This document shows positions 1-64,000 of a stretch of DNA of 64,000 bases, piece after piece. Under the pieces are notes generated by a model. The model was not told where the DNA came from and made no database searches. It saw only the letters and a program-made list of their open reading frames with translations. The DNA comes from Caldifarciminota bacterium. Its GTDB lineage: Bacteria; Hydrothermota; Tepidihabitantia; SM23-42. Position 1 is the stretch's first letter; every line of letters begins with the position of its first letter. The DNA is taken from positions 1,519,718-1,583,717 of the forward strand of contig CP070705.1 of the NCBI GenBank assembly GCA_020349965.1. Reading direction: 5' to 3'. Made by a program: the position numbers and the translations under genes.

Positions 1-2
1 GC

Positions 3-1253
3 ATACAGCAGGTCGAGGTCCAGGAGTTCACCCTGGATAATGGTCTGAAATTGCTTGTCTACGAGGACCATTTTGCACCAGTTATCTCAGTACAGGTACA
101 TTATCGCGTGGGCAGTTACAACGAACCGGTGGGCATGACAGGGATCTCTCATATTCTCGAGCACATGGCGTTCAAAGGTACAAAGAAGTATGGTCCGGGA
201 GAATACAGCCTGCTCATCGAAGAAGCCGGGGGTATAGAGAACGCCTTCACATCGGTTAACAGGACCGTCTATTTCGCCAATTTGGGTGAGGACAGGTACG
301 AGCTCGCACTCAAACTCGAGGCCGACCGCATGGTGAATCTTCTCCTTGCCGAAGACCAGTTCATCCCTGAGAGACAAGTGATCATGGAAGAGCGGAGACT
401 CCGCGAGAATGATCCGTACAGTTCATTCTTTGAACAGCTCGATATGATAAGCTATTCGATCCATCCGTACAGGCATCCGATAATAGGGTTGATGGCTGAC
501 ATAGGACGGGTCACACGCGACGAGGTGTACCGTTGGTACAAAAAGTACTATAATCCTGCCAACGCCGTTGTCGTTGTCGCGGGTGATGTTGCCGGCGAGG
601 ATGCATATCACGCCGTCAAGAAATATTTCAGCAGCCTCAGGGGCAAAGAAATCGAGGAGGTTCCATTTGAAGAACCGCCACAAAGAGGTGAAAAGCGCTT
701 TGAATACAAAAAAGAGGTGCAGACACCGGCTCTGGCAATCCAGTACCATACGGTTGACATCGTCCACGATGACGTATGCGCACTCGATGTTCTGTCGATG
801 ATCCTCTCCCAGGGCCTGAGTTCACGTTTCGAAATGAACATCGTGCGGGGGCAGGGGCTGGCGATAAATGCCGATGTTTACCATCTGAAGTACAAGTATG
901 GAGGCAGTTTCATCGTTTTCGCCGTTCCCCAAACGGGTGTGAATCTGTCTGACCTTGAGACTGCCGTACTACAGGGAATCGACAGCCTGAAGACGGTTGA
1001 GGTGACTGATGCCGAACTGGAAAAGGCACGCAATCAATCCCTTGCTTCGGCTATCTATCAGCAGGATTCTCCCACCGGAATCGGCATGCGCATCGGCTGG
1101 TGGGAGATCGAAGCTGGTGGCTGGCGCAACCTGAACCAATATCTCGAGGAAATAATGAACGTGAAAAAGGATGATATCATGCGAGTTGCAAAGACTTATT
1201 TCGCAAAGGAAAATCGCACGGTCGGATACTTACTACCAGAGGAGGTAGAGTGA
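3..1253 (+). CDS. M16 family zinc peptidase, active subunit (5' end cut off)
   Basis: Zinc-dependent peptidase of the M16 (pitrilysin/processing peptidase) family, probably periplasmic or envelope-bound. The inverted zinc motif HILEH lies near the start of the visible frame and the distal glutamate is in VIMEERR about 75 residues later, so this copy should be catalytically competent. The reading frame is open from base 3 (IQQVEVQEF...), so the TTG at 51 is not the real start and the N-terminus, with any signal peptide, lies outside the window. The downstream gene overlaps by 4 bases (GTGA) and encodes an M16 homologue without the zinc motif, the usual active/inactive heterodimer arrangement. 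Natural substrate unknown. Confidence 0.9.
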   Translation: MQQVEVQEFTLDNGLKLLVYEDHFAPVISVQVHYRVGSYNEPVGMTGISHILEHMAFKGTKKYGPGEYSLLIEEAGGIENAFTSVNRTVYFANLGEDRYELALKLEADRMVNLLLAEDQFIPERQVIMEERRLRENDPYSSFFEQLDMISYSIHPYRHPIIGLMADIGRVTRDEVYRWYKKYYNPANAVVVVAGDVAGEDAYHAVKKYFSSLRGKEIEEVPFEEPPQRGEKRFEYKKEVQTPALAIQYHTVDIVHDDVCALDVLSMILSQGLSSRFEMNIVRGQGLAINADVYHLKYKYGGSFIVFAVPQTGVNLSDLETAVLQGIDSLKTVEVTDAELEKARNQSLASAIYQQDSPTGIGMRIGWWEIEAGGWRNLNQYLEEIMNVKKDDIMRVAKTYFAKENRTVGYLLPEEVE

Positions 1254-2566
1254 AAACCCTCATTCTCTTTCTAGCCCCGTTGTTACTTTTGGGAACGACC
1301 GTCCGGCGTGATACCTTGGATAATGGAATCGTCGTTCTCACCGTGGAAGCACACAAGATACCGGTCATTGAGATGAGGGCGTTTGTGAGAGCCGGCAGTG
1401 TGTATGATCCGGTCGGCAAGGAGGGTCTGGCTAATATCGTTGGCAGCATGCTGCTGCGGGGTACAGCAAGGCGTTCAGCCAATGAGATCGCTGAGTCGAT
1501 TGAGGCAGTCGGTGGCGTGCTCTCATCGTTCTGCCGTGAGGATTACGTGGGGCTGACCGGCAAAGTGTTGAGCAAGGACCTCGCGCTGCTCGTCGATCTG
1601 CTCAGTGATTGTTTGTGTAGCCCGGGTTTCGACAGTTCCGAATTCACGCGGGTGAAAAGAGAAACGGTTTCAGAGATCATGGCGATGGTTGATGACCCTT
1701 TTGAAGTGAGCAATCGTGAGTTCAGAAGACTGGTCTTCCGGGATCATAGACTTGCGCATATGCCTGCCGGCTACGATACAACGGTTAGGATATTGGCGCG
1801 GTCCGATGTGCAGGAGTACTACGCTCAGCGCTTCACGCCGAATAACACATTTCTCGTCTTTGTTGGCGACTTCCAAAAAGACTCACTATTGGCGCTGTTG
1901 AATGACAAATTCGGTAATTGGTCCAGGAAAGAACTAGTACTCGATGAGCCGGCCGAACCTGTGGAGTATCAGAAAACGGTCGGTAGGATCGTACCCATGA
2001 AAATCTCGCAGGCGTACATACTTCTTGGGCATTTGGGTCCCAGTTATGGTGCGGCGGATTGGCTGCCTGCTCGCCTCATGAACTACGTCTTGGGTGCAAG
2101 TTCCATGTCACGCATCTACAGAATGGTGCGTTCGGAAAAGGGGCTCGCATACGTTGCCTATTCATATTTCAATCGTTATCAAAACGGCGGATACTTCGCA
2201 GCTGAGGTACAGACCAAGAAGGATTTGGCCACAGAAGCGGTCATTACATTGCTCGATGCTATGCGGTTCGCGCAAGATTCGATGGGCATCGGGGAGATTG
2301 TTCGAGCGCGGAATTTTTATACCGGATATTTCCCTTTAACCCACGATTCATACAGCGAAATGGCGAATCTTGTCACTCAGATCGAATCTGAAGGCCTGGG
2401 ATTGGATTACATTGACAGATTCGCGGATAATGTTGCAGAGGTAAACCTTGAGCAGATGATCGAAGCGGCCCGTAAATATCTGAAACCGGATAGATATTGT
2501 CTACTCATCGTCGGTGACTTGAAACCCGAGGATATTGCCGTTGATGGTATTGAATGGATGGAGTGA
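1250..2566 (+). CDS. M16 family peptidase, non-catalytic partner subunit
   Basis: Second M16-fold protein, 438 residues, with a short N-terminal hydrophobic segment (MKTLILFLAPLLLLG) that reads as a signal peptide. The HxxEH position is occupied by NIVGS-type sequence, so zinc binding is lost. The substrate-binding R/Y region (SRIYRMVRSEKGLAYVAYSYF area) is kept, as in the non-catalytic subunits of bacterial M16 heterodimers. GTG start at 1250 overlaps the upstream stop, with AGGAGG just before it. Expected to pair with the upstream subunit to form the closed peptidase chamber. Confidence 0.88.
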   Translation: MKTLILFLAPLLLLGTTVRRDTLDNGIVVLTVEAHKIPVIEMRAFVRAGSVYDPVGKEGLANIVGSMLLRGTARRSANEIAESIEAVGGVLSSFCREDYVGLTGKVLSKDLALLVDLLSDCLCSPGFDSSEFTRVKRETVSEIMAMVDDPFEVSNREFRRLVFRDHRLAHMPAGYDTTVRILARSDVQEYYAQRFTPNNTFLVFVGDFQKDSLLALLNDKFGNWSRKELVLDEPAEPVEYQKTVGRIVPMKISQAYILLGHLGPSYGAADWLPARLMNYVLGASSMSRIYRMVRSEKGLAYVAYSYFNRYQNGGYFAAEVQTKKDLATEAVITLLDAMRFAQDSMGIGEIVRARNFYTGYFPLTHDSYSEMANLVTQIESEGLGLDYIDRFADNVAEVNLEQMIEAARKYLKPDRYCLLIVGDLKPEDIAVDGIEWME

Positions 2567-2569
2567 ACG

Positions 2570-2597
2570 TTGACTTCATCCATGTCTCACCTATAAT
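2570..2597 (+). promoter_or_regulatory. Promoter of cvpA, leaderless type
   Basis: TTGACT (2570-2575), 16-base spacer, TATAAT (2592-2597). Only 6 bases separate the -10 box from the ATG at 2604, so transcription should begin at or next to the start codon. No ribosome binding site is present. Confidence 0.7.
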
Positions 2598-2603
2598 ATA
2601 CTT

Positions 2604-3110
2604 ATGGCATGGATTGATATTGTAATCGTAATAATCATCATAAGTCTGATCATTCATGGTATAGCCACGGGTTTAATTAGGAGCGTATTCGACATCGCCG
2701 GTATCATATTCGGCTATATCATCGCAGTGACTTACAGTACGCTCGTCCGGATCCCTGAGATACTTGCATTCTTGCTGATATTTATTACAGTACTGGTAAT
2801 ATTCTCGATTGCGGGCAGGATTATCTCGAAGATCATCCATATAACACCACTTGGTATCATAGATCGGGTGTTGGGCGGAGTACTGGGTTTGGCAAAAGGC
2901 GCCATCATCTGTTTTGTCTTTCTTATCGTCGTGATGCTAATAAAGAGAGATACGCGTATCATTTCCAGCTCGTCGCTTGCTGCGGAGATTGCAAACAGCG
3001 GGCTCCAGGTGAGTAGAATTCTGCCAAAACCCATGTACGATTGGATTCGGGAGGTTTTTGCGCGTAAAGATGTAGTGTCCAATGATGCAAATAATTACCT
3101 TCATCTCTGA
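2604..3110 (+). CDS. cvpA: CvpA family membrane protein
   Basis: Small integral membrane protein of 168 residues, CvpA/colicin V production family. Three to four hydrophobic helices are visible (about residues 3-25, 28-48, 52-75, 92-112), with the family's typical DRVLGGVLGLAKG turn before the last helix. Family members are linked to envelope integrity and purine-related colicin V production; the molecular function is unsettled. The start is fixed by the leaderless promoter directly upstream. Its 3' end overlaps the next gene by 29 bases in another frame. Confidence 0.82.
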   Translation: MAWIDIVIVIIIISLIIHGIATGLIRSVFDIAGIIFGYIIAVTYSTLVRIPEILAFLLIFITVLVIFSIAGRIISKIIHITPLGIIDRVLGGVLGLAKGAIICFVFLIVVMLIKRDTRIISSSSLAAEIANSGLQVSRILPKPMYDWIREVFARKDVVSNDANNYLHL

Positions 3111-3822
3111 TTTTGGCTCCCGAGACTGGTTCGTTGCCGCGGTAAAAGGGGAAATCCTCAAGATCACACCTGCAGCGAAGATCATGGACATTACTCACGA
3201 CATCGTGCCCTACGATGTGAAGGGTGCTGCCTTTATTCTTTCAGCTGTATACGGCAGTTTCCCTGCCGGTGCGATCCACCTTGCCGTAGTCGATCCTGGA
3301 GTGGGAGGAGAGAGAAGACCGGTCATCGTCAAGTCACACGGACATTATTTTGTAGGGCCGGACAACGGTATATTTTCCTACATATATGGAAAGGATTCGG
3401 AAGTCTACGAGATCGTAGTCGACAAGAAACCGAGCGCTACTTTTCATGCTCGTGACATATTCGGTCCGGCGGCAGCGTGGCTTGCAGGAAGCCGGCCAAT
3501 CGGTGAACTGGCGCGGCAGACATCCAGTATCCTGTGTTTCAGAAGGCCTGAACTGAAAAACATACGCGGCTGTATGTACGGTGAGATCGTATATATCGAT
3601 CACTTCGGGAACTGCATTACAAATCTGCCGAATTCCGTGGAAATAGGGACGATTCATGTGGCAGGGAAGGCAGTAGCCGTGGGTATTAGTTATGGGGTCG
3701 CGCAGCCCGGTGAAGTTGTGTGCGTGAAAGGGAGCATCGGCTACTACGAGATCGCGTGCAACAGAGGTAATGCCAGTAATCTACTTAAGGCACGTATCGG
3801 TACGGGTGTCAAGGCATCATGA
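3082..3822 (+). CDS. SAM hydrolase (adenosyl-forming; SAM hydroxide adenosyltransferase, DUF62 family)
   Basis: Cytoplasmic enzyme of the fluorinase/chlorinase-like DUF62 family, 246 residues. The N-terminus has FISDFGSRDWFVAAVKG and later IHLAVVDPGVGGERR and FVGPDNGIFSY, the SAM-binding and catalytic blocks. Stand-alone bacterial and archaeal members hydrolyse S-adenosylmethionine to adenosine and methionine rather than halogenating it. The start is ATG-ATG at 3082/3085, inside the end of cvpA. It may connect with the methionine-cycle genes in this window (metH, mtnA), but it is not adjacent to them. Confidence 0.88.
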   Translation: MMQIITFISDFGSRDWFVAAVKGEILKITPAAKIMDITHDIVPYDVKGAAFILSAVYGSFPAGAIHLAVVDPGVGGERRPVIVKSHGHYFVGPDNGIFSYIYGKDSEVYEIVVDKKPSATFHARDIFGPAAAWLAGSRPIGELARQTSSILCFRRPELKNIRGCMYGEIVYIDHFGNCITNLPNSVEIGTIHVAGKAVAVGISYGVAQPGEVVCVKGSIGYYEIACNRGNASNLLKARIGTGVKAS

Positions 3823-3841
3823 TATCGATGGCACATTTCTC

Positions 3842-3869
3842 TTGACATCATCTGAATCTTGTGTAAGAT
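3842..3869 (+). promoter_or_regulatory. Promoter of the chaperone-usher-like cluster
   Basis: TTGACA (3842-3847), 16-base spacer, TAAGAT (3864-3869). Predicted leader is about 70 bases to the GTG at 3949, which has a strong AGGAGG site. It would drive the four overlapping genes to 7652. Confidence 0.6.
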
Positions 3870-3948
3870 ATTTTAGACTTAAGTCTTTATCGTAACAATG
3901 AAGCAAATAATGGTCTGACTTGAGTGATGAGAATACAAAGGAGGCAAA

Positions 3949-4545
3949 GTGAAGGTGACATTGATACTCGTGCTTCTCATACCGACGCTGCTGCTGGGAA
4001 GGATCATCGAGGGCGGACCCGGCGACCGGATCATGGGTTTCGCACCTGGAGACACGCTCATCGACACCCTGCGTGTAACGGTTCGCGTTCCTTCCCGTAT
4101 CGGGTTGTACGTTAACGGTAATACGGAATTCGACCTCGGCGATGCTGCCGTAACCTTTCCACCGTTGGTCTTTCCTGGTTATTATGACCCAACATTGGTA
4201 GGCGGTACTAACACGGACGGAGTCGATGTTGAGGTCTTTTCAAACTCTCAAACGTTGACCTGGCATCTGGAGACGTGTGGCAGCGGTGATTTCAGCTTGA
4301 CGATTGCGCTTGACCAGTTGTATTACGCACCTGATGGTGAGGCGAATCCGATTGATGGAAATGACCCACCAGGCGGCAACTGGCTTTCTTTTACCACTAC
4401 GTACACGGAGATCGCCAATGGAACGAACACGACAGGTTGGCAGGATGAAAGCCAGGATTACATTTTTCAGGCCGAAACAGACGACGCACCGACTCCTGCC
4501 GCAGGTGAGAACGTTACAATCTACTATCGTGTCTATGCTCAATAG
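3949..4545 (+). CDS. Secreted fibre subunit-like protein 1 (hypothetical)
   Basis: Protein of 198 residues with a signal peptide (MKVTLILVLLIPTLLLG) followed by a beta-rich, cysteine-poor domain. Not recognised by family name. It is paralogous to the next gene: both share FPxYYxPTL, a GSGDFS block, LDQLYYAP/LGQLYFAP, a DPPGGNW motif, QDYIF.AETDD and a C-terminal strand ending YYRVYAQ/YYRVYGL. The alternating hydrophobic final strand with a near-terminal aromatic is reminiscent of chaperone-usher pilins. GTG start is preceded by AAAGGAGG. The neighbours encode a PapD-like chaperone and an usher-like barrel, so a pilin-like role is inferred. Confidence 0.7.
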   Translation: MKVTLILVLLIPTLLLGRIIEGGPGDRIMGFAPGDTLIDTLRVTVRVPSRIGLYVNGNTEFDLGDAAVTFPPLVFPGYYDPTLVGGTNTDGVDVEVFSNSQTLTWHLETCGSGDFSLTIALDQLYYAPDGEANPIDGNDPPGGNWLSFTTTYTEIANGTNTTGWQDESQDYIFQAETDDAPTPAAGENVTIYYRVYAQ

Positions 4546-4567
4546 ATCGAAGTAAGGTGTGAGGCCG

Positions 4568-5086
4568 ATGGGCAAATCTATCTTTTTTCTGCTTTTCCTG
4601 TCGGCCTCAATTCTCTTCGCACGTACCCGCTTGATCGTCATCATCGATTCAGACGTGGAATTTGATCTCTATCAAGTAATATATCCTCCCAGCATTTTCC
4701 CGACTTATTACAGGCCGACACTGGCATCTGGATTGAATCCCAACGGAATCCTGCTCACGATTGGATATCAGAGGGTCGGAAACCAACATGACATTTCAGA
4801 TGTCTTCGTTTCGACCAGGGGAAGTGGTGATTTCTCTGGTTCAATAGAGCTCGGCCAGCTGTATTTCGCACCAAATGGGGAACCGTTACCACCTGCAGGG
4901 GTCGACCCTCCCGGTGGTAACTGGCGGCCATTCAGTGTCTTCTATCAGGAAATAGAACACATGGAGGTTAGTGGTCCAGGGTTAACGAGATTCGAACGCC
5001 CCCAGGATTATATCTTCAAAGCCGAAACAGACGACGAATCCGGTGATCAGTCAATAACTTTGTATTACCGAGTTTATGGATTATGA
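4568..5086 (+). CDS. Secreted fibre subunit-like protein 2 (hypothetical)
   Basis: Paralogue of the preceding gene, 172 residues from the ATG at 4568. A longer form from GTG 4559 is possible, but the ATG gives a clean signal peptide (MGKSIFFLLFLSASILFA) with a GAGG-like site upstream. It lacks the first about 30 mature residues of its paralogue and keeps the shared blocks FPTYYRPTL, GSGDFSGS, LGQLYFAP, DPPGGNW and QDYIFKAETDD. The last strand ITLYYRVYGL has a glycine 14 residues from the C-terminus, the layout seen in chaperone-recognised pilin strands. Its stop overlaps the chaperone gene (ATGA). Adaptor/tip versus major subunit cannot be told. Confidence 0.68.
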   Translation: MGKSIFFLLFLSASILFARTRLIVIIDSDVEFDLYQVIYPPSIFPTYYRPTLASGLNPNGILLTIGYQRVGNQHDISDVFVSTRGSGDFSGSIELGQLYFAPNGEPLPPAGVDPPGGNWRPFSVFYQEIEHMEVSGPGLTRFERPQDYIFKAETDDESGDQSITLYYRVYGL

Positions 5087-5817
5087 ATATACTATCCTTA
5101 GTAGTAATCGGGTATCTTGGTTTCACCGTGGGACCGGCAAAGGTCGAGAAGACCGTTTTGGGAGCAGAGAATGTGACCGAGGTATTCGAGGTTCAGAACT
5201 TCACAGACGATTCCCTGAGAATCAAGGTCGAATTCGAGGATTTTGACATCGATGAAACGGGTCAGGTTTCTTTTTATGCTCCCGGTCACTTCAGCAATTC
5301 CCTTGCGTCGCGTGCCACCGTCAATCCGGAAGAATGCGTCGTTCCGCCAAAGGGAATCGAGAATCTCAGGGTCACATCCGTCTTGCCGCGTGAAGGTGCA
5401 GTACCGGAATATCGAGCAATGATCCTTTTCAAGTCAAAGCCGATCCCAACGAGCTATTCGACGGCCGTCAATGTCGCCGGCGAAATCGGCGTCCCGATCT
5501 ACTACACGATGTCACAGTACGCAGTGAAAGGATTTTCATTGGACAGCTTCTTCGTGCAAAATGATACGTTGGAGATCGTCTTGACTAACACCGGCAATGT
5601 CCACCTCAGAATCAAAGGCGAATTTGTAATCAGCACGTACGATACCAAGATAGTGCAGCAGGATTCCCTGCCTGAATTAGTGGTGATGCCGGGGAGAAGA
5701 AGGAAATTGAAGATCGGGATAAAAGAAACACTTCACGACGTTGTCCATGTGGCTAAAGTGATCTTCGATTACGGCGCGATTGAGTTGATCATGGGTGAAA
5801 GGAAATTCGCCAAGTGA
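5083..5817 (+). CDS. PapD-like periplasmic fimbrial chaperone (putative)
   Basis: Protein of 244 residues with a short hydrophobic N-terminus. The first half has PapD-type organisation: early strand VGPAKVEKTVL, then VFEVQNFTDDSLRIKVEF, and the VNPEECVVPPKGIENLRVTS block matching the P-x-x-PPG-x-x-x-V-R-V strand of pilus chaperones, then EYRAMILFK. The second half (about 150-240) is a second beta domain with IVLTNTGNVHLRIKGEF. Overlaps genes on both sides by 4 bases. Expected to cap the two subunit-like proteins and hand them to the downstream barrel. Family assignment is by pattern; a generic Ig-like assembly factor is the alternative. Confidence 0.62.
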   Translation: MNILSLVVIGYLGFTVGPAKVEKTVLGAENVTEVFEVQNFTDDSLRIKVEFEDFDIDETGQVSFYAPGHFSNSLASRATVNPEECVVPPKGIENLRVTSVLPREGAVPEYRAMILFKSKPIPTSYSTAVNVAGEIGVPIYYTMSQYAVKGFSLDSFFVQNDTLEIVLTNTGNVHLRIKGEFVISTYDTKIVQQDSLPELVVMPGRRRKLKIGIKETLHDVVHVAKVIFDYGAIELIMGERKFAK

Positions 5818-7652
5818 ATATCTTGATGCTCTTTTTGCTGGTTGCTTCCAATAACCGTGTCTATACTTCATTCTACACCTATCATAGAGTGGGCGGTCAT
5901 TCGGTCACCGATCTCTACATCGATTACTTTCTACACCGTTACGACTTGCGGCTCGCGCTGGAAAAGCGGGGAGACCAAACAGGATTGAAAAGCATTTCTT
6001 TCGAAATCGATTCTGTACTTGGCGATTTTCGTCTGGCACTGGGGGATAAGCCTTACCGCGTGCGTGCCCCGGTCTGCACGAATCTTGACCTATGGGGATT
6101 ATCATTGATCAGTCGTGGTCTCGATCTTTTCTTGGGAAGGGAGCGAGATCATACCACATCGCTGCCGCCGACATTCGAAGATAATAGATATATATTGGGA
6201 GTCAGGTTGCACAGGCAGCCCCTACCACGTATTCCACTCGATTTCTATCTGGTGAGGAGGGGCGATAAAGCAGGGTATAGTCAAGTGAGCAGCAATACTG
6301 CAGCAGGCGTCAATTCAGAGATCAAAGTCGGTAAGGTGACCTTGGATAACCGGCTATGGGTCAGCCATACGGAGGAGGGGATAGGAGCGAGTTACGCGTT
6401 TGACGGCCAGTTGATGGCCCAGAAATACGGCGGACACTTGAACGTCACTACTTTGACGAGAGAATACATTCCCCTTTCCAGCGTCAAGATGCACCGCGGC
6501 AGCTGGTTCAGGTTGAATACTTATCAGAAACCGGCGGATTGGCTCGGTTTCAGCCAGGATTTGGGTTATACTTCTTGGCAGGATGTGCGGCTCACGCTCA
6601 ATACGAGACTGTCACCTGCACGCCTACCCGTGCTGACGTACGGTGTATCTCTTTCAAGAGAGAAGGTGAGCCATGTTCTTGATGGACAATTGAATTATAA
6701 GAACCTCGGTGTCAATGCAAATTATGAATGGTCGAGGGAACACCACGCCTACGGTATTAGATTGTCGCAAGATATAGTGAATTGTCGGCTTTGGTCCAGT
6801 TTCCAGCGGTGCGGGTCAGACGTGTGGCAGTTCGGTATGATGTTCCCGTTCCCGCGCTATGTAGATTTCAAATTCTATTTTAATTATGCATCTCGTCAGG
6901 ATCACTGCAGCCACACGACCGGCTTTGAAATATCATCCAAATTGTTCAGGGACCTCAACCTCAATTTCACGTACGAATACATACGGCATAATTCAGCGAG
7001 CGACCAGCATATATCATTCAGCGTTTCCAAGAGTTTTGATTTCGACCGAGTTGGACTCAGTTTCATATCTGGTAGGGTATTCATGGATGGCAACAACAAC
7101 GGAATATACGATCTTGGTGACAGGGCTATATCAGACATTGAAGTGGTTATCGATGGGAAGAGTGCGACAAAGACCGACAAGAACGGTATCTACATGTTTT
7201 CATTCGTTAGATCGGGCCAGCACTCCGTCAACGTAAATCTTGGCTGCATGCCTGCTGAAATTGGCACTGCACAGCGATCCCGGTCCGTTGATACGAGGTT
7301 ATTGTCCCAAGCACGGATCGATTTTCCGCTTGAGGTATTGGGTTCATTGAGCGGCTCCGTATTCTTCGACAACAATAATAACGGGCAGATGGATGAAGAT
7401 GAAGTTGGTGTGCCCAATGTTGTCCTTGCGCTCAATGGTTACTTGACCGCGACGGACACCGATGGAGCATTTCGCTTTGCCAATCTTGCTTCAGGTACGT
7501 ATGTGCTTGAGCCTAAGGTTCTACCTCCGGAAACTATCGCTGCTAGTCAGGAGTTACTGTTCGTGTATATAAAACCCGGGGTGAGTTTCAAGGATTGCAG
7601 AATCGGGGTAGTAAGGAAAGCGAGACCCGTTAAAAAGAAGGTATTTGAATAA
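5814..7652 (+). CDS. Usher-like outer-membrane barrel with two C-terminal SdrD-type B domains
   Basis: Protein of 612 residues. After a short hydrophobic N-terminus, residues about 15-415 are amphipathic beta strands with many alternating aromatics (for example FKFYFNYASRQ, LNLNFTYEYI), consistent with an outer-membrane barrel. Two tandem B-type domains follow, each with the calcium-loop pattern DGNNNGIYD / DNNNNGQMDEDE and a TDKNG/TDTDG strand. Such domains terminate several alternative-type ushers. It is shorter than classical ushers (about 800 residues) and no plug domain was recognised. Last gene of the 3949-7652 operon, GTGA overlap with the chaperone. The usher role is inferred mainly from context. 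Confidence 0.6.
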   Translation: MNILMLFLLVASNNRVYTSFYTYHRVGGHSVTDLYIDYFLHRYDLRLALEKRGDQTGLKSISFEIDSVLGDFRLALGDKPYRVRAPVCTNLDLWGLSLISRGLDLFLGRERDHTTSLPPTFEDNRYILGVRLHRQPLPRIPLDFYLVRRGDKAGYSQVSSNTAAGVNSEIKVGKVTLDNRLWVSHTEEGIGASYAFDGQLMAQKYGGHLNVTTLTREYIPLSSVKMHRGSWFRLNTYQKPADWLGFSQDLGYTSWQDVRLTLNTRLSPARLPVLTYGVSLSREKVSHVLDGQLNYKNLGVNANYEWSREHHAYGIRLSQDIVNCRLWSSFQRCGSDVWQFGMMFPFPRYVDFKFYFNYASRQDHCSHTTGFEISSKLFRDLNLNFTYEYIRHNSASDQHISFSVSKSFDFDRVGLSFISGRVFMDGNNNGIYDLGDRAISDIEVVIDGKSATKTDKNGIYMFSFVRSGQHSVNVNLGCMPAEIGTAQRSRSVDTRLLSQARIDFPLEVLGSLSGSVFFDNNNNGQMDEDEVGVPNVVLALNGYLTATDTDGAFRFANLASGTYVLEPKVLPPETIAASQELLFVYIKPGVSFKDCRIGVVRKARPVKKKVFE

Positions 7653-7754
7653 GTAAAATTCAACCAGCACTTTCCAAGAAGAGAATGTTGCTGAAAGATT
7701 ATCGGCGGAGTTTCCTGAATCACCGATATTTTCGTAGGCGTGCTTCTTTGCGTA

Positions 7755-7782
7755 TTGACTTGTAAAACTAATCCTATAAGAT
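7755..7782 (+). promoter_or_regulatory. Promoter of metH, leaderless type
   Basis: TTGACT (7755-7760), 16-base spacer, TAAGAT (7777-7782), then 5 bases to the ATG at 7788. No ribosome binding site. Confidence 0.6.
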
Positions 7783-7787
7783 AGTCC

Positions 7788-10121
7788 ATGGACATCGTGG
7801 GCAAGATCATCAAGCGAAGAGTATTGATTCTCGATGGTGCTACAGGTACTAACCTACTCAAAAGGAGAAACGTGGCACCGGGCGAATCGCCGAGCGTGAT
7901 GAACATAAGGGACCCTGATTCGGTTTTCGCTCTGCACCAGTCTTATGTCGCTGCCGGCTCTGATATCATACTAACGAACACCTTGAGCGCTAACGGACGC
8001 AATTTCGCCAGCAAGACATTAGACAGTGTCATAAGGCATGGCGTACACCTGGCCAAGCGAGCAGCAAATAAAGTGCATGTCGTTGCGGATGTCGGCCCTC
8101 TGGGCGATTTGATCAAACCGTATGGACATAAAGATTTCGAGGACGTAGTGGCCGAATATAAGGCCATATACCGTGCCTTTACGCGAGCCGGGCTGCGTCG
8201 TTTTTTCATCGAAACATTCACCTCGATAATCGAGGCTAAAGCAGCGTATCTGGCGGCAAAGGATTATGCAGACAGCATTTATGTCTGTCTTTCCTTCCAG
8301 GACAACGGCCGGACGATCATGGGTGAAACGCCCGAAGCCGTAGTTTTGACCTTCGATGCGCTGGGCGCGGATGCGGTGGGTGTGAATTGCACGACGCCCG
8401 ATGTAGCGGTCGAAGTCTTAAGCAGAATGCGCGCCGTTTCCGGAATGCCGCTCATCGCTAAACCGAACGCGGGACGTGTCTCCATAGAAAATGGCATCGT
8501 AAAGAATTCGATGTCCGAGGCTGAACTCATCCCCTATTATGTTAAATTCGTCCGTGCAGGTGCCAACATGATCGGCGGCTGTTGCGGTACGACACCCGAA
8601 TTCATAAAAGCGATTGCCCGGAAGAAGTCGCGGCCCCGCTCTGTAAAATCACCGAAGAGATTTTTTCTCGTTACGCCAGGGAAGGTTACAGAAGTTGTGT
8701 GCAATAGGAGTTATGTTGTCGGCGAGCGGCTCAACCCGTCTGGGAGGAAGAAGTTGCGGGCGGCTTTGAAAGGCAGTGACTACAAAGTCTACGGCGACGA
8801 AGCAAAGGCACAAGAAAGAGCAGGTGCGGACGCGATCGATATTAATGCCTTTGTTGATGTACTGGAAGAAAGGGCAACGCTGACCAGTGCCGTGCATGCC
8901 GTAATGAAACACTCGAGCCTGCCGGTCTTCATTGACACGCAGGATTACTCGGCCGCCGAGTCGGTGCTGCGTTGCTACCCGGGAATTGGGGTCTATAACT
9001 CGATTCCGGCACGGCGCAGCAGTCTGAAAAAGTGGTTGCCTCTCGTTCAGCGGTGCGGGTTCAAAACTGTCATTTCGCTCGTCGGCAAACGGATACCGAA
9101 AAACAGCAAGGAGAGGATAGAGAATGCAAAACTCGCCTTGGCCGTCGCCAGAGAATTGGGTTTCCCGGTACGTGATCTGATCTTCGATCCATTGGTCTTT
9201 CCCGCAGCTACTGGAAACGGTCAGATCGAAGAAACACTGAAGGCGCTACGCGTTCTCCATCGGATGAGATTAAAGACAATCCTAGGCATCTCCAATGTAT
9301 CGTACGGACTTCCTGACCGTTCACTATTGAATGCTGCGCTGGCTGCGGCTGCCGCAAAAGGCAATGCTAACTTTCTCATCCTCAACCCCTTGGATGAGAA
9401 CGTTATGGGGGCGCTTAGTGCCTCTGGTGTGCTATTCGGGAGCAGCACCCTGCACGAATTTATCGAAAGGCGCCGTGCTGTGCAGCGCGCAAAGGAGGAT
9501 GAACACGACCTTGTAGGTGCGATCGTGAACGGTAATGTCGATGAGGGAGTGCGTCGGGCAAAGACAATGATCGATGGCGGCATGGACATTCAGGAATTGA
9601 CCGACGGACATCTGTCCAGAGCACTTGAAGAAGTCGGTAGATACTATGACCGAGGAGAATTCTTCATTCCGGATCTATTGAAGGCCGCCGAAGTTGCGCA
9701 GGCGGTCCTCGATCTGATGAAACGGTCGACACCGGCGCAGCCAAAGAAGGGGAAGATCGTAGTCGCTACGGTCAGGGGCGATATCCATGATATCGGGAAG
9801 AATCAGGCAGCGATGCTATTCGAATCGGCCGGGTATGAAGTGTTTGACCTTGGCAAAGACGTCGCAGCACAGACCATAGTGCAGGCCGCGCGTATGCATT
9901 CTCCCGATTTCGTCGGACTCAGTGCTCTCTTGACGACGACCATGCCGGAGATGGAGAAGGTCATCGCCGCATTGAGAAAAGCCGGGCTCGATGCGAAAGT
10001 CATCATTGGCGGACCCAACGTGAGCATCGATTACGCACGCAAGATCGGTGCGTTCGGTGCAGCCCGTAATGCATTCGAAGGTTTGAGACTCGTGAAGAAA
10101 CAGAATCGTGCTACGCAATAG
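7788..10121 (+). CDS. metH: Cobalamin-dependent methionine synthase, short form without reactivation domain
   Basis: Transfers the methyl group of methyltetrahydrofolate to homocysteine through cobalamin. The homocysteine domain (about 1-290) has zinc cysteines at Cys201 (GVNCTTP) and Cys265/Cys266 (GGCCGTTP). The pterin-binding domain follows (VVGERLNPSGRKK, about 300-570). The cobalamin cap and binding domains are C-terminal, with the axial-ligand motif GDIHDIGKN (His667). The protein ends at 777 residues, so the SAM-dependent reactivation domain of the E. coli type enzyme is missing, as in thermophile and anaerobe MetH. The 3' end overlaps the MTHFR-like gene by 14 bases. Confidence 0.93.
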   Translation: MDIVGKIIKRRVLILDGATGTNLLKRRNVAPGESPSVMNIRDPDSVFALHQSYVAAGSDIILTNTLSANGRNFASKTLDSVIRHGVHLAKRAANKVHVVADVGPLGDLIKPYGHKDFEDVVAEYKAIYRAFTRAGLRRFFIETFTSIIEAKAAYLAAKDYADSIYVCLSFQDNGRTIMGETPEAVVLTFDALGADAVGVNCTTPDVAVEVLSRMRAVSGMPLIAKPNAGRVSIENGIVKNSMSEAELIPYYVKFVRAGANMIGGCCGTTPEFIKAIARKKSRPRSVKSPKRFFLVTPGKVTEVVCNRSYVVGERLNPSGRKKLRAALKGSDYKVYGDEAKAQERAGADAIDINAFVDVLEERATLTSAVHAVMKHSSLPVFIDTQDYSAAESVLRCYPGIGVYNSIPARRSSLKKWLPLVQRCGFKTVISLVGKRIPKNSKERIENAKLALAVARELGFPVRDLIFDPLVFPAATGNGQIEETLKALRVLHRMRLKTILGISNVSYGLPDRSLLNAALAAAAAKGNANFLILNPLDENVMGALSASGVLFGSSTLHEFIERRRAVQRAKEDEHDLVGAIVNGNVDEGVRRAKTMIDGGMDIQELTDGHLSRALEEVGRYYDRGEFFIPDLLKAAEVAQAVLDLMKRSTPAQPKKGKIVVATVRGDIHDIGKNQAAMLFESAGYEVFDLGKDVAAQTIVQAARMHSPDFVGLSALLTTTMPEMEKVIAALRKAGLDAKVIIGGPNVSIDYARKIGAFGAARNAFEGLRLVKKQNRATQ

Positions 10122-10944
10122 GCTACACAAACAAAGAATAATATCGCTCGAGATACTCTTGCCCGTTTCGACGGTCGAAGGGGATTTGTTGGAGGCGATC
10201 GAGCCGGTCGTGCCCTTTATTGATGCTGTCAACATTCCTTCGAACCCGTTGGGGAAATTGCGGCCGGATCCACTATCCTTCGCACACATACTCAGGGAAA
10301 GACTCGATGTAGAGACCATACCTCATTTTGTGGCACGGCACCTAACACTTCTTGGATACGAGAGCAGGCTCCTCGGTGCAAAGGCGCTGGGCATCGAAAA
10401 CATCCTGTGCGTTACCGGCGACACACCCGTGGAAGGCCGTAGTGCATTCGAACTGGATTCTTCTCAGCTGCTCATGATCGCACGGAGTCTCAAGCAGGGA
10501 TTGACTTCTGCCCGCAAGAGTATCGAGTCTGTTGATTTTTGTCTGTGTACAAGCTTCAATCCCAACGTTCCCAATATCCAGGGCGAATTCGTAAAAGCGG
10601 CTTCAAAATACCGCTGTGGAGCAGAGGTATTCTTCACGCAACCTGTTTTCTCGCCTGCACGCGCAATACCTGTTTTCAAGGAATTCCGCGCGCGGTATAA
10701 GGAAGCGAAGATCATCGCCGGCTTGTCGTTTCTCTACACTCAGAAACGTGCATTTTCGCTCATGAAATTCATGGGTATTCCTTACGAGCACATCTCGCGG
10801 ATCGAAGCCGAGGATGAAGGGAGTATGTTGTTGTCGATCGCACAGGAGATCCTCCCCTATATCGATGGGTTTTATGTTATCACGATCGGAAGGTATGGCG
10901 GAGCGTTGGGCTTCCTAAAGGAACTCAGAACACTCTGTCGTTGA
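10108..10944 (+). CDS. Methylenetetrahydrofolate reductase-like protein
   Basis: Protein of 278 residues, MTHFR TIM-barrel family. Features seen: LEILLPVSTVEGDLLEAI at the N-terminus, PHFVARHLTLLG, ENILCVTGDTPVEG (the family's LRGD-like loop) and the central FTQPVF motif. Expected to reduce methylene-THF to methyl-THF, the substrate of MetH encoded just upstream with an overlap. GTG start within the end of metH. Sequence is divergent from MetF, so a partner subunit or a related MTHFR-family activity cannot be excluded. Confidence 0.82.
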   Translation: MLRNRLHKQRIISLEILLPVSTVEGDLLEAIEPVVPFIDAVNIPSNPLGKLRPDPLSFAHILRERLDVETIPHFVARHLTLLGYESRLLGAKALGIENILCVTGDTPVEGRSAFELDSSQLLMIARSLKQGLTSARKSIESVDFCLCTSFNPNVPNIQGEFVKAASKYRCGAEVFFTQPVFSPARAIPVFKEFRARYKEAKIIAGLSFLYTQKRAFSLMKFMGIPYEHISRIEAEDEGSMLLSIAQEILPYIDGFYVITIGRYGGALGFLKELRTLCR

Positions 10945-10978
10945 GCTGAGTTGATTCTCTCCGAACCGCATTTCCTTG

Positions 10979-11104
10979 CTATGCAACAGATTTCTCATGT
11001 TCCACTGGAACTCCGGGTAACAGATTTTTTGTGACTGAATAATAGATCGCAACGAAAATCGTGAGAGCGATGAACGTGCTGATTGCGTTGACAGATGGTC
11101 TATC
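10979..11104 (-). pseudogene. 3' remnant of a PotC-like ABC transporter permease (putative)
   Basis: On the minus strand an open frame of 41 codons reads DRPSVNAISTFIALTIFVAI then YYSV...EHEKSVA and stops at 10981-10979. It has no start codon; a stop lies immediately upstream. The SVNAIST motif followed by one transmembrane helix and a short charged tail matches the C-terminal end of PotC-type permeases (consensus PEVNALST plus helix). Its 5' part is replaced by the 3' end of the beta-helix gene at 11100. I read it as debris of a gene cut by rearrangement; chance similarity is possible because it is short. Confidence 0.42.
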
Positions 11105-12347
11105 TTATTATGATCATTTTTTGGACGACTCTATTGTCTATCTCCAAGAAATAAACACCTGGCTGGATTGCACCGGGTTCAACGACTCGCCCTGTGATGT
11201 CAAAGACTCTGCACTCATTACCCGTGGGTAGTTGCAGAGGCCCACGGAAGATGGTCGCAGTAACGTTTTCATGAGTATCCACGGGTTTCACAGATGGGTG
11301 CTGCTCTATGCCGGGTCCTACGAGCCATGGTTCAAAATCAACATAGTCACTGACCGTATCACCTAGGCCAAATGGATTGGTTATGGGATGATACGGGCCG
11401 CCGTCATCACCCCACCAGTTATTTTCGGCATCGACGGTCACCCCGGAGTTCATGCAATTGACTCCATAGCCGCCATTGTCGCAAATATTACAGCGATTGA
11501 TTGTGGCATTGGCCTGGCCTGTTATGTGCAAACCATTTCCTTCATTACTCAATATGACACAACTGTCAATCGTAGGAAACGCACCATCCAAACAGGCAAT
11601 ACCACCGCCGTTTGCAGATACGTTATATGCGATATAATTGCTGACGAGTGTAGGTGTACAAGACGAGTGGATGAGGCCAATGCCGCCACCCGATTGATTA
11701 GCCGTGTTATAGGTGATTATATTGTCACGGATGACCGGCTCTATTCCATCACACCGTATCCCGCCGCCAGTCCCGAGGGCGCTGTTACCGGTTATGATGT
11801 TTCCAGTGATCGTGGGGTAATTGTAACACCGGATACCACCACCGCTGTTGTTCGTCGCATTGTTGGAAATCACGTTTGCGGTAATGATCGGGTTTGACAG
11901 ATTCAGGGCGGCAATTCCTCCACCGCCATTTGGTGCTAAGTTTTCAGTGATTGTATTGTTAGTAATCGTAGGCGAAGATGAATTGTCGCAAAGGATACCT
12001 CCGCCAAAGCCTGCGTATCCGTGGCGAATGGTGAATCCATCTATTACTGTCGCCATATCAGCGCCGGTAGAGATCTCGATCACTCGGCTGATACTATCGC
12101 CATCGACTATTGTTGTCTCCGGACCATATTCACTGATTAGTTTAACGCTAGATGTATTCGGCCAGATGATGTTCTCATAGTAGGTTCCAGGTCCAACCAA
12201 CACGGTATCATTAAAGGCACAAGAATCCAAACCTGCCTGTATCGTATTGAGGGTGGAATCGGGGTGGACGTACCAGGTGACCGCTTGCATTGAGCTACAT
12301 AGTGAAAAAACCGCGACTACTATCGCCATACAACATCTGCGTTTCAT
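11100..12347 (-). CDS. Secreted right-handed parallel beta-helix protein with T9SS-type sorting tail
   Basis: Protein of 415 residues: signal peptide (to about residue 22), a DUF1565-like opening (TWYVHPDSTLNTIQAGLDSC...VLVGPGTYYENI), then about ten parallel beta-helix rungs of the type PTITNNTITEN..GGGI. A ENNWWGDDGGPYHP capping block follows, and a short C-terminal domain with VFDITGRVVEPG, GVYFLEIDN and final KMIIIR resembles type A sorting domains. The start ATG at 12347 has AGAGGAGG upstream and a near-perfect promoter 74 bases further. Paralogous to the adjacent gene. Ligand or substrate unknown; the fold is common in polysaccharide-binding surface proteins. Confidence 0.83.
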   Translation of the reverse strand: MKRRCCMAIVVAVFSLCSSMQAVTWYVHPDSTLNTIQAGLDSCAFNDTVLVGPGTYYENIIWPNTSSVKLISEYGPETTIVDGDSISRVIEISTGADMATVIDGFTIRHGYAGFGGGILCDNSSSPTITNNTITENLAPNGGGGIAALNLSNPIITANVISNNATNNSGGGIRCYNYPTITGNIITGNSALGTGGGIRCDGIEPVIRDNIITYNTANQSGGGIGLIHSSCTPTLVSNYIAYNVSANGGGIACLDGAFPTIDSCVILSNEGNGLHITGQANATINRCNICDNGGYGVNCMNSGVTVDAENNWWGDDGGPYHPITNPFGLGDTVSDYVDFEPWLVGPGIEQHPSVKPVDTHENVTATIFRGPLQLPTGNECRVFDITGRVVEPGAIQPGVYFLEIDNRVVQKMIIIR

Positions 12348-12692
12348 GCCAGCCTCCTCTCTGTTATACTTAATTACGAATCCAAGCGAAATTACTGAAT
12401 GATTTTTGGAATACTACTGTATTATACTACTGTAGACAAAGATTGTCAAGTAATCATTTTGGCAGGTGCGCCCGCTGTCTGTTTTCTGCATGAAACAAAG
12501 GCGAGGGTCCAGGCACAAGCCAGAGGTCTCGAATGGATTAGGAGGGAAAATGAAGGGGAGTGAAAATTCAAGTCACTCCTCTCAAGTCTATGGCTGAGAT
12601 ATCTTATTTCAGCTTTCCTCCTTCTCTGTGACGCTATCTACTTGTCTTTACCAAACGTAAAGTAACGACCTCTCGTTCTTCTCGAAAATAGC
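12348..12692. other. Intergenic region between the two beta-helix genes
   Basis: 345 bases without a gene. It holds the leader and promoter of the 12347 gene (to 12449) and a hairpin at 12556-12582: arms GGGGAGTGA and TCACTCCTC pair with one G-U, around a loop of about 9 bases. The hairpin lies about 110 bases downstream of the 12693 stop on the minus strand and might end that transcript, but it has no U-run, so this is weak. Confidence 0.5.
12421..12449 (-). promoter_or_regulatory. Promoter of the 11100-12347 beta-helix gene
   Basis: Minus strand TTGACA (12449-12444), 17-base spacer, TATAAT (12426-12421): both boxes match the sigma-70 consensus exactly. Predicted leader about 65 bases, with a strong ribosome binding site. 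Confidence 0.72.
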
Positions 12693-14231
12693 CTATCGTA
12701 TCAGCAGTATTTTCTCTGTGGTAATGTAATCCCCAGCTTGAAAATGCAGGAAATAGACTCCACTGCTTAGTTGACGATTATGTTGATCTCTTCCATCCCA
12801 TCTTACTGATGACCAATATCCGGTAACCGATTGCTGTTTTAGTAACGTTTTGACCTTGCGACCCGTAATGTCGTAGACGTTAAGAACAATGTCGCCGCAG
12901 TCTTCCGTCATCTGGTATCTTATATCGGTGAAGTGGCGGAAGGGATTAGGAATTATCTGCAGCGCGATGATCATATTTGCTGAAGGTCCCTTCTCTTCGA
13001 TACCAGGTTCAGTGAGCCACGGTGTGAAGTCTACAAAGTTGCTTACCTGATCACCCAATCCACCCGGGTTAGAATCAGGATGATAAGGGCCAGTTGCATC
13101 ACCCCACCAGTTGTTCTCGGCGTCGACTATTATCAATGGATATAGATTCCGCACTCCGTGACCAGTATTGCTCACTATGTTGTTATAATGTAGCACAGGT
13201 CCGGAAATCTGCCCGATATACACGCCGTCGCCGATATTTCTCGATATAGAACACTCATTTATAGATGGGTCAGAGTTATTCCAACACCTGATGCCGGCAC
13301 CATATGCAGCCGTGTTACTATCGATGGCATTGCCGGTAATAATTGGTGAAGCATCATTCTCACAGTCGATACCTCCACCAAACAGTGCATAATTGCCGGT
13401 GATTATGTTGTTAATGATAGTGGGTGAAGGGTTCCCATAACAGTCGATGCCCCCAGCATAGATAGATGTGTTGTCTGTGATGGTGTTATCGGTGATGAGC
13501 GGTGAAGACCAGTTCGATACAATACCTCCGCCCCAGCGCGAATTGTTGTTCGATATGGTATTATTGCTGATGGTCGCTGAAGAGGTATCGCCACAATTGA
13601 TTCCTCCGCCATCGTAACCTGTATTTTCCGTAATGATATTATCTGAGATGATTGGTGAGCAGTTGTCATGGACAACGATGCCGCCGGCAGAACTGTCTGA
13701 TATGTTTCCGGAAATAGTATTACCGATTATGATCGCCGCACAATCTATAAACAAGTCAATACCGCCTCCATAGACGGCGGCGTTCTCAGTGATGATATTA
13801 CCGGTGATAGTGGGTGATGAATTAGTGTAGCAGCTGATACCTCCGCCGGCACTTCCGTATGGAGGTATAACCAGTCCCGTGCCATTGGTGATGGTAAAAC
13901 CGTGCAATACGGAATTCGTGTCCTCACCGCTAATGAAAATAACGACGCAGCCAGTATCCGGATGTGCAGGAGTACTCCCGTCGATTATCGTTGAGCCGGG
14001 TCCGAGTTCGCTGGTTACGGTGATAGCTTTGCCCCCGAAGTTGATGTTCTCAAAGTACGTTCCAGGTGCCACAAGTACTATGTCGCCAGTTGAACAGGAA
14101 TCGATACCGGCCTGTATGGAATTCATAGTAGAGTCCGGGTGTACATACCATATTGTGCGGTAGGCAAAGCTATTACTGACTGACAGCAACATACCGACAA
14201 TGGAGATCCACATTATACAATGTCTACCCAT
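12693..14231 (-). CDS. Secreted right-handed parallel beta-helix protein with full T9SS-type sorting domain
   Basis: Protein of 512 residues from ATG 14231; the longer frame begins at GTG 14243, which overlaps the GGAGG site and is unlikely. Signal peptide, DUF1565-like start (IWYVHPDSTMNSIQAGIDSC), then about a dozen rungs (SPTITGNIITEN..GGGI and variants), a ENNWWGDATGPYHP cap and a C-terminal type A sorting domain: IPNPFRHFTDIRYQ, LNVYDITGRKVKTL, RQLSSGVYFLHF, final EKILLIR. Paralogue of the 11100 gene with extra rungs and a complete sorting domain. Predicted to be exported through a T9SS-like route and anchored at the cell surface. Confidence 0.85.
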   Translation of the reverse strand: MGRHCIMWISIVGMLLSVSNSFAYRTIWYVHPDSTMNSIQAGIDSCSTGDIVLVAPGTYFENINFGGKAITVTSELGPGSTIIDGSTPAHPDTGCVVIFISGEDTNSVLHGFTITNGTGLVIPPYGSAGGGISCYTNSSPTITGNIITENAAVYGGGIDLFIDCAAIIIGNTISGNISDSSAGGIVVHDNCSPIISDNIITENTGYDGGGINCGDTSSATISNNTISNNNSRWGGGIVSNWSSPLITDNTITDNTSIYAGGIDCYGNPSPTIINNIITGNYALFGGGIDCENDASPIITGNAIDSNTAAYGAGIRCWNNSDPSINECSISRNIGDGVYIGQISGPVLHYNNIVSNTGHGVRNLYPLIIVDAENNWWGDATGPYHPDSNPGGLGDQVSNFVDFTPWLTEPGIEEKGPSANMIIALQIIPNPFRHFTDIRYQMTEDCGDIVLNVYDITGRKVKTLLKQQSVTGYWSSVRWDGRDQHNRQLSSGVYFLHFQAGDYITTEKILLIR

Positions 14232-14297
14232 ATACGCCTCCACTTGTACTTCTATACCTTGTGAACTTACAGAAAAATTCTCCTATACTATTACCAA

Positions 14298-14325
14298 ATG
14301 ATAAAGGAAAAGCATACTGCGTCAA
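14298..14325 (-). promoter_or_regulatory. Promoter of the 12693-14231 beta-helix gene
   Basis: Minus strand TTGACG (14325-14320), 16-base spacer, TATCAT (14303-14298). Leader about 60 bases with GGAGG before ATG 14231. Confidence 0.5.
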
Positions 14326-14432
14326 GAATCGATTTGAGACCTAAGTCTGCGTCACAGCAAATGTTTGGTGCACACGAAGTGCGGTAGGCGCTGTGGAAGA
14401 TGCTCCTTACTATGTCCGCAACAAATCATTCA

Positions 14433-14460
14433 TTGATTTCCCTTCGGATATTGTTATTAT
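14433..14460 (+). promoter_or_regulatory. Promoter of mnmG, leaderless type
   Basis: TTGATT (14433-14438), 16-base spacer, TATTAT (14455-14460), then 8 bases to ATG 14469. It also argues against the upstream in-frame starts from 14400, which would lie before the transcript. Confidence 0.58.
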
Positions 14461-14468
14461 ATGGGGTC

Positions 14469-16337
14469 ATGAGCAATCAGTATGACGTTATCGTAATCGG
14501 TGGAGGACATGCTGGTATCGAAGCTGCGGTCGTTTGCGCGCGCATGAACCATAGTGTGCTGCTCATCACGCTCGACCCCGACAAGATAGGTCGGATGTCC
14601 TGCAATCCTTCTATCGGCGGTCTGGCAAAGGGACACCTGGTCAAAGAGATTGATGCTCTCGGCGGTGAGATCGGCGTGCTTGCGGACAGAACCGCGATCC
14701 AATACCGCCTGTTGAACCGTTCGAAGGGTCCGGCAGTATGGTCGCCGCGAACGCAGAACGATCGTTCCCTGTACAAGAAAGCCGCCCGGTCGATCGTCGA
14801 AAAGACAAAGAATATCGACATCAAGGAAGGAGAGGCAACCGAATTGATCGTGGATAGAGGTCGAATCTGTGGAGTCAGAACGAAATCTGGTGACGAATGC
14901 AAAACCGATGCCGTGATTGTGACCACCGGGACCTTTCTCAACGGTTTGATGCACATCGGAATGGAAAGCTTTGATGGCGGACGTTATGAAGAACCTGCGG
15001 CATCCCATCTGAGTGGATCGTTGAAGGGGCTCGGCTTGAGCCTTGGCCGCCTGAAGACCGGTACTTCGCCGCGTATCAAGAAAGAGAGCGTCGATCTGAC
15101 GAATCTCCGGAAACAACCCGGCGATGAATCTCCTGCGCCATTTTCTTTCCGGACAAAGGATGTATCGCGACAACAGATACCGTGCTACATCACGCATACC
15201 AATGAAAGGACCCATCGCATTATCTGCAGCAGCCTTGATCGATCCCCACTGTATTCAGGGAAGATAAAGGGAATTGGTCCCCGTTATTGCCCGTCGATCG
15301 AAACCAAAGTCGAGCGTTTCTCAGACCGCGATTCGCACCTTGTCTTTGTTGAACCCGAGGGCATTGAAGCTAATGAATATTACCTGAACGGACTTTCCAC
15401 GTCGCTCCCTTATGACGTTCAGGTAGAAATACTACACTCGATCGATGGGTTGCAGAATGCAGAGATCACCAAACCGGGCTATGCTGTCGAATATGACTTC
15501 GTTTATCCGGTTCAATTGTATCCCACGCTCGAGTCGAAGAGCGTGACGTACTTGTACTTTGCCGGTCAGATAAATGGTACATCGGGCTACGAAGAAGCTG
15601 CAGCCCAGGGTTTTATGGCAGGCGTCAATGCGGCGCTGAAGATACGCGATGATAAGCCGTTCGTGATTAAGCGTTACGAAGCGTATATTGGCGTGCTCGT
15701 CGATGATTTGGTAACCAAGAATGCGACAGAGCCGTACCGTATGTTCACATCGCTCGCCGAACATCGGTTGATCTTAAGGATCGACAATGTTGCCGATCGG
15801 CTCATGCACTATGGCGTGAGATATGGACTTGTCAAGCAGTCCGAGTACCAGGTCTTCGTTGACCAGAGGATGAGAATAGACCGCGAAATCGAGCGCCTGA
15901 GAACTACGGTGGTCAAACCTTCTGCTGCCAATCCAATTCTGCTAAAGAAGAACGAGACCGGGATCCCTGAGGAGCGTGGGGGACAGACACTCTTACAGAT
16001 CTTAAAGCGTCCGCATTTGCATTATAAAGACGTGGAAAGGATGGATGATTTCGAGTTCGCTCCTGATATCGGCCAGAGAGTTGAGATAGAAGTGAAATAC
16101 GAGGGCTATATCAAGAGGGAGGATGAAGCAATAGCCAGATTGCGCGAACTGGAGCGGGAAAAGATACCCCGTGACCTGGACTACAACAGTATCCACGGGT
16201 TGTCCAACGAGGCGCGCACGAAATTATCTGCGGTCAGGCCCTCGGATCTTGACCAGGCGTCACGGATCCAGGGTGTCAGCCCGACAGACATACTGCTTAT
16301 GTTGCTCTATTTGAAGAAGACAATGGTAACGAGATGA
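14469..16337 (+). CDS. mnmG: tRNA uridine-5-carboxymethylaminomethyl modification enzyme
   Basis: MnmG/GidA, FAD- and NADH-dependent, acts with MnmE to install the cmnm5 group at the wobble uridine of certain tRNAs. Length 622 residues from ATG 14469, usual for the family. Dinucleotide motif VIVIGGGHAGIEAA at the N-terminus, SCNPSIGGLAKGHLVKEIDALGG, FLNGLMHIG, LGLSLGRLKTGTSPR, and the C-terminal helical domain ending in PTDILLMLLYLK. In-frame codons upstream to 14400 are not part of the protein by family alignment and promoter position. Overlaps the M50 gene by 4 bases. Confidence 0.95.
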   Translation: MSNQYDVIVIGGGHAGIEAAVVCARMNHSVLLITLDPDKIGRMSCNPSIGGLAKGHLVKEIDALGGEIGVLADRTAIQYRLLNRSKGPAVWSPRTQNDRSLYKKAARSIVEKTKNIDIKEGEATELIVDRGRICGVRTKSGDECKTDAVIVTTGTFLNGLMHIGMESFDGGRYEEPAASHLSGSLKGLGLSLGRLKTGTSPRIKKESVDLTNLRKQPGDESPAPFSFRTKDVSRQQIPCYITHTNERTHRIICSSLDRSPLYSGKIKGIGPRYCPSIETKVERFSDRDSHLVFVEPEGIEANEYYLNGLSTSLPYDVQVEILHSIDGLQNAEITKPGYAVEYDFVYPVQLYPTLESKSVTYLYFAGQINGTSGYEEAAAQGFMAGVNAALKIRDDKPFVIKRYEAYIGVLVDDLVTKNATEPYRMFTSLAEHRLILRIDNVADRLMHYGVRYGLVKQSEYQVFVDQRMRIDREIERLRTTVVKPSAANPILLKKNETGIPEERGGQTLLQILKRPHLHYKDVERMDDFEFAPDIGQRVEIEVKYEGYIKREDEAIARLRELEREKIPRDLDYNSIHGLSNEARTKLSAVRPSDLDQASRIQGVSPTDILLMLLYLKKTMVTR

Positions 16338-17386
16338 TGGACGAACAGATCATAAGTTTCCTGAGCACCAAGATGGCGGTCGAAGATGTTGACGATTCTG
16401 CGATTGCGGTGAAGGTCAAAGGAACTATATATGCACCGGTGGAGAAATCGATCGGAGAAATAAAGGAATATTTCTCCCACACCCGATACACGCCACTCTT
16501 CAACGAGGAAAACGAGCAGCACGTTGTACAGTTCGGGATCTACCGTAAACCGGATGCCAAACCGAAATACTGGTTGAACATCATCTTGTTTCTTGCGACA
16601 ATACTCTCAACGATACTTGCCGGGTCACTCAACAGCGGAGGGAATCCTTTTGAGAACATCTCTGATCTGTTGCTTGGTGTACCTTTCTCGTTGTCGATAA
16701 TGTCGATCCTTACCTGTCATGAACTGGGACACTACTTCATTTCGCGGAGAGAGGGTATGATCACGACCTTACCATTTTTCATCCCTGTTCCGTTTCATTT
16801 CCTCGGCACATTTGGTGCTGTGATCCGGATGAAATCGATCGTTCCATCGAGAAAGGCGCTACTTAACGTGGGCATGTCAGGACCGATCGCCGGATTCCTG
16901 GTTGCATTGCCGATCTCCATCATCGGCATATATCTTTCCGAGATAGGGGCGGCACCCGAGACAGAAGGTGTACTGCGGCTTGGCGATTCGCTGCTCTTCT
17001 GGATAATTGCCCAGTTAATCCATCCTTCTATTCCAGCCGGTTACGATCTCTATCTGCATCCGGTGGCGTTTGCCGGTTGGCTTGGGTTATTCGTGACGTC
17101 GATGAACCTCATACCGATAGGGCAGTTAGACGGTGGGCATGTTACGTTCAGTCTGTTCTTGAGAAAACGCCGGTACCTCTATTTACCTATATTTGGTGCG
17201 CTCATTGCCCTTGGATTGCTATGGTTCGGGTGGTATTTCTGGCTTCTTATTGCGTTATTCATCGCCCGGCGCGATCCTGTGATCCAGGACTCTTTGACCC
17301 CGCTTTCAAGGCGGGAAAGATTGTACGCGATAATTCCACTGGTTGTCTTGATCCTGACCTTCGTTCCCCAGCCGTTTGTGATCTGA
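16334..17386 (+). CDS. Site-2 protease family (M50) membrane metalloprotease
   Basis: Protein of 350 residues with a soluble N-terminal domain (about 1-75) and 6-8 membrane helices. Zinc motif CHELGHYF and the second ligand motif MNLIPIGQLDGGH are intact. Lack of a PDZ domain and the cytosolic N-terminal domain resemble the EGY-like and cyanobacterial/plastid branch of intramembrane proteases. Translationally coupled to mnmG (ATGA overlap). The substrate is unknown; anti-sigma-factor cleavage is a common role of such proteases, but none is seen here. Confidence 0.85.
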   Translation: MMDEQIISFLSTKMAVEDVDDSAIAVKVKGTIYAPVEKSIGEIKEYFSHTRYTPLFNEENEQHVVQFGIYRKPDAKPKYWLNIILFLATILSTILAGSLNSGGNPFENISDLLLGVPFSLSIMSILTCHELGHYFISRREGMITTLPFFIPVPFHFLGTFGAVIRMKSIVPSRKALLNVGMSGPIAGFLVALPISIIGIYLSEIGAAPETEGVLRLGDSLLFWIIAQLIHPSIPAGYDLYLHPVAFAGWLGLFVTSMNLIPIGQLDGGHVTFSLFLRKRRYLYLPIFGALIALGLLWFGWYFWLLIALFIARRDPVIQDSLTPLSRRERLYAIIPLVVLILTFVPQPFVI

Positions 17387-17653
17387 CGGATTGGATACAA
17401 GATACACAATAATTAAGTTGTGTACCAGGGAATCAGATGATAAGTTGGCAGGGTGCCAGCACAGCAGATTACTAGGGAAGACCTACTGATAGACCTCTTC
17501 TTATTGCTGATATTCTGTTCTGCTGCTCCGCTTCCCACTGGTGTTCTGGTAGTCTGATCTGCTTGGATCTGTGGTTGAGCTATTTGATAGTCGAATTTGC
17601 TTTTTAGGTCTTTGGGTTTGTGTTCAAGTCATCGTTATTGAACGACTGCGGTA
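17387..17653. other. Intergenic region, no gene seen
   Basis: 267 bases between the M50 gene and the small minus-strand gene. No convincing reading frame on either strand. A weak imperfect hairpin around 17628-17652 could end the minus-strand transcript. Confidence 0.4.
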
Positions 17654-17809
17654 TCAGTCTTTCCTCGTCGTTTCCAGATACGAACCGACAAGGTATCCGA
17701 GTACAGCCAGAAATGCGATCATTATGGTGCGCAGGAAACCGAATGTGGCGAAAAATATACCCAATACCCCCGCACCGATTGCGCCCAAAAGAGCCTTATT
17801 TATCTTCAT
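17654..17809 (-). CDS. Small membrane protein, DUF2273-like (51 residues)
   Basis: Minus-strand frame of 51 residues starting MKINKALLGAIGAG, with two hydrophobic helices joined by a short turn (FFATFGFLRTIM) and ending GYLVGSYLETTRKD. The pattern of GA-rich helix, TFGF turn, helix, GYLxG matches the small integral membrane family DUF2273, often found beside Asp23 alkaline shock proteins; no Asp23 gene is in the window. A promoter TTGACA-16-TATTAT ends 9 bases before the ATG, supporting a real gene. Function unknown. Confidence 0.7.
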   Translation of the reverse strand: MKINKALLGAIGAGVLGIFFATFGFLRTIMIAFLAVLGYLVGSYLETTRKD

Positions 17810-17818
17810 TGTATTTGG

Positions 17819-17846
17819 ATAATATACAGTATTGTCATGATGTCAA
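17819..17846 (-). promoter_or_regulatory. Promoter of the DUF2273-like gene, nearly leaderless
   Basis: Minus strand TTGACA (17846-17841), 16-base spacer, TATTAT (17824-17819), 9 bases to ATG 17809. Confidence 0.62.
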
Positions 17847-17889
17847 TAGCCCAACAACATATTGCCCGGGTAGCATCCGCTATCCTGAG

Positions 17890-17945
17890 ATTGCTTCGTC
17901 TTTTCATTGCGAGGACTCCGAGCTTGTCGGGGAGGACGAAGGAAT
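17890..17945. repeat. Palindromic REP-like element overlapping the end of the PrsW gene
   Basis: Outer arms ATTGCTTCGTC (17890-17900) and GACGAAGGAAT (17935-17945) are inverted copies with 10 of 11 positions matching; an inner imperfect stem CTCCGA/TCGGGGAG lies between. The element contains the PrsW stop codon and encodes its serine-rich last residues. The sequence type (ATTGCTTCGTC...TTGCGAGGA) resembles intergenic palindromes known from other bacteria; no second copy was noticed in this window. Confidence 0.55.
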
Positions 17946-18653
17946 TTCATCCTTAACGGTACGACCCATCTCGGCGCCGAGTCCGAATCTCTTTCGGCTT
18001 GCAGCCTCTGCTTTCTTCAGCTTTATCCTGATCCATAACGACAGGATCACGAGCAGCAATATGACGAATGACGAGAACGAATTCTGGAGCAAGGCGAGGA
18101 AGTCATACAACCCATGGCATAGTGTTGCATAGAGTACACCCCGGGCCATCAACCGTGATTCGTTGTCGGGGTTGAACTTGGCGAGTCCTATGTAGTAACC
18201 CATTATTGCCCCGAACAAGGCATGGCCGGGTACGGCAAGGAACGCTCTCACTATACCGGCTACTGGTCCGAGCGAAAACACGTATAAGACATTCTCGAAG
18301 GTGGCGAAGCCGAGAGAAGCCGAAACAGTGTAGACTATGCCGTCCATCACCTCGTCGAACTCCGTCGAACGGTATATCCATTTTCTGACTGCGACGAATT
18401 TGAGCAATTCCTCGATCGGAGCAATGACCAGGAACGAAAGAATGGTCGTGTATAATATTCCGGTCGAGAATGTACTGCACAAATGGGCCAACAGCCATTC
18501 TCCGACTGCTGCCGGAACGACCATCAAGGCGCCGATAGCGAATATTCTTACGATTTTCTTCTTCGGTTCAGGTTCATACTTATCCCGGTGGTTGAAATAC
18601 CAGATAAGGAATAACCCGGGTGCGAGCGCGATGAGGAGTGATAAGACTACCAT
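17904..18653 (-). CDS. PrsW family intramembrane metalloprotease
   Basis: Polytopic membrane protein of 249 residues with about seven helices. Family motifs are present: APIEELLKF (the EExxK glutamates), FATFENVLY, PGHALFGAIMGYY and HGLYDF, which together supply the metal-binding and catalytic residues. B. subtilis PrsW cleaves the anti-sigma factor RsiW; the target here is unknown. The start ATG is fixed by a leaderless promoter 6 bases upstream. The last about 14 residues (SSSPTSSESSQ) are encoded by a palindromic repeat and are probably not functional. Confidence 0.88.
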   Translation of the reverse strand: MVVLSLLIALAPGLFLIWYFNHRDKYEPEPKKKIVRIFAIGALMVVPAAVGEWLLAHLCSTFSTGILYTTILSFLVIAPIEELLKFVAVRKWIYRSTEFDEVMDGIVYTVSASLGFATFENVLYVFSLGPVAGIVRAFLAVPGHALFGAIMGYYIGLAKFNPDNESRLMARGVLYATLCHGLYDFLALLQNSFSSFVILLLVILSLWIRIKLKKAEAASRKRFGLGAEMGRTVKDEIPSSSPTSSESSQ

Positions 18654-18659
18654 GGAATA

Positions 18660-18687
18660 ACATTAGCCGGATACGTGGCAAAGTCAA
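18660..18687 (-). promoter_or_regulatory. Promoter of the PrsW gene, leaderless type
   Basis: Minus strand TTGACT (18687-18682), 16-base spacer, TAATGT (18665-18660), 6 bases to ATG 18653. It diverges from the tsaD promoter about 40 bases away. Confidence 0.52.
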
Positions 18688-18728
18688 TGTCTCCGTCATG
18701 TGTTTCATTGAGTGGTAACGTCGCGACC

Positions 18729-18756
18729 TTGATTTTCTGCTCTCTATTGCTACAAT
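18729..18756 (+). promoter_or_regulatory. Promoter of tsaD, leaderless type
   Basis: TTGATT (18729-18734), 16-base spacer, TACAAT (18751-18756), 5 bases to GTG 18762. No ribosome binding site. Confidence 0.6.
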
Positions 18757-18761
18757 AGATC

Positions 18762-19751
18762 GTGGTTACCCTTGGTATCGAAACATCGTGCGACGAGACG
18801 TCGGTGGCGGTGCTCCATGATTCCAGAGTTCTGGCGAATATCGTGTCGTCGCAGGTGGCCCACACGAAGTTCGGCGGGGTCGTACCTGAGATTGCGGCGA
18901 GGAATCATATAAAGGTCATCGTCCCATTGACGAGAAACGCGCTCGAGGTGGCCGGGAAGGATCTCTATGACGTCGATCTGATAAGCGTGACCCGCGGCCC
19001 AGGACTCGTGGGCGCACTCCTGGTCGGACTTTCCTATGCCAAGTCTCTGGCGATATCATTGAACAAACCTCTGATCGGTGTCAATCATCTCGAAGGACAC
19101 ATCTACGGGCTACAGTTGGGCGGGGTTCTGCCGCGCCATCCCTATTTGGTCTTGATCGTCTCGGGCGGCCATACCGAGATTGTACTCGTCGGGGAGCCAT
19201 TCCATTATAGAACCCTGGGCAGGACGCTCGACGATGCGTGCGGTGAAGCCTTTGACAAGGTCGCCAAACTAATGGGCTTGCCTTACCCAGGCGGCCCTTA
19301 CATCGAAAAGCGGGCGGCTCAGGGGAAGCGGAGAACGATCGATTTTCCTGTTCCGCGCCCGGAGGGTTTGAGTTTCAGCTATGCTGGTCTCAAAACTGCG
19401 GTTCTGTATTACACGAGGGACAACCCGCGGTACGACGTAAATGATGTTGCAGCCAATTTCCAGGAAGTAGCGCTCGAACATCTTGTCGAAGTAGCAACGC
19501 GTGCAATGAGTGAGACCGGTGTGAAAGACCTTGGGCTGGTCGGTGGCGTGACCGTGAACAAAAGGCTGCGCGAGAAATTTTTCGCACTTGCCGAGAAGAT
19601 GAGTATGCACTTGCGCGTGTCTCCGGTGCAATTCTGCACCGACAATGCTGCGATGATCGCCCGGGCCGGCATGGAACGTTTCAAACGATTCGGCCCATCG
19701 GATTTAGCTATTGACGTAGTAGCACGTGAAAGACTGGAAGACATAACCTGA
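18762..19751 (+). CDS. tsaD: tRNA N6-adenosine threonylcarbamoyltransferase
   Basis: TsaD (Kae1/YgjD), transfers threonylcarbamoyl from TC-AMP to A37 of ANN-decoding tRNAs. Length 329 residues. N-terminal LGIETSCDETSVAV, KFGGVVPEIAARNH, metal motif NHLEGHIYG, SGGHTEIVLV, LDDACGEAFDKVAKLMGLPYPGG, and C-terminal GGVTVNKRLR and CTDNAAMIARAG are all conserved. The GTG start gives exactly the expected N-terminus. Partner genes tsaB and tsaE are not in this window. Confidence 0.95.
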   Translation: MVTLGIETSCDETSVAVLHDSRVLANIVSSQVAHTKFGGVVPEIAARNHIKVIVPLTRNALEVAGKDLYDVDLISVTRGPGLVGALLVGLSYAKSLAISLNKPLIGVNHLEGHIYGLQLGGVLPRHPYLVLIVSGGHTEIVLVGEPFHYRTLGRTLDDACGEAFDKVAKLMGLPYPGGPYIEKRAAQGKRRTIDFPVPRPEGLSFSYAGLKTAVLYYTRDNPRYDVNDVAANFQEVALEHLVEVATRAMSETGVKDLGLVGGVTVNKRLREKFFALAEKMSMHLRVSPVQFCTDNAAMIARAGMERFKRFGPSDLAIDVVARERLEDIT

Positions 19752-19878
19752 AAATTAGATGCACGCTTCCCCTCGAAAACGTACTCCCGGGACACTGAAT
19801 TCTATGTTCAAATTGGAAATTTGAGTGGAATTCGTACATGATTCATGATGCAGGATACAACACGGACCATTGTGCCCG

Positions 19879-19906
19879 TTGACTTTACGTGTGATTTGAA
19901 TAACAT
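19879..19906 (+). promoter_or_regulatory. Promoter of the GMP synthetase subunit gene
   Basis: TTGACT (19879-19884), 16-base spacer, TAACAT (19901-19906). Short leader of about 13 bases that contains AGGAGG (19916-19921) before ATG 19926. Confidence 0.52.
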
Positions 19907-19925
19907 GGAATATCCAGGAGGTTAG

Positions 19926-20861
19926 ATGGCATTCAATGCACAGAATTTCGTCGTAGAGAAAACTCGGGACATAAGGTCCCAGGTGGGGAACGACACTACG
20001 TTGTGCGCAACGAGCGGTGGGGTCGACTCGATGGTCTGCGCCTTCCTGGCGCACCGCGCTCTGGGCAGGAACCTGATCGCTATATTCATCGACGACGGTC
20101 TCATGCGCGAAGGTGAGCCGGAGAAAGTAACTTCCCTGCTACGGAGCCGCGGAATCCGAACCGTGCTCGTCCTGGCCGCCGACGATTTTTTCAAAGCCCT
20201 GAAAGGAAAGGAAGACCCGGAGGATATGCGTAAGGCTTTTCGCGACACATTCTACAAAACGCTGGGCAAAGCAGTGCGCAAGCACAGGGCAAAATACCTG
20301 ATTCAGGGCACGATCGCAGCCGACGTGATAGAGACAAAGGGCAAGATAAAATCACAGCACAATGTGTTGGCGCAGATCGGAATAAACCCGCGCCGTTATG
20401 GATTGAACGTCATTGAACCTCTGGTAACGCTATTCAAACCCGACGTGCGTAAGGTGGGAAAGGCATTGAGGCTGCCATCGACGATTCACCAGCGGATGCC
20501 GTTCCCCGGGCCCGGGTTGGCAACGAGGGTGGTGGGCGAAGTCACTCCGGCAAAGGTCAGGTTGCTGCGGAAGGCAACGTCGATCGTCGAGCGTGAGATG
20601 AAGAGCATCAAGGCATTCCAGACATTTGCGGTTCTGCTCGATGACCGGGCGACCGGCGTAAGGAAGGGCAAGCGATCATTCGGAAATATCATCGTCGTGC
20701 GCAGTGTTCAGTCAAAGAACGCAATGACTGCGACCCCGACCCGCGTTCCTTATGATGTTCTCGAACGCATACAGAAGAAGATCACGAATCAGATCCCGGA
20801 AGTGACAAAAGTTTTGTATGACATATCACCAAAACCGCCAAGTACGATAGAATACATATAG
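19926..20861 (+). CDS. guaAB: GMP synthase, ATP pyrophosphatase subunit (subunit B), stand-alone
   Basis: Converts XMP to GMP using ammonia delivered by a glutaminase. The 311 residues comprise only the ATP pyrophosphatase and dimerisation domains: FVVEKTRDIRSQVG, P-loop SGGVDS at 30-35, FIDDGLMREGE, IQGTIAADVIE, KSQHNV, FPGPGLATRV and the C-terminal PPSTIEYI. The glutamine amidotransferase domain that begins normal bacterial GuaA is absent, and no such gene is nearby, so the enzyme should be of the two-subunit type typical of archaea. Own promoter and strong ribosome binding site. Confidence 0.9.
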   Translation: MAFNAQNFVVEKTRDIRSQVGNDTTLCATSGGVDSMVCAFLAHRALGRNLIAIFIDDGLMREGEPEKVTSLLRSRGIRTVLVLAADDFFKALKGKEDPEDMRKAFRDTFYKTLGKAVRKHRAKYLIQGTIAADVIETKGKIKSQHNVLAQIGINPRRYGLNVIEPLVTLFKPDVRKVGKALRLPSTIHQRMPFPGPGLATRVVGEVTPAKVRLLRKATSIVEREMKSIKAFQTFAVLLDDRATGVRKGKRSFGNIIVVRSVQSKNAMTATPTRVPYDVLERIQKKITNQIPEVTKVLYDISPKPPSTIEYI

Positions 20862-20865
20862 AAAG

Positions 20866-20990
20866 ATCGGTTACGTTTAGCGGTTACGATGCCCGTTTTG
20901 TCCAAAGGCTACTTCCTACGGCACCGATACGTAACCGTCACCCTGTAATGACGATACGGGCTTCGCAACGCTTGCACCTTAACCGTTACT
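20866..20990. repeat. REP-like palindromic repeat, copy A
   Basis: Contains the core GGTTACGATGCCCGTTTTGT, the mate arms CGTAACCG (20930-20937) and ACGGGC (20956-20961), and is shared with copies at 51059-51119 and 63921-63985. Lies between guaAB and parA. Confidence 0.6.
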
Positions 20991-21097
20991 CTTTTTCATT
21001 AGCTCTCGAGTGAATTGTGAGCCGCAACCCCCAATTTAATTATCAAGCGTCCTGCGTCGGGCGTTTAGCGTATCGCGTAGCGCGTGCGGCGTTTATG

Positions 21098-21125
21098 TTG
21101 ACTTTGGATGTTTTTTCGATACAAT
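21098..21125 (+). promoter_or_regulatory. Promoter of parA, leaderless type
   Basis: TTGACT (21098-21103), 16-base spacer, TACAAT (21120-21125), 7 bases to ATG 21133. Confidence 0.65.
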
Positions 21126-21132
21126 AGGCGAA

Positions 21133-21891
21133 ATGAAGAAGATTGCAATATGCAATCAGAAAGGCGGTGTCGGCAAGACCGCGACCGCAGTGAATCTTAC
21201 GGCCGGCCTCTCTCTGGCCGAGAAGAATGTTCTGCTCGTCGACATCGACCCCCAGGCCAATTCCACGAGCGGCCTCGGTATCGACTACAAAACCCTTGAG
21301 AGATCAATCTATGACTGCCTCTTTGAGCCGTCCATGGTCAGGGAGACTATCATCAAGACAAAATGGCCGAGGATGTCGATCGTGCCTTCGACGACGGATC
21401 TAGCCGGCGCCGAGATCGAACTAATTAGTGAGAATGAACGCGAAGGAATGCTGAGGAGAGTTCTTTCCATGATCGCCTATGAGTATGATTTCGGCATCAT
21501 CGATTGCCCTCCGTCGCTCGGTCTGTTGACGGTGAACGCCCTCGTTGCGAGCGACAGCGTTTTGATTCCGATCCAATGCGAATATTATGCCTTGGAAGGA
21601 CTCGAAAAATTACTCAAGACGATCAAGGTGATAAAGAACGGACTGAACAAGAATCTTATCATCGAAGGGATACTTCTGACGATGTACGATGCACGGCTGA
21701 ACCTCGCCAAGGATGTGGTCGAAGACATACAGGCTCACTTTCCGGAGGTTGTTTTCAAAACAGTGGTTCCGCGTTCGGTACGCATCGCCGAGTCGCCATC
21801 GCACGGTAAATCGGCCATACACTACAGTATCGTATCATCCGGATCTCAGGCATATCTGAATCTTACGAGGGAGATTTTGAACCATGCGTAG
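21133..21891 (+). CDS. parA: Chromosome-partitioning ATPase ParA (Soj)
   Basis: ParA/Soj Walker-type ATPase of 252 residues. Deviant Walker A KGGVGKT at 10-16, LLVDIDPQANSTSGLG (Walker A' region) and FGIIDCPPSLG (Walker B), length and sequence typical for chromosomal ParA without an N-terminal HTH. It binds DNA nonspecifically as an ATP dimer and moves ParB-parS complexes. Overlaps parB by 8 bases. Its neighbourhood (mnmG about 5 kb upstream) resembles the origin region of many bacteria. Confidence 0.94.
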   Translation: MKKIAICNQKGGVGKTATAVNLTAGLSLAEKNVLLVDIDPQANSTSGLGIDYKTLERSIYDCLFEPSMVRETIIKTKWPRMSIVPSTTDLAGAEIELISENEREGMLRRVLSMIAYEYDFGIIDCPPSLGLLTVNALVASDSVLIPIQCEYYALEGLEKLLKTIKVIKNGLNKNLIIEGILLTMYDARLNLAKDVVEDIQAHFPEVVFKTVVPRSVRIAESPSHGKSAIHYSIVSSGSQAYLNLTREILNHA

Positions 21892-22732
21892 ACGTGCACT
21901 CGGCAAAGGCCTGGAAGCTTTAATACCGACAAAGGAAAAGGAGATCTTCCAGGAAGGTTACCGCATGGTACCGGTCGCTAACATCAAGAGGAATCCGTAC
22001 CAGCCAAGGGCACCGCTCGAGGAGCCGGAACTGAAGGATCTCGTGGCTTCTATCAAAGAGAAAGGCATCATCGAGCCTTTGATCGTCAAGCGCAGCGGCG
22101 ACTACTTTGTATTGGCGGCAGGCGAGAGGAGATTGAATGCGGCTCGGATAGCAGGCTTGAAGGAAGTACCCGTGGTAATCAAAGACCTGAGCGACCAGGA
22201 GTTGCTCGAAATTGGTCTGATAGAGAATCTCCAGCGCAAGGATTTGAATCCTGTCGAAGAAGCCTTGGCCTACGATCAGCTTAACAAGAAGTTCCAGCTG
22301 ACCCACGACCGCATCGCCGTTCTGGTTGGGAAGGAGCGTTCTACGATAACGAATGCGGTGAGACTGTTGGCTCTGCCAAGAAAGGTCATCGAATATCTTA
22401 AGAAGGGTAAACTCAATGCTGGCCATGCGCGTGCCCTGTTGGCATTGAGCGATGAAATGCAGATACTAGATGTTGCCGACCGTGTTGTCCGGGACGATCT
22501 TTCGGTTCGTCAGACTGAAGCGGTCGTTCGTCGAGCAGGTGGCAAACCGCGCATCAAACTGGCCAAAGGGAAGGAACCGAATATCGTCATGCTCGAGGAA
22601 GAACTATCAAAACTGCTGCGGACAAGGGTGAATATCGACTGGAAGAAGAATCGCGGTTCGATAGTCATTCATTGTCCGAGTGTAAATGATTTCAACCGCA
22701 TTTACGAAAATCTAAAAAAGCTTAGGCACTGA
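21884..22732 (+). CDS. parB: Chromosome-partitioning protein ParB (Spo0J)
   Basis: ParB/Spo0J CTPase and DNA-binding protein, 282 residues. N-terminal RRALGKGLEALIP, CTP-binding domain with NPYQPR and AAGERRLNAARIAGL, the IENLQRKDLNPVEEALAY block, helix-turn-helix DRIAVLVGKERSTITNAVRLL, and a C-terminal dimerisation domain. Co-transcribed with parA. No consensus parS (TGTTTCACGTGAAACA) was found in the window. Confidence 0.94.
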   Translation: MRRRALGKGLEALIPTKEKEIFQEGYRMVPVANIKRNPYQPRAPLEEPELKDLVASIKEKGIIEPLIVKRSGDYFVLAAGERRLNAARIAGLKEVPVVIKDLSDQELLEIGLIENLQRKDLNPVEEALAYDQLNKKFQLTHDRIAVLVGKERSTITNAVRLLALPRKVIEYLKKGKLNAGHARALLALSDEMQILDVADRVVRDDLSVRQTEAVVRRAGGKPRIKLAKGKEPNIVMLEEELSKLLRTRVNIDWKKNRGSIVIHCPSVNDFNRIYENLKKLRH

Positions 22733-22795
22733 CGCCCTGGTGTTGCCTGTGTCATGCGGGGTCCAGCGTCGTCCGTCAACCACCTCGCGTCAATA

Positions 22796-22824
22796 TTGAC
22801 TTGATAACAGTTCTTAGTTATAAT
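22796..22824 (+). promoter_or_regulatory. Promoter of the Roadblock/AAA+/TPR cluster, leaderless type
   Basis: TTGACT (22796-22801), 17-base spacer, TATAAT (22819-22824), 8 bases to ATG 22833. It separates this cluster from parAB transcriptionally. Confidence 0.68.
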
Positions 22825-22832
22825 TTTTAGAT

Positions 22833-23240
22833 ATGGAGATGCCTGAAGTAATAGTAATATCCAAGAACAAATACGAAAAACTCGGACAATTACTTGATGA
22901 CTTTTGTAGTCAAGCCAACACGGTTTGGGCTCTTTTCTCTACTCTCGCTGGCCAGCTCGTTGTCCAGCGTGGTTTTGTCGATTCATTCGATGTATTATCC
23001 ATCAACGCCGTTGCCTGCAGCATCTTTAATTCAACGATGGAACTGGCGCACATTGTTGGTGACAAGAAATTTTCCAGTTTCTTACAGGAAGGGGTGAGTG
23101 CAAGTATGTACTATACGTGCATAAATGATGATTATCTGTTGGTGACTCTCTTCGATGATCGCACGTTGCCCGGTGTGGTCAAAGTTGCATCCGAAGACTT
23201 TTGTGCCGAGGCGGTAAGAATACTGGAAACTGAAGGATGA
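22833..23240 (+). CDS. Roadblock/LC7 domain protein
   Basis: Protein of 135 residues formed of a single Roadblock/LC7 (longin-like) domain: a first helix LLDDFCSQANTVWAL, the strand pair FSTLAGQLVVQRGF, the helix with NAVACSIFNSTMELA, and MYYTCINDDYLLVTLFD. This is the fold of MglB and other small-GTPase regulators. No GTPase (MglA-type) gene is adjacent. The stop overlaps the downstream AAA+ gene by 4 bases, so the two products are likely made together and may interact. Function otherwise unknown. Confidence 0.8.
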   Translation: MEMPEVIVISKNKYEKLGQLLDDFCSQANTVWALFSTLAGQLVVQRGFVDSFDVLSINAVACSIFNSTMELAHIVGDKKFSSFLQEGVSASMYYTCINDDYLLVTLFDDRTLPGVVKVASEDFCAEAVRILETEG

Positions 23241-25051
23241 AAAAAAGGTACGCTTTCGACAATTTTATTGTTCACGACGGTAACAGAGTTGCATTTACTG
23301 CGGCAAAAAAGATCGTTGATTTTCCCGGGGAGGTATTCAATCCGTTCTACATCTATGGAGCAGATGGGTCCGGCAAGACACACCTCCTTACTGCATTGAG
23401 TAGTGCCCTCAGCGAAAAATCAAAGGCAGATTTCATGACGGCGCAGGAGTTCGAGAAGGATCTCGGCAAGCGAAAGAAGTATGATTCCCCCCTGATCGTT
23501 GACGATATCCATGAGATCAGCGAAGGTCGTAAGAGGAAGTTGAGGGAAATTGTTGAAGATGCACTGAGTAATAATGTCCAATTGTGTTTCTCGTCACTGG
23601 TGGCACCGCAAAAGGTGAGGGGATTCAGTCAGAAATTAAGTTCTATGATGGATAGTGGCTTGGTATGTGAGATGGCCGCGCCGACAGAGGCGGCCCGGAT
23701 CGAAATGATTCGCAAGAAGGCAGATGAGGCAGGGATCATCCTTGCCGATGAGACCCTGGAGGAGTTAGCGCGGATTGCATTCGGATCAGTAGGGGAAATC
23801 GAGAGTATGATAAACCGCCTGGTCACTTATTCTTCGCTCGGCAGACTGGAAATCGATGCGAACAGCATCGCCTTACTCCTCAGAGAATTTTATCCGGGAA
23901 AGGCAGTACCCAGGACGCCATCTCTGCTAAAGGAATGCCAGAAAGATGATATTTACAGTCTTGAGGATGTCGAGTCGCCCGATTTGCGGAAAGAGTATGA
24001 GAGAAGGATTGCAGTATGGGAGACGAAAGGTTTCGATGTTTCGACACTGAAAAGAGATCTTTCAGTAGATTCGCTCGAGCTTCGCCGTATATATCACGAG
24101 TACGTGGAGCGCGCGAAGAGGATGATCGAACTCCAGCACCTCTTTGCCCATGTCGATCGCGAACGGGCGCCGGGTGAGGGTCTGAAGATCGACTCGATGA
24201 TATTCAATCCGGCTATGGTTGATGATGTGGAATCATTGCTCAAGGCATTCGATGAATGCCGCGAAAAGGGGCGAGAATACCGGAGGTTTAACGAGTTCAT
24301 CATAGGTTTCTGCAATAAGTTAGTGTGGGATACGTACCATGATAAAGTTCTGGATAATCTCGGTGCCAACAATCCTTTCATAATCTTCGGCAGTAAGGGA
24401 ACGGGCAAATCACATTTTCTGGAAGCGGTTTGCGACGACCTGATATCACGGAATAAGAGCGTGCTCTTTGGAGATCTCGCCTGCCCGGCGGATACAGACT
24501 TCACGGCTGCAGTCGACAAATATGACGTCGTGATCATTGACAATCTTGATGCTATTTTGAATGCTACGGAGAGTGTGATCAATGATATCGGTGAACTCAT
24601 CGATGCATTCAGAGAAGCATCGAAGCAGGTTATCATTGCGTCGCGGTCGATGTCAGACGAGATGTCTCTACCGGTAGCTTTGGAGGGTATATTCGACGAT
24701 GGTATTGTTGCAGTTCTTGAGAAGCCTTCGGCCGATGTGGTCAACGAATATATGAAACAGCGCATGCCAGCGGATGCCACTGGTGGCATTGAACAAGGTT
24801 TTCCTGAGTTCGATTCGTTTTACGATATAGCGTATTATCTGCGGAGTATTAGTGATGATTCATCGGCGGTCGTACCTCTGGGACTGCCTGGTGAAGATGA
24901 TATGGCGCAGCCCGGTGCTATGGGCGAGAGGATAGTTTTCCCGACAAAGGTTGATGAGAAGGGACGACCGTCTATGCGCATCGAGATAACGATTGGCGGA
25001 AATTTCATTATGCCGGAAGTTGCCGGTGAATTGATCGAGGAGCAATACTGA
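23237..25051 (+). CDS. Protein with two tandem DnaA-like AAA+ modules
   Basis: 604 residues. Module 1 (about 5-215): DnaA-type entry box YAFDNFIVHDGN, NPFYIYG, Walker A GADGSGKT (41-48), Walker B LIVDDIH (86-92). A helical linker (about 230-345) follows. Module 2 (about 350-510): entry box RRFNEFIIGFCN, NPFIIFG, Walker A GSKGTGKS (385-392), Walker B VVIIDNLD (431-438). The DnaA DNA-binding domain IV is absent; the tail (510-604) is acidic and then beta-like. So it is not the replication initiator but an ATPase of related architecture. Coupled to the Roadblock gene by a 4-base overlap. The function is not known to me. Confidence 0.8.
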   Translation: MKKRYAFDNFIVHDGNRVAFTAAKKIVDFPGEVFNPFYIYGADGSGKTHLLTALSSALSEKSKADFMTAQEFEKDLGKRKKYDSPLIVDDIHEISEGRKRKLREIVEDALSNNVQLCFSSLVAPQKVRGFSQKLSSMMDSGLVCEMAAPTEAARIEMIRKKADEAGIILADETLEELARIAFGSVGEIESMINRLVTYSSLGRLEIDANSIALLLREFYPGKAVPRTPSLLKECQKDDIYSLEDVESPDLRKEYERRIAVWETKGFDVSTLKRDLSVDSLELRRIYHEYVERAKRMIELQHLFAHVDRERAPGEGLKIDSMIFNPAMVDDVESLLKAFDECREKGREYRRFNEFIIGFCNKLVWDTYHDKVLDNLGANNPFIIFGSKGTGKSHFLEAVCDDLISRNKSVLFGDLACPADTDFTAAVDKYDVVIIDNLDAILNATESVINDIGELIDAFREASKQVIIASRSMSDEMSLPVALEGIFDDGIVAVLEKPSADVVNEYMKQRMPADATGGIEQGFPEFDSFYDIAYYLRSISDDSSAVVPLGLPGEDDMAQPGAMGERIVFPTKVDEKGRPSMRIEITIGGNFIMPEVAGELIEEQY

Positions 25052-25088
25052 TATATGTCGATGCAATGAAAGTGATAAGGGGCATTTT

Positions 25089-26672
25089 GTGGCGATAAAA
25101 GGTTCACTCGTTGAGGCATCACTTCCCGAAGTAATACAGCTTCTTTCATATTCCCTTAAATCAGGGTGCCTGTCAGTCACCGACGGTAAAAATCTGGGCA
25201 ACATTTTTCTTGACGAAGGTAAAATAGTCTATGCTACGATTCTCAAACGCAAGGCACGTTTGGGTGATTCCATGCTTGAGAAACAACTTGTGCAACATGA
25301 TATTCTTAAGAGCGCGCTTGCGATACAGAAAAAAAATAAGGGGAAGCGGCTCGGCGAAATACTAGTAGAAATGGGTGCAATATCGCAGACGGTCCTCGAT
25401 AAAGAATTGAAGCAGCAAATTGAAGAGGCAATACACACCATGCTCTCCTGGAAAGAAGGGTATTTTAATTTTGAAGTGGATTTGTTGCCATCATCGACGG
25501 AGCAGACGGTATCGCTGTCTTCTCAGGACCTACTGCTCGGAGGCGCACGGCTCATTCAGGACTGGCAGAAGATAGAGGCAATGATGCCTCCGCGAGAAAC
25601 GGTTCTTGCCGCAAGAGAAAATATGCATGGCTTCGATCTGACTCCCACCGAGGAGAAAGTACTATCGCTGGTGGATGGTGCTAGTACTATCGATGAAGTG
25701 ATCAAGGAATCGAAGCTCGACTACCAGGAAGCATGCAAGGCCGTCTACGTGCTGCTCGTTTCTGGTCTAGTCGAGAAGCCGAAACAGCCGACGGAAAAAG
25801 GAATTGGCGCAGCCGATATCTATGAATACAAGACATCTGGGCTCACATATTTCCATAGCGCGCGGTACGATGAAGCTGAAATAGAATTCGAAAGGGTACT
25901 CCACTTCGAACCCGATGACGCAGAAGCTCACTTCTACCTGGGTCTGATCGAACTGAAGCGTCATAACGGCGACGCGGCGAAGGATCACCTGGAAAGAGCA
26001 ATGGCAGAAGGCAGGAGGGTTTCGGCACTGATCGACATCGGTTATCTCTGCAACCGGCTGCGCTTGTTCGACGAGGGTGTCGAATACCTGAACGAGGCGC
26101 GTGCGATTGAACCAGATAATGTGAAGGTACTGCTGAATCTTGGTATAATCAATTACAACAGGGGTGCTTCTGCACAGGCCGCCGACGATTTCGCACGGTG
26201 TATGCGTTCTTCCGATACGATTGTTACGCCATTCACTTACCTGTCCGCCATTCACGTCGGTAACAATGATGTGCAACAGGCCGTTGAACTTCTCACTGAA
26301 GCAGTGGATCGATTTCCAAGATTCTTGGCGTTCAAGAACAATCTAGGATTGCTGTACGAAAGTATCGGACGAGATGAGGATGCTGAGAATCTCTACCACC
26401 AGGCTCTTTCGATACAACCCGACGATAAGATCGCCTTGAGGAATCTTGCGGACCTCTATTATCGATCGGCAATCTACGGTGCAGCGCGCGAATGCTATGA
26501 ACGGATCCCGGAGAGCGAACGAGATGTCGCGACACTATTGAATCTTGGACGCTTGTATCTCCTCAAAGGCGAAAGCGACCGTGCCATCGTTCAATGGCAG
26601 CGTGTTCTCGAACTGAACCCCGGGGACGAGAGTCTTGGCAGGGATATCGAAATCCTCAGCACTTGGGATTAG
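25089..26672 (+). CDS. DUF4388 (PATAN-like) and tetratricopeptide-repeat protein
   Basis: 527 residues. The N-terminus (about 1-130) is a DUF4388 domain: IKGSLVEASLPEVIQLLSYSLKSGCLSV, IFLDEGKIVYA, and the tail LKQQIEEAIHTMLSWKEGYFNFE. A winged-helix-like segment (about 185-235, LTPTEEKVLSLVDGASTIDEVIKES) follows, then about eight TPR units (245-527) ending in QWQRVLELNPGD. DUF4388 proteins occur beside Roadblock/GTPase and gliding or pilus regulators in several phyla. GTG start at 25089. Probably the third gene of the 22833 operon (37-base gap). Confidence 0.82.
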   Translation: MAIKGSLVEASLPEVIQLLSYSLKSGCLSVTDGKNLGNIFLDEGKIVYATILKRKARLGDSMLEKQLVQHDILKSALAIQKKNKGKRLGEILVEMGAISQTVLDKELKQQIEEAIHTMLSWKEGYFNFEVDLLPSSTEQTVSLSSQDLLLGGARLIQDWQKIEAMMPPRETVLAARENMHGFDLTPTEEKVLSLVDGASTIDEVIKESKLDYQEACKAVYVLLVSGLVEKPKQPTEKGIGAADIYEYKTSGLTYFHSARYDEAEIEFERVLHFEPDDAEAHFYLGLIELKRHNGDAAKDHLERAMAEGRRVSALIDIGYLCNRLRLFDEGVEYLNEARAIEPDNVKVLLNLGIINYNRGASAQAADDFARCMRSSDTIVTPFTYLSAIHVGNNDVQQAVELLTEAVDRFPRFLAFKNNLGLLYESIGRDEDAENLYHQALSIQPDDKIALRNLADLYYRSAIYGAARECYERIPESERDVATLLNLGRLYLLKGESDRAIVQWQRVLELNPGDESLGRDIEILSTWD

Positions 26673-26698
26673 ATATATCTTAGTGCCTTAATCACCCC

Positions 26699-27502
26699 AT
26701 GGAATTGCTGTCCGCAAGGGCGCTCACGAGTACACTACGATTTACGGCCGACTTGGCCAAGAGCGTCGGCGATAGAATTGCAAAGAATGCAGTAAGGCAG
26801 ATTCGTGTTTCGTTCAAGGGCGAAGTTGACCTTGTGACGCAGTTTGACAAGCAAGCACAGGATTTAATCGTGAATGCCATGACTGAGGAATACCCGGAGT
26901 ACGGTGTGTTGAGTGAAGAGAATGTTAGTACGGGCAAAGGACGACCGGTACGCTGGATAGTGGACCCGCTCGACGGCACGACCAATTTTGCCCACGGTTT
27001 ACCAATTTGGGCAATCTCGATCGCCCTTGAAGTTGAGAAAGCAGTAGTTCTTGGTGTCGTTTATGACCCCACACGTAAAGAGATTTTTACGGCAATTATC
27101 AACAGGGGTGCGCGGCTCAATGGCCGCAGGATCTATGTCTCGACTACCAGAAAAATCGGTCACAGTCTTCTTGTGACGGGATTCCCATATGATATCCGTC
27201 GAACGAAGAACAACAACCTGCGGCAGTTCGGCGCATTTGCGGTGCGAGCGCGAGCAGTAAGGAGATTGGGCTCTGCTGCACTAGATCTCTGTTACACCGC
27301 TTGTGGACGCTTTGATGGATACTGGGAATTGAAGTTATCGCCCTGGGATCAGGCGGCCGGTTCTCTGATCCTGCGCGAAGCGGGCGGCAGAGTCACGGAT
27401 TTTGCCGGACGAAAATTCAGCATTTACGGCGATGAGGTTTTGGGAACGAATGGTCTGATACATGGCCAGATGATGAGTGTTCTCAAGCGCAGACGGGGTT
27501 AA
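26699..27502 (+). CDS. suhB: Inositol monophosphatase family protein
   Basis: Mg-dependent phosphatase, 267 residues. Metal-binding motifs GVLSEEN, WIVDPLDGTTNFAHG and the C-terminal WELKLSPWDQAAGSLILREAGG are intact. Hydrolyses myo-inositol phosphate; members may also act on fructose bisphosphate or NADP. An inositol-phosphate synthase is encoded about 3 kb away, which supports the inositol role. Only 26 bases after the TPR gene; no clear promoter of its own. Confidence 0.9.
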   Translation: MELLSARALTSTLRFTADLAKSVGDRIAKNAVRQIRVSFKGEVDLVTQFDKQAQDLIVNAMTEEYPEYGVLSEENVSTGKGRPVRWIVDPLDGTTNFAHGLPIWAISIALEVEKAVVLGVVYDPTRKEIFTAIINRGARLNGRRIYVSTTRKIGHSLLVTGFPYDIRRTKNNNLRQFGAFAVRARAVRRLGSAALDLCYTACGRFDGYWELKLSPWDQAAGSLILREAGGRVTDFAGRKFSIYGDEVLGTNGLIHGQMMSVLKRRRG

Positions 27503-27520
27503 AACCGGCGTAGGTTACGA

Positions 27521-28780
27521 TTAGAGTTTCTTATTGAATTCGATTCCGGCGGCGTACTTTCGTCCAGTAAGGAAATAATCGTCATATATTTCTGATTTGT
27601 TATTTGTGATATTCGCGACCGCTACATAGAATTTAAGAAGCCACCACTTTAAACCAGTAGAGGCACCGACACTGTAGTACGACTGCAATTTTTTGCCGAT
27701 TCCGCTTCTTTTCGAGACATGTTGAACATCGCCAGTCACTTCAAAGATGCCGATCTTCATAACAAGCGTATCGCTCAATTCATAGTCAGGCATGAATGTG
27801 ATCGTGCTGTCGCTCGCATTGTATGACAAGTGGAGGTAATTGATGATATCGACATCCTTCAGTGTCAGCCTGTTTCGCGCCGATACGGTAAGATTGATTT
27901 CCGTTGCCTCGCGTATGCCGGACAGGGCATACAGGTCTGTTACGTTCAGACGGTAGATCCATTCTTTGTATGAACTACCCAAACGGAACTCCTGCTTGTG
28001 GGTCTTAACGACGAACCTTACATCAGTCGCCCAACTCAAGGTCTCGGCCGCAACGGTGACCGGGTAGTCGATCGGCAACTCGGTAACGAAGATCGTACCA
28101 AGTGTGTTATACTGTACGCCGGTTGTGACATTGGCAGAGAGGTTTACCCATGGTTCGGTGTATCTAAGACCGATATTAGGTGAGGGGAATCCGGCTTTCA
28201 GCGGTGAACCGAGTTTCAAGTGAAAATTCCCGATATGCAGCTGGGCAGTAGCATTAGGTTTGAGGTTTTCGTCGGTATAGAGGGCAGCCAAGGTCAGCTG
28301 AGGGATGAACCTAAGACGATCGAGTGCAAGAAAGATCTCACCCTCGGTTTCATGAACGGGTGTATCGCTGATCGACCACCTTGTATAATCGCACTTTCCG
28401 CCGACAATCAATGACGGTGTGAGAAACCTGAAGTCGAGTGTGGGATTGATCATGTAATAACGCCGGTCGCGCTCAAGATACAACGCTTTCGTTTTGGGCC
28501 GGACCACCAGGGCGGGCAAGAATAGTGAATATCCTAAGGACGCACTGCCGATTTTTGTGATGCTCCATCTGTCCTCTCGTGTATACCCACCGCGGAGAGA
28601 CATATTATCGACTGAGAGATCTATCTCTGCGCCGTAATACTGTCCGGCGAATCCCTCGAGGCGTAACCTGTCGGGTGAAGGATCGATCCAAAACTCTGGT
28701 TCAGGGAATTCGCTTCTCGCCAGGTCCGGCAATGGAGGCAGAGAATCGTGATTTGTGATTAAGAGAAATATCAAGAGCAT
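27521..28780 (-). CDS. Outer-membrane beta-barrel protein, TonB-receptor-like C-terminus (hypothetical)
   Basis: 419 residues, short hydrophobic N-terminus, then alternating amphipathic strands with aromatic residues throughout and a terminal strand GRKYAAGIEFNKKL that resembles the last strand of TonB-dependent receptors. No plug domain or TonB box is visible, so it is a plugless barrel or a divergent porin of unknown cargo. Last gene of the folD-mtnA transcript on the minus strand (13-base gap), convergent with the inositol phosphatase gene. Confidence 0.62.
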   Translation of the reverse strand: MLLIFLLITNHDSLPPLPDLARSEFPEPEFWIDPSPDRLRLEGFAGQYYGAEIDLSVDNMSLRGGYTREDRWSITKIGSASLGYSLFLPALVVRPKTKALYLERDRRYYMINPTLDFRFLTPSLIVGGKCDYTRWSISDTPVHETEGEIFLALDRLRFIPQLTLAALYTDENLKPNATAQLHIGNFHLKLGSPLKAGFPSPNIGLRYTEPWVNLSANVTTGVQYNTLGTIFVTELPIDYPVTVAAETLSWATDVRFVVKTHKQEFRLGSSYKEWIYRLNVTDLYALSGIREATEINLTVSARNRLTLKDVDIINYLHLSYNASDSTITFMPDYELSDTLVMKIGIFEVTGDVQHVSKRSGIGKKLQSYYSVGASTGLKWWLLKFYVAVANITNNKSEIYDDYFLTGRKYAAGIEFNKKL

Positions 28781-28793
28781 GTCGTCTATAATT

Positions 28794-29795
28794 CTAAGAT
28801 AATTCTGCGATGCTCGTTGTATAAGGGTGTTCCAGTATGCACTGTTCAGTAACGATACCCGAGATCAGATCCGAAGGTGTGACATCAAAAGAAGGATTGC
28901 GTACTCTTGCCGACGAAGCCACGACACAGCGGTCGTTAAAGATCCTTATTTCATCCTCTGCTCTTTCCTCGATCGGTATCTGTTCGCCCGATGCAAGCTT
29001 TCGGTCGAAGGTTGATATCGGCGCCGCGACGTAGAAAGGTGTCTTGTGGTATCTGGCGATGATCGCAAGTCCGAGAGTGCCGATCTTGTTCGCCACATCA
29101 CCGTTTGACGCAATGCGATCCGCGCCTACTAGAACCAGGTTCATCTCGCCCATGAACGTCGCTGCCATGTTGTCGCAAATTGTGTATGTTTCAATGCCGC
29201 TTCTGGTCAGCTCCCAGGACGTCAAGCGTGCCCCCTGCAGTAGAGGCCGGGTTTCGCTCGAGTATACGGTGAAGTTCTTACCCTGTTCTTTGGCCGTGTA
29301 TATGATGCCCAGAGCAGTACCGATGCCGCTCGTTGCCAGGGCTCCGGCATTACAGTGTACCATTATCTTGTCGTTGTTTTTGACCAGTGAGGCGCCTAAG
29401 AGACCGATCTTGTGGCAAGCATCCTTGTCCTCTTTTTCTATTTTGCGTGCCTCTTCCAGGAGTACAGCGAAGAGATCAGCTGCATCCTTGATTCTTTCGC
29501 GCATGCGGTTCAAAGCCCAGGACAGGTTAACCGCTGTGGGTCGGGCTGTTTGGAGGAGGTCGCAGGCTTTGTGGGCATCGTTGGCTACTCCTCGTTTGGC
29601 CGCCATTGCCACACCGTAGGCAGCAGCAACGCCGATCAGCGGCGCACCCCTGAGGTTCATGCATCTTGTCGCCCGATGGACATCCTCGGCATTTTCGAGT
29701 GTCATGTAAACCTCTTTTTGTGGCAACCTCGTCTGGTCGAGGATTATAATGCTGTTTTTGTCAGGATCGTATCTGATAGTCCTGAACGGGATCAT
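28794..29795 (-). CDS. mtnA: S-methyl-5-thioribose-1-phosphate isomerase
   Basis: Aldose-ketose isomerase of the methionine salvage pathway, 333 residues. Conserved RCMNLRGAPLIGVAAAYG, catalytic Cys in VHCNAGALATSGIGTALG, SSETRPLLQGARLTSWEL, catalytic Asp in VGADRIASNGDVANKIGT and APISTFD. Starts one base after the folD stop, so the genes are co-transcribed. Other salvage genes are not in the window; in genomes lacking them, MtnA homologues may serve 5-deoxyribose disposal or ribose-1-phosphate routes. Confidence 0.93.
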   Translation of the reverse strand: MIPFRTIRYDPDKNSIIILDQTRLPQKEVYMTLENAEDVHRATRCMNLRGAPLIGVAAAYGVAMAAKRGVANDAHKACDLLQTARPTAVNLSWALNRMRERIKDAADLFAVLLEEARKIEKEDKDACHKIGLLGASLVKNNDKIMVHCNAGALATSGIGTALGIIYTAKEQGKNFTVYSSETRPLLQGARLTSWELTRSGIETYTICDNMAATFMGEMNLVLVGADRIASNGDVANKIGTLGLAIIARYHKTPFYVAAPISTFDRKLASGEQIPIEERAEDEIRIFNDRCVVASSARVRNPSFDVTPSDLISGIVTEQCILEHPYTTSIAELS

Positions 29796-29796
29796 T

Positions 29797-30684
29797 TTAG
29801 TCGATACCGGCTTGTCTTTTTGCAGCAGTGATCACATTATGCAGCAGCATGGTGATCGTCATCGGGCCGACGCCCCCAGGAACAGGAGATATGGCGCTTG
29901 CTCTTGCGCTCACTTCTTCGAAATCTACATCGCCGATCAGCCGATAGCCACTTTTCTTCGTTGCATCTTCGATTCGGTTCACGCCGACATCGATGACTAC
30001 TGCTCCAGTTCTCACCATGTCCGCGTTGACCGTGTGAGGTCTGCCGGCCGCGACAACGAGAATATCGGCGAGCCTGGTGATGTCGCCCATGTTCTTCGTA
30101 CCCGTGTGGCAGATCGTTACCGTGGCATTGGCGTCCTTTTTCTTTTGAATGAGCAACAAGGCAAGCGGCTTCCCAACGATATTGCTGCGTCCGACAATGA
30201 CGACGTGTTTTCCTGCGATGTCGATGCCGTTGCGTACGAGCATTTGTTGGATGCCGTGAGGGGTGCCCGGCACATACCCAGGGGCTCCGATCATCAGACG
30301 TCCGACATTGATCGGATGAAATCCATCGACATCTTTTTCCGGGTCAATTGCGTACAGTATCTTCTCTTCATTTATATGAGAAGGTAGGGGTAATTGAACC
30401 AATATTCCATTGACTTCTGGGTCATTGTTCAAGTCGGAGATGAGCTTATGCAAGTCACCCTCTGGATAGTCGGCATCGAATTTGTACTTGCGTGCGTCGA
30501 TACCTACTTCGGCGCATGCTTTTTCCTTGCCTTTGACGTACGAAATAGAACCGGGGTCGTCGCCGACGAGGATCACAGCAAGGCTGGGAACGAGATTATG
30601 TTTCTTTTTCAACTCAGCCAGTTCTTCTTTCATTTCATTGCGAATCTTCTGTGCTAATTCAGTACCGCTCAGTATTGTTGCCAT
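29797..30684 (-). CDS. folD: Bifunctional methylenetetrahydrofolate dehydrogenase/cyclohydrolase
   Basis: Interconverts methylene-, methenyl- and formyl-THF, 295 residues. Signature blocks present: LVGDDPGSISYVKGKEKACAEVGI with the catalytic lysine, GILVQLPLPSHI, PEKDVDGFHPINVGRL, GKHVVIVGRSNIVGKPLALLL and PGGVGPMTITMLL. First gene of the folD-mtnA-barrel operon, with AGGAGG before ATG 30684. Supplies methylene-THF to the MTHFR/MetH branch. Confidence 0.95.
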   Translation of the reverse strand: MATILSGTELAQKIRNEMKEELAELKKKHNLVPSLAVILVGDDPGSISYVKGKEKACAEVGIDARKYKFDADYPEGDLHKLISDLNNDPEVNGILVQLPLPSHINEEKILYAIDPEKDVDGFHPINVGRLMIGAPGYVPGTPHGIQQMLVRNGIDIAGKHVVIVGRSNIVGKPLALLLIQKKKDANATVTICHTGTKNMGDITRLADILVVAAGRPHTVNADMVRTGAVVIDVGVNRIEDATKKSGYRLIGDVDFEEVSARASAISPVPGGVGPMTITMLLHNVITAAKRQAGID

Positions 30685-30704
30685 CGAACCTCCTTGCTCG
30701 TTAA

Positions 30705-30732
30705 ATAATAGCCAAATGAACTACATTGTCAA
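30705..30732 (-). promoter_or_regulatory. Promoter of folD
   Basis: Minus strand TTGACA (30732-30727), 16-base spacer, TATTAT (30710-30705). Leader about 15 bases carrying AGGAGG. Its -35 box is 2 bases from that of the divergent inositol-phosphate synthase promoter. Confidence 0.65.
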
Positions 30733-30734
30733 TC

Positions 30735-30762
30735 TTGACTTTACCGACAAAAAATGTAAAAT
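30735..30762 (+). promoter_or_regulatory. Promoter of inositol-phosphate synthase
   Basis: TTGACT (30735-30740), 16-base spacer, TAAAAT (30757-30762). Very short leader of about 10 bases with AAGGAGG (30769-30775) before ATG 30780. Confidence 0.62.
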
Positions 30763-30779
30763 AGACTTAAGGAGGATTG

Positions 30780-31871
30780 ATGTCAAAGGTTAGAGTCGCA
30801 ATCATTGGTGTTGGAAATTGTGCTTCCAGTTTGGTGCAGGGTATCTACTATTACCGCAATGCAAAGGAAGGGGACATAATTCCAGGAATCATGCATACCC
30901 GTCTGGGTGGCTACCACATCGGAGACATCGAGTTTTCCTTCGGGATCGATATCGACAAGAATAAGGTTGGTAAGGACCTCTCAGAAGCTATATACACGAA
31001 GCCAAACAATACCTACAAGTTCTGCGATGTACCGAGGTTGAATGTACCCGTAGTTCGGGGCATGACGCACGATGGCTTAGGGTACTATTTGTCGCAGATC
31101 ATACAGAAAGCGCCCGGGCCGACCGCCGATATCGTGGGCTTACTGCGTGATACGAAGACCGACGTGGTCATCAACTTCCTTCCCGTGGGCAGCGAAGAGG
31201 CGACAAAATGGTACGTTGAACAGGTATTGGCCGCGAGTTGTGCTTTCATAAATTGCATACCCGTTTTCATTGCCAGTGAAAAGTACTGGCAGAAGCGCTT
31301 CATTGAAAAAGGACTGCCAGTCCTGGGGGATGATATCAAATCCCAGGTGGGCGCCACGATCCTCCACCGGGTTCTGGTCAATCTTTTCAACGACCGGGGC
31401 GTGAAACTCGAAAGGACGTCCCAGCTAAACGTCGGCGGCAATACGGATTTCTTGAATATGCTTGAGCGTTCGCGGCTGGCGTCGAAGAAGGTCTCGAAGA
31501 CAAGGGCCGTTACTTCCCAGCTCCAGTACGACATAGGCGAAGAGAACGTGTATATCGGACCATCCGACTACGTGGCATGGCTGAAGGACCGTAAATGGGC
31601 GCATATGAGACTCGAGGGTCGCACATTCGGGGACGTACCGTTGAATATCGAATTGAAACTTGAAGTATGGGATTCGCCAAACTCTGCCGGCGTCGTGATC
31701 GATGCGATACGCTGCGCCAAACTTGCCCTTGAGAACAAACTGAGCGGCGCCATGGTTGAGCCGTCCAGTTACTTTTTCAAGTCGCCGCCAGTTCAGTTCC
31801 CCGATTACGTCTGCCGCGAAAAAACCGAAAAATACATCAAGAAATACAGCAAAGGCAGACGACGCAAGTAG
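30780..31871 (+). CDS. ino1: Inositol-3-phosphate synthase
   Basis: Myo-inositol-phosphate synthase, 363 residues from ATG 30780 (an in-frame TTG at 30777 is less likely). NAD-binding start [19 protein letters not shown], then [44 protein letters not shown] with the active-site lysine, [11 protein letters not shown] and [17 protein letters not shown]. Converts glucose-6-phosphate to inositol-3-phosphate for phosphatidylinositol or inositol-based solutes. It is of the short bacterial/archaeal type. Divergent from folD. Confidence 0.92.
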
Positions 31872-31882
31872 AGTAGTACTGG

Positions 31883-32524
31883 ATGCACGGTGTCAAACGC
31901 GGTGTTTTCATAAGTTTCGAAGGAGTTGAAGGATCTGGGAAGACAACCCAGGCCAAAGCACTCGTTGACTGGTTGGCAGCGAGTAAGCTGCCTCATGTTT
32001 TTGTCAGGGATCCCGGTAGCACGCATATCGGCGAAAGGATCAGAGACGTACTTCTTGATAACCAGTCCCGGGGGATGCATGCGAAGTGTGAGGTATTGCT
32101 CTTTCTCGCCGCACGTAGCCAATTGACGTATGAAATAATATTGCCCGCTCTCAGAGAGAAGAAGATTGTTGTTACCGACCGTTTTGCCGATTCGACTCTT
32201 GCCTACCAATGTCATGCACGTGGACTGCCGCAGCGTTTGGTTTCGGTCATGAACCGCTTTGCGGCTGCAGGGCTGAAACCCGATCTCACTTTTCTTATCG
32301 ATATCGACGTGGAGAAGCGCAAGGAGCGGGGCAAATTTGAGGACCGGATGGAAACCGAGGCCGAAGGTTACCACCGAAAAGTACGCCGGGCTTATGAGGT
32401 ACTTGCCGGGCGTTCCAAGAAACGATTCAGGGTAATCTGCGGAGAGATGCCGATCAATGTCGTTCACGCCGAGGTCATCCGTCATGTCGAAGATATTTTG
32501 TCAAGAAAGGGGTACAGACTATGA
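31883..32524 (+). CDS. tmk: Thymidylate kinase
   Basis: Phosphorylates dTMP to dTDP, 213 residues. P-loop FEGVEGSGKTTQAK (12-25), the RDPGSTHIGERIR variant of the family REPGGT motif, and the TDRFADSTLAYQ block. The lid region is short with few arginines (KFEDRMETEAEGYHRKVR). Eleven bases after ino1 and overlapping the next gene by 4 bases. Confidence 0.92.
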   Translation: MHGVKRGVFISFEGVEGSGKTTQAKALVDWLAASKLPHVFVRDPGSTHIGERIRDVLLDNQSRGMHAKCEVLLFLAARSQLTYEIILPALREKKIVVTDRFADSTLAYQCHARGLPQRLVSVMNRFAAAGLKPDLTFLIDIDVEKRKERGKFEDRMETEAEGYHRKVRRAYEVLAGRSKKRFRVICGEMPINVVHAEVIRHVEDILSRKGYRL

Positions 32525-34203
32525 AGAAAGTGTTTATCTTGGTGGTTTTGATTTCTGTCGTTTGTGGGGTATTCATTGGCCAGAAGCTCTGGGCGGCGCC
32601 GGATACCTACACTATGCTCCGAGTTTTCAACAAGATACTCAAGGAATTGCAGGATAATTACGTCAGCGAGGTTAGTGCCGATAGCCTGATATCTGGTGCG
32701 ATCGACGGCATGATAGATGTGGTAAGAGATCCCCATACGGATTTCCTGAATAGCACCGAATACAGCGCCCTGGTCGAGTCGACGAAGGGTGAGTTCGGGG
32801 GGATAGGTGCTACAATCGGACGGCGTAACGAGCAGATCACCGTCATTTCGCCGCTTGAAGGCACTCCCGCATACAGGTCAGGTCTGCTGCCCGGTGACGA
32901 GATCCTCAGTGTTGACGGTGTGCCCACTGATGGCAAGAGTGTCGATGTTGTTGTCAAAGAGATACGCGGAGATCCGGGGACAAGGGTTGTGCTGACGATT
33001 CATCGCTCTGTGATCGACGAGCCTTTTGACGTGGAGATCACCCGTGCGATAATAAAACTCGATGCAGTTCCTTACTTCGGCATGATCGACAACGAAACGG
33101 GTTATGTGTATCTGCGAAATTTTTCCGTATCTGCCGACGTCGAGTTGCGAAAGGCACTCGATTCACTCTTTGTCCTGGGCGCAAAGAAGCTGGTTTTCGA
33201 TCTCAGACTGAACTCGGGCGGGCTGCTTAACGAAGGGCTTACGGTAAGCGAGTTGTTTCTGCCCAAGGGTACGGAGATAGTGGCCACGAAGGGTAGGAAT
33301 GAACGCGAACGGGTGTTCAGATCGCAGAAGACTTACGCGTATGTTGATTTCGCCATGATAACGCTTGTCGATGGCGGTTCGGCTTCGGCTTCAGAGATCG
33401 TTGCGGGTGCATTGCAGGACTGGGACCGCAGTTTGATCATCGGCACCGCGACCTTTGGCAAGGGGTCGGTCCAGAACATCATTCCATTTGAGGACAGCAC
33501 CGCCTTGAAGTTGACGACCGCACGCTGGTACACTCCCTCGGGAAGGAGTATCGATAAGCCTGTTGACTGGGACGGACTCGATGGTAGAGTCACGTCTGTA
33601 CAGCAGAGGATGGTTGATCGATTGCGCAATGAACTTGAGACACTGAGAGAAGGTGCAAAGACGGATGGTGAGAAGAAGATCGTATCCAGATTAGAGGATG
33701 AGCTCTACGACATCGAGGATAACATCTACAGGCTTCGCGTCGATTCAACACGCCTTAGCGAGACGAAAGAGTTCATTACTCGAGGGCCGCTAAAGCGCAA
33801 AGTCTACGGTGATGGTGGCATTACTCCTGATGTGATCATCAGTCCGCCGAGGATATCGAGGCTCGAGACCGAAATACTGACAAAGGGGCTGGGTTTTGAT
33901 TTCGTGGTAAGATACACAACCAAACACAAGGACATCGGTAAGGACTTTCAGGTAAGTGACGCCCTGCTTAAGGAATTCGCTGTATACCTGCTGGAACACG
34001 ATGTCGAATTTACCGAAGATGAGTTTGCAGAGGCGAAGCAGGAATTGAGCAGCAGACTGAGGCAGGAGATATTTACCACCCTGTGGGGACTGAAGGAAGG
34101 GTACCGGGTAAGAGTCGCCGACGATCCTCTTGTGCAAGAGGCTGTGAAGATGCTAAAGGGGGTGACTGCTTCGCAGGATCTTTTTCGCCACTCAAGCAAT
34201 TGA
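32521..34203 (+). CDS. ctpA: C-terminal processing peptidase (S41 family)
   Basis: Periplasmic serine protease of 560 residues. N-terminal membrane anchor or signal (about 3-25), helical S41 cap, PDZ domain (GIGATIGRRNEQITVISPLEGTPA through TIHR, about 95-162), and catalytic domain with Ser289 in GSASASEIVAGALQD and Lys314 in TFGKGSVQ. A C-terminal extension follows about residue 345, including coiled segments. The frame ends with SQDLFRHSSN shortly after a run of five T (34181-34185); a second frame continues with a possible membrane helix (see 34166-34345). ATG overlaps the tmk stop. Confidence 0.9.
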   Translation: MKKVFILVVLISVVCGVFIGQKLWAAPDTYTMLRVFNKILKELQDNYVSEVSADSLISGAIDGMIDVVRDPHTDFLNSTEYSALVESTKGEFGGIGATIGRRNEQITVISPLEGTPAYRSGLLPGDEILSVDGVPTDGKSVDVVVKEIRGDPGTRVVLTIHRSVIDEPFDVEITRAIIKLDAVPYFGMIDNETGYVYLRNFSVSADVELRKALDSLFVLGAKKLVFDLRLNSGGLLNEGLTVSELFLPKGTEIVATKGRNERERVFRSQKTYAYVDFAMITLVDGGSASASEIVAGALQDWDRSLIIGTATFGKGSVQNIIPFEDSTALKLTTARWYTPSGRSIDKPVDWDGLDGRVTSVQQRMVDRLRNELETLREGAKTDGEKKIVSRLEDELYDIEDNIYRLRVDSTRLSETKEFITRGPLKRKVYGDGGITPDVIISPPRISRLETEILTKGLGFDFVVRYTTKHKDIGKDFQVSDALLKEFAVYLLEHDVEFTEDEFAEAKQELSSRLRQEIFTTLWGLKEGYRVRVADDPLVQEAVKMLKGVTASQDLFRHSSN

Positions 34204-34345
34204 AGACGAATCATCAGCCTCCCAACCTGATACAGATACCCGTCCGTGGGAACTTGGTGTAATAATAGCACTTGCTTTTATTTCATTCATTCTGGTAAGG
34301 ATCATCTGGGGGAGAAATAGAGAACACGGTGAAAAGGACCGATAG
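34166..34345 (+). other. Open frame without start codon: possible frameshifted C-terminal membrane tail of the S41 peptidase
   Basis: In the frame shifted by +1 from the peptidase, 59 codons are open to TAG 34343-34345. They encode an acidic, polar segment (AIEDESSASQPDTDTRPW) followed by a clear transmembrane helix (ELGVIIALAFISFILVRIIW) and a charged tail (GRNREHGEKDR). No ATG, GTG or TTG start exists. Removing one T from the T5 run at 34181-34185 would fuse it to the peptidase. It may be an assembly indel, a recent frameshift, or a small protein with an unusual start. It overlaps the purL start by 17 bases. Confidence 0.4.
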
Positions 34346-37154
34346 CCGGTCCTACCGGATCGAAATAACGAGAGGGGCAGATCCGAGAGGGAAGTTTGTA
34401 AGGGATTCATTCCATTCGTTCGGGCTGACCCGAGTCGAAGAGGTCGTCGTAAGCGACATCTATTACATAACGGGCCTGCTCGACCAAAAGCAAGCAGAGC
34501 ATATTGCTCGCGAGTTACTGTGTGACCCGGTTGTCGAGCATTATGATGTCGGTGAGGCACAGGTGAGTATGGGCAGCTTCGAAGTACTGTTCAATGCCGG
34601 CGTGACCGACCCGAAGGAAGAGAGTGCAAGAAAGGCGATTTCCGACCTGGGGATCGCGATTCAGTCAGTCAAAACCGGCAACAATTACGAGATAAAGGGT
34701 ACATTCGATACTGGTCAACTCCAGAAGTGTGCCGAACTGTTTCTCTATAATCCACTCATCCAGCATCTAAGACACCGGGACGAAGAAGCATACAGCCCCT
34801 CGAAATATGTATTTCACTCAAAGGTGGTCGACCTTTCCGGTGATCTACTTGCGTTGAGTAGAGAGATGGGTCTTTCACTTTCACGTACTGAGATGGAAGT
34901 GATCAAAGATTACTTCGGCAAAGAGAGGAGAATGCCGAGCGACGTTGAACTGGAAACCGTTGCTCAAACCTGGAGCGAGCACTGCCGGCATAAAACATTC
35001 CTTGGCAAGATTCTATTCGATGGTGAACAGATCGATAATCTGCTCCGAAAGACGGTCATGCAGGCAACACGCGAGATCGATCATCCTTTATGCCTCTCGG
35101 TCTTTCATGACAATTCCGGCGTCATTGATTTTGATGAAGAGTACGGTATATGTTTCAAGGTCGAGACGCATAATCATCCGTCGGCGCTGGAGCCTTACGG
35201 TGGTGCGGCAACGGGTATCGGCGGTGTGATTCGCGATATACTTGGAACCGGTCTTGGTGCGAAGCCGATACTCAACACGGATGTCTTCTGTTTCGGAATA
35301 CCCGAATTCGATTTCACCGAGCTACCGCAAGGCATACTGCATCCGAAGACGATCATCAAGGGTGTCATTCGTGGGGTGCGTGACTACGGAAATCGTATGG
35401 GCATACCCACGGCGAGCGGAGCCATTTACTTTGATGATGCCTTTCTATACAATCCCTTAGTGTATTGCGGTTGCGTTGGTTTGATCAGAAAGGATCGTAT
35501 TGAAAAACGTGCACAACCCGGGGACACCGTGCTCCTCGTCGGCGGTAGGACCGGACGTGACGGCATTCACGGTGTGACATTTGCCTCGGCTGAACTGTCT
35601 GGTGAATCGGAGAAATCCTGCGTGCAGATCGGTAATCCGATAATGGAGAGGCGCGTGATGGATTGTCTGCTCCGGGCGAGTGAAGAAGGTTTGCTGCACT
35701 CGGTGACCGACTGCGGCGGCGGAGGGTTGTCGAGCGCGGTAGGCGAAATGGGCAAGGAGACCGGCGTGACGGCGTATCTCGACCGTGTGCCACTAAAATA
35801 CGAGGGCCTGTCACCGCGTGAAATATGGATTTCGGAATCACAGGAGCGGATGGTCCTTGCAGTACCAAAGGAGCATCTTGAGAGAACAGTCGCTATCTTC
35901 AAGCATGAGGGTGTGGAGGCGACCGTGATCGGCGAATTCACCGGTGACAAGCGACTCATCCTGTACTACAGGGACAAGAAGGTATGTGATCTCGACATGG
36001 GTTTCCTGCACGATGGTCTGCCTATGCCGGTAAAGAAGGCAAAGGCCAGAACCATACCGCCCTCTGAAGTCGACATTCCAAAACCCGTCGATCTGAATTC
36101 GATGATCATCGAGCTGATCAGCGGCCTCAACGCATGTTCAAGGGAATGGGTGATCAGAGAATACGACCATGAGGTACAGGGCGGTAGCGCGGTAAAACCG
36201 CTCGTCGGAGTTCTCGGCATCGGACCGCAGGATGCGGTCGTGGTAAGGCCCAGGCTAGACAGGAAGAGGGGCGTCGTCGTTTCTTGTGGTCTCAATCCGG
36301 GTTTCGGACGACTCGATGCTTATAAAATGGCACTTTCAGTCGTTGATGAGGCGCTGCGCAATCTTGTTGCCGCAGGTGGCGACATAGCAAAAGCGGCGAT
36401 GCTCGACAATTTCTGCCTGTCCTCACCGGAGCGTGAAGAGGTCCTGGGTGATCTTGTATTATCGGCCCGGGGTTGCTACGATGCTGCGAAATGTTTTAGG
36501 GTGCCTTTCATCTCTGGAAAGGATAGCCTCTACAACGAATGGGTAAATGGAAGAGGAACTGTCTACAGCATTCCGCCGACGCTGCTGATATCGGCGATCG
36601 GAATAGTCGAGGACATCGACAGATGCATCACCATGGATTTGAAGGAGATCGGTTCTCCGATATACCTTGTGGGTGAGACCAAGGACGAGCTCGGTGGCTC
36701 AGAATATTTTCGGATGCTCGGTATCCGATCTGGCACTGTTCCAGGAGTGAATTTCAGGAGTGCTCCGAAGATAATGCAAGCCATACATGGCGCCATCAAA
36801 AAGGGTATGGTCAATGCCTGCCACGATCTTTCCGAGGGCGGGTTGGCCCTTGCCCTTTGCGAAATGGCTTTCAGTGGTGATATCGGTGTCGAAGTGGACG
36901 TAAAGAGAGTGCCCTTTCGGGGTGAGAGACTGCGCTACGATACGATTCTATTCTCAGAATCGAATTCGCGTTTCCTCGTCGAGTTGAAAGGCGGAAGGGA
37001 AGACGAATTCACTGCGCTCTTCGGCGGTCTGCCGATTGCCCGTATCGGCCGTACGACGGCCGAGAGGTGCCTCAAGGTACTTGGAGGTGAACGCAAACTG
37101 GTAGACCTTCCTCTCTCTCTGCTCAGGAAGAAGTGGCTGAGAAAAGTCGTATAG
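34329..37154 (+). CDS. purL: Phosphoribosylformylglycinamidine synthase with fused PurS-like N-terminus
   Basis: FGAM synthase of purine biosynthesis, 941 residues. Residues about 8-160 hold two PurS-like repeats (YRIEITRGADPRGKFVRDSFHSFG and FEVLFNAGVTDPKEESARKAISDLG), followed by the PurL core: VAQTWSEHCRHKTF, VETHNHPSALEPYGGAATGIGGVIRDILG, GGGGLSSAVGEMG and a second half with PFISGKDSLYNE and HDLSEGGLALALCEM. The C-terminal glutaminase domain of the large E. coli enzyme is absent, so a separate PurQ must exist elsewhere. GTG start after a GGGGGAG site. Confidence 0.92.
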   Translation: MKRTDSRSYRIEITRGADPRGKFVRDSFHSFGLTRVEEVVVSDIYYITGLLDQKQAEHIARELLCDPVVEHYDVGEAQVSMGSFEVLFNAGVTDPKEESARKAISDLGIAIQSVKTGNNYEIKGTFDTGQLQKCAELFLYNPLIQHLRHRDEEAYSPSKYVFHSKVVDLSGDLLALSREMGLSLSRTEMEVIKDYFGKERRMPSDVELETVAQTWSEHCRHKTFLGKILFDGEQIDNLLRKTVMQATREIDHPLCLSVFHDNSGVIDFDEEYGICFKVETHNHPSALEPYGGAATGIGGVIRDILGTGLGAKPILNTDVFCFGIPEFDFTELPQGILHPKTIIKGVIRGVRDYGNRMGIPTASGAIYFDDAFLYNPLVYCGCVGLIRKDRIEKRAQPGDTVLLVGGRTGRDGIHGVTFASAELSGESEKSCVQIGNPIMERRVMDCLLRASEEGLLHSVTDCGGGGLSSAVGEMGKETGVTAYLDRVPLKYEGLSPREIWISESQERMVLAVPKEHLERTVAIFKHEGVEATVIGEFTGDKRLILYYRDKKVCDLDMGFLHDGLPMPVKKAKARTIPPSEVDIPKPVDLNSMIIELISGLNACSREWVIREYDHEVQGGSAVKPLVGVLGIGPQDAVVVRPRLDRKRGVVVSCGLNPGFGRLDAYKMALSVVDEALRNLVAAGGDIAKAAMLDNFCLSSPEREEVLGDLVLSARGCYDAAKCFRVPFISGKDSLYNEWVNGRGTVYSIPPTLLISAIGIVEDIDRCITMDLKEIGSPIYLVGETKDELGGSEYFRMLGIRSGTVPGVNFRSAPKIMQAIHGAIKKGMVNACHDLSEGGLALALCEMAFSGDIGVEVDVKRVPFRGERLRYDTILFSESNSRFLVELKGGREDEFTALFGGLPIARIGRTTAERCLKVLGGERKLVDLPLSLLRKKWLRKVV

Positions 37155-39830
37155 TTACTTAACGACGGCGAATTTCACGACATCGTTACCTGCACCGAAT
37201 GTATTGAGGACACAGTAGTAGATACCGCTCGGTACGTCGTTTCCGTCTTCATCGGTGCCGTCCCATATGAAAGCGTCGTCATCTGTGTATGTACCCGGCA
37301 TCATTAGATCCATTCTTTCTTCGCTCATGATCAGGCGTCCGGTCATCGAATATATTCTGAGTTCGACCGGCGATTGGCGGTCGAGCCTGAAGGGAAGGCG
37401 TATGTATTCGTTGTCGTTGAGGTAGAAAGGGTTGGGAAAAGGGTCCAGCCAGGCGCAGCCTTGCGTCGTGTCGACCTCGATGGGAGAATAGTGGATTGCC
37501 GCATAGACATCTGGCCAGCCAAAACCCATACTGTCCGTGGGAGCAGCAGCCATGCTCGCCGTGGTAAAGAGCGCCTCTCTTATAGAATCGACATTCCAGC
37601 TCGGATGGGCTTCGAGCAGCAACGCACATATCCCGGCAACCATGGCAGTGGCGCCTGATGTCCCGAAAGAATACAAGTAGGAATCGACTGAATCGGGATC
37701 GACGACAATCGGCGCAGCGGACAGGCACATGATCTCGGGTTTGCGGCGACCGTCGAACGTGGGTCCGTAACCGGAAAATTCCCACCGGTTGTAGAGCGAG
37801 TCGATACCACCGACCGTGATCACTCCCATTGCATCACCCGGTATTTCGATCCTGGGCGCTGCAATGTTACCTGCAGCAGTTACGACGACGACGCCGCGTT
37901 TGGTAGCTTCATACGCTGCGATCGAACTCGGTGAGGTCTTGCCGTCGTAATCTCTTGGCCAGGAATACCAGGCAGTATAGCCGAGCGAACTGGAGACGAT
38001 GTCGGCACCCTGTGATTCACACCACTCAAGCCCCGCGATATAGGTATCTTCTTCAACGGGGAATTCGTAATTAGTATCCGGATTTTCGGTCTTGGCGACT
38101 ATAAACCGGGCTCCTGGTGCAACGCCGATATACCGTGCCGTAAAATAACCGCCGACCAGGGCAAGCATTTCCGTGCCATGCCTCGGATGAAAATGATTCG
38201 GGTCGGTCGACGCATAGCCGTCGGTCACGGCGTCGCCGCGCATACAGTAGAAATTGATGAATTCGCCGGCCGGTGCGGTGATCGTGGGTAGGTACACGAA
38301 CTGAGCCGGTAGAGAATCCACAATACCGAAATGCGCACCCTGGTCATACGACGTCGTTGAGTATATCTTTCCTCCTGCCTCCCACGATACTTTGATAGCA
38401 TTGGAGACTCTTGCGAGCGAGATCTTACCTATCGCATTTAGATCGTCCGAGAGGTAGGTGGGGTTCGTGAAGGTCTCACCGAAATCTGTAGACAACGCAA
38501 AGGCCACCCTGAACAGGGGTTCACTCGATACGTCCTTCCATATCGCGAAGATCGTGTCACCGTACGTGATCGTCTCTGCATCCTTGCCGCGTGTAGTGAA
38601 TTTCGTAGTGAATGTCGCGGGGACCATCGAAGATTTGATGAAGTAGAGGGAATCCTCGGGAAAGATATGGTAAAAGACACCAATTGCCGTGCTGCAGGAT
38701 ACGATCTTCGGTGCCTGGATACTCGAAAGGGACGTATCGATAGCACTCTCCTGGGTGAAACCCGACATCACTCCCCGGTTGAGAAATAGGAAGGTTGTAT
38801 CGCTGTCGCTGTCCTTGCGGTGGTATGCTACGTATACCGTATCTCCCCACATTGTGGCCGTGATCTCGCGCGATCCGGGAGTGCCGAGTCCCATTGGTTC
38901 AACGAGCATCGAATCGGTATGGACGATGTATTTCAATCCGAAACGATCCCGGAAGAATACATACATTGTGTCCCGTCCACAGACATCCAATTCGCGAACC
39001 CAGTTGTTATAGTAATTGGTGAGGGTGACGACCGGATCCTGCCACGTCACTCCATTGTCTGTAGAATACGTGTATAAGAGATCGCGTACCGGGTCGCCAT
39101 ACTGTACCGTATCCCCGGCGAGGAATAGATTATAGCGTGATCCTGTCCTGTGGAATACCAGATCACTGTAAGTGCCGTACTTGACCGTCACCGCATCGTT
39201 GTTCATGAATATCTGGTCGCCGCCCAGAAAATCGTGTTCGGCAACGACATTGACATTGCTCAATGCCAGATGGGTGCGCCTCAAACCGGTGTCGAGAAAA
39301 CCGACTCTGACATCCGAGCCGAATATGCCCATCTCATGCACTCGGTCGATGCCGAACATCTGCGACTGTCGGTACGTGAGACCGTAGATCGCAGTATCCT
39401 GCACCACTGCGCTTTCTTCATCTGGCGCGCGGAAGGGAGCGACTTTCGTTATCTTGTAGACGGAGGCGAGGCGCGCGATTCGGTCGATATCATCTCTTGC
39501 GATGTAGAAACTGGCCGCGTTGAGCCACCTCGATTCCTCCACCAGAAGTCCGCCGTTTTCTTCGACCTCCCTGACATAGGGTGCATAAACAGGGATGTCC
39601 GCATAATCGGTCACACCCTTTCTCATAGCCCGGCGTCTGATGGCGGCGTCGGTCAGTCGTCTTGCCGCAGCCCGGACCGCAGCGTCGTATTCCTTAGCCG
39701 TAACGTTCTTGTCGGTGAAATAGACCCAGGCTTTCACGTATTCATCACTGTAGCACCTCGGGTCAACTTTATCCTGGAGTGGTGCCCGGTACTGATACAT
39801 GGCGCCAATCATAAATAGAATTATCAACAT
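37155..39830 (-). CDS. Subtilisin-like (S8) protease with inserted beta-propeller and T9SS-type sorting domain
   Basis: Secreted protease of 891 residues: hydrophobic N-terminus, propeptide-like region (30-130), S8 catalytic domain with Asp180 (VGFLDTG), His551 (RHGTEM), Asn655 (AAGN) and Ser725 (GTSGATAM). Between Asp and His about 340 residues are inserted, with Asp-box-like motifs STDNGVTW (256-263), STDFGETF (447-454) and SYDQGAHF (494-501), typical of sialidase-type propellers. The C-terminus (about 800-891) is a type A sorting domain: FPNPF, LRIYSMTGRLI, GIYYCVLN, final VKFAVVK. ATG 39830 follows AAAGGGGG. Downstream of the rhomboid gene, probably the same transcript. Confidence 0.88.
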   Translation of the reverse strand: MLIILFMIGAMYQYRAPLQDKVDPRCYSDEYVKAWVYFTDKNVTAKEYDAAVRAAARRLTDAAIRRRAMRKGVTDYADIPVYAPYVREVEENGGLLVEESRWLNAASFYIARDDIDRIARLASVYKITKVAPFRAPDEESAVVQDTAIYGLTYRQSQMFGIDRVHEMGIFGSDVRVGFLDTGLRRTHLALSNVNVVAEHDFLGGDQIFMNNDAVTVKYGTYSDLVFHRTGSRYNLFLAGDTVQYGDPVRDLLYTYSTDNGVTWQDPVVTLTNYYNNWVRELDVCGRDTMYVFFRDRFGLKYIVHTDSMLVEPMGLGTPGSREITATMWGDTVYVAYHRKDSDSDTTFLFLNRGVMSGFTQESAIDTSLSSIQAPKIVSCSTAIGVFYHIFPEDSLYFIKSSMVPATFTTKFTTRGKDAETITYGDTIFAIWKDVSSEPLFRVAFALSTDFGETFTNPTYLSDDLNAIGKISLARVSNAIKVSWEAGGKIYSTTSYDQGAHFGIVDSLPAQFVYLPTITAPAGEFINFYCMRGDAVTDGYASTDPNHFHPRHGTEMLALVGGYFTARYIGVAPGARFIVAKTENPDTNYEFPVEEDTYIAGLEWCESQGADIVSSSLGYTAWYSWPRDYDGKTSPSSIAAYEATKRGVVVVTAAGNIAAPRIEIPGDAMGVITVGGIDSLYNRWEFSGYGPTFDGRRKPEIMCLSAAPIVVDPDSVDSYLYSFGTSGATAMVAGICALLLEAHPSWNVDSIREALFTTASMAAAPTDSMGFGWPDVYAAIHYSPIEVDTTQGCAWLDPFPNPFYLNDNEYIRLPFRLDRQSPVELRIYSMTGRLIMSEERMDLMMPGTYTDDDAFIWDGTDEDGNDVPSGIYYCVLNTFGAGNDVVKFAVVK

Positions 39831-39869
39831 TAGACCCCCTTTATTATTATTTCAAACATTCGTCTCGTT

Positions 39870-40541
39870 CTAATAAATATCGTAATCAACGGTCTTTCTT
39901 TTTCTCTTGAACGGCAGAGCCAGCAGTAGCCCGGCGATAAATCCTCCTATGTGTGCGAAATAGGCGACGCCGCCGCGCGCGCCGAGTGAGGAAAATCCGA
40001 AGAGGAATTGATATAAGAACCAAATGCCAAGGAAGATGAAAGATGGTAAGTATGATATTCGTAAAAAGAAACCGAGCGGTATGAGAGCGAGTACGCGCGC
40101 TTTGGGAAACAAGAGAATGTACGCTCCCAGGACCCCGGACACGGCACCGCTGGCGCCAATCATAGGTATCTTTGACGCGGGGCTGATGGCACTCTGCAAC
40201 AACGCTGCACATATACCGCAGAAAAAGTAAAATAGCAAAAATCTTAAATGTCCCATTCGGTCCTCGACATTGTCAGCAAAGATCCACAGAAAGAGCATGT
40301 TGCCGACAATATGCATGATGCTGTCGGCATGGATGAACATGCTCGTAAAAACAGTCAGGTAGCTTTCAATCCCGGTTGGGTGAAAAAGAGAATACGGCAC
40401 GACGCCGAATTGGCGGACAAAATCATTGAGCGCCGGGCCGAGGGAGATCTCGTAAATATATACTAGGATGTTGGCGGCAAGGATTGCATATACAACAACC
40501 GGCCGCGTGCGAGACCGAAGATTATCTTTCAGGGGTAACAT
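39870..40541 (-). CDS. Rhomboid family intramembrane serine protease
   Basis: Membrane protease, 223 residues from ATG 40541. The frame extends to 40604, but the later start matches the family N-terminus (MLPLKDNLRSRTRPVVVY) and overlaps ispF by 20 rather than 83 bases. Six helices; catalytic Ser in GASGAVSG and His in AHIGGFIAG; the oxyanion-side HIVGNMLFLWIFADNVED is conserved. Bacterial rhomboids of this type cleave single-pass membrane proteins; the substrate is unknown. Middle gene of the ispF-rhomboid-subtilase run. Confidence 0.88.
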   Translation of the reverse strand: MLPLKDNLRSRTRPVVVYAILAANILVYIYEISLGPALNDFVRQFGVVPYSLFHPTGIESYLTVFTSMFIHADSIMHIVGNMLFLWIFADNVEDRMGHLRFLLFYFFCGICAALLQSAISPASKIPMIGASGAVSGVLGAYILLFPKARVLALIPLGFFLRISYLPSFIFLGIWFLYQFLFGFSSLGARGGVAYFAHIGGFIAGLLLALPFKRKRKTVDYDIY

Positions 40542-41010
40542 ATATTCTGCCGATTTCGCATATCGCCCATGCGGCGATTGCTCTTCCCGTTCCGATATCG
40601 CCAAGTCCTTCGTTCGTCTTTCCTTTTATCGAAATCGCATCGCTCGATATACCTATCGTGGTGGAGATGGCGTTCTTCATGTCGTTAACAAGGGGCAGGA
40701 TCTTCGGATCTTCCGCGATCACCACCGTGTCAATATGTTTCACCATATGACCGGAATCTTCGAGGAACTTGCTGACCGTCTTCAGTAGCTTTAGGCTGGA
40801 AATATTCTTGTACCGTTGATCATCGGGAGGGAAATGCCTGCCGATATCACCCAGGTTGGCGGCGCCGAGAAGGGCATCACAGATCGCATGGATCAATACA
40901 TCTCCGTCCGAGTGTCCGGCCAGGCCTTTTGGGTAATCGATCTGTATTCCTCCGAGATACAGGGTTCGATTGGGTACTAACTGGTGTATGTCATAACCGA
41001 TTCCGACCAC
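40522..41010 (-). CDS. ispF: 2-C-methyl-D-erythritol 2,4-cyclodiphosphate synthase
   Basis: MEP-pathway isoprenoid enzyme, 162 residues. Metal ligands in GYDIH and AGHSDGDVLIHA, GDIGRHFPPDD, TVVIAEDPKI and the C-terminal KTNEGLGDIGTGRAIAAWA are conserved. GTG start at 41010 is set by a leaderless promoter 5 bases upstream. Translationally overlaps the rhomboid gene. Confidence 0.94.
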   Translation of the reverse strand: MVGIGYDIHQLVPNRTLYLGGIQIDYPKGLAGHSDGDVLIHAICDALLGAANLGDIGRHFPPDDQRYKNISSLKLLKTVSKFLEDSGHMVKHIDTVVIAEDPKILPLVNDMKNAISTTIGISSDAISIKGKTNEGLGDIGTGRAIAAWAICEIGRIYVTPER

Positions 41011-41015
41011 TTTTT

Positions 41016-41044
41016 ATTTTACTCGGGAGTTATGACAAAGTCAA
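41016..41044 (-). promoter_or_regulatory. Promoter of ispF, leaderless type
   Basis: Minus strand TTGACT (41044-41039), 17-base spacer, TAAAAT (41021-41016), 5 bases to GTG 41010. It lies in the 37-base gap after the permease gene stop. Confidence 0.62.
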
Positions 41045-41047
41045 GTA

Positions 41048-42895
41048 TTAGTGCCTTTTCCTCTTACCGAGTAGTATCATGTCACGCAGGTCTTCGGTTC
41101 TTGCCACCTTGCACCAGTTTGTGTCGAAATCCGGGTGCTGCGATATCTGCGCGATCGCCATGAGGGCTCTCAAGTGAGAGCGCCGTCGGTCTTGAGTTCC
41201 CACGAGGACGAAAACGACATAGACTGGTTCGGGCGCATCCGGAAATACAATGCCTTCCTTCGCGCGCACGAGCATGACGTCAAATTTGTCATGACCTTCG
41301 ACGATGATGTGAGGGATCGCCAACCCGGGTCTCAATGCCGTGCACGATTGCTTCTCCCTTTCGATGAAGAGTCTGACGAATTCTTCCTTGGGAACATCGA
41401 GTCTTTTGCTCAGTCGTTCAGAGGCGATCTGGATGAAATCCTCGAATAGCATCTTCTTTTCAATGTCAAGGATCATGGCGTCCTTTATTATTTTATCGAA
41501 TTCATCTTCGATTATCTCTTCACGTTCTTTAACGACTTCCCTGAGTTCTTCACGCAAAGTATCAGTGGCTATCTGTCGGTCTGTGACCCGTTCGACGATA
41601 TACACCAACGCCGATTCGCGTGTGGTCTTCGGCCTTACGTAGAGAAAGTACCAAAGAAGCGCGCCGATTATGAAGACGGCGGTGGTTGCGAGAGTGAAGG
41701 TACCCATATCGACGATCAGGAAAGAGTAGCCGAGTATGCCGGCGATCTGAATGTACGGGTACAGAGGTGACCGGAAACTCGGTTGATAATTCTGCAGGTG
41801 GCTCTCACGCATCACGATGACCGCAAGGTTCGCTGAAATGTAGAGGAGAAGTAGCATGGTCGATGCCGCTTTCACAAGGACCTCGAGTTCGAGGAAGAGG
41901 ATCGTGACAATCATGAACAGGCTTGTTACGATAATGGCCGTATGTGGGGTCTTGAATCTCCTATTGATACTGGAAAAGGTGCTGGGCAGGATCTGATCGC
42001 GGCTCATGGCAAGAGGATAACGCGAGGCTGACATAATCCCGGCATTCGCCGTCGAGATGAATGCCAGCAGAGCGGCGATCGCCGTGATTATGATGCCGGC
42101 CAGTCCCCAGAACGTCTTTGCACCAGTCGATATTGGAGTGAGGGATTCACCGAGGATTTCCGGTTGCAAAATCCCCACCGTGACGAAAGCGACGGCGACG
42201 TAAAGGCCTAAGACTACGGAATAAGCAAGGAGCATGCCGACCGGTACGGTTATCTTCGGGTTTCTTATTTCCTCGGCAATGCTGGCGACTTTGGTAAGCC
42301 CTCCGAAGGAAATGAAGACGAGACCTGCCGTTGATAGTACGCGTCCGAATCCGTGGGGCATGAAATCGTCAAGTCGGGCGGGGTCGACGCTGGTAAATCC
42401 CTTGATTACGTACAGGCCGAGAATGGCGATGAGCAACATGACGAGAAGTATCTGTGTAATGCCGGCTTCCTTGATTCCGAACAAGTTGATGATCATGAAG
42501 ATGAGACAGAGGGCCACTGCGATCGCCTTTATCTCCGGGATGCTGAGGTCCGGGTTTATCAGGATGGCGAATATTCCCATGCCCATGAGAGCAAATGCCG
42601 TTTTCAAGCTTAGTGACAACCAGCTTGCCATGCCTGCCACCGTTCCAGGCGCGACCCCCAAGCTCCTCGTTATATAGAAATAGTCACCTCCTGCTTTGGG
42701 CATGGCCGTAACAAGTTCCGCTTTGCTCAGTAGAGCAGGAAGAACGAGTACGCCGGCAATGACGTAGGACAGTATCATTGCCGGGCCGGCTTTCGCAAAT
42801 GCAATACCCGGCAGGACAAATAGGCCGGAGCTTATCATAGCTCCGGCTGCTATCGAGAAGACTTCGAGAAGGCCGAGTTCTTTTTTCAGGGCCAT
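41048..42895 (-). CDS. APC family amino-acid permease fused to a PTS EIIA-like domain
   Basis: 615 residues. The first about 430 form a 12-helix APC transporter (start GLLEVFSIAAGAMISSGLFVLPG, SFGGLTKVASIAEEIRNP). A charged helical linker (about 440-490, REELREVVKEREEIIEDEFDKII) leads to a C-terminal domain of PTS EIIA type 2 (Ntr-like) fold, LFEDFIQIASERLSKRL...GLAIPHIIVEG, in which the phosphorylatable His is conserved. Such fusions suggest transport gated by PTS-like phosphorylation or nitrogen status; the substrate is not predictable. 21 bases downstream of the potassium-channel gene and probably co-transcribed. Confidence 0.87.
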   Translation of the reverse strand: MALKKELGLLEVFSIAAGAMISSGLFVLPGIAFAKAGPAMILSYVIAGVLVLPALLSKAELVTAMPKAGGDYFYITRSLGVAPGTVAGMASWLSLSLKTAFALMGMGIFAILINPDLSIPEIKAIAVALCLIFMIINLFGIKEAGITQILLVMLLIAILGLYVIKGFTSVDPARLDDFMPHGFGRVLSTAGLVFISFGGLTKVASIAEEIRNPKITVPVGMLLAYSVVLGLYVAVAFVTVGILQPEILGESLTPISTGAKTFWGLAGIIITAIAALLAFISTANAGIMSASRYPLAMSRDQILPSTFSSINRRFKTPHTAIIVTSLFMIVTILFLELEVLVKAASTMLLLLYISANLAVIVMRESHLQNYQPSFRSPLYPYIQIAGILGYSFLIVDMGTFTLATTAVFIIGALLWYFLYVRPKTTRESALVYIVERVTDRQIATDTLREELREVVKEREEIIEDEFDKIIKDAMILDIEKKMLFEDFIQIASERLSKRLDVPKEEFVRLFIEREKQSCTALRPGLAIPHIIVEGHDKFDVMLVRAKEGIVFPDAPEPVYVVFVLVGTQDRRRSHLRALMAIAQISQHPDFDTNWCKVARTEDLRDMILLGKRKRH

Positions 42896-42916
42896 CTTTC
42901 TCCCGCTATTTGAAGA

Positions 42917-43918
42917 TCAGGTACACATCTTTCTCAGTTGCTTAAGCTGTTCTGGAGTTCCAAAACTTATGAGTGTGTCACCGGCACCGATGACGCTGTC
43001 TGGACTGGGATTGAATGTCAATTTATTCAGCCCTGCCGACTTTATCGCCGGAATGACAATGCCGATATTCTTTGCGATCGCCGCTTTCCTCAAGGTCTTG
43101 CCAGCGACTTCGGAAGTTGCCTGCACCGTCACTTCGTCGAGCACGAGATTGAGGTGTTGTCCCCGTATGATCGTATCGAGGAACGACATGACCGTGGGCC
43201 GCAGGGCTGCAGAGGCGAGATGGATGCCGCCGATCTTTTCCGGCGAGAAGACATAATCCGCACCGGCTTTCTTCATCTTATCGATGGAATCGCTTTCAAT
43301 GACCCTTGAAATGATCCGCAGTTTCGGATTTAGGGCACGTGCCGACAAGCAGATGTACAGGTTATCTGCATCGTTTCCGAGGGCGGCAATTATGCCTTTT
43401 GCTCTTTCGATCCCTGCATTCCTCAGAGCTTCGTCATGTGTCGCATCTCCGATGACGTAGAGTATCTCATGATTTTCTTTGACGAACCGTTCCAATACAT
43501 CGCGCGCTTTTTCGACGAGCACGAATGGTTCACGAGTACGTGCGAACTCCTGTATGATATCTTCGCCGACAGCTCCCAGACCGCAAATGATGAAATGTTC
43601 TTTCATTCTTGATATTTTCTTTTCCATGGACTGCCTCCTGAAAATGTCCCTGAACGTTCCCTCCATGATCGAGGAGAAGAGAAAATTAGCGCCGGTGGCG
43701 ATGAGCAATATGCCCCCGAGAATAAGCATTACAGTGAAGACGCGGCCACCGTCACTCAGCGGTTTGACCTCTCCGAAACCTACGGTCGACACCGTGATGA
43801 CAGTCATGTATAGCGCTTCGCTGACCGACCATCCTTCGATCATCATATAGCCGGCCGTCCCTGCGAAGATCACTAATAAGATCCCAGCAACGATTATTGC
43901 CGCGCGTCTCCTTATCAT
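42917..43918 (-). CDS. Potassium channel with RCK (TrkA-N/TrkA-C) domains
   Basis: 333 residues from ATG 43918. Two transmembrane helices flank a pore loop with selectivity-filter sequence TVGFGE (MTVITVSTVGFGEVKP). An RCK domain follows: HFIICGLGAVGEDIIQEF nucleotide-binding motif, GDATHDEALRNAGIERAKGIIAAL, then TrkA-C ending before LRKMCT. Overall like MthK/Kch ligand-gated channels. The frame extends to 43969, but the perfect promoter lies between, 7 bases before ATG 43918, so the extra residues are not translated. Divergent from the ABC exporter. Confidence 0.9.
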   Translation of the reverse strand: MIRRRAAIIVAGILLVIFAGTAGYMMIEGWSVSEALYMTVITVSTVGFGEVKPLSDGGRVFTVMLILGGILLIATGANFLFSSIMEGTFRDIFRRQSMEKKISRMKEHFIICGLGAVGEDIIQEFARTREPFVLVEKARDVLERFVKENHEILYVIGDATHDEALRNAGIERAKGIIAALGNDADNLYICLSARALNPKLRIISRVIESDSIDKMKKAGADYVFSPEKIGGIHLASAALRPTVMSFLDTIIRGQHLNLVLDEVTVQATSEVAGKTLRKAAIAKNIGIVIPAIKSAGLNKLTFNPSPDSVIGAGDTLISFGTPEQLKQLRKMCT

Positions 43919-43925
43919 CTGGCGA

Positions 43926-43953
43926 ATTATAATATTAATTACAGATATGTCAA
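43926..43953 (-). promoter_or_regulatory. Promoter of the potassium-channel gene, leaderless type
   Basis: Minus strand TTGACA (43953-43948), 16-base spacer, TATAAT (43931-43926), both exact consensus, 7 bases to ATG 43918. Confidence 0.72.
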
Positions 43954-43972
43954 CAAGAATACAAGTCAAATC

Positions 43973-44000
43973 TTGAAATGTAGACTATTCTGTGTATTAT
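43973..44000 (+). promoter_or_regulatory. Promoter of the ABC exporter operon, leaderless type
   Basis: TTGAAA (43973-43978), 16-base spacer, TATTAT (43995-44000), 6 bases (AGGAGC) to ATG 44007. An AGGAG sits in the gap but would probably not be transcribed. Confidence 0.55.
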
Positions 44001-44006
44001 AGGAGC

Positions 44007-44981
44007 ATGAATGAGAGCGGTCATATTGTCGTCCAGGGGATATATAAGATATTCAAGAAGGGAAGAACCGACGAAGTGAGAGCCGTTGACGGTGTCGATT
44101 TCAGCATAAAGAAGGGTGAGCTCTTCGGTTTGCTTGGTCCGAATGGTGCGGGCAAAACGACCCTGATTAAATGCATCTCAACACTGTTGATTCCTGATGA
44201 TGGATCGGTGACCGTCGGCGGTTATGACATATATAAGGAATCACTCGAGGTGAGGCGCCATATCGGTGTACTGACCGGCGGTGAGCGGTCGCTTTACTGG
44301 AAATTGACCCCGATCGAGAACCTGCGGTACTTTGCTGCTCTCTACGGAGTGCCTCGTAAGAGCGTGAAAAATCGTATCGAATTTCTACTTGAGCTGATGG
44401 GTTTGACCGACAAGGCAACCGTAAGGGTAGAGAAGCTTTCATCAGGTATGAAACAGAAGCTCTCGCTTGCACGGGTCTTGGTCCACGATCCCCCGATCCT
44501 TCTCGTCGATGAACCGACGCTCGGCCTGGATCCTTACTTCGCTCGCTTCATAAGGGATTTCGTAAAGAATGAATTGAATAGAAGACTCGGGAAGACGATA
44601 CTCTTGACCACGCACTACATGGACGAGGCCGATGAATTGTGCGAGCGGATCGCCTTCATGAACCGGGGAAAGATCGAGGCTATGGATACCCCGGTTCGCT
44701 TGAAGCAGAGTATGCCGCAGAAGCAGGTGCTTGAGATCAAGTGTCAAGGTGCACTGGACAAGGGGATCTTCGATGGAGTAAGGGAGGCCGCGAGTATAAA
44801 TGTTTCGCATGACGATGGTCTTGTGTATGTGAGGGTCAACACGGACAATCCGGAAGTGATTCTGAGCAATATCATCGAACTCGTACGTGAGAAAGCAAAG
44901 ATTGTCTCGGTTCGCGTCACCGTGCCGACACTCGAAGACGTTTTCGTGCACCTTACCGGTGCGAGCCTCAAGGACGGCTGA
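44007..44981 (+). CDS. ABC transporter ATP-binding protein (NatA/DrrA type)
   Basis: 324 residues from ATG 44007; the GTG at 43992 overlaps the -10 box and is rejected. Walker A LLGPNGAGKTTLIKC, signature LSSGMKQKLSLARVL, Walker B PILLVDEPTLGLDP, H-loop TTHYMDEADELCERI, and a C-terminal ACT-like extension ending PTLEDVFVHLTGASL as in DrrA-type exporters. It energises the two ABC-2 permeases encoded next. Cargo unknown. Confidence 0.92.
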   Translation: MNESGHIVVQGIYKIFKKGRTDEVRAVDGVDFSIKKGELFGLLGPNGAGKTTLIKCISTLLIPDDGSVTVGGYDIYKESLEVRRHIGVLTGGERSLYWKLTPIENLRYFAALYGVPRKSVKNRIEFLLELMGLTDKATVRVEKLSSGMKQKLSLARVLVHDPPILLVDEPTLGLDPYFARFIRDFVKNELNRRLGKTILLTTHYMDEADELCERIAFMNRGKIEAMDTPVRLKQSMPQKQVLEIKCQGALDKGIFDGVREAASINVSHDDGLVYVRVNTDNPEVILSNIIELVREKAKIVSVRVTVPTLEDVFVHLTGASLKDG

Positions 44982-45011
44982 CGCCGTGATCCGGTAGAAT
45001 AGACGCTCACC

Positions 45012-45815
45012 ATGTGGGTCATAATAGAGGAAGTGCGGAAGAGTTTCAGGATACTACTCGCCTACCCGGTTGAGGTGGTTTTCTGGATCTTTTCGCCGCT
45101 CTTATGGGTCATTCCTCTCGTCTTTCAGGGGAAGGCTCTGATCGGAGCATTCAATAGCACTTCATTCGGCAGCCTTGCCGGTACCGATGAATTCATCCCG
45201 TACGTGCTGATCGGGGCGATCGTCAGTACATATATGTTCTCGGCAGTATGGAGTATGGGTAACTCATTCCGCGACGAGACCTATTACGGAACGCTCGAAC
45301 ACATTCTTTCCGCGCCTGTACGGCCAGGTTACATCCTTATCGGTAAGGGATTGTACAATTCAATTCTCTCGACCTCCTTTGTGATCGTCCAGTTGCTGAT
45401 CTGTGTTTTCATTTTTGGATTGAATATCACACTGGCAAAGATTTTTCCGATTTTTCTCTTTCTCCTCTTACTAATCGTCGGATTATATGGCATCGGCTTC
45501 ATGGCCGCGGCCCTGACATTGCTGATTAAAGAGGCGCATGGTATGCTGCATATGTTTGAGTATGTCCTCTTTCTTTTCTCGCCGATCCGCTATCCGGTCG
45601 AGGTCAATCCGATAACGAAGGCAATAAGCGTATTCATCCCGCTTACCTATGCGCTCATCGCCCTACGCGGGTTATTGCTCAACATAGAATTCAATTTTTG
45701 GAAGAACAGCATCGTTCTGTTGGCGATCGATTGTACGCTCCTGCCGTTGGGTCTGTTCGTCTTCCGCCGCATAGAAAAAAGAACGAAAACCCGAGGCACG
45801 CTTGCCGACTATTGA
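45012..45815 (+). CDS. ABC-2 type transporter permease, first subunit
   Basis: 267 residues, six helices, ABC-2 family; the FRDETYYGTLEHILSAPVRPGYILIGKG segment is the amphipathic coupling region with the EGTLE-like motif. Probably forms a heterodimer with the next gene product. 30-base gap after the ATPase gene. Confidence 0.88.
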   Translation: MWVIIEEVRKSFRILLAYPVEVVFWIFSPLLWVIPLVFQGKALIGAFNSTSFGSLAGTDEFIPYVLIGAIVSTYMFSAVWSMGNSFRDETYYGTLEHILSAPVRPGYILIGKGLYNSILSTSFVIVQLLICVFIFGLNITLAKIFPIFLFLLLLIVGLYGIGFMAAALTLLIKEAHGMLHMFEYVLFLFSPIRYPVEVNPITKAISVFIPLTYALIALRGLLLNIEFNFWKNSIVLLAIDCTLLPLGLFVFRRIEKRTKTRGTLADY

Positions 45816-45818
45816 TGT

Positions 45819-46676
45819 ATGAATGAACGGGGGGGAGGATTGAGCAGCAGAGTATTTCATTATCTGCGGGCGATAAATGCGGAGAACATCAAAGAATGGA
45901 AGATCGAACTAACCTATAAACCCGATTTCATAAGACAGTTCCTCGAGCCGTTCGTATATCTTTTCCCATATTTTCTTTACGGCTTTGCTCTACTCGGTGG
46001 AAGGTATTCGGAACACTTGAGGAGTCTTACCGGTATCGGTGACATGGTCGCCTATACATTTATCGGTTACTTGTTCATCGGGTTCTTGAATACAGCTTGC
46101 TGGGCAATGGGTTTTTCCTTGCGCAAGGAACAGTGGTTCGGAACGCTCGAGACGATTTTCGTCGCACCGGTGCCGAGATGGGTATATGTTGCGGGCATGG
46201 CCCTGCATTCGACGTGCCACCAAGGTCTGATAATGCTCATTCAAGCAGTCGCTATCACAACATTCTTCGCGATCGTACTGCAGACGAGCGGGATATTCCT
46301 TGCGCTCTCCGCTGTGCTACTCATGCTCCTTGGTCTCTATGGCCTCGGCATCGTCGTTGCCGGCTTGACGATAGCGTTGAAGCAATGGTGGGTCGTATCT
46401 GAGGCACTTTCGACGCTCATCGTCGTGGTGACGCCGATCGCCTATCCGCTTGCCGTTCTGCCTTTTGTCCTGCGCAAGGTGGCAATGTTCTTGCCGACGA
46501 CCTACGGGATAATCGGGGTCCGGCATTTCCTGTTGGGCGAGAATCTAGCGGTCAGCCTGCCGACGATCTTCTTGCGTCTTTCGCTCATACTAGTCGTTTG
46601 GCTGTCCTTTGGGATGCTCGTCTTTCTGATGATGGACCGTTATGGCCGCAAGAGGGGATCGCTCTCCGTCTATTGA
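45819..46676 (+). CDS. ABC-2 type transporter permease, second subunit
   Basis: 285 residues, six helices, with the corresponding LRKEQWFGTLETIFVAPVPRWVYVAG coupling segment. Paralogue of the upstream permease; both end in a similar RRIEKRTKTRGTLADY / RYGRKRGSLSVY tail. Starts 3 bases after the previous stop. Confidence 0.88.
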   Translation: MNERGGGLSSRVFHYLRAINAENIKEWKIELTYKPDFIRQFLEPFVYLFPYFLYGFALLGGRYSEHLRSLTGIGDMVAYTFIGYLFIGFLNTACWAMGFSLRKEQWFGTLETIFVAPVPRWVYVAGMALHSTCHQGLIMLIQAVAITTFFAIVLQTSGIFLALSAVLLMLLGLYGLGIVVAGLTIALKQWWVVSEALSTLIVVVTPIAYPLAVLPFVLRKVAMFLPTTYGIIGVRHFLLGENLAVSLPTIFLRLSLILVVWLSFGMLVFLMMDRYGRKRGSLSVY

Positions 46677-46727
46677 AGGACCGGCGCGACGGAATGCAAT
46701 CTTCTTGAATAGCAGAAAGGAGGAACA

Positions 46728-48158
46728 ATGAATAGTATTGTGACCGTTGAATTTGTACTCTATCTGGTATTGATAATGGGCATTGGTCTCTACTTTGCCC
46801 GGAAGAAGATGAACCAAGCAGATTTCCACTTGGGTGGTAAGAAGATACCGGGCTGGGCCCTTGCCTTATCTGAAAGAGCGACCGGTGAATCAGCTTGGTG
46901 CCTGCTCGGACTGACCGGTTTTGCGTTTGCCGCGGGCCTATCTTCGGTATGGATCGCGGTCGGTTGTATAATCGGTATAACAGTCTCCTGGATCTGGTTG
47001 GCCAGAGAATTCAGGAAGGAACGGGACAAGTACGATACCCTTACATTGCCCGACTACTTAGCAACGAAATATTCCAGTCGCGGGAAATTCATAAGATGGT
47101 TCTCGAGCCTCATCATCATCTTCTTTTTCGTGCTCTATGTCGCTGCTCAATTCAGTGGTGGAGGCAAGACCTTGAACATAACATTCGGGATTCCTGTTAC
47201 CTGGGGTATTGTAATCTCTGCCGTCGTCGTTATCGTCTATGCCATGGCCGGTGGTTTTTTTTCCGTTGTTTGGACCGATGTACTACAAGCGATATTGATG
47301 ATCATAACGCTGGTAGTAACCCCTATTGTCGCGCTCGTTCTGATCGCGCGGAGCAATCTTTCGATCGCGAGCGCATTGTCACTTGCAGGCGGTGGGCTCG
47401 ATTCCTGGACTGGTGGGGCGGTTGGTTTTGCCGCGGGGACTTTGATATTTAATAATTTCTCGTGGTTCTTCGGTTATCTTGGCGGCCAGCCGCAACTCGA
47501 TGCGCGATGGATGGCGATGAGGACCGACAAAGACGTGAAGATCGGTGCCGCAATTGCCATCGTGTGGACACTCCTTGCCTATGCAGGTGCGATCACACTG
47601 GGCATCGCCGCGCTGGCGCTTTTCGGCTCCAATGCGGTCGCCGATCCCGAGCAGATCCTTCCTTTCATGCTCATGCAACTCATGCCTCCATGGCTTGCAG
47701 GCATCCTACTCGCCGGGGCCGTTGCCGCGATGATGTCGACCGCCGATTCACAGCTATTGATCGCCACATCGTCGATCAGCGAGGACATCGTACACAAAGC
47801 CCTGCGCAAGGATCTCGATGATCGTAAACTGGTCACCATATCGCGCATCACTATTCTCGTTGTCGGGGTGATTGCGCTGCTCATGGCATTCACGTCGAAG
47901 AGTCTAATTTACACGATCGTCGGCTGGGCTTGGGCAGGTATCGGCTGCTCATTTGCACCTGCCGTCATTTTATCGTTTTTCTGGAAGAGATTCAACGCAC
48001 GTGGTGTCATCGCATCACTCGTCTCTGGCTTTGCCACGACCGTCATCTGGATGACGACAGGGCTCGATGCGATCTTCACGGCAAGGGCCGCGTCTTTCAT
48101 CATCGCGTTCATTGCTGCCGTTGCCGTCACTATGCTGACCCAGCGTGCCGAAACCTGA
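46728..48158 (+). CDS. Sodium:solute symporter (SSS family, PutP-like)
   Basis: 476 residues, about 13 helices. Family marks: EFVLYLVLIMGIGLYFARKK, DFHLGGKKIPGWALALSERATGESAW, LPDYLATKY, GGFFSVVWTDVLQAILM, FGYLGGQPQLDARWMA and the sodium-site MMSTADSQLL. Closest in pattern to sodium/proline symporters; the substrate remains a guess. AAAGGAGG ribosome binding site before ATG 46728; no separate promoter seen, so it may be read from the exporter operon. Confidence 0.88.
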   Translation: MNSIVTVEFVLYLVLIMGIGLYFARKKMNQADFHLGGKKIPGWALALSERATGESAWCLLGLTGFAFAAGLSSVWIAVGCIIGITVSWIWLAREFRKERDKYDTLTLPDYLATKYSSRGKFIRWFSSLIIIFFFVLYVAAQFSGGGKTLNITFGIPVTWGIVISAVVVIVYAMAGGFFSVVWTDVLQAILMIITLVVTPIVALVLIARSNLSIASALSLAGGGLDSWTGGAVGFAAGTLIFNNFSWFFGYLGGQPQLDARWMAMRTDKDVKIGAAIAIVWTLLAYAGAITLGIAALALFGSNAVADPEQILPFMLMQLMPPWLAGILLAGAVAAMMSTADSQLLIATSSISEDIVHKALRKDLDDRKLVTISRITILVVGVIALLMAFTSKSLIYTIVGWAWAGIGCSFAPAVILSFFWKRFNARGVIASLVSGFATTVIWMTTGLDAIFTARAASFIIAFIAAVAVTMLTQRAET

Positions 48159-48166
48159 CAGCAGGA

Positions 48167-50377
48167 TTACTTTGTGTAGCGGAACTCGCGACCGAGCGAT
48201 ATGTAGTATTTGATGCCCGTGTCGGCAGGATACTCTTTGGCTATATCAGGCAATCCTGCAGTGAATTGGAGCGGACCGAGCGGCGTATTCGTTCTCAATC
48301 CCAGCCCGAAACCCCAGTGAAGGCGTGACATGATATCTTCTAATCTCAGCAGTTCATCCGGTCGGTCGAACGCTGCGATGCCCGATAGGATCTGAAGGTA
48401 TACGGGGTAGTCTTCCTGGTCGAGAAGCTCGAGGATTTTGAACTCGAGACCCAGACGCAGTATCATGCGGTTTTGAGTAGTGAAGAATGCGCTCTCGAAT
48501 CCAATGATGCCGCTGCTGCCTCCGCTGTGAAAGTAATTGTCCCAAGCCGGTTCGCCGACTGTAATCCCGAGGTCAAATCCGGGGTGGATGAGAACTCTGT
48601 CTGACAAGGGTGCGTAATGGTCGATTGAGAATTCCGCTTGAGCAAATTCTCTGTCCGCATTCAACCGCGGAACAGAAGAAATGGCATTGATCACAAACAC
48701 TCCACCTTTTGTTGGCATGTGCAGATCGTCATATGTATTGTATTCGAGCCTGAAAGTAGGTCCTATGACCCATTCGCTCGATGGCAGCGAGTCGAATGTT
48801 GGCAGCGCAGGCAATCTGTAAACTGCTTCCTTTACGGTCAGGCCAACATTAAAGAAGGCGTTGCGTCCCAGAATGTATCCTGCCTCGACCAGCCCGCCGT
48901 GGTATGTGGTCGCGTATTCGGCCAGCCATTCGCCGTCTTCGTAATATGAACGTTCGATCGAACCTCGGAACACGTCTATCCGGTATCCAAATGGAAAAGC
49001 GAAGAGGCGGGTTCCGGTGAGGCCGAACCTCGCCGAGTTCGGGTTGCCAAGATTAAACGCGGCCCGCAGGCTGGCTCCGGACCCCCAGAGGTTTCCCTGT
49101 CCGGCTTCGACGCCGAGTACAAGATCGTCATTGCTGTCATAGCGTATGCCAAGTGCGTAGAATCCATAGGGGATCTCTTTAACGTCGAGGATTACTACGA
49201 CCGACTCGGGGTTAGCGAATATGAGTTCGTAATTCAGATCAGAGAAAAGTCCGGTGTTGTATATCGCTGCCATGTCACCATGCAGTCGTTTGAAGTCGAG
49301 CACCATCCCGGGTTTTGTCTTCACGAGATGACTGATCGTCGAGGCGCGTGTCGTGTTGAGTCCGCTGAAATGAATCGCTTTGACATAAGGGAGGGGACGG
49401 TCCTTGACAGCCGTTCGCGTCGTGACGATTCGCTTTCCCTCTATCCTCTCTTTTATTGCCGGAAGAGCATTTTCGGCTGCAGCCTCTCCCGCCGCAATCA
49501 ATTCGCGCGCGTGGTGGAAATCCGAGGACAGGAAAGGATCGACATCTGGCTCTATGACAATGTGGGCGTAACTCAATTGCTCCTGATAGTCGCAGATATT
49601 GATGAGGTCCATGGTGCGCGAAATGATGTCGATCAATCCGCCCGTGTACGTGTTGCCGTAGCTGTGCACGGTCGTGCTCGCAATTATGAGATCGGGGTGA
49701 AAATCGAATAGCGGTTCGACCGGAAGAAACTGCTGGACACCGCCATCCACCAACTCCATCGTGTCGATCGTCTCGGGTGAGAAGACCCCGGGGATCGCTA
49801 TGCTTGCACGGATTGCTTGTTCAAGACGTCCGCCCTCGAGAGTGACCAGGTCACCGCTCGCAAGATCGACCGCTATGGCGCGGTATGGTATGGGTAAGCT
49901 GTCGAAATTGTAATGGGTGCTGAATTCGATCTCCGAGAGAAGATCCATCAACAAGAATTCGACATTCTGAAGGGGCACGATTCCTGAGGGAAGAGTTGGA
50001 ACGAAGTTTATGTGGTTGAGTCCGATAATGTATCTCTGGTTCTGCTGTCTTTCGGGTAGATAACGCGCACCGAAAGGTACCCGAGAACCAAATAGTACAG
50101 AGAAATCTGCGTTCACGGCAATGCTTTCGATTTCGGCGATGCTGTAACCCGCAGCATATATTCCTCCGACCAGAGATCCCATGCTATTACCAGCAATGCA
50201 GCATACATCGATGCCCTCGCGCTGGAGTACTTTGAGCACACCGATATGAGCGAATCCAAGTGCGGCGCCTCCGGATAGAGCAAGGCCAATACGCACATCC
50301 TGCGTATCAGTTTCTACGGTATCCGGTGCAGGGATCGTGGTCAGCAGAATTAACGCAACCGCAAAAGATGAAATCAT
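48167..50377 (-). CDS. Patatin-like phospholipase fused to POTRA/Omp85 outer-membrane barrel
   Basis: 736 residues from ATG 50377 (a TTG at 50395 is also in frame). Signal peptide, then patatin domain with LALSGGAALGFAHIGVL oxyanion loop, nucleophile Ser65 in GNSMG and the DGGVQQFLP catalytic Asp. A POTRA-like segment (about 320-400, VKAIHFSGLNTTRASTI) and a 16-strand Omp85/BamA-type barrel follow, ending FTAGLPDIAKEYP...YYISLGREFRYTK. This is the domain order of type Vd (PlpD-like) autotransporters, also seen in FCB bacteria where the lipase stays attached. 60 bases downstream of the SEC-C gene. Confidence 0.9.
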   Translation of the reverse strand: MISSFAVALILLTTIPAPDTVETDTQDVRIGLALSGGAALGFAHIGVLKVLQREGIDVCCIAGNSMGSLVGGIYAAGYSIAEIESIAVNADFSVLFGSRVPFGARYLPERQQNQRYIIGLNHINFVPTLPSGIVPLQNVEFLLMDLLSEIEFSTHYNFDSLPIPYRAIAVDLASGDLVTLEGGRLEQAIRASIAIPGVFSPETIDTMELVDGGVQQFLPVEPLFDFHPDLIIASTTVHSYGNTYTGGLIDIISRTMDLINICDYQEQLSYAHIVIEPDVDPFLSSDFHHARELIAAGEAAAENALPAIKERIEGKRIVTTRTAVKDRPLPYVKAIHFSGLNTTRASTISHLVKTKPGMVLDFKRLHGDMAAIYNTGLFSDLNYELIFANPESVVVILDVKEIPYGFYALGIRYDSNDDLVLGVEAGQGNLWGSGASLRAAFNLGNPNSARFGLTGTRLFAFPFGYRIDVFRGSIERSYYEDGEWLAEYATTYHGGLVEAGYILGRNAFFNVGLTVKEAVYRLPALPTFDSLPSSEWVIGPTFRLEYNTYDDLHMPTKGGVFVINAISSVPRLNADREFAQAEFSIDHYAPLSDRVLIHPGFDLGITVGEPAWDNYFHSGGSSGIIGFESAFFTTQNRMILRLGLEFKILELLDQEDYPVYLQILSGIAAFDRPDELLRLEDIMSRLHWGFGLGLRTNTPLGPLQFTAGLPDIAKEYPADTGIKYYISLGREFRYTK

Positions 50378-50437
50378 TTTGGAAGCCGAGTGCAAGTCAC
50401 TTTAATGTACCTGTGTTGTCGTACTGACCGGCGTTTC

Positions 50438-51010
50438 TTATTTTATCTGGCCGCAGCACTTTTTATATTTCTTACCGCTTCCACAAGGACAGGGATCGTT
50501 GCGGCCGATCTTCTCTTCGGCGTCCTGCTCTTTCGCCGTTTTATCCTTGCCGCTTTTTCTCGTTGCTGCCCTGGTTGCTTTCTTTGGGGACTTCTTCGGT
50601 ATTGGGATGAGTTTGTGAAAGGCACGTTTGTTTTCCTTGACGGTGTCGGATAATTGATCGCCGTTCTTGATCAAGCCGGTGCCGTCGAGGTAAAGAAGAA
50701 AATTCTGCAGTATGCCAGTCGTTTCGCCAATCAATTCCGGCGAGATGTTCAACTTACGCGGCGCGTGGACGAGGAGGAATTGCTGCAGATGGTGTTCGTT
50801 CATTTCTTTAAGTTCTTTCCTTTCCTCAAAGAAAAGATAATCGAGCAGACTTTTTGTCAGGTATTCGACTCCTTCTCTGTACCCTTTTGCTTTTGCTTTG
50901 ACGCCCTTTGTGTCGAGGAAGTCCCGGCTCAGCGCATTTGTTGCATGCACGAGCCTTTTCTCGCGCTTGCGTTCCTCTGCGCTCTTTTTCTGGATGTCAG
51001 CTAACGCCAT
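50438..51010 (-). CDS. SEC-C zinc-motif protein
   Basis: 190 residues. A helical N-terminal domain (about 1-135, charged) of unrecognised family, a lysine-rich linker, and a C-terminal SEC-C motif [19 protein letters not shown], the zinc-binding element also found at the end of SecA. Proteins of this type bind ribosomes or SecA substrates in some bacteria (for example YchJ/YecA); the role here is unknown. Leaderless promoter 5 bases upstream of ATG 51010. Confidence 0.82.
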
Positions 51011-51015
51011 ACGTC

Positions 51016-51043
51016 AGTATACTTGCAACTGGAGAGTTGTCAA
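51016..51043 (-). promoter_or_regulatory. Promoter of the SEC-C gene, leaderless type
   Basis: Minus strand TTGACA (51043-51038), 16-base spacer, TATACT (51021-51016), 5 bases to ATG 51010. Confidence 0.65.
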
Positions 51044-51058
51044 TGACAGACATGCATA

Positions 51059-51119
51059 ACCAGTTACGTTGATCGGTTACGAAGCCCGTTTCGTCAACAC
51101 GGGCTAAGGTTACGTAACC
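51059..51119. repeat. REP-like palindromic repeat, copy B
   Basis: Best-formed copy. Outer arms GGTTACG (51075-51081) and CGTAACC (51113-51119); inner arms AGCCCGT and ACGGGCT (51083-51089 and 51099-51105) around TTCGTCAAC. Shares the core GGTTACGAAGCCCGTTTCGT with copies A and C. Confidence 0.65.
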
Positions 51120-51171
51120 CAATTTCGCATTTGTTTGATATTTGGTGTTTGTGATTCATGATTTACGGAGT

Positions 51172-51426
51172 GTGTCTTCAGCACAGCGTGTCTCCAGCCG
51201 CAGGTGTGTCTTCAGCGCAGTATGTCTCCAACGGAGTGTGTCTTCAGCACAGCGTGTCTCCAGCCGCAGGTGTGCCGTCGGCGCAGCGTGTCTCCAGCCG
51301 CAGGTGTGTCTTCAGCACAGCGTGTCTCCAGCCGCAGGTGTGTCTTCAGCGCAGTATGTCTCCAACGGAGTGTGTCTTCAGCTCAGCGTGTCTCCAGCCG
51401 CAGGTGTGTCTTCAGCTCAGCGTATT
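51172..51426. repeat. Minisatellite of seven to eight degenerate 32-34 base units
   Basis: Direct tandem repeat with unit TGTGTCTTCAGC(A/G/T)CAG followed by CGTGTCTCCAGCCGCAGG; some units carry TATGTCTCCAACGGAG and are 32 bases long. Each unit is itself two related half-units of about 16-17 bases (GTGTCTTCAGC... / GTGTCTCCAGC...). Variant units recur in a pattern, suggesting block duplication. There are no unrelated spacers, so it is not CRISPR. The last unit contains the stop codon of the minus-strand gene ending at 51417. Confidence 0.85.
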
Positions 51427-52046
51427 ATCCCCAACCAATCTCCCAGTAGGAATTGAAGCCTGCCGATGAGCAAACTGATTCGTGCCATCACTGTATAGCC
51501 GAACGAAGCACCGAACCCGAGCATGATGAAAATGATACCAAGATTGGCTGTCGGCTTTATGATACCCTTTCTCTCACGCGAGAAGAAGAAATAGATAAGA
51601 GTGGAGATGACACCGACCAGGATGATTACAGCCCAGAGTCCGCTATCCCATCGGGCGAAGGCGTCCGGTACGAGCAGGGTGCCCTGGGTCTGTCTGAGGA
51701 TATCCCGCTGGAAGAATGCCGGGATGGCCACACCTGAACCCCATCCCAATACGTATGCAATGGGCAGTCTAATAAGGTGATTGAGCCGGGGAACGAAGCG
51801 TCCGAAGTAGCAAAGTGCGAATATCAGCGGTATTATATACAGGAGGTTGCCTTCAACGAAGAGAGGCACGATGAGATTGGGGCGGATTTGGTTGTGCCAG
51901 GTTAGTGCGACAAGGTAACCGGCAGATACGCCGACGAACAGATGTTCGGCAAACCGGTAGAGAATATTGTCCTTATACAGGAACGAGAATACGCAGAGGG
52001 TCAGGAAAGCGGCGAGCCAGACCCATGGGTCAGGTGATATGTTCAT
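51417..52046 (-). CDS. Membrane protein, last gene of the DUF6754 operon (hypothetical)
   Basis: 209 residues with about six hydrophobic helices (for example VWLAAFLTLCVFSFLYK, LLYIIPLIFALCYFGRFV, LWAVIILVGVISTLIYFFF). Family not recognised. Overlaps the upstream gene by 4 bases (ATGA), with AGGAGG before ATG 52046. Its final codons and stop lie inside a minisatellite, so length variation at its 3' end between strains is possible. Confidence 0.72.
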   Translation of the reverse strand: MNISPDPWVWLAAFLTLCVFSFLYKDNILYRFAEHLFVGVSAGYLVALTWHNQIRPNLIVPLFVEGNLLYIIPLIFALCYFGRFVPRLNHLIRLPIAYVLGWGSGVAIPAFFQRDILRQTQGTLLVPDAFARWDSGLWAVIILVGVISTLIYFFFSRERKGIIKPTANLGIIFIMLGFGASFGYTVMARISLLIGRLQFLLGDWLGIIR

Positions 52047-52885
52047 TTCTGCCTCCTGGCGTAAAAATATCCTACGTTACCGAGAATGATAAAGATCATG
52101 ATTAGCAGGTGGCCTAATGACTGAGCATCCATACCCTGTGTTGCTCTGAATATTCCCGTGGAGTAACCTTTTTCCTGTACCAGATTCTCATACTCTGATG
52201 CACCTTTCATGCCGGCGAGGAAGCCGGTTACCTGTTTGGTCTCCACGTAGGGATACACATCGGCTGCAGATACTGCAGTAACGCCTACACCAAGGCGTGC
52301 TCTGTACCTCGATTGCGCATAGAGCAGCCATTGGCGCCAGCCGGGGTCACCGGTCGAAAGGGTGATGATGAGGCTAATATCTTTGTAGTTCCTCACCGAT
52401 CTCAATAAGGGTAATGAGTCGACCGGGGTTCCGTAGTAATCGACCGGGAAGACGCCGCTGATATTCTCGCCCATGCCAAGTAACACGGCGGCAACGCCGA
52501 ACTTGTAGCCAAGGAATGCGTAGTCAACGCCGTATTCTTTTGTGAATTCGGTTGATAGCTCGTCCAGCGCCATTTCTACCATGCCCGTTCCTTGTGGCCA
52601 TAGAGCCATCAAGATCACCTTGATATTCTTGGCATAGCATTGACGCGTGATGGCCATCAGCATTGGATACAATTCAGGGAGCGACTGAGGGTCGAAATCA
52701 CATGAGATAAGGATAGGCTTGGATTCACTGTTGAGGCTGTCGACGGCTTCAAATAGCCGTTTGCTCTGAGGCATCACGTTCACGGGTATGCCTATCGGTA
52801 TGACCAATGGAATTGCGACCGCGAGTGCAATGGCGAGAAAGATGAAACGACGCGGTATCTTGGTAAGATAGGAGAGGAATCTCAT
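52043..52885 (-). CDS. Membrane-anchored protein with an extracytoplasmic domain, DUF6754 operon (hypothetical)
   Basis: 280 residues from ATG 52885, which overlaps the upstream stop (ATGA) and has AGGAGG before it; the longer frame to 52906 is less likely. One N-terminal helix (about 13-33) and one C-terminal helix (about 255-275) flank a soluble domain with alternating strands and helices ([51 protein letters not shown]). This pattern resembles a Rossmann-like fold. Not recognised by name. Confidence 0.7.
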
Positions 52886-53508
52886 CTTCCACCTCCTCCG
52901 AGCCATGAGCGTTCGATCCCGAGAATTATCTTGAGGGCGGTTGAGATGCTACCGAAAGCGACACCGAAGATGATGCCGCGCTTTGCCGCGGTGTTCGGAA
53001 CGTTGAGCAGCCATTCGGCGATCTGCGGCAGTTTCGGTGAAATGAAATATCCGAACGGCACCATGCCGAGCATTACGACGAATGCGGCGACCAACAGTAT
53101 CGTTGCCTCTTTAGTTCGAGCGCGAAACGCGCGATAAGCTGCCGATGCCATGTAGAAGGCGAGGATCGAGTACATGGACGCGCCGAGAGGAAGGACGATG
53201 TGACTCCAGAATCTCTGGAACAGGGTGCCACTCTGAATGCCCCAGCCGATTCCCATAATTGCCATCACGAAGAGACCAGCAAGGGTGACATAGCTGAAAT
53301 ACCAACTCTCTTTCTTGCGCTTTATACGGCTGAAATGATGATCCAGTAGGCTCCCGATGCCCAGCACCCAGGCAAAACCCACAATCGCTATGTACCAGCG
53401 TGTCGTATGATCATAGAATTGTGTGCTGATCGAATGTGGGATGAAGAATTGTATTATCATCGCGATTCCCAGGAACATGCAGATCATTAAGGGTACTCTT
53501 CTTTTCAT
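52882..53508 (-). CDS. Membrane protein of the DUF6754 operon (hypothetical)
   Basis: 208 residues, about six helices, ending in a basic and glycine-rich tail (SWLGGGGR). Strong AGGAGG before ATG 53508, 15 bases after the DUF6754 gene. Unknown family; conserved operon position with three other envelope genes suggests a subunit of one complex. Confidence 0.72.
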
Positions 53509-53523
53509 GTCAGTCCTCCTCTG

Positions 53524-54618
53524 CTACACGTTGAATAACGTGACGATCCTACCAAAGCCGATCATTATCAAAGCCGATGCCAGAAGTAGAATACCCAATA
53601 CGATCATCTTGCCCCAGTCCTGTCCTTTTAGTGAGCCCATCAAGAGCGGCTCCCGCGACAAGTAGGCAGAAGCAGCATATAGCTCTTCGCCTATGAGGGT
53701 GTAATCGCATGCGGTGATGAAGAACGGCAACTGGAAGATTGAATCTGTACCGGCGATCTGTATGGCGCCCGTTGTCGCACCCGTCTCTGCCAGTACCAGC
53801 GATTCTGCCCAGAAATAACCGAGAAACAGATTCGTGGCTGGTTTCTCCCTTACCATCGTGCCGCAAACGGCGGCCGTGTACGCCCACTGATTCTGGGTGA
53901 GGAAGTAAATATTATCCGGATTGAAGGCATCTGGTCTGCCAGCTTCTGTGTAGGCCTCCTTGACGATTTCACGTGCGACGACATAGACAACGGGGCTTCG
54001 ATTTGGCACGAGTAATGTCGTATTGTATTCGGCTGTCTTCTTCGCTACCCGAGAAAGGATATTGAGGGATGCAAGGGTTGCGATGTCACTTATGTCCGAG
54101 AGACCGGGTACGTAAAGAATCGGCTTGCCCATCTCGGTGGCTCGGCCCACTGCGTCGTCGAGTGCGTCTAGGCCGGGTAATTTGCGTATGAACAGATCTT
54201 TTCCTTTCCGGGCATGGTACACGAACCAGAGGAGTATGATGGCATATACGATGAAACCGATGAGCACATTTGTCCGGCTTGTGTTGAACCACTGCTGGCT
54301 GCTATGAATAGGCGTTGATATATCCGATCGGTATACGGGCTGGCCTTCTTTGACCGCGATGATCTGATATCGATATTGTGTGCCATCCCTTGTCCTGCTG
54401 TCCGTATACTCGCTCTCGAAACGGCTCACCCGTGCTATCTTCTCGAACTCTCCACCAGACTCGGCGCGCATGATTTCATAACCATCGATCACTTCATCTT
54501 CATCGACGTGCTGCCAGGTTATGAGAATCTTGCTGCCGTTGTCGTTCGGATTGTCTCTTACGTCGGGTGCTCCGAATGCAGCTATCATTGCAGCGACGAT
54601 GATACACAATGCATTCAT
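53524..54618 (-). CDS. DUF6754-type membrane protein with N-terminal fibronectin III domain
   Basis: 364 residues from ATG 54618 (AGGAGG upstream; the frame's TTG at 54621 is rejected). Signal peptide, a fibronectin type III domain (about 20-105, ILITWQHVDEDEVIDGYEIMR...YRYQIIAV), a transmembrane helix (about 118-138), a large cytoplasmic-looking alpha/beta domain (LPGLDALDDAVGRATEMGKPILYVPG...AGTDSIFQLPFFITACDYTLIGEEL), and a C-terminal helix. The second part matches what I know as DUF6754. No enzymatic motif recognised. Confidence 0.75.
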   Translation of the reverse strand: MNALCIIVAAMIAAFGAPDVRDNPNDNGSKILITWQHVDEDEVIDGYEIMRAESGGEFEKIARVSRFESEYTDSRTRDGTQYRYQIIAVKEGQPVYRSDISTPIHSSQQWFNTSRTNVLIGFIVYAIILLWFVYHARKGKDLFIRKLPGLDALDDAVGRATEMGKPILYVPGLSDISDIATLASLNILSRVAKKTAEYNTTLLVPNRSPVVYVVAREIVKEAYTEAGRPDAFNPDNIYFLTQNQWAYTAAVCGTMVREKPATNLFLGYFWAESLVLAETGATTGAIQIAGTDSIFQLPFFITACDYTLIGEELYAASAYLSREPLLMGSLKGQDWGKMIVLGILLLASALIMIGFGRIVTLFNV

Positions 54619-54705
54619 CAATGCCTCCTAGGCGGATGCCTGTTACCTCCACCATCACGCTCTTGTGCATGTCGTCGTGCTGATGGACCGGTAATCAAAT
54701 GCAAT

Positions 54706-55959
54706 CTATTTTGTGAGAGTTAAATATGATATTAGCAGCGAGGCAACAACAGCACCGATCTCAAGATAGTCTTGCCAGAATTTGAAGATCTGACGGGGAA
54801 TATGGATGAGATCACCCTCTTCCACAAGCGGATTGTCCCGCACGGGAATGCGATGTTTGCCTCTCTTTATAAATGCACCGGACATGCTGGCGTCACTGAG
54901 CGGTCCGCCCGCAATGCCGATATAGTCATGTGCATAAAGCTGCGGTTGGAAAGGGTAGGGACCAGGGTTTACGACCTGTCCCTGTACGTAGACCACGGAG
55001 TTGACTGAAGGTACGATGAGCACATCCCCGTGTTCCATCGGGATATTCTGGGGGCTTTCAGCATCGGACATGATAGCCGACAGATCGACGTACAGCTTCT
55101 CCTTGTCCCTTTCTATGTAAGCATTCTCCGGGTCAGACCAAGGGGTCAATCCACCTGCCCTCGTCACCAGATCGGCGACACGATCGCCCTCGATGAGTTC
55201 ATAGAGACCTTCGCTTGATTTTTCTCTTGCCGCGGTGAGTTCAGCGACTCGCAGTTCGTATTCTCTTTTACCGAATACAGCGCCCTTAACAACAACCGAA
55301 TATTCCATCTGAGGGACGACGATGATATCACCATCCTGAACAAATGGATTGGTGCGCGGGTCGCCCGTTCTATCGAACTCCATGAGATCGACTACCGCAT
55401 AATATTTTCCACTCCGCTTTAGTTCGATCCGAGCCCGCGAACCGATTGCGCTGATGCCTCCCGCTCCATCGATTACCATTGAAACGCGTGAGATCGGTAG
55501 AGCGGGTACAATACCGGGATTGGCGACTTCGCCAACGACCAGCACGTTAAAGGTCCGCATGCCCACTAGGGTCAAGTCGACACTGATATTTCTAAGGTAT
55601 TTGGAGAATGCCTGTCTCAAAGAATCCTTGGCTGTTTTAATACTCAATCCATAGATGGTTACAGCCGCGACAACGTCATACTGAGGTACATATGCTCCCT
55701 GCAAGGTTATCGTCGAGGTGACGGGCATGTTGAGTGTTATCTTACCCTCGAAGGTTACGACAGTTATATAAGAGTAGTTCGTGGCGCCCGTAACCGTAAC
55801 GAGAAGAGAGTCACCCGGCATGAGTACGTAGTCGTCAGACACGATGGGTTTGGGGAAATCATCGGTGTCGACCTGATCTGTAGCGTGTTCTGTAGCTGCT
55901 GCGTGCACACTGAGGAAGGGTATTGTAAAGAGGATCAGTATCAATAGAGCTTTTTTCAT
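54706..55959 (-). CDS. SLBB-domain polysaccharide export protein (Wza-like)
   Basis: 417 residues: signal peptide (to about 22), polysaccharide-export N-terminal domain (YVLMPGDSLLVTVTG), then three SLBB domains recognisable by VLVVGEVANPGIV, VVVKGAVFGKREY and VYVQGQVVNPGPYPF, each followed by a (L/V)I..AGG block. A C-terminal transmembrane helix (IGAVVASLLISYLTLTK) could cross the outer or inner membrane. Proteins of this type form channels for exopolysaccharide. No glycosyltransferases or Wzc are nearby, so the exported polymer is unknown. Upstream of the DUF6754 operon, 87-base gap; possibly one transcript. Confidence 0.87.
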   Translation of the reverse strand: MKKALLILILFTIPFLSVHAAATEHATDQVDTDDFPKPIVSDDYVLMPGDSLLVTVTGATNYSYITVVTFEGKITLNMPVTSTITLQGAYVPQYDVVAAVTIYGLSIKTAKDSLRQAFSKYLRNISVDLTLVGMRTFNVLVVGEVANPGIVPALPISRVSMVIDGAGGISAIGSRARIELKRSGKYYAVVDLMEFDRTGDPRTNPFVQDGDIIVVPQMEYSVVVKGAVFGKREYELRVAELTAAREKSSEGLYELIEGDRVADLVTRAGGLTPWSDPENAYIERDKEKLYVDLSAIMSDAESPQNIPMEHGDVLIVPSVNSVVYVQGQVVNPGPYPFQPQLYAHDYIGIAGGPLSDASMSGAFIKRGKHRIPVRDNPLVEEGDLIHIPRQIFKFWQDYLEIGAVVASLLISYLTLTK

Positions 55960-55965
55960 GTCAGA

Positions 55966-55993
55966 ATTATACAGAGAATAGATAAAGTGTCAA
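55966..55993 (-). promoter_or_regulatory. Promoter of the SLBB gene, leaderless type
   Basis: Minus strand TTGACA (55993-55988), 16-base spacer, TATAAT (55971-55966), exact consensus boxes, 6 bases to ATG 55959. Confidence 0.72.
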
Positions 55994-56326
55994 TAACGAA
56001 GCACCCGGGAGGAACGGTAGTGTTGAACATTCGATCGGTATGCTTGTTCTTTAACCGGAGTAACGCAAAAACATGAATCCGGGATCCTGAGTACGGAACC
56101 CCGAACAAGTACAGATTCCAAAGCAAGGTGCCTAAGACAGAGGAATTATGGTTATACGTTCTTGAAATGTATCCCAATGACCGACCGCAAGGTCATGCTG
56201 GCCAATACTTCGGTCAATCGACCGTGTTTTTCCTGGTCCTGTGCTGCTCTCTTGATCTGCCTACCGATCTTCTGATTTCGTGATATACTGGGTTTCATCA
56301 TGTGCCAGGCGTCTCTGTTGTCAAGC
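55994..56326. other. Intergenic region between divergent SLBB and TonB-receptor genes
   Basis: 333 bases with no gene I can support. A 62-codon minus-strand frame (56152-56340) has no ribosome binding site, no promoter and no recognisable family. Confidence 0.45.
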
Positions 56327-56354
56327 TTGACGTGCACCATTATAGTGGTATAAT
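56327..56354 (+). promoter_or_regulatory. Promoter of the TonB receptor operon
   Basis: TTGACG (56327-56332), 16-base spacer, TATAAT (56349-56354). Leader about 34 bases with AAAGGAGG before ATG 56395. Confidence 0.66.
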
Positions 56355-56394
56355 CTGATAATCACTAATCACATTACCAAGCGAAAGGAGGAAT

Positions 56395-58965
56395 ATGGGC
56401 AAATTATTCATGCTGTTCTTTCCGCTCCTTATTTATGCCGGTACAGTGGGTAAGATTGCCGGCCGTGTCTTAGATGCTGAAACGAACGGACCTCTCGTTG
56501 CAGTCGACGTTTTCATTGATGAACTGCAAACCGGCGGTGCAACGGACATGGATGGTCACTATTTCATTCTCAATGTTCCACCCGGGACGTACGATGTTGA
56601 AGCTTCCATGATCGGTTATCGTGCCGAGATCAAGAAATCGGTCAACGTGTTCACCGACCGCACCACCTACATTGATTTTACTCTATTGCCAACTGTTATC
56701 GAACTCGAGACGCCCGTTGTCGTTGTGGCAAAGAAACCGGTCATCGAGATCGATATGACGTCAAAGGAGACGCGCATTACGCGTGAGCAATTTGACATCA
56801 CGCCCATTGAAAAGCCGACCGAAGCCATTGCTCTGCAGGGTGGTGTCACGACCGATGCCGCCGGAGATTTGCATGTTCGGGGAGGACGCAGCGGAGAGCT
56901 GGCGTACTACATTGAGGGCATCGAAGTATCAAATGCGTTGCTCGGTAATGCGCCCGTGCTCAACAAGAATCTGATCTCAGAGATGTCGCTCCTGTCGGGC
57001 ACGTTCAATGCCGAATACGGTAATATCATGAGCGGCGTTGTCAACATCATAACGCCCGAAGGCGGCAGCAAGATCTCGTCGAGATTGGAGTATACGTCGT
57101 TCGTTCTCAATCCTTCACCTTACCGTAAAAAGGACTGGATCAGTGATTTCGATCCAGATGATCCGGATTACTATGATGCGCACCGGTCCTTGGTCGATTC
57201 CCTCGATACCATGACCGTATCAGACTATGAAGTTCCGGATCTGCTGGGTTCCAAAGATCTTCCATTCCTCGGAGAGATAAATGCCAGCGCTGAGGGTCCG
57301 ATCCCTGGAGACCGGGCGACTCGTTTCTTCGTTGCTGGTAATTATCTAAACGAGGAATCATACCTGCCGTTTGGCTACAACCTGTCGCGGTCGGTCAACG
57401 GCAAACTGACCCGTCGATTCGGGCCCAATCTCAAATTGCTGTTAGATGCGCAGTATATCGACGAGGAATCTCAGAACTACAATCACCTGTACAAATACCT
57501 CTATGAAAATTACCTCGTCAATCACAAGACGAGCATGCGGGGAATTGTTGGCCTTAACCATGCTCCGGTCAGCAATTTCTTCTATAATCTCCGGTTCGGT
57601 TATATCCAGGACAAATTAGAAACCAAGGTGCCATCAGATATCGGGGATATTTCCGGCAGTATCGCAGCACCGATCCGTGACAACTACTCGGAATTCTACT
57701 TGTCTGGTTATCCTCAATTCCGGCAGGAGGTGAAGACTATTCAGTACATCGCAAAGGCCGATTTCAACTGGCAACTGGGGAAAATGCATAATCTGAAATT
57801 CGGTGGAGAGCAGAGTTTTTATGATTTCGAACTGTCAAATCGCCAGCAGTTGTTCACACGGACCCCGATTATCTACCAGAATTACGTTCAAAAACCGCGT
57901 GACGGCGCCGTCTTCATACAGGATAAGATAGAGCACGAATACCTGGTCGTGAATGCTGGATTACGCTTTGACTATAGCCAGGTCAATACAGTGATGTGGG
58001 AGGATATTGAAGATCCGACGTCCGCAGTCACTGATGTGAAAACGCAATACCAGATCTCACCGCGATTCGGTCTTTCTCATCCGATCACCGACAATGCAAT
58101 GCTGCATTTTGCCTACGGTCATTTCTTCCAGATGCCGCCCTATGAGATAATGTACTTCAACAGCAACTACATAACCGATCCTGAAGGTATTCCGCGCTAT
58201 GGCCTTGTAGGTAATCCGAGTATCCTACCGCAGCGCACTACGGCATATGAAGTTGGCGTCAAGTATGCGATCCGCGATCTATATGGCATCGATGTAACTC
58301 TCTTCATGAAAGATATCAAGAATCTCTTGTCAACGACAGAAGTGCGATCTTATCCGTACAATTACATCATCTACACTAATGATGATTTCGGCAGCGTCCA
58401 GGGGATCGATGTTACGTTCAAGCGGGATCTGGTGGAGGACCTCGGTTTCAGCTTCAACTACACATACCAAGTCGCGCGCGGCAACCGATCATTTGCCATG
58501 CAGGGTTTTTATGATGTTTATACGGGAAGTCCGGAGAGAAAGCAGGAATACTACCTTGACTTCGACCGAAGACACACGTTCTCCGGTACATTTCAATACC
58601 AGTTCAACGAATTGGGAGGCATTGGGATCAACGCTCAATTGTCGAGCGGACTGCCTTACACGCCTTACATTGGATTGGGCGTCGTTGTAGAAGAGAATTC
58701 CGGACGTATGGAATGGGGTCACTCAATCGACATGTTGCTTCATCAAGGCATCAGGTTCGGACGAACGCTCCTTGTCTTTTTCATCAGTGGGGACAATCTT
58801 ACCGATGCCGAGAACCCGAGATACGTGTATCCGCGCACTGGTCTACCGTGGGATGCCGGTGAAGAGGGTGGCGGCCTCATGGGATCGCCTGATTACATTA
58901 TCGACCCCTCGAATATCGGTCCGCGACGGACGATCAAGGCAGGTATCAGGGTAACAGTTTCGTAA
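56395..58965 (+). CDS. TonB-dependent receptor with carboxypeptidase-like regulatory domain
   Basis: 856 residues: signal peptide, CarboxypepD_reg-like domain (about 18-105, GRVLDAETNGPLVAVDVFIDE...GATDMDGHYFILNVPPGTYDVEASMIGYR), plug domain (about 125-225, EAIALQGGVTTDAAGDLHVRGGRSGELAYYIEG...LSGTFNAEYGNIMSGVVNIIT), then a 22-strand type barrel ending RRTIKAGIRVTVS. The organisation is that of SusC-like/OmpA-related receptors common in FCB bacteria. First gene of a three-gene run with a sorting-domain protein and PorV. Ligand unknown. Confidence 0.92.
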   Translation: MGKLFMLFFPLLIYAGTVGKIAGRVLDAETNGPLVAVDVFIDELQTGGATDMDGHYFILNVPPGTYDVEASMIGYRAEIKKSVNVFTDRTTYIDFTLLPTVIELETPVVVVAKKPVIEIDMTSKETRITREQFDITPIEKPTEAIALQGGVTTDAAGDLHVRGGRSGELAYYIEGIEVSNALLGNAPVLNKNLISEMSLLSGTFNAEYGNIMSGVVNIITPEGGSKISSRLEYTSFVLNPSPYRKKDWISDFDPDDPDYYDAHRSLVDSLDTMTVSDYEVPDLLGSKDLPFLGEINASAEGPIPGDRATRFFVAGNYLNEESYLPFGYNLSRSVNGKLTRRFGPNLKLLLDAQYIDEESQNYNHLYKYLYENYLVNHKTSMRGIVGLNHAPVSNFFYNLRFGYIQDKLETKVPSDIGDISGSIAAPIRDNYSEFYLSGYPQFRQEVKTIQYIAKADFNWQLGKMHNLKFGGEQSFYDFELSNRQQLFTRTPIIYQNYVQKPRDGAVFIQDKIEHEYLVVNAGLRFDYSQVNTVMWEDIEDPTSAVTDVKTQYQISPRFGLSHPITDNAMLHFAYGHFFQMPPYEIMYFNSNYITDPEGIPRYGLVGNPSILPQRTTAYEVGVKYAIRDLYGIDVTLFMKDIKNLLSTTEVRSYPYNYIIYTNDDFGSVQGIDVTFKRDLVEDLGFSFNYTYQVARGNRSFAMQGFYDVYTGSPERKQEYYLDFDRRHTFSGTFQYQFNELGGIGINAQLSSGLPYTPYIGLGVVVEENSGRMEWGHSIDMLLHQGIRFGRTLLVFFISGDNLTDAENPRYVYPRTGLPWDAGEEGGGLMGSPDYIIDPSNIGPRRTIKAGIRVTVS

Positions 58966-58975
58966 AGGAGTCGAC

Positions 58976-61756
58976 ATGATTTTCTTTTTCTGCTTTTTAT
59001 TCAGTCAAACCCAGATTCCAGGGGAAGCGATCGGTATATCGGATAAGGGTGAGTTGTCAAACGTCACTACGAATTTCGGGTTGATATCATATCACCATTA
59101 TGCTACTCCTGCTTATCATTGGCCTAATGCGGACCCTTATGGTGTTCAACACTATGGCGTTGGATTCGGATTTTTCGCCGCACAGAACTACAACGTTGTA
59201 GAGTCTTTTGACCACGTCGCCCCTGAGTGGCTTCCGATTGAAGGATCTTATGGCGGATTGTATTCAGGCCTCGTCGTTGATGCGGCGGGCACGCCGATAA
59301 TGGCGACATCGGATGACATGGAAACGTGGCCAATAGTCGGCGGCGAACCAGTCTGGCCCGGACCTTTTCGCAAGGATACGCTCGGTCAACCCGTTCCCGG
59401 TGAATTCACTTCGGACCAGGATTTGTTCAGTATTTACAATGATCGAGGTGTCTTCGGTCTGCAGGTGAACCAGTCGGTGTATTCGTATGGAAGGACATAT
59501 GCCGATGATTTCATTTTCTTCGACCTAAATATATACAATACAGCAGACACCGCTATCGACAGCATCTATTTGGGATTTCGCAGCAAATTCAGATGCGACT
59601 ACGATATGAAGGATTACATCGGGCTGTATCGCGATTCGGTCGTGACTTTCGTTTACTACTGGGATGCCGATGGTGTTCCTGAACCGAACTGGACATCGGT
59701 TGGTATGATAGGCGTGGGGTTCTTGAATCAGACAATCGACAACTTTCATTATTGGGAAAAAGAAGATGAGCAACATTTACCTGAGGATACCCTCGTTGAC
59801 AACCGGTACTTTCCTCTAATAGTCTCCGATCCGGATGACCCATTGATTAATACGTTCTCAACCCTTTTCTTCCACGGCGCTGATGTTCACATCGATGACC
59901 CATCGATCATACAAGCATTACCGCTTGATTCGGTCGGCACCTACAATTTTATCGTTTCGAGCGGTCCAAAGACAATAGCACCTGAGGACACTGTACAATT
60001 TTCCTTTGTCATCGTATGCGGCGAAGATTCTGCAGATCTATTCGAAAACCTCGAGATGGCGTTGCTCATGGCGGATAACTACTTCCTTGGCAGTGATCCT
60101 CCAGCAGCGCCAATTGTCCATGCGGTGTCTGATTACAGGAAGATCACACTGTTCTGGGACCCAGAACCGTCTGAATCATCGTCGGATATCCTCACGGGAA
60201 AACAGGATTTTGAAGGCTATAAGATATACCGAAGTGACGATCAGGGTCTGACGTGGGGAACGCAGATAACCAATGATAAGGGTCATGTTGTCGGCTATGT
60301 CCCGATTGCGCAATATGATCTCGTCGACGGGATATCAGGCATTGACCCCGCATTTCCTTACCAGTCGTTGGGCCGGGAGACCGGCTTAAAACATACCTTT
60401 ATCGATACTACGGTCTATAATGGAATTGAATACTGGTATTGCGTTGCTGCCTATGATAAGGGTAATCAGCACCCTGACTCTCTTGAGCCTTCATACCAGA
60501 ATTCCAAGGGTAGACCCAGTGCGAACCATGTAGTTTCCGCCACAGCGGCACCCATGCCATCTGGATACGTGTACCCATACGTCCAGGGTGGTGATACGCT
60601 CGCGCCGATCGGCGGACCGTGTGATGGTACGGTCGTTGTTCAGGTAGTTGACCCGGCTGCAGTGACCGGGCACACATACAGGATTACATTCGAGATCGAC
60701 TCTGTGTATCATCCGGCCGAAACGACATGGGTCGATACCACAACCTTCACACTCTTTGATGTGACCGACCAGGAAACCCTGCTGGTCGATAACGAGATCT
60801 CTGATAATTCGCTCGACAACATTCCGGTCGTCGACGGCCTGAGGCTGTTGATCTTGAACTCAGAAAACACCGTGTCGATGGGATGGACGAGTACGGTTGG
60901 CACTCCAAGTACGTTCCAGTGGTGGGTGTGGACAGAGAGCTATAGCACCATGGTTGGCCCTACCTATATCTACGGTAGGCCCAATTTCCGCGTCGTCGTT
61001 GACCGTAGCGCGAATTCAATATTCCACGTTGAGGACGGCTTTGGCGGAGATACACTTGCACTCCAGATGCCTTTGAGGGTATATGACATTACCGACGAGG
61101 CCAATCCAGTTGATGTCAGCGAGCATTGCTGGCTTCTCGATTACGCCTATTCTGATGTTTTTCCGCCGCAGACCGAATCATTGTACTTCGGTCCGGCAGG
61201 ATGGGACCTCATTCCCGGTGGTGCCGGCTATAACAATAGCCCCAATGGACCGTTGGTTGGTTTCTTCGACCAACTCGGCCTTTGGAATGGTGACCTGAAC
61301 ACAGCTACGGCCGTGGTCTATTTCGGTACGCAGAACGGCGACAGCACGGCACTCGCGCCATCGGATGGCGATGAGTTCACGGTGAAATTGCTAACCCCTA
61401 TTTCTGATTCGGTATCGTACGAATTCACGACCGTACCTTACGCGATCGATCAAACACGGATCCGTCTTGACAGTATTGGCGTTGTACCCAATCCATATAT
61501 CCTTGCGTCCAAGTTCGAGAGTACGCCGTATGACCGGCGCCTCATGTTCACCAAACTACCCGAACAATGCGAGATCCTGATATACAATGTCGCGGGTGAG
61601 CATATAACGACGATCGAGCATAGCAACAATCTTGGTTATGAATACTGGGACCTGCGTACTAAGTACGGAGTCGAGGTCGCATACGGAATGTACATCTATG
61701 TCATCAGAACCGAGAGCGGTGCCAAAGCGAACGGTAAGTTCGTAATAATAAAATAG
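58976..61756 (+). CDS. Large secreted protein with fibronectin-type region and T9SS-type sorting domain (hypothetical)
   Basis: 926 residues. Short signal peptide (MIFFFCFLFSQTQIPG), a long N-terminal beta-rich region of unrecognised family (about 20-370), a fibronectin III-like stretch (about 375-520, PPAAPIVHAVSDYRKITLFWDPEP...YKIYRSDDQG), further beta domains with DxT/DTT repeats, and a C-terminal type A sorting domain (about 845-926: GVVPNPYILASKFES, CEILIYNVAGEHITTIEH, YGMYIYVIRTESG, final GKFVIIK). AAAGGAG ribosome binding site, 10-base gap after the receptor gene. Likely surface-exposed. Confidence 0.82.
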   Translation: MIFFFCFLFSQTQIPGEAIGISDKGELSNVTTNFGLISYHHYATPAYHWPNADPYGVQHYGVGFGFFAAQNYNVVESFDHVAPEWLPIEGSYGGLYSGLVVDAAGTPIMATSDDMETWPIVGGEPVWPGPFRKDTLGQPVPGEFTSDQDLFSIYNDRGVFGLQVNQSVYSYGRTYADDFIFFDLNIYNTADTAIDSIYLGFRSKFRCDYDMKDYIGLYRDSVVTFVYYWDADGVPEPNWTSVGMIGVGFLNQTIDNFHYWEKEDEQHLPEDTLVDNRYFPLIVSDPDDPLINTFSTLFFHGADVHIDDPSIIQALPLDSVGTYNFIVSSGPKTIAPEDTVQFSFVIVCGEDSADLFENLEMALLMADNYFLGSDPPAAPIVHAVSDYRKITLFWDPEPSESSSDILTGKQDFEGYKIYRSDDQGLTWGTQITNDKGHVVGYVPIAQYDLVDGISGIDPAFPYQSLGRETGLKHTFIDTTVYNGIEYWYCVAAYDKGNQHPDSLEPSYQNSKGRPSANHVVSATAAPMPSGYVYPYVQGGDTLAPIGGPCDGTVVVQVVDPAAVTGHTYRITFEIDSVYHPAETTWVDTTTFTLFDVTDQETLLVDNEISDNSLDNIPVVDGLRLLILNSENTVSMGWTSTVGTPSTFQWWVWTESYSTMVGPTYIYGRPNFRVVVDRSANSIFHVEDGFGGDTLALQMPLRVYDITDEANPVDVSEHCWLLDYAYSDVFPPQTESLYFGPAGWDLIPGGAGYNNSPNGPLVGFFDQLGLWNGDLNTATAVVYFGTQNGDSTALAPSDGDEFTVKLLTPISDSVSYEFTTVPYAIDQTRIRLDSIGVVPNPYILASKFESTPYDRRLMFTKLPEQCEILIYNVAGEHITTIEHSNNLGYEYWDLRTKYGVEVAYGMYIYVIRTESGAKANGKFVIIK

Positions 61757-61767
61757 GGAGAGAGACC

Positions 61768-62790
61768 ATGAAGATCCATTCAAAGCAGAAAACAGTTACG
61801 CTATTGATCCTTGCGTGGGTGGCATTGGCTGCGTGTTTCACCAAAGTCGGGACGACCGCTGCGCCTTTCCTCAAGATCGAGTACGGTGCGCGCCCCGTTG
61901 CCATGGGTGGCGCATTTGTAGCTATTGCTGACGATCCATCCGGGATATACTACAATCCTGCTGGCCTTGCGGAGCTCAAGAGTCCTCAGTTCATGGGCGG
62001 GTATACGGTATTGTTCGCAGATCTGAAGTATAATTATGCCACTTTCATCCTGCCAACGAAACGTGTAAATCTTGGGCTATGGGGTTCTTTCCTTTATTGC
62101 GACGATATACCGGTGACGACGGTGGAAAATCCCGAGGGTACGGGTCAGAGATTCAGCTATATCGACGGCCTATTGGGCTTTACAGTCTCCGCATTCCTCT
62201 CGGATCGTTTATCGGTCGGAGTATCATGCAAATATATACAGCAGAAGTTGCACAATGAAAGTGCCTCGACCTTCGCTTTCGATATCGGCTCGATCCTGCG
62301 CACTCCGTTCAGGGGGATTCGACTGGGTATGTGCCTTGCGAATTATGGCGGTCGCATGCAATTAGACGGGAATGATCTCATTGTCCAGGCCGATCCCTGG
62401 CCCGAATACACAGGCAACCCCGAAGTCGAAGCGAGGCTGAGCACGGGTTCGTTCCCGTTACCGCTCGCGTTCAAGCTCGGCATCGCAATAGAATTGCTCG
62501 GTTTGGGAGAAGCATTCTTCCCGAGCGAGCAACACCGCGTGATCCTTGCAGTCGACGGTATCCATCCGAATGATGGTGAAGAGAAAGTCCAATTGGGACT
62601 TGAGTATGGATTGTACGATATGCTCTTCCTGCGCGGCGGCTACAAATTCAATTACGACACGCAGACGTACGCGGCCGGTGCTGGCATGAAATTCACGATC
62701 GGACAAAGGACATTTTCTGTCGATTACGCCTATATCGACATGGACGTCCTCGATGGCACGCATCGGATCTCGCTCACGATCGGGTTCTGA
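61768..62790 (+). CDS. PorV/PorQ-like outer-membrane protein (UPF0164 family)
   Basis: 340 residues, FadL-like barrel. Hydrophobic leader with LAAC at the cleavage region (a lipobox is possible), then the family signature KVGTTAAPFLKIEYGARPVAMGGAFVAIADDPSGIYYNPAGLAEL and a barrel ending GTHRISLTIGF. In Bacteroidetes PorV shuttles or anchors T9SS cargo with sortase PorU at the outer membrane. Its position right after a sorting-domain protein supports that link. No PorU, PorK-N or SprA gene is in the window. Confidence 0.85.
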   Translation: MKIHSKQKTVTLLILAWVALAACFTKVGTTAAPFLKIEYGARPVAMGGAFVAIADDPSGIYYNPAGLAELKSPQFMGGYTVLFADLKYNYATFILPTKRVNLGLWGSFLYCDDIPVTTVENPEGTGQRFSYIDGLLGFTVSAFLSDRLSVGVSCKYIQQKLHNESASTFAFDIGSILRTPFRGIRLGMCLANYGGRMQLDGNDLIVQADPWPEYTGNPEVEARLSTGSFPLPLAFKLGIAIELLGLGEAFFPSEQHRVILAVDGIHPNDGEEKVQLGLEYGLYDMLFLRGGYKFNYDTQTYAAGAGMKFTIGQRTFSVDYAYIDMDVLDGTHRISLTIGF

Positions 62791-62942
62791 CAGAGTGATG
62801 ATACTGGATACTTGATTCTCGATACTAGATAGCAGGAACGTGCTTGAGTGCATTGGTGGTTCGTTGTGGATCTGGGATTTGAGCTTTTTCGGAATCGGAT
62901 TTCGGATTTAGGATTTGGTGCTTGCTAGTTAAAGGAGGTTTT

Positions 62943-63800
62943 ATGGATAGACGTGGTTTCTTGAAGACGCTCGGGTTTCTGGCACCGGTGGCGGTCTTTC
63001 TCGGAAAGATACCAGGGTTCTTATGGGCCGGTAAACTCGAGCGCGGGAAGAAAAATTTTTGGCAAAATGGTGGATTCACCCAGCCATCAGTCGATATGAA
63101 GGGCTACAAAGATGGTATAATAAGGGCCCGGATCGACAACGAGTGGAAGGATTTCAACATTCGGCCTGCAAGCAAGGATTTCGTCGAGTGGAACGCGACA
63201 AAGCGCATTGAATTTCTCGAACAGATAAAGACCGGGAAGATGCCGGGCTTTGGTGGACCTCATTCAGGTGCAGTGGCTACTTACGGTCTTGGACGCCTCG
63301 ACTCCGAATTCACCTTGAATAATGCGATCAAAGGTATTGGTCTGGCACCCAAGGATGAGAATATTGACACTGCGATAAAGCGGTTACGCGATACATACGA
63401 GAATTCCATGGGAGAGAAGATGGATGTACTCAAATCATTCTATGATGATCCGGGTTTTTTCGACTGGCGCAAACAGACCTCGCTTGAGCTGTATGCCACG
63501 CCCGAGTTTGAGACCCATACGTTTCTCAATGTAATGGAAAACCCTATCGCGACGCTGGTCTTTCTCGACATACCTTCGCTCGAGTTACGGACGATAGCCC
63601 GTATTGTCCATCCAGATGACAAGAACGCTCTGCCATCTGAGAAGAAGCTCCTAGAGTTCGTCAATCTTGCCCATTCGTACATGCACGGTGAATTCCCGCG
63701 CCTGTATCCGCTCTTGCTTTTCTATATCGTTGAAGAGTTCGACAATACTCCGGGCAGGAAACGGGGCATCAGGACCGTACCGGAACGACCGAAGGAATAG
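62943..63800 (+). CDS. Tat-signal protein of unknown function
   Basis: 285 residues from ATG 62943, chosen because AAAGGAGG stands 4 bases before it. N-terminus MDRRGFLKTLGFLAPVAVFLG is a twin-arginine (Tat) signal with RRGFLK, implying export in folded form, often with a bound cofactor. The rest is largely helical with no cysteines in CxxC or haem motifs and no family I recognise (GPHSGAVATYGLGRLDSEFTL; PSLELRTIARIVHPDD). Flanked by low-information AT-rich spacers on both sides. Confidence 0.75.
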   Translation: MDRRGFLKTLGFLAPVAVFLGKIPGFLWAGKLERGKKNFWQNGGFTQPSVDMKGYKDGIIRARIDNEWKDFNIRPASKDFVEWNATKRIEFLEQIKTGKMPGFGGPHSGAVATYGLGRLDSEFTLNNAIKGIGLAPKDENIDTAIKRLRDTYENSMGEKMDVLKSFYDDPGFFDWRKQTSLELYATPEFETHTFLNVMENPIATLVFLDIPSLELRTIARIVHPDDKNALPSEKKLLEFVNLAHSYMHGEFPRLYPLLLFYIVEEFDNTPGRKRGIRTVPERPKE

Positions 63801-63920
63801 ACGAAGAGACAATGAGACAATAAGACAAGGGGACAGGGAGCATCATAAAATTTGCTTCTCGGATTCTGATTACCGGAATTTAGGCTTCTATTTTAGTTTG
63901 ATATTTGCCTCGTGATAAAT

Positions 63921-63985
63921 GGTTTACGTAACCGTTACGTTCGTGGACGAAACGGGCATCGTTACCGTAAGGCTTTAACCGATAT
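63921..63985. repeat. REP-like palindromic repeat, copy C (inverted)
   Basis: On the minus strand it reads GGTAACGATGCCCGTTTCGT, matching copies A and B. On the plus strand it contains TTTACGTAACCGTTACG and the small palindrome TTCGTGGACGAA. TTTGATATTTG lies beside it (63898-63908) and also beside copy B (51134-51144). Confidence 0.58.
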
Positions 63986-63988
63986 GTC

Positions 63989-63996
63989 AAAGGAGG
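63989..63996 (+). promoter_or_regulatory. Ribosome binding site of a gene starting just outside the window
   Basis: AAAGGAGG followed by TTTT to the last base. The same AAAGGAGGTTTT stands immediately before ATG 62943, so a start codon is expected at 64001. Confidence 0.45.
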
Positions 63997-64000
63997 TTTT

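Follow-up and report, generated by a model that had tools for sequence, protein, structure and literature searches.

Four consecutive genes in a 64-kb stretch of DNA from the uncultured phylum WOR-3 (here, the window is that whole stretch) raise the question of what their products build together. The original prediction, made from the sequence alone, read them as two secreted subunits, a PapD-like chaperone and an outer-membrane barrel, together a possible divergent chaperone-usher fibre system; a full-text literature search combining chaperone-usher and WOR-3 retrieved nothing. Here, we report that the module is conserved in the WOR-3 phylum, a larger finding than was first stated, and that it probably encodes a minimal, divergent system of the chaperone-usher type, with a chaperone bridging PapD-type chaperones and WxLIP.

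Locus and conservation

The four plus-strand open reading frames (s1, s2, chaperone, and barrel) were all found where predicted (Table 1), each with a signal-peptide-like N terminus (by eye). They had been described as overlapping, which holds for s2/chaperone and chaperone/barrel (4 bases each), but s1 and s2 are 13 bases apart. A single promoter had also been proposed; the site upstream matches the consensus, but 12 such sites were counted against 6.0 ± 2.3 in shuffles, so it is weak evidence. Profiles of subunit, chaperone, and barrel matched the window only at this locus, bar one. That single exception was a weak B-domain profile match at 56362-58962.

Table 1. Features of the locus (positions in the window)
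Feature	Position	Strand	Basis
Promoter-like site TTGACA-16-TAAGAT	3842..3869	+	10/12 consensus match; weak
s1, proposed shaft subunit, with N-terminal extension	3949..4545	+	ORF, 198 aa
Alternating-hydrophobic segment TLRVTVRVP of s1, proposed donor strand in N-terminal extension	4066..4092	+	Conserved in class 1 subunits
C-terminal strand of s1, ENVTIYYRVYAQ	4507..4542	+	Sequence; corresponds to strand 170-178 at the C terminus in the L042 model
s2, proposed tip subunit, without N-terminal extension	4559..5086	+	ORF, 175 aa
Two-domain (Ig-like) periplasmic chaperone of PapD/WxLIP type	5083..5817	+	ORF, 244 aa; hhalign, fold matches
STAVNVAGEIGVPIYYTM, proposed donating G1 strand of chaperone	5458..5511	+	Inferred
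Usher-like outer-membrane protein	5814..7652	+	ORF, 612 aa; predicted fold
Beta-barrel, model residues 13-406, 26 strands (DSSP), no plug insertion	5850..7031	+	AF2 model
Pair of SdrD-B/Ig-like domains at the C terminus, where ushers have CTD1 and CTD2	7059..7616	+	Pfam, VIA

A subunit gene lies just upstream of the chaperone gene in all 29 WOR-3 loci examined, and a barrel gene lies just downstream in 25 of them, three of the four misses being contig edges. Outside the phylum, chaperone and barrel genes were adjacent in 16 of 33 loci (counted after removal of the in-phylum loci L158-L161). The four-gene set is not a product of chance, because homologues of all its parts keep their order in relatives. 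Related modules outside WOR-3 include operons on Deinococcus plasmids (L085-L087), mostly annotated as hypothetical, in which WOR-3 profiles matched the chaperone (E, 1e-33 to 5e-36), a subunit (E, 3e-9 to 3e-5), and the barrel protein (E, 9e-24 to 4e-8). These operons differ in gene order (subunit-chaperone-subunit-barrel) and in the barrel protein, which is 1018-1090 aa long with an extra Ig-like N-terminal part.

Chaperone

By profile comparison and fold matches, the third gene encodes a two-domain PapD-like periplasmic chaperone, as had been proposed. The 29-member chaperone family aligned with 10 fimbrial chaperones of Escherichia coli K-12 (hhalign Prob, 91.9; E, 6.8e-7) over 191 columns covering both domains, and a PDB profile search at E ≤ 10 returned just three sequences, each a fimbrial chaperone (two of FaeE and one of EcpB; E, 0.24-0.74). 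PapD_N (PF00345) was found in 5/29 family members at E ≤ 1 (best, 1.4e-5), with L050 just above the curated cut-off; a PF00345 search of the window's own genome gave no match, the window chaperone included. The nearest fimbrial chaperones by fold belong to archaic and alternative systems (CfaA, Z 11.3; CsuC and EcpB among the first 20 Foldseek rows), although unrelated single Ig domains also score Z 10.5-12.9. The segment STAVNVAGEIGVPIYYTM was aligned by hhalign to the G1 region of the E. coli chaperones, and in the model of a relative (L042) the corresponding stretch is a strand of 15 residues.

The original prediction missed that WxLIP of Gram-positive bacteria is a nearer relative of the chaperone than PapD and the fimbrial chaperones are. 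Its family aligned with WxLIP at Prob 98.8 (E, 1.3e-16; 231 columns, both domains), and the top fold match of the chaperone model was 9i25_C (Z 14.1); WxLIP and fimbrial chaperone profiles compared directly gave no match. PF06030 (DUF916) was found in 7/29 family members (best, 2.3e-7) and above cut-off in 2/147 genomes, with no match in the window chaperone itself; by profile comparison, the chaperone counts as a DUF916-type protein.

The link is fainter on the subunit side. The WxL domain (PF13731) had no match above cut-off in 147 genomes and was undetected in WOR-3 subunits, and subunit against WxL profiles reached Prob 22.6 untrimmed and 0.8 trimmed. In a shuffled-column test, the score was 17.4 against a mean of 10.8 (sd, 1.84; max, 15.7; 0/150 as high; two of the hhalign runs may repeat an earlier score), and the reversed profile scored 13.9; we take the test as no more than suggestive.

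Barrel protein

The AF2 model of the barrel protein (pLDDT, 79.2; pTM, 0.46) resembles ushers. Foldseek ranks 1-10 were all FimD or PapC (E, 4.3e-18 to 7.7e-15), and ushers filled 17 of the first 18 rows. VIA ranked PapC (7lhh_C) first (Z 20.0; 415 aligned; rmsd, 11.0), aligning model residues 11..602 with chain residues 145..808, a span that takes in the pore and both C-terminal domains. By predicted fold, the protein combines an usher-type translocation pore and two domains at the C terminus, a description limited by the pTM of 0.46 and by an Mtr-complex barrel (6r2q_B, Z 19.2) tied with the ushers. Profile comparison carried the resemblance only part of the way: the C-terminal part matched E. 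coli ushers at Prob 65, but the barrel region gave no match. PF00577 (Usher) had no match in the window's own genome and matched 4/390 genomes searched.

Classical ushers use both an N-terminal domain and a plug. In the model, the first barrel strand starts right behind the signal helix, leaving no usher N-terminal domain, and fold alignments begin at FimD 139 and PapC 145; no inter-strand gap exceeds about 17 residues, so the plug domain is absent too. The model has 26 strands versus 24 in FimD. The longer barrel proteins found elsewhere have N-terminal domains that compared with usher N-terminal domains at Prob 4.5 and 8.9, values that carry no information, since by this method a true archaic-type usher reached 0.5 with E. 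coli ushers.

Pfam confirms the two SdrD-type B domains of the original prediction (SdrD_B; E, 9.4e-21; two stretches). Because of them, searches with the barrel protein by sequence and by fold also brought up SdrD and Gram-positive surface proteins.

Subunits

The C termini YYRVYAQ and YYRVYGL were present as described, as was the lack of intrachain disulfides (one Cys in s1, none in s2). Nor were the subunits recognisable as members of known pilin families, their profiles matching no pilin: against E. coli pilins there was no match (Prob 12.3, from signal peptides), and PDB sequences gave 0 matches. Pfam and NCBIfam had no match of note for s1, s2, or the chaperone, and a Pfam run on 28 subunits gave nothing useful.

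The alternating-hydrophobic segment of the s1 extension is conserved in class 1 subunits and absent from s2-type subunits; the mature part of s2 begins directly at its first strand. Since only s1 has a candidate donor strand, the sequences suggest that s1 forms the shaft and s2 the tip. The L042 model joins subunit and chaperone of this family member in one chain (pLDDT, 86.7); the region equivalent to the s1 extension was mostly of low pLDDT in it, and the pTM of 0.74 only hints at docking of the two.

Interpretation

Chaperone homology to fimbrial chaperones, the usher-led Foldseek rows, and gene order support the chaperone-usher reading. The module shares with FimC/FimD and PapD/PapC a two-Ig chaperone and a predicted pore with two C-terminal domains, and, as in classical chaperone-usher pili, subunit and chaperone genes precede the usher gene. 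It differs from them in a barrel with neither N-terminal domain nor plug, one half of what the original prediction had set down as speaking against it, in a genome with neither PF00577 nor PF00345, and in subunits that are unrecognisable as pilins and lack a disulfide. Archaic and alternative ushers are full length. At one locus (L147), a chaperone matched by the WOR-3 family profile (8e-22) precedes a protein to which the profile of E. coli ushers aligns. For Csu, the carboxylate anchor is given as Arg89/Tyr196 in PMC4654587.

The analysis shows that the genes are conserved, that the chaperone has homologues among known ones, that the barrel is predicted to fold like an usher, and which subunits carry the extension; strand donation, polymerisation, export, and adhesion are steps that we infer. 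The chaperone would take each subunit in the periplasm and lend its G1 strand to the incomplete subunit sandwich. The barrel would act as a reduced usher, a large pore working without recruiting domain or plug, whose two C-terminal domains hold the chaperone-subunit complex. The s1 extension could then take over from the chaperone strand in the subunit in front, so that s1 could polymerise, and s2, having no extension, would be confined to the tip. Such assembly would yield a thin, probably adhesive fibre on the cell surface.

The closeness of the chaperone to WxLIP could instead point to a diderm WxL/WxLIP surface complex, a small non-polymeric assembly that the barrel displays or anchors while threading no fibre. 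WxL/WxLIP clusters of Firmicutes also run from subunits to chaperone (WxL-WxL-WxL-DUF916/DUF3324 in clusters fetched), and, according to PMC10599100, the commonest WxL cluster has one WxLIP and two WxL, and the WxL sandwich is predicted to be completed by a strand from a hairpin of WxLIP. These clusters, however, have no usher, and their WxLIP has a C-terminal membrane helix, whereas the chain of the window chaperone stops behind domain 2 (...YGAIELIMGERKFAK) with no such helix (translation, by eye). With an usher-fold pore present, an s1 extension suited to polymerising, and a weak subunit-to-WxL profile match, we consider such a complex unlikely.

The tied Mtr row, many porins at Z 14-16, and the 26 modelled strands would also suit a large porin of the ordinary kind, or an Mtr-like sheath, lying beside a secreted Ig-protein set by chance. 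This is quite improbable given the predominance of ushers in the Foldseek rows, a fold alignment that runs into the C-terminal domains, and the adjacency of chaperone and barrel genes within and outside the phylum. Domain loss relative to FimD might be taken for decay, leaving a non-functional chaperone-usher operon without its recruiting domain and plug; yet the reading frames of 24 complete WOR-3 barrel homologues are intact and their architecture is equally short (579-760 aa), and the WOR-3 chaperones form one clade (support, 97/94), which together point to selection and make decay very hard to credit.

The minimal chaperone-usher-type reading leaves a wider proposal, to which we give slightly less than an even chance: that WxL/WxLIP complexes (monoderm) and chaperone-usher pili (diderm) both descend from a single ancient system of strand donation. 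Its first components would have been subunits and a PapD/WxLIP chaperone, the outer-membrane pore having joined in diderms or been lost in monoderms; the WOR-3 form, in which the barrel carries nothing but its two C-terminal domains, would be near a minimal usher, with N-terminal domains added elsewhere. In the chaperone tree, PapD, WxLIP, and the others are joined by weak deep nodes with long branches, and the tree speaks for neither order of origin.

The WOR-3 chaperone offers a sequence-level bridge from WxLIP to fimbrial chaperones, and its likeness to both hints at a common origin of a single-membrane surface system and the machines that build adhesive fibres. The homologous plasmid operons in Deinococcus strains make the system testable. 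If the reading is true, fibre assembly of the chaperone-usher type would extend to the uncultured phylum WOR-3, and the module would reveal how few parts suffice for an usher, with no plug and no recruiting domain.

The four open reading frames of the original prediction were all present as described in G000, the WOR-3 group genome that carries the window (2.30 Mb, single contig). Two of the predicted gene overlaps stand (4 bases each), and the remaining junction is a 13-base gap instead. Among the four proteins, only that of the barrel gene gave clear family matches, through its two SdrD-B domains.

Features of the window
Feature	Position	Strand	Remarks
Subunit s1	3949-4545	+	secreted; N-terminal extension
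Subunit s2	4559-5086	+	secreted; no extension
Chaperone	5083-5817	+	
Barrel	5814-7652	+	612 aa; two C-terminal B domains
Basic stretch at barrel C terminus	7626-7649	+	
Secreted repeat protein	11100-12347	-	read by eye
Secreted repeat protein	12693-14243	-	read by eye; C-terminal sorting-like tail SSGVYFLHFQAGDYITTEKILLIR
Further open frame	56362-58962		weak match (E 1e-4) to B-domain region profile

A search with the window chaperone recovered relatives in 29/147 genomes of the phylum (16/79 genera). The 29-member chaperone profile matched 68/390 genomes at an E value of ≤1e-8 (by count of rows, 39 labeled from own to same phylum and 29 labeled same domain only); the usher family PF00577, under the same search procedure, was found in only 4/390, so such systems would escape standard annotation. 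A subunit gene lies directly upstream of the chaperone in 29/29 WOR-3 loci with flanks and a barrel gene directly downstream in 25/29, the other four being three contig edges and locus L057, which has an unmatched 632-aa open reading frame there. Flanking genes vary between many loci; thus, the module itself is the conserved unit. WOR-3 chaperones formed one clade (support, 97/94; tree of 66 rows, 19 from WOR-3). Locus L017 has a different order (subunit, chaperone, subunit, barrel) and the longest WOR-3 barrel protein (760 aa).

Outside the phylum, the same gene set occurs on three Deinococcus plasmids, matched by the WOR-3 chaperone, subunit, and barrel profiles and annotated as hypothetical, except for one barrel protein named for a carboxypeptidase-like domain. 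A B-domain barrel protein is encoded directly downstream of the chaperone in 16/33 extra-phylum loci fetched (18/37 before removal of in-phylum loci L158 to L161, two of them with a barrel). At extra-phylum locus L147, the chaperone follows two subunits, coat-U-like in our reading, and precedes a protein whose match to the usher profile of E. coli has an E value of 1e-10. On a plasmid of the monoderm Streptomyces (L088), a hypothetical protein akin to the chaperone/DUF916 family adjoins a 177-aa open reading frame.

The subunits form one family, sharing the motifs FPxYYxPT and WxLxxxGSGDF and a C-terminal strand. In the first class, the signal peptide is followed by a stretch of alternating hydrophobic residues, such as DTLRVTVRVPSRIGLYV; the second (s2 and counterparts) adjoins the chaperone and opens immediately with the first strand. 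If the rules of known pili apply, extension-bearing subunits would be able to polymerize and extension-less ones would sit only at the tip. In the model of a relative, the subunit body has high pLDDT, and residues 17 to 27 and 29 to 32 fall below 50, a low-confidence N-terminal segment that could be a free donor strand. A more divergent class (example, NLDLGEIKPDMKE) was seen at L040, L041, L043, L051, and L054 to L057, in most of these one gene further upstream of the chaperone.

The original prediction had proposed comparing the chaperone with PapD by profile, and the family indeed matched ten E. coli K-12 fimbrial chaperones over both domains, including the C-terminal DYG motif (Prob, 91.9; E value, 6.8e-7). 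The match to ten proteins of the WxLIP type (WxLIP, the Gram-positive WxL-interacting protein) was stronger (Prob, 98.8; E value, 1.3e-16; 231 columns); in the same profile comparisons, WxLIP-type proteins and fimbrial chaperones did not match each other (Prob, 8.9), and cross-role controls gave Prob 0.7 to 9.3. Pfam searches of the 29 members, which agree with these comparisons, found WxLIP_PGBD in 7 (best, 2.3e-7) and PapD_N in 5 (best, 1.4e-5), together with Cep192_D3 in 15 and fn3_5 in 13, as is to be expected for Ig folds. Genomes G029, G047, G052, and G055 encode proteins of ~514 to 529 aa in which a chaperone-like (WxLIP_PGBD) unit occurs twice in tandem; no B-domain barrel was found beside the one at L161 (G047), the sole neighborhood inspected.

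The relative's subunit and chaperone were modeled as one chain, with the intervening stop read through (pLDDT, 86.7; pTM, 0.74). The nearest solved structures were the WxLIP entries 9i25_C and 9i1y (Foldseek E value, 2e-13 and up; VIA Z, 14.1 and 14.0; 228 and 227 residues aligned; rmsd, ~6), followed by CfaA, CsuC, EcpB, and FimC in Foldseek and by CfaA, FimC, YadV, and Caf1M in VIA (Z, 10.4 to 11.3; 174 to 196 aligned). Glycosidases and transglutaminases contributed single Ig domains with Z scores of 10.5 to 12.9, on the second domain only, so a match to that domain alone carries little information.

Gram-positive clusters fetched had the order WxL-WxL-WxL-DUF916/DUF3324; the commonest cluster reported has one WxLIP and two WxL proteins, and in predicted complexes a WxLIP strand fills the WxL gap, completing the WxL sandwich (PMC10599100). 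The main text of that paper uses none of the words chaperone, donor strand, pilus, or fimbria. A full-text literature search found no paper with both DUF916 and PapD; the two papers found with both WxL and chaperone-usher were, by title, general works on adhesion and protein localization. Sequence similarity between subunits and WxL proteins is only suggestive.

The window barrel model, built with 25 sequences (pLDDT, 79.2; pTM, 0.46), comprises a signal helix, 26 strands within residues 13 to 406, and two Ig-like domains. FimD or PapC filled 17 of the 18 top Foldseek rows, and SdrD filled one. With VIA, residues 11 to 602 aligned to PapC 145 to 808 (Z, 20.0), an alignment that starts at the first barrel strand and runs to where the second C-terminal domain ends. 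An Mtr-complex barrel scored a Z of 19.2, so the pore alone is unspecific for ushers; pore, two C-terminal domains, and gene context are specific when taken together. FimD is described as having a 24-stranded pore, a plug sealing the inactive pore, two C-terminal domains, and an N-terminal domain recognizing incoming complexes (PMC12122975), whereas the window barrel has 26 modeled strands and, in the predicted model, neither N-terminal domain nor plug. In most of the 25 complete WOR-3 proteins, a set that includes the window's, about 390 to 470 residues precede the B domains (572 in L017; in four rows, an earlier, false site was taken by the motif search), leaving little space for either. Outside the phylum, related barrel proteins reach greater lengths (813 to 1070 aa), and several have extra N-terminal domains by Pfam. 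The basic stretch at the barrel C terminus is kept in homologues, ending in or near F (PVKKKVFE and KPVRKKVF); it follows the second Ig domain and is therefore not a barrel-end signal.

The module lacks two usher features and failed both Pfam tests; it is therefore kept apart, as a new variant, from the described classes. We infer strand donation, polymerization, and adhesion by this module, best read as a minimal chaperone-usher-type fiber system.

Follow-up and report, generated by a model that had tools for sequence, protein, structure and literature searches.

A tandem DnaA-like ATPase encoded with Roadblock and DUF4388-TPR proteins probably belongs to a pilus polarity module in the WOR-3/Stahlbacteria phylum

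Introduction

The M. xanthus polarity system (MglA-MglB-RomR and SgmX-FrzS, with Frz input) combines MglA GTPases, an MglB-family Roadblock protein, TPR and PATAN adaptors, type IV pilus ATPases and Che genes. The acidic C-terminal helix of MglB, and probably also a helix of RomR, fits a pocket of MglA (PMC6785124), while the TPRs of SgmX bind MglA-GTP (PMC7519303, PMC11580455). In cyanobacteria, PATAN domains bind PilB (PMC10519157), and the PATAN response regulators PixG, PilG and TaxP2 are associated with chemosensory systems and type IV pili. Gene neighborhoods of MglB and PATAN proteins have also been described (PMC4316618).

The locus examined in this study, together with its relatives in the WOR-3/Stahlbacteria phylum, shares the GTPases, Roadblock protein, adaptor types, pilus ATPases and Che genes of M. 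xanthus, but its operon differs in having a central DnaA-type AAA+ protein and in joining PATAN and TPRs in one protein. Unlike PixG, PilG and TaxP2, the WOR-3 PATAN protein carries TPRs and tandem MshEN-like motifs and has no receiver domain. In the literature surveyed, which was covered in part, no report was found that places a DnaA-type ATPase in a polarity system with a small GTPase rather than in replication.

Results and Discussion

Organization of the cassette

The window, a 64,000-nucleotide stretch of DNA from a Caldifarciminota bacterium (contig CP070705.1), contains three forward-strand genes downstream of parA (21133-21891) and parB (21884-22732). A first-pass annotation had placed them behind one leaderless promoter, an arrangement borne out by the open reading frame coordinates and by conservation of the promoter. 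The promoter (22796-22824, forward strand) consists of TTGACT (22796) and TATAAT (22819) separated by 17 nt, with 11 of 12 matches, and the first ATG lies 8 nt past the -10 box. The first gene (22833-23240) encodes Rbl, a 135-aa MglB-family Roadblock protein, and overlaps the second by 4 bp (ATGA), as had been annotated. The second (23237-25051) encodes the 604-aa tandem DnaA-like AAA+ protein, here called tDnaA, and the third (25089-26672; GTG start) a 527-aa DUF4388(PATAN)-TPR adaptor protein. This three-gene unit is constant across the order, and a comparison of 16 order members found the TTGACT-17-TATAAT promoter just 5' of the Roadblock gene in every one, despite upstream genes that vary among parB, mglA-2 and rsmB. 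The parAB genes adjoin the cassette only in the window's genus, where MglA, Che and PilT genes are absent from the locus.

The tandem DnaA-like ATPase

Profile, hhalign and structure-model comparisons agree with the earlier description of tDnaA as two DnaA-like AAA+ modules without domain IV. Module 1 (aa 1-219; 23237-23893, forward strand) matches Bac_DnaA (1e-34) and aligns over its full length with DnaA domain III (PDB 8btg, E 1e-58; Foldseek 8bv3, E 1e-14), with a discernible entry box, DnaA-type Walker A (G41-T48) and Walker B (D89 D90), box VII and lid. Module 2 (aa 350-540; 24284-24856, forward strand) is likewise AAA+: hhalign shows its homology to module 1 (99.9%, E 1e-35), and it is modeled as a second alpha/beta P-loop domain. 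It is degenerate, with Walker A kept, a Walker B of D-N and no Arg finger in any homologue. The domain arrangement in the model is unreliable (pTM 0.40). Unlike DnaA and Hda, tDnaA has no domain IV (the DnaA-box HTH), the DnaA models aligning at 105-339 of 437 and 112-360 of 446 and thus ending at domain III. Its initiator-specific insertion (ISM) region is shortened, and no Hda clamp-binding motif is found at its start (MKKRYAFDNF), nor any QLSLPL-like motif in the sequence. Its scores lie below the cut-offs for the DnaA equivalog (TIGR00362; 176.6 versus 343.9 bits) and for Hda (TIGR03420; 118 versus 194.8 bits). Further differences from both proteins are the degenerate second module, a new helical domain, an acidic C-terminal tail, and a neighborhood of polarity and chemosensory genes.

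The conserved middle helical domain (aa ~240-335; 23954-24241, forward strand), with the signature W261..KGF266 and LFxP325, is the defining feature of tDnaA and belongs to no known family, searches of Pfam, NCBIfam and PDB having returned chance-level hits only. Downstream of module 2, a disordered linker with an LGLPGE motif leads into the acidic tail, which ends in ELIEEQY (24875-25048 for linker and tail, forward strand) and forms a short C-terminal helix in the model. Two congeners and two further families have lost module 2, and the tail is retained even in such single-module homologues. An interpretation of the tail as a CheR-binding pentapeptide was rejected because the tail persists in the window's CheR-less genus and order members have no aromatic residue at position 2. 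Possibly the tail binds to the TPRs encoded by the next gene.

In the window's tDnaA, the Arg finger and sensor-2 Arg positions of module 1 are occupied by M137 and G186, so both arginines are lost. Each is absent from all seven members of the genus (0/7) and present in all 19 from the rest of the order, whose module 1 Walker A and B are likewise complete; outside the order, the Arg finger is kept in 8 of 17 homologues. The DnaA-type oligomer envisaged in the first-pass annotation is consequently uncertain: the Walker motifs it would need are kept, but the ISM region is shortened and both arginines are gone in the genus. Loss of the Che genes alone does not explain the loss of the arginines, since two other genomes, G070 and G011 (the latter 79% complete), retain the catalytic arginines with no CheR detected.

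The Roadblock and DUF4388-TPR proteins

Rbl is an MglB homologue by sequence (PDB MglB, E 6e-17) and by structure (Foldseek match to M. xanthus MglB, E 2e-12, TM 0.89), and its AF2 model (pLDDT 90.7) has the MglB-type Roadblock/LC7 fold, although Pfam misses it as a Roadblock protein. Unlike M. xanthus MglB, Rbl lacks both GAP residues reported essential in that species (Asn37 is replaced by A and Arg98 by D), and judging from these residues it may therefore not act as a GAP; Arg98 is kept in six of nine WOR-3 MglB1 proteins. Rbl also stops after the Roadblock helix, without the acidic C-terminal helix that has a GEF function in MglB; WOR-3 MglB1 has such a helix (..EEEIDKLFG). The Roadblock protein adjacent to tDnaA in G072 does carry a C-terminal extension, so the idea that the tDnaA tail replaces the missing helix is not a clean complement. 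By description, Rbl can be likened to MglC of M. xanthus: both are paralogues with the MglB fold and probably without GAP activity of their own, but Rbl differs in being encoded with a DnaA-like ATPase. A candidate GTPase partner is available, as MglA adjoins the cassette in relatives and a search for a remote MglA found two such GTPases encoded elsewhere in the window's own genome.

The third protein joins DUF4388 to TPRs, as first annotated, with DUF4388 (PF14332) at 8.7e-31 and 106.9 bits against a cut-off of 25. Within DUF4388 lie tandem MshEN-like 24-residue c-di-GMP motifs (aa 57-80 and 87-110; 25257-25418, forward strand; NCBIfam NF053729, 46.5 bits, cut-off 38). Both RLGxx..Q motifs are present with a short spacer of 6, and one Gly is replaced. 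Wherever a locus was inspected and its contig extended far enough, this gene lay directly 3' of tDnaA.

Distribution and gene neighborhoods

Of 147 genomes from the WOR-3/Stahlbacteria (Caldifarciminota) phylum, 55 encode tDnaA, at about one gene each. This count covers the phylum; occurrence beyond it was assessed with the Roadblock profile, which under strict patterns identified 19 loci among GTDB genomes, all of them in WOR-3/Stahlbacteria. The homologues are not isolated genes, as mglA, pilT, che and DUF4388-TPR genes recur beside them. In 30 of the 55 genomes, spanning eight families, mglA lies within 5 kb of tDnaA, often overlapping it and with pilT just upstream; PilT is encoded upstream of the cassette in several families. 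A cheR gene lies within 6 kb in 41 of the 55, cheR-cheD-cheB follow the unit in most relatives, and cheA, cheW and cheY precede it in G027.

MglA is encoded in 54 of the 55 genomes with tDnaA versus 42 of the 92 without it (Fisher p 2e-12, uncorrected for phylogeny), and its unrooted tree, with three clades, does not single out one MglA as the ancestral partner. FlhA was found in none of the tDnaA genomes, while a test of 61 genomes showed pilus-type ATPases in every one of the 27 that encode tDnaA; pili are therefore likely to be the output of the module. The window's genus has neither CheR nor CheW domains and keeps all three cassette genes, two MglA GTPases and pilus ATPases.

Proposed role and alternative explanations

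Because a DnaA relative without its DNA-binding part shares an operon with polarity, pilus-adaptor and mostly also che genes, it is probable that an ATPase of the replication type was recruited for steering pili. The cassette would then be the central part of a polarity and chemosensory module of the MglA/MglB type that serves type IV pili, with tDnaA as an ATP-binding scaffold, a reading to which a probability of roughly 60% is assigned. Its polarity and pilus assignment, one of the options raised at first pass, is well supported by the mglA, pilT and cheR-cheD-cheB neighbors in relatives and the two MglA GTPases in the window's genome; the link to pili itself we infer. The cassette may have been inherited from a phylum-wide chemosensory operon. 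Rbl would act as an MglB paralogue partnering the GTPase MglA-2 (adjacent in relatives, elsewhere in the window's genome), and the DUF4388(PATAN)-TPR protein as an output adaptor, its PATAN domain contacting the pilus motor PilB, its SgmX-type TPRs contacting MglA-GTP, and its MshEN-like insert perhaps reading c-di-GMP. The tDnaA scaffold, presumably derived from DnaA domain III and devoid of a DNA-binding domain, could bridge GTPase switch and adaptor through its middle helical domain and acidic C-terminal peptide, its assembly state being set by ATP binding. In most relatives, adaptation would come from CheR, CheD and CheB of the same operon; in the window's genus, loss of Che input and of the catalytic arginines may have left a simpler module that binds nucleotide and probably does not cycle. 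In a more specific version, which is offered tentatively and is on balance doubtful, tDnaA would be a core polarity regulator that contributes in trans the acidic C-terminal helix missing from its MglB partner and docks in the allosteric MglA pocket. Its ATP-dependent assembly would then link both the GTPase switch and chemosensory input to the PATAN-TPR adaptor, which would sense c-di-GMP and serve the type IV pilus motor.

There are several other potential explanations for the cassette. It is unlikely that tDnaA is instead a catalytic AAA+ remodeler that hydrolyzes ATP to dismantle MglA-MglB or PATAN-PilB complexes, with only binding kept in the window's genus. Such an enzyme would fit the complete Walker A/B, Arg finger and sensor-2 Arg of module 1 in the 19 other order members and the resemblance of the stacked AAA+ pair to tandem-ring remodelers (Foldseek matches to Yta7, Rix7 and p97 by domain); however, neither pore loops nor a substrate-binding N domain were identified in tDnaA, module 2 is missing from some homologues and has no Arg finger anywhere, and fewer than half of the homologues outside the order keep that of module 1. 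The downstream cheR-cheD-cheB genes, the cheA, cheW and cheY genes of G027 and the MshEN-like motif could also point to a module for chemosensory adaptation that has nothing to do with pili, in which tDnaA and the DUF4388-TPR protein tune a Che pathway with transcription or c-di-GMP output, but retention of all three genes in a genus without CheR or CheW domains, and the recurrence of mglA and pilT as neighbors, make this quite improbable.

A role in chromosome replication or segregation, in which tDnaA would be linked to parAB and oriC as an ATPase that resembles Hda or competes with DnaA, the other two proteins being accessories, appears very unlikely. Soj/ParA acts on DnaA in Bacillus, module 1 is nearest to DnaA domain III, and in the window's genus the cassette follows parAB, with a separate dnaA about 33 kb away. 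However, the adjacency that underlay the segregation option of the first-pass annotation is confined to this one genus, the cassette has its own promoter, and elsewhere in the phylum it is accompanied by mglA, che and pil genes; tDnaA, moreover, lacks the DNA-binding and clamp-binding features of DnaA and Hda described above. A segregation role is thus not supported, and parAB was rejected as a functional partner.

If the polarity and pilus reading is correct, bacterial cell organization would draw on replication-initiator ATPases as well as on ParA and Ras-like switches, an uncultured phylum would gain a testable pilus-steering system, and an uncharacterized domain of ~95 residues would acquire a functional context. 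The natural series of full enzymes with Che genes, proteins without the arginines or Che, and module 2 deletions would make the role of ATP cycling testable. The middle domain occurs in one copy per genome and in tDnaA only, with one marginal extra match (G113) and a second copy in the window's own assembly (C1:276537, 90% identical). The latter was rejected as a paralogue and is regarded as a scaffolding artifact because it sits in a run of ~1.2-kb pieces split by 100-N gaps.

Organization of the cassette

The three cassette genes lie on the forward strand of a genome assembled as a single 2.3-Mb contig, from a genus whose named members belong to candidate division WOR-3 (Stahlbacteria; phylum Caldifarciminota in NCBI). 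The first gene downstream of parAB encodes Rbl, a 135-aa MglB-like Roadblock protein (22833..23240), followed with a 4 bp overlap by the 604-aa tandem DnaA-like AAA+ protein tDnaA (23237..25051) and by a 527-aa DUF4388-TPR protein (25089..26672). As the first-pass annotation had proposed from the sequence alone, all three are served by one leaderless promoter of sigma-70 type (TTGACT-17-TATAAT, forward strand), with the ATG 8 nt past the -10 box. The same promoter precedes the Roadblock gene in 16/16 order members compared, whatever the upstream gene; therefore, it belongs to the cassette rather than to parAB. Further upstream, a GMP synthase ORF (19926-20861, 311 aa) starts at the ATP-pyrophosphatase part without a preceding glutaminase domain, a split arrangement of archaeal type.

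Rbl is a divergent member of the MglB family. Pfam does not report it, but a profile built from its family aligns with M. xanthus MglB along the entire length (E 6e-17), and its AF2 model (pLDDT 90.7) has MglB as the top match among all PDB chains (E 2e-12, TM 0.89). Rbl has no MglB Ct-helix, and the positions equivalent to Asn37 and Arg98, reported as necessary for MglB GAP activity (PMC11016934), are A and D. Within the genus, Rbl is 85-92% identical, compared to 45-54% for tDnaA.

Module 1 of tDnaA (aa 1-219) corresponds to DnaA domain III (Pfam 1e-34; PDB DnaA 1e-58), and module 2 (aa 350-540) is homologous to it (hhalign E 1e-35), confirming the predicted pair of AAA+ modules; domain IV is not present in tDnaA. 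The segment matching the ISM region of DnaA appears short and Hda-like in the alignment; by the tests applied, tDnaA is neither DnaA nor Hda. Module 2 lacks the Arg finger and has a D-N Walker B across the order. The Arg finger and sensor-2 Arg of module 1 are missing in 7/7 congeners versus 0/19 of the rest of the order, with Walker A and B intact in all. Between the modules lies a helical domain of ~95 aa with invariant W..KGF and LFxP motifs and zero matches in Pfam, NCBIfam and PDB. The C-terminus comprises a disordered linker, in which an LGLPGE motif is conserved, and a tail, ELIxExY/F, that is retained by homologues without module 2. Module 2 has been lost in two congeners. The domain arrangement in the AF2 model is unreliable.

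The third protein joins a PATAN (DUF4388) domain to a TPR array, as had been expected. Its PATAN domain contains a pair of MshEN-like motifs (NF053729 above cut-off; motif as defined in PMC5013675).

Distribution and gene neighbourhood

The deep search covered one phylum, represented by 147 genomes from metagenome assemblies. The tDnaA middle domain was found in 55/147, one copy each and always within tDnaA, the exceptions being a marginal match in one genome (G113) and a second copy in the window's genome. The latter was rejected as a scaffolding artefact: the region around it (C1:270000-284000) consists of ~1.2-kb pieces with 100-N gaps, and its tDnaA fragment, 91% identical, comes from a related strain, so that this part of the 'complete' chromosome is likely artefactual.

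The homologues are not isolated genes: DUF4388-TPR lies immediately 3' of tDnaA at every inspected locus where the contig continues, and the operon proceeds in most of the order with cheR-cheD-cheB-TPR-IMPase. The gene immediately 5' of the Roadblock gene is mglA-2 in ten genomes of the window's family. Other families have the order pilT(-accC)-mglA-tDnaA-DUF4388-cheR-cheD-cheB-TPR. Overall, mglA lies <=5 kb from tDnaA in 30/55 genomes and cheR <=6 kb in 41/55, the remaining 14 being mostly contig ends or members of the genus of the window. MglA occurs in 54/55 tDnaA genomes compared to 42/92 others (Fisher p 2e-12, related genomes not being independent); the sole exception, G022, is incomplete. 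T2SSE-type pilus ATPases were present in 27/27 tDnaA genomes among 61 genomes tested. FlhA, a marker of flagellar/type III export, was found in no tDnaA genome.

In the window's genus, parAB stands ahead of the cassette, PilB- and PilT-type ATPases are present, and no CheR and no CheW/CheA domain was found. The remote MglA GTPase envisaged earlier exists twice: two mglA genes lie away from the cassette, and MglB1, a WOR-3 MglB with the Ct-helix, adjoins MglA1. A Roadblock/TPR cluster that accompanies the tDnaA unit in relatives is separate here and lies, in the window's genome, at ~C1:747570-751190, close to pilT, accC and a gene for a biotin carrier; it encodes a TPR protein (791 aa), a TPR/Roadblock fusion (310 aa) and a small Roadblock (100 aa), and its equivalents in other families adjoin cheA/cheY or the tDnaA unit.

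Possible function of the cassette

In its probable mode of action, the cassette resembles two known systems: MglA-MglB/SgmX/Frz polarity control in M. xanthus and PATAN signalling in cyanobacteria. Proximity of MglA/MglB to PATAN genes is already known (PMC4316618); a DnaA-like partner for such systems was not described in the literature that we searched. The first-pass annotation had offered polarity, segregation or pilus positioning, and the mglA, pilT and che neighbours favour polarity or pili. A role of tDnaA in replication or segregation is disfavoured, since the gene context outside the window's genus speaks against it and the DNA-binding parts are missing. A purely chemosensory role is likewise disfavoured, as the Che-less genus keeps all three genes. 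It is possible that tDnaA is a catalytic remodeller in order members with the full residue set.

Homology, residue states, the order of genes and their co-occurrence are observed; the mechanism itself is inferred. MglA-GTP would mark a pole and would be read by the TPRs of the DUF4388 protein, as SgmX reads it through TPRs (PMC7519303), while the PATAN domain would engage PilB, as discussed for cyanobacteria (PMC10519157). Through the MshEN-like insert, c-di-GMP may exert additional control. tDnaA would act as an ATP-binding scaffold between the GTPase switch and the adaptor, and CheR/CheD/CheB would adjust the module in relatives, an input that the window's genus has given up. More tentatively, the acidic tDnaA tail could fill the MglA pocket that accepts the acidic MglB Ct-helix and, as a chimera experiment suggests, probably also the helix of RomR (PMC6785124). 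This would fit an Rbl without the Ct-helix and MglAs that, where linked to tDnaA, have a basic C-terminal helix. Confidence is nevertheless low, and one genome (G072) is a counter-example, its tDnaA-adjacent Roadblock having a C-terminal extension.

In G028, one mglB is followed by four tandem mglA (C2:208597-211535), one with an in-frame TGA, and this family is without T2SSE pilus ATPases. The tDnaA on G070 C63 reaches 885 aa through a long C-terminal extension and lies beside thiamine genes, without CheR. In family f21 (L169:12577-14397; also loci L141/L142), a ~606-aa protein follows cheR in place of CheD/CheB.
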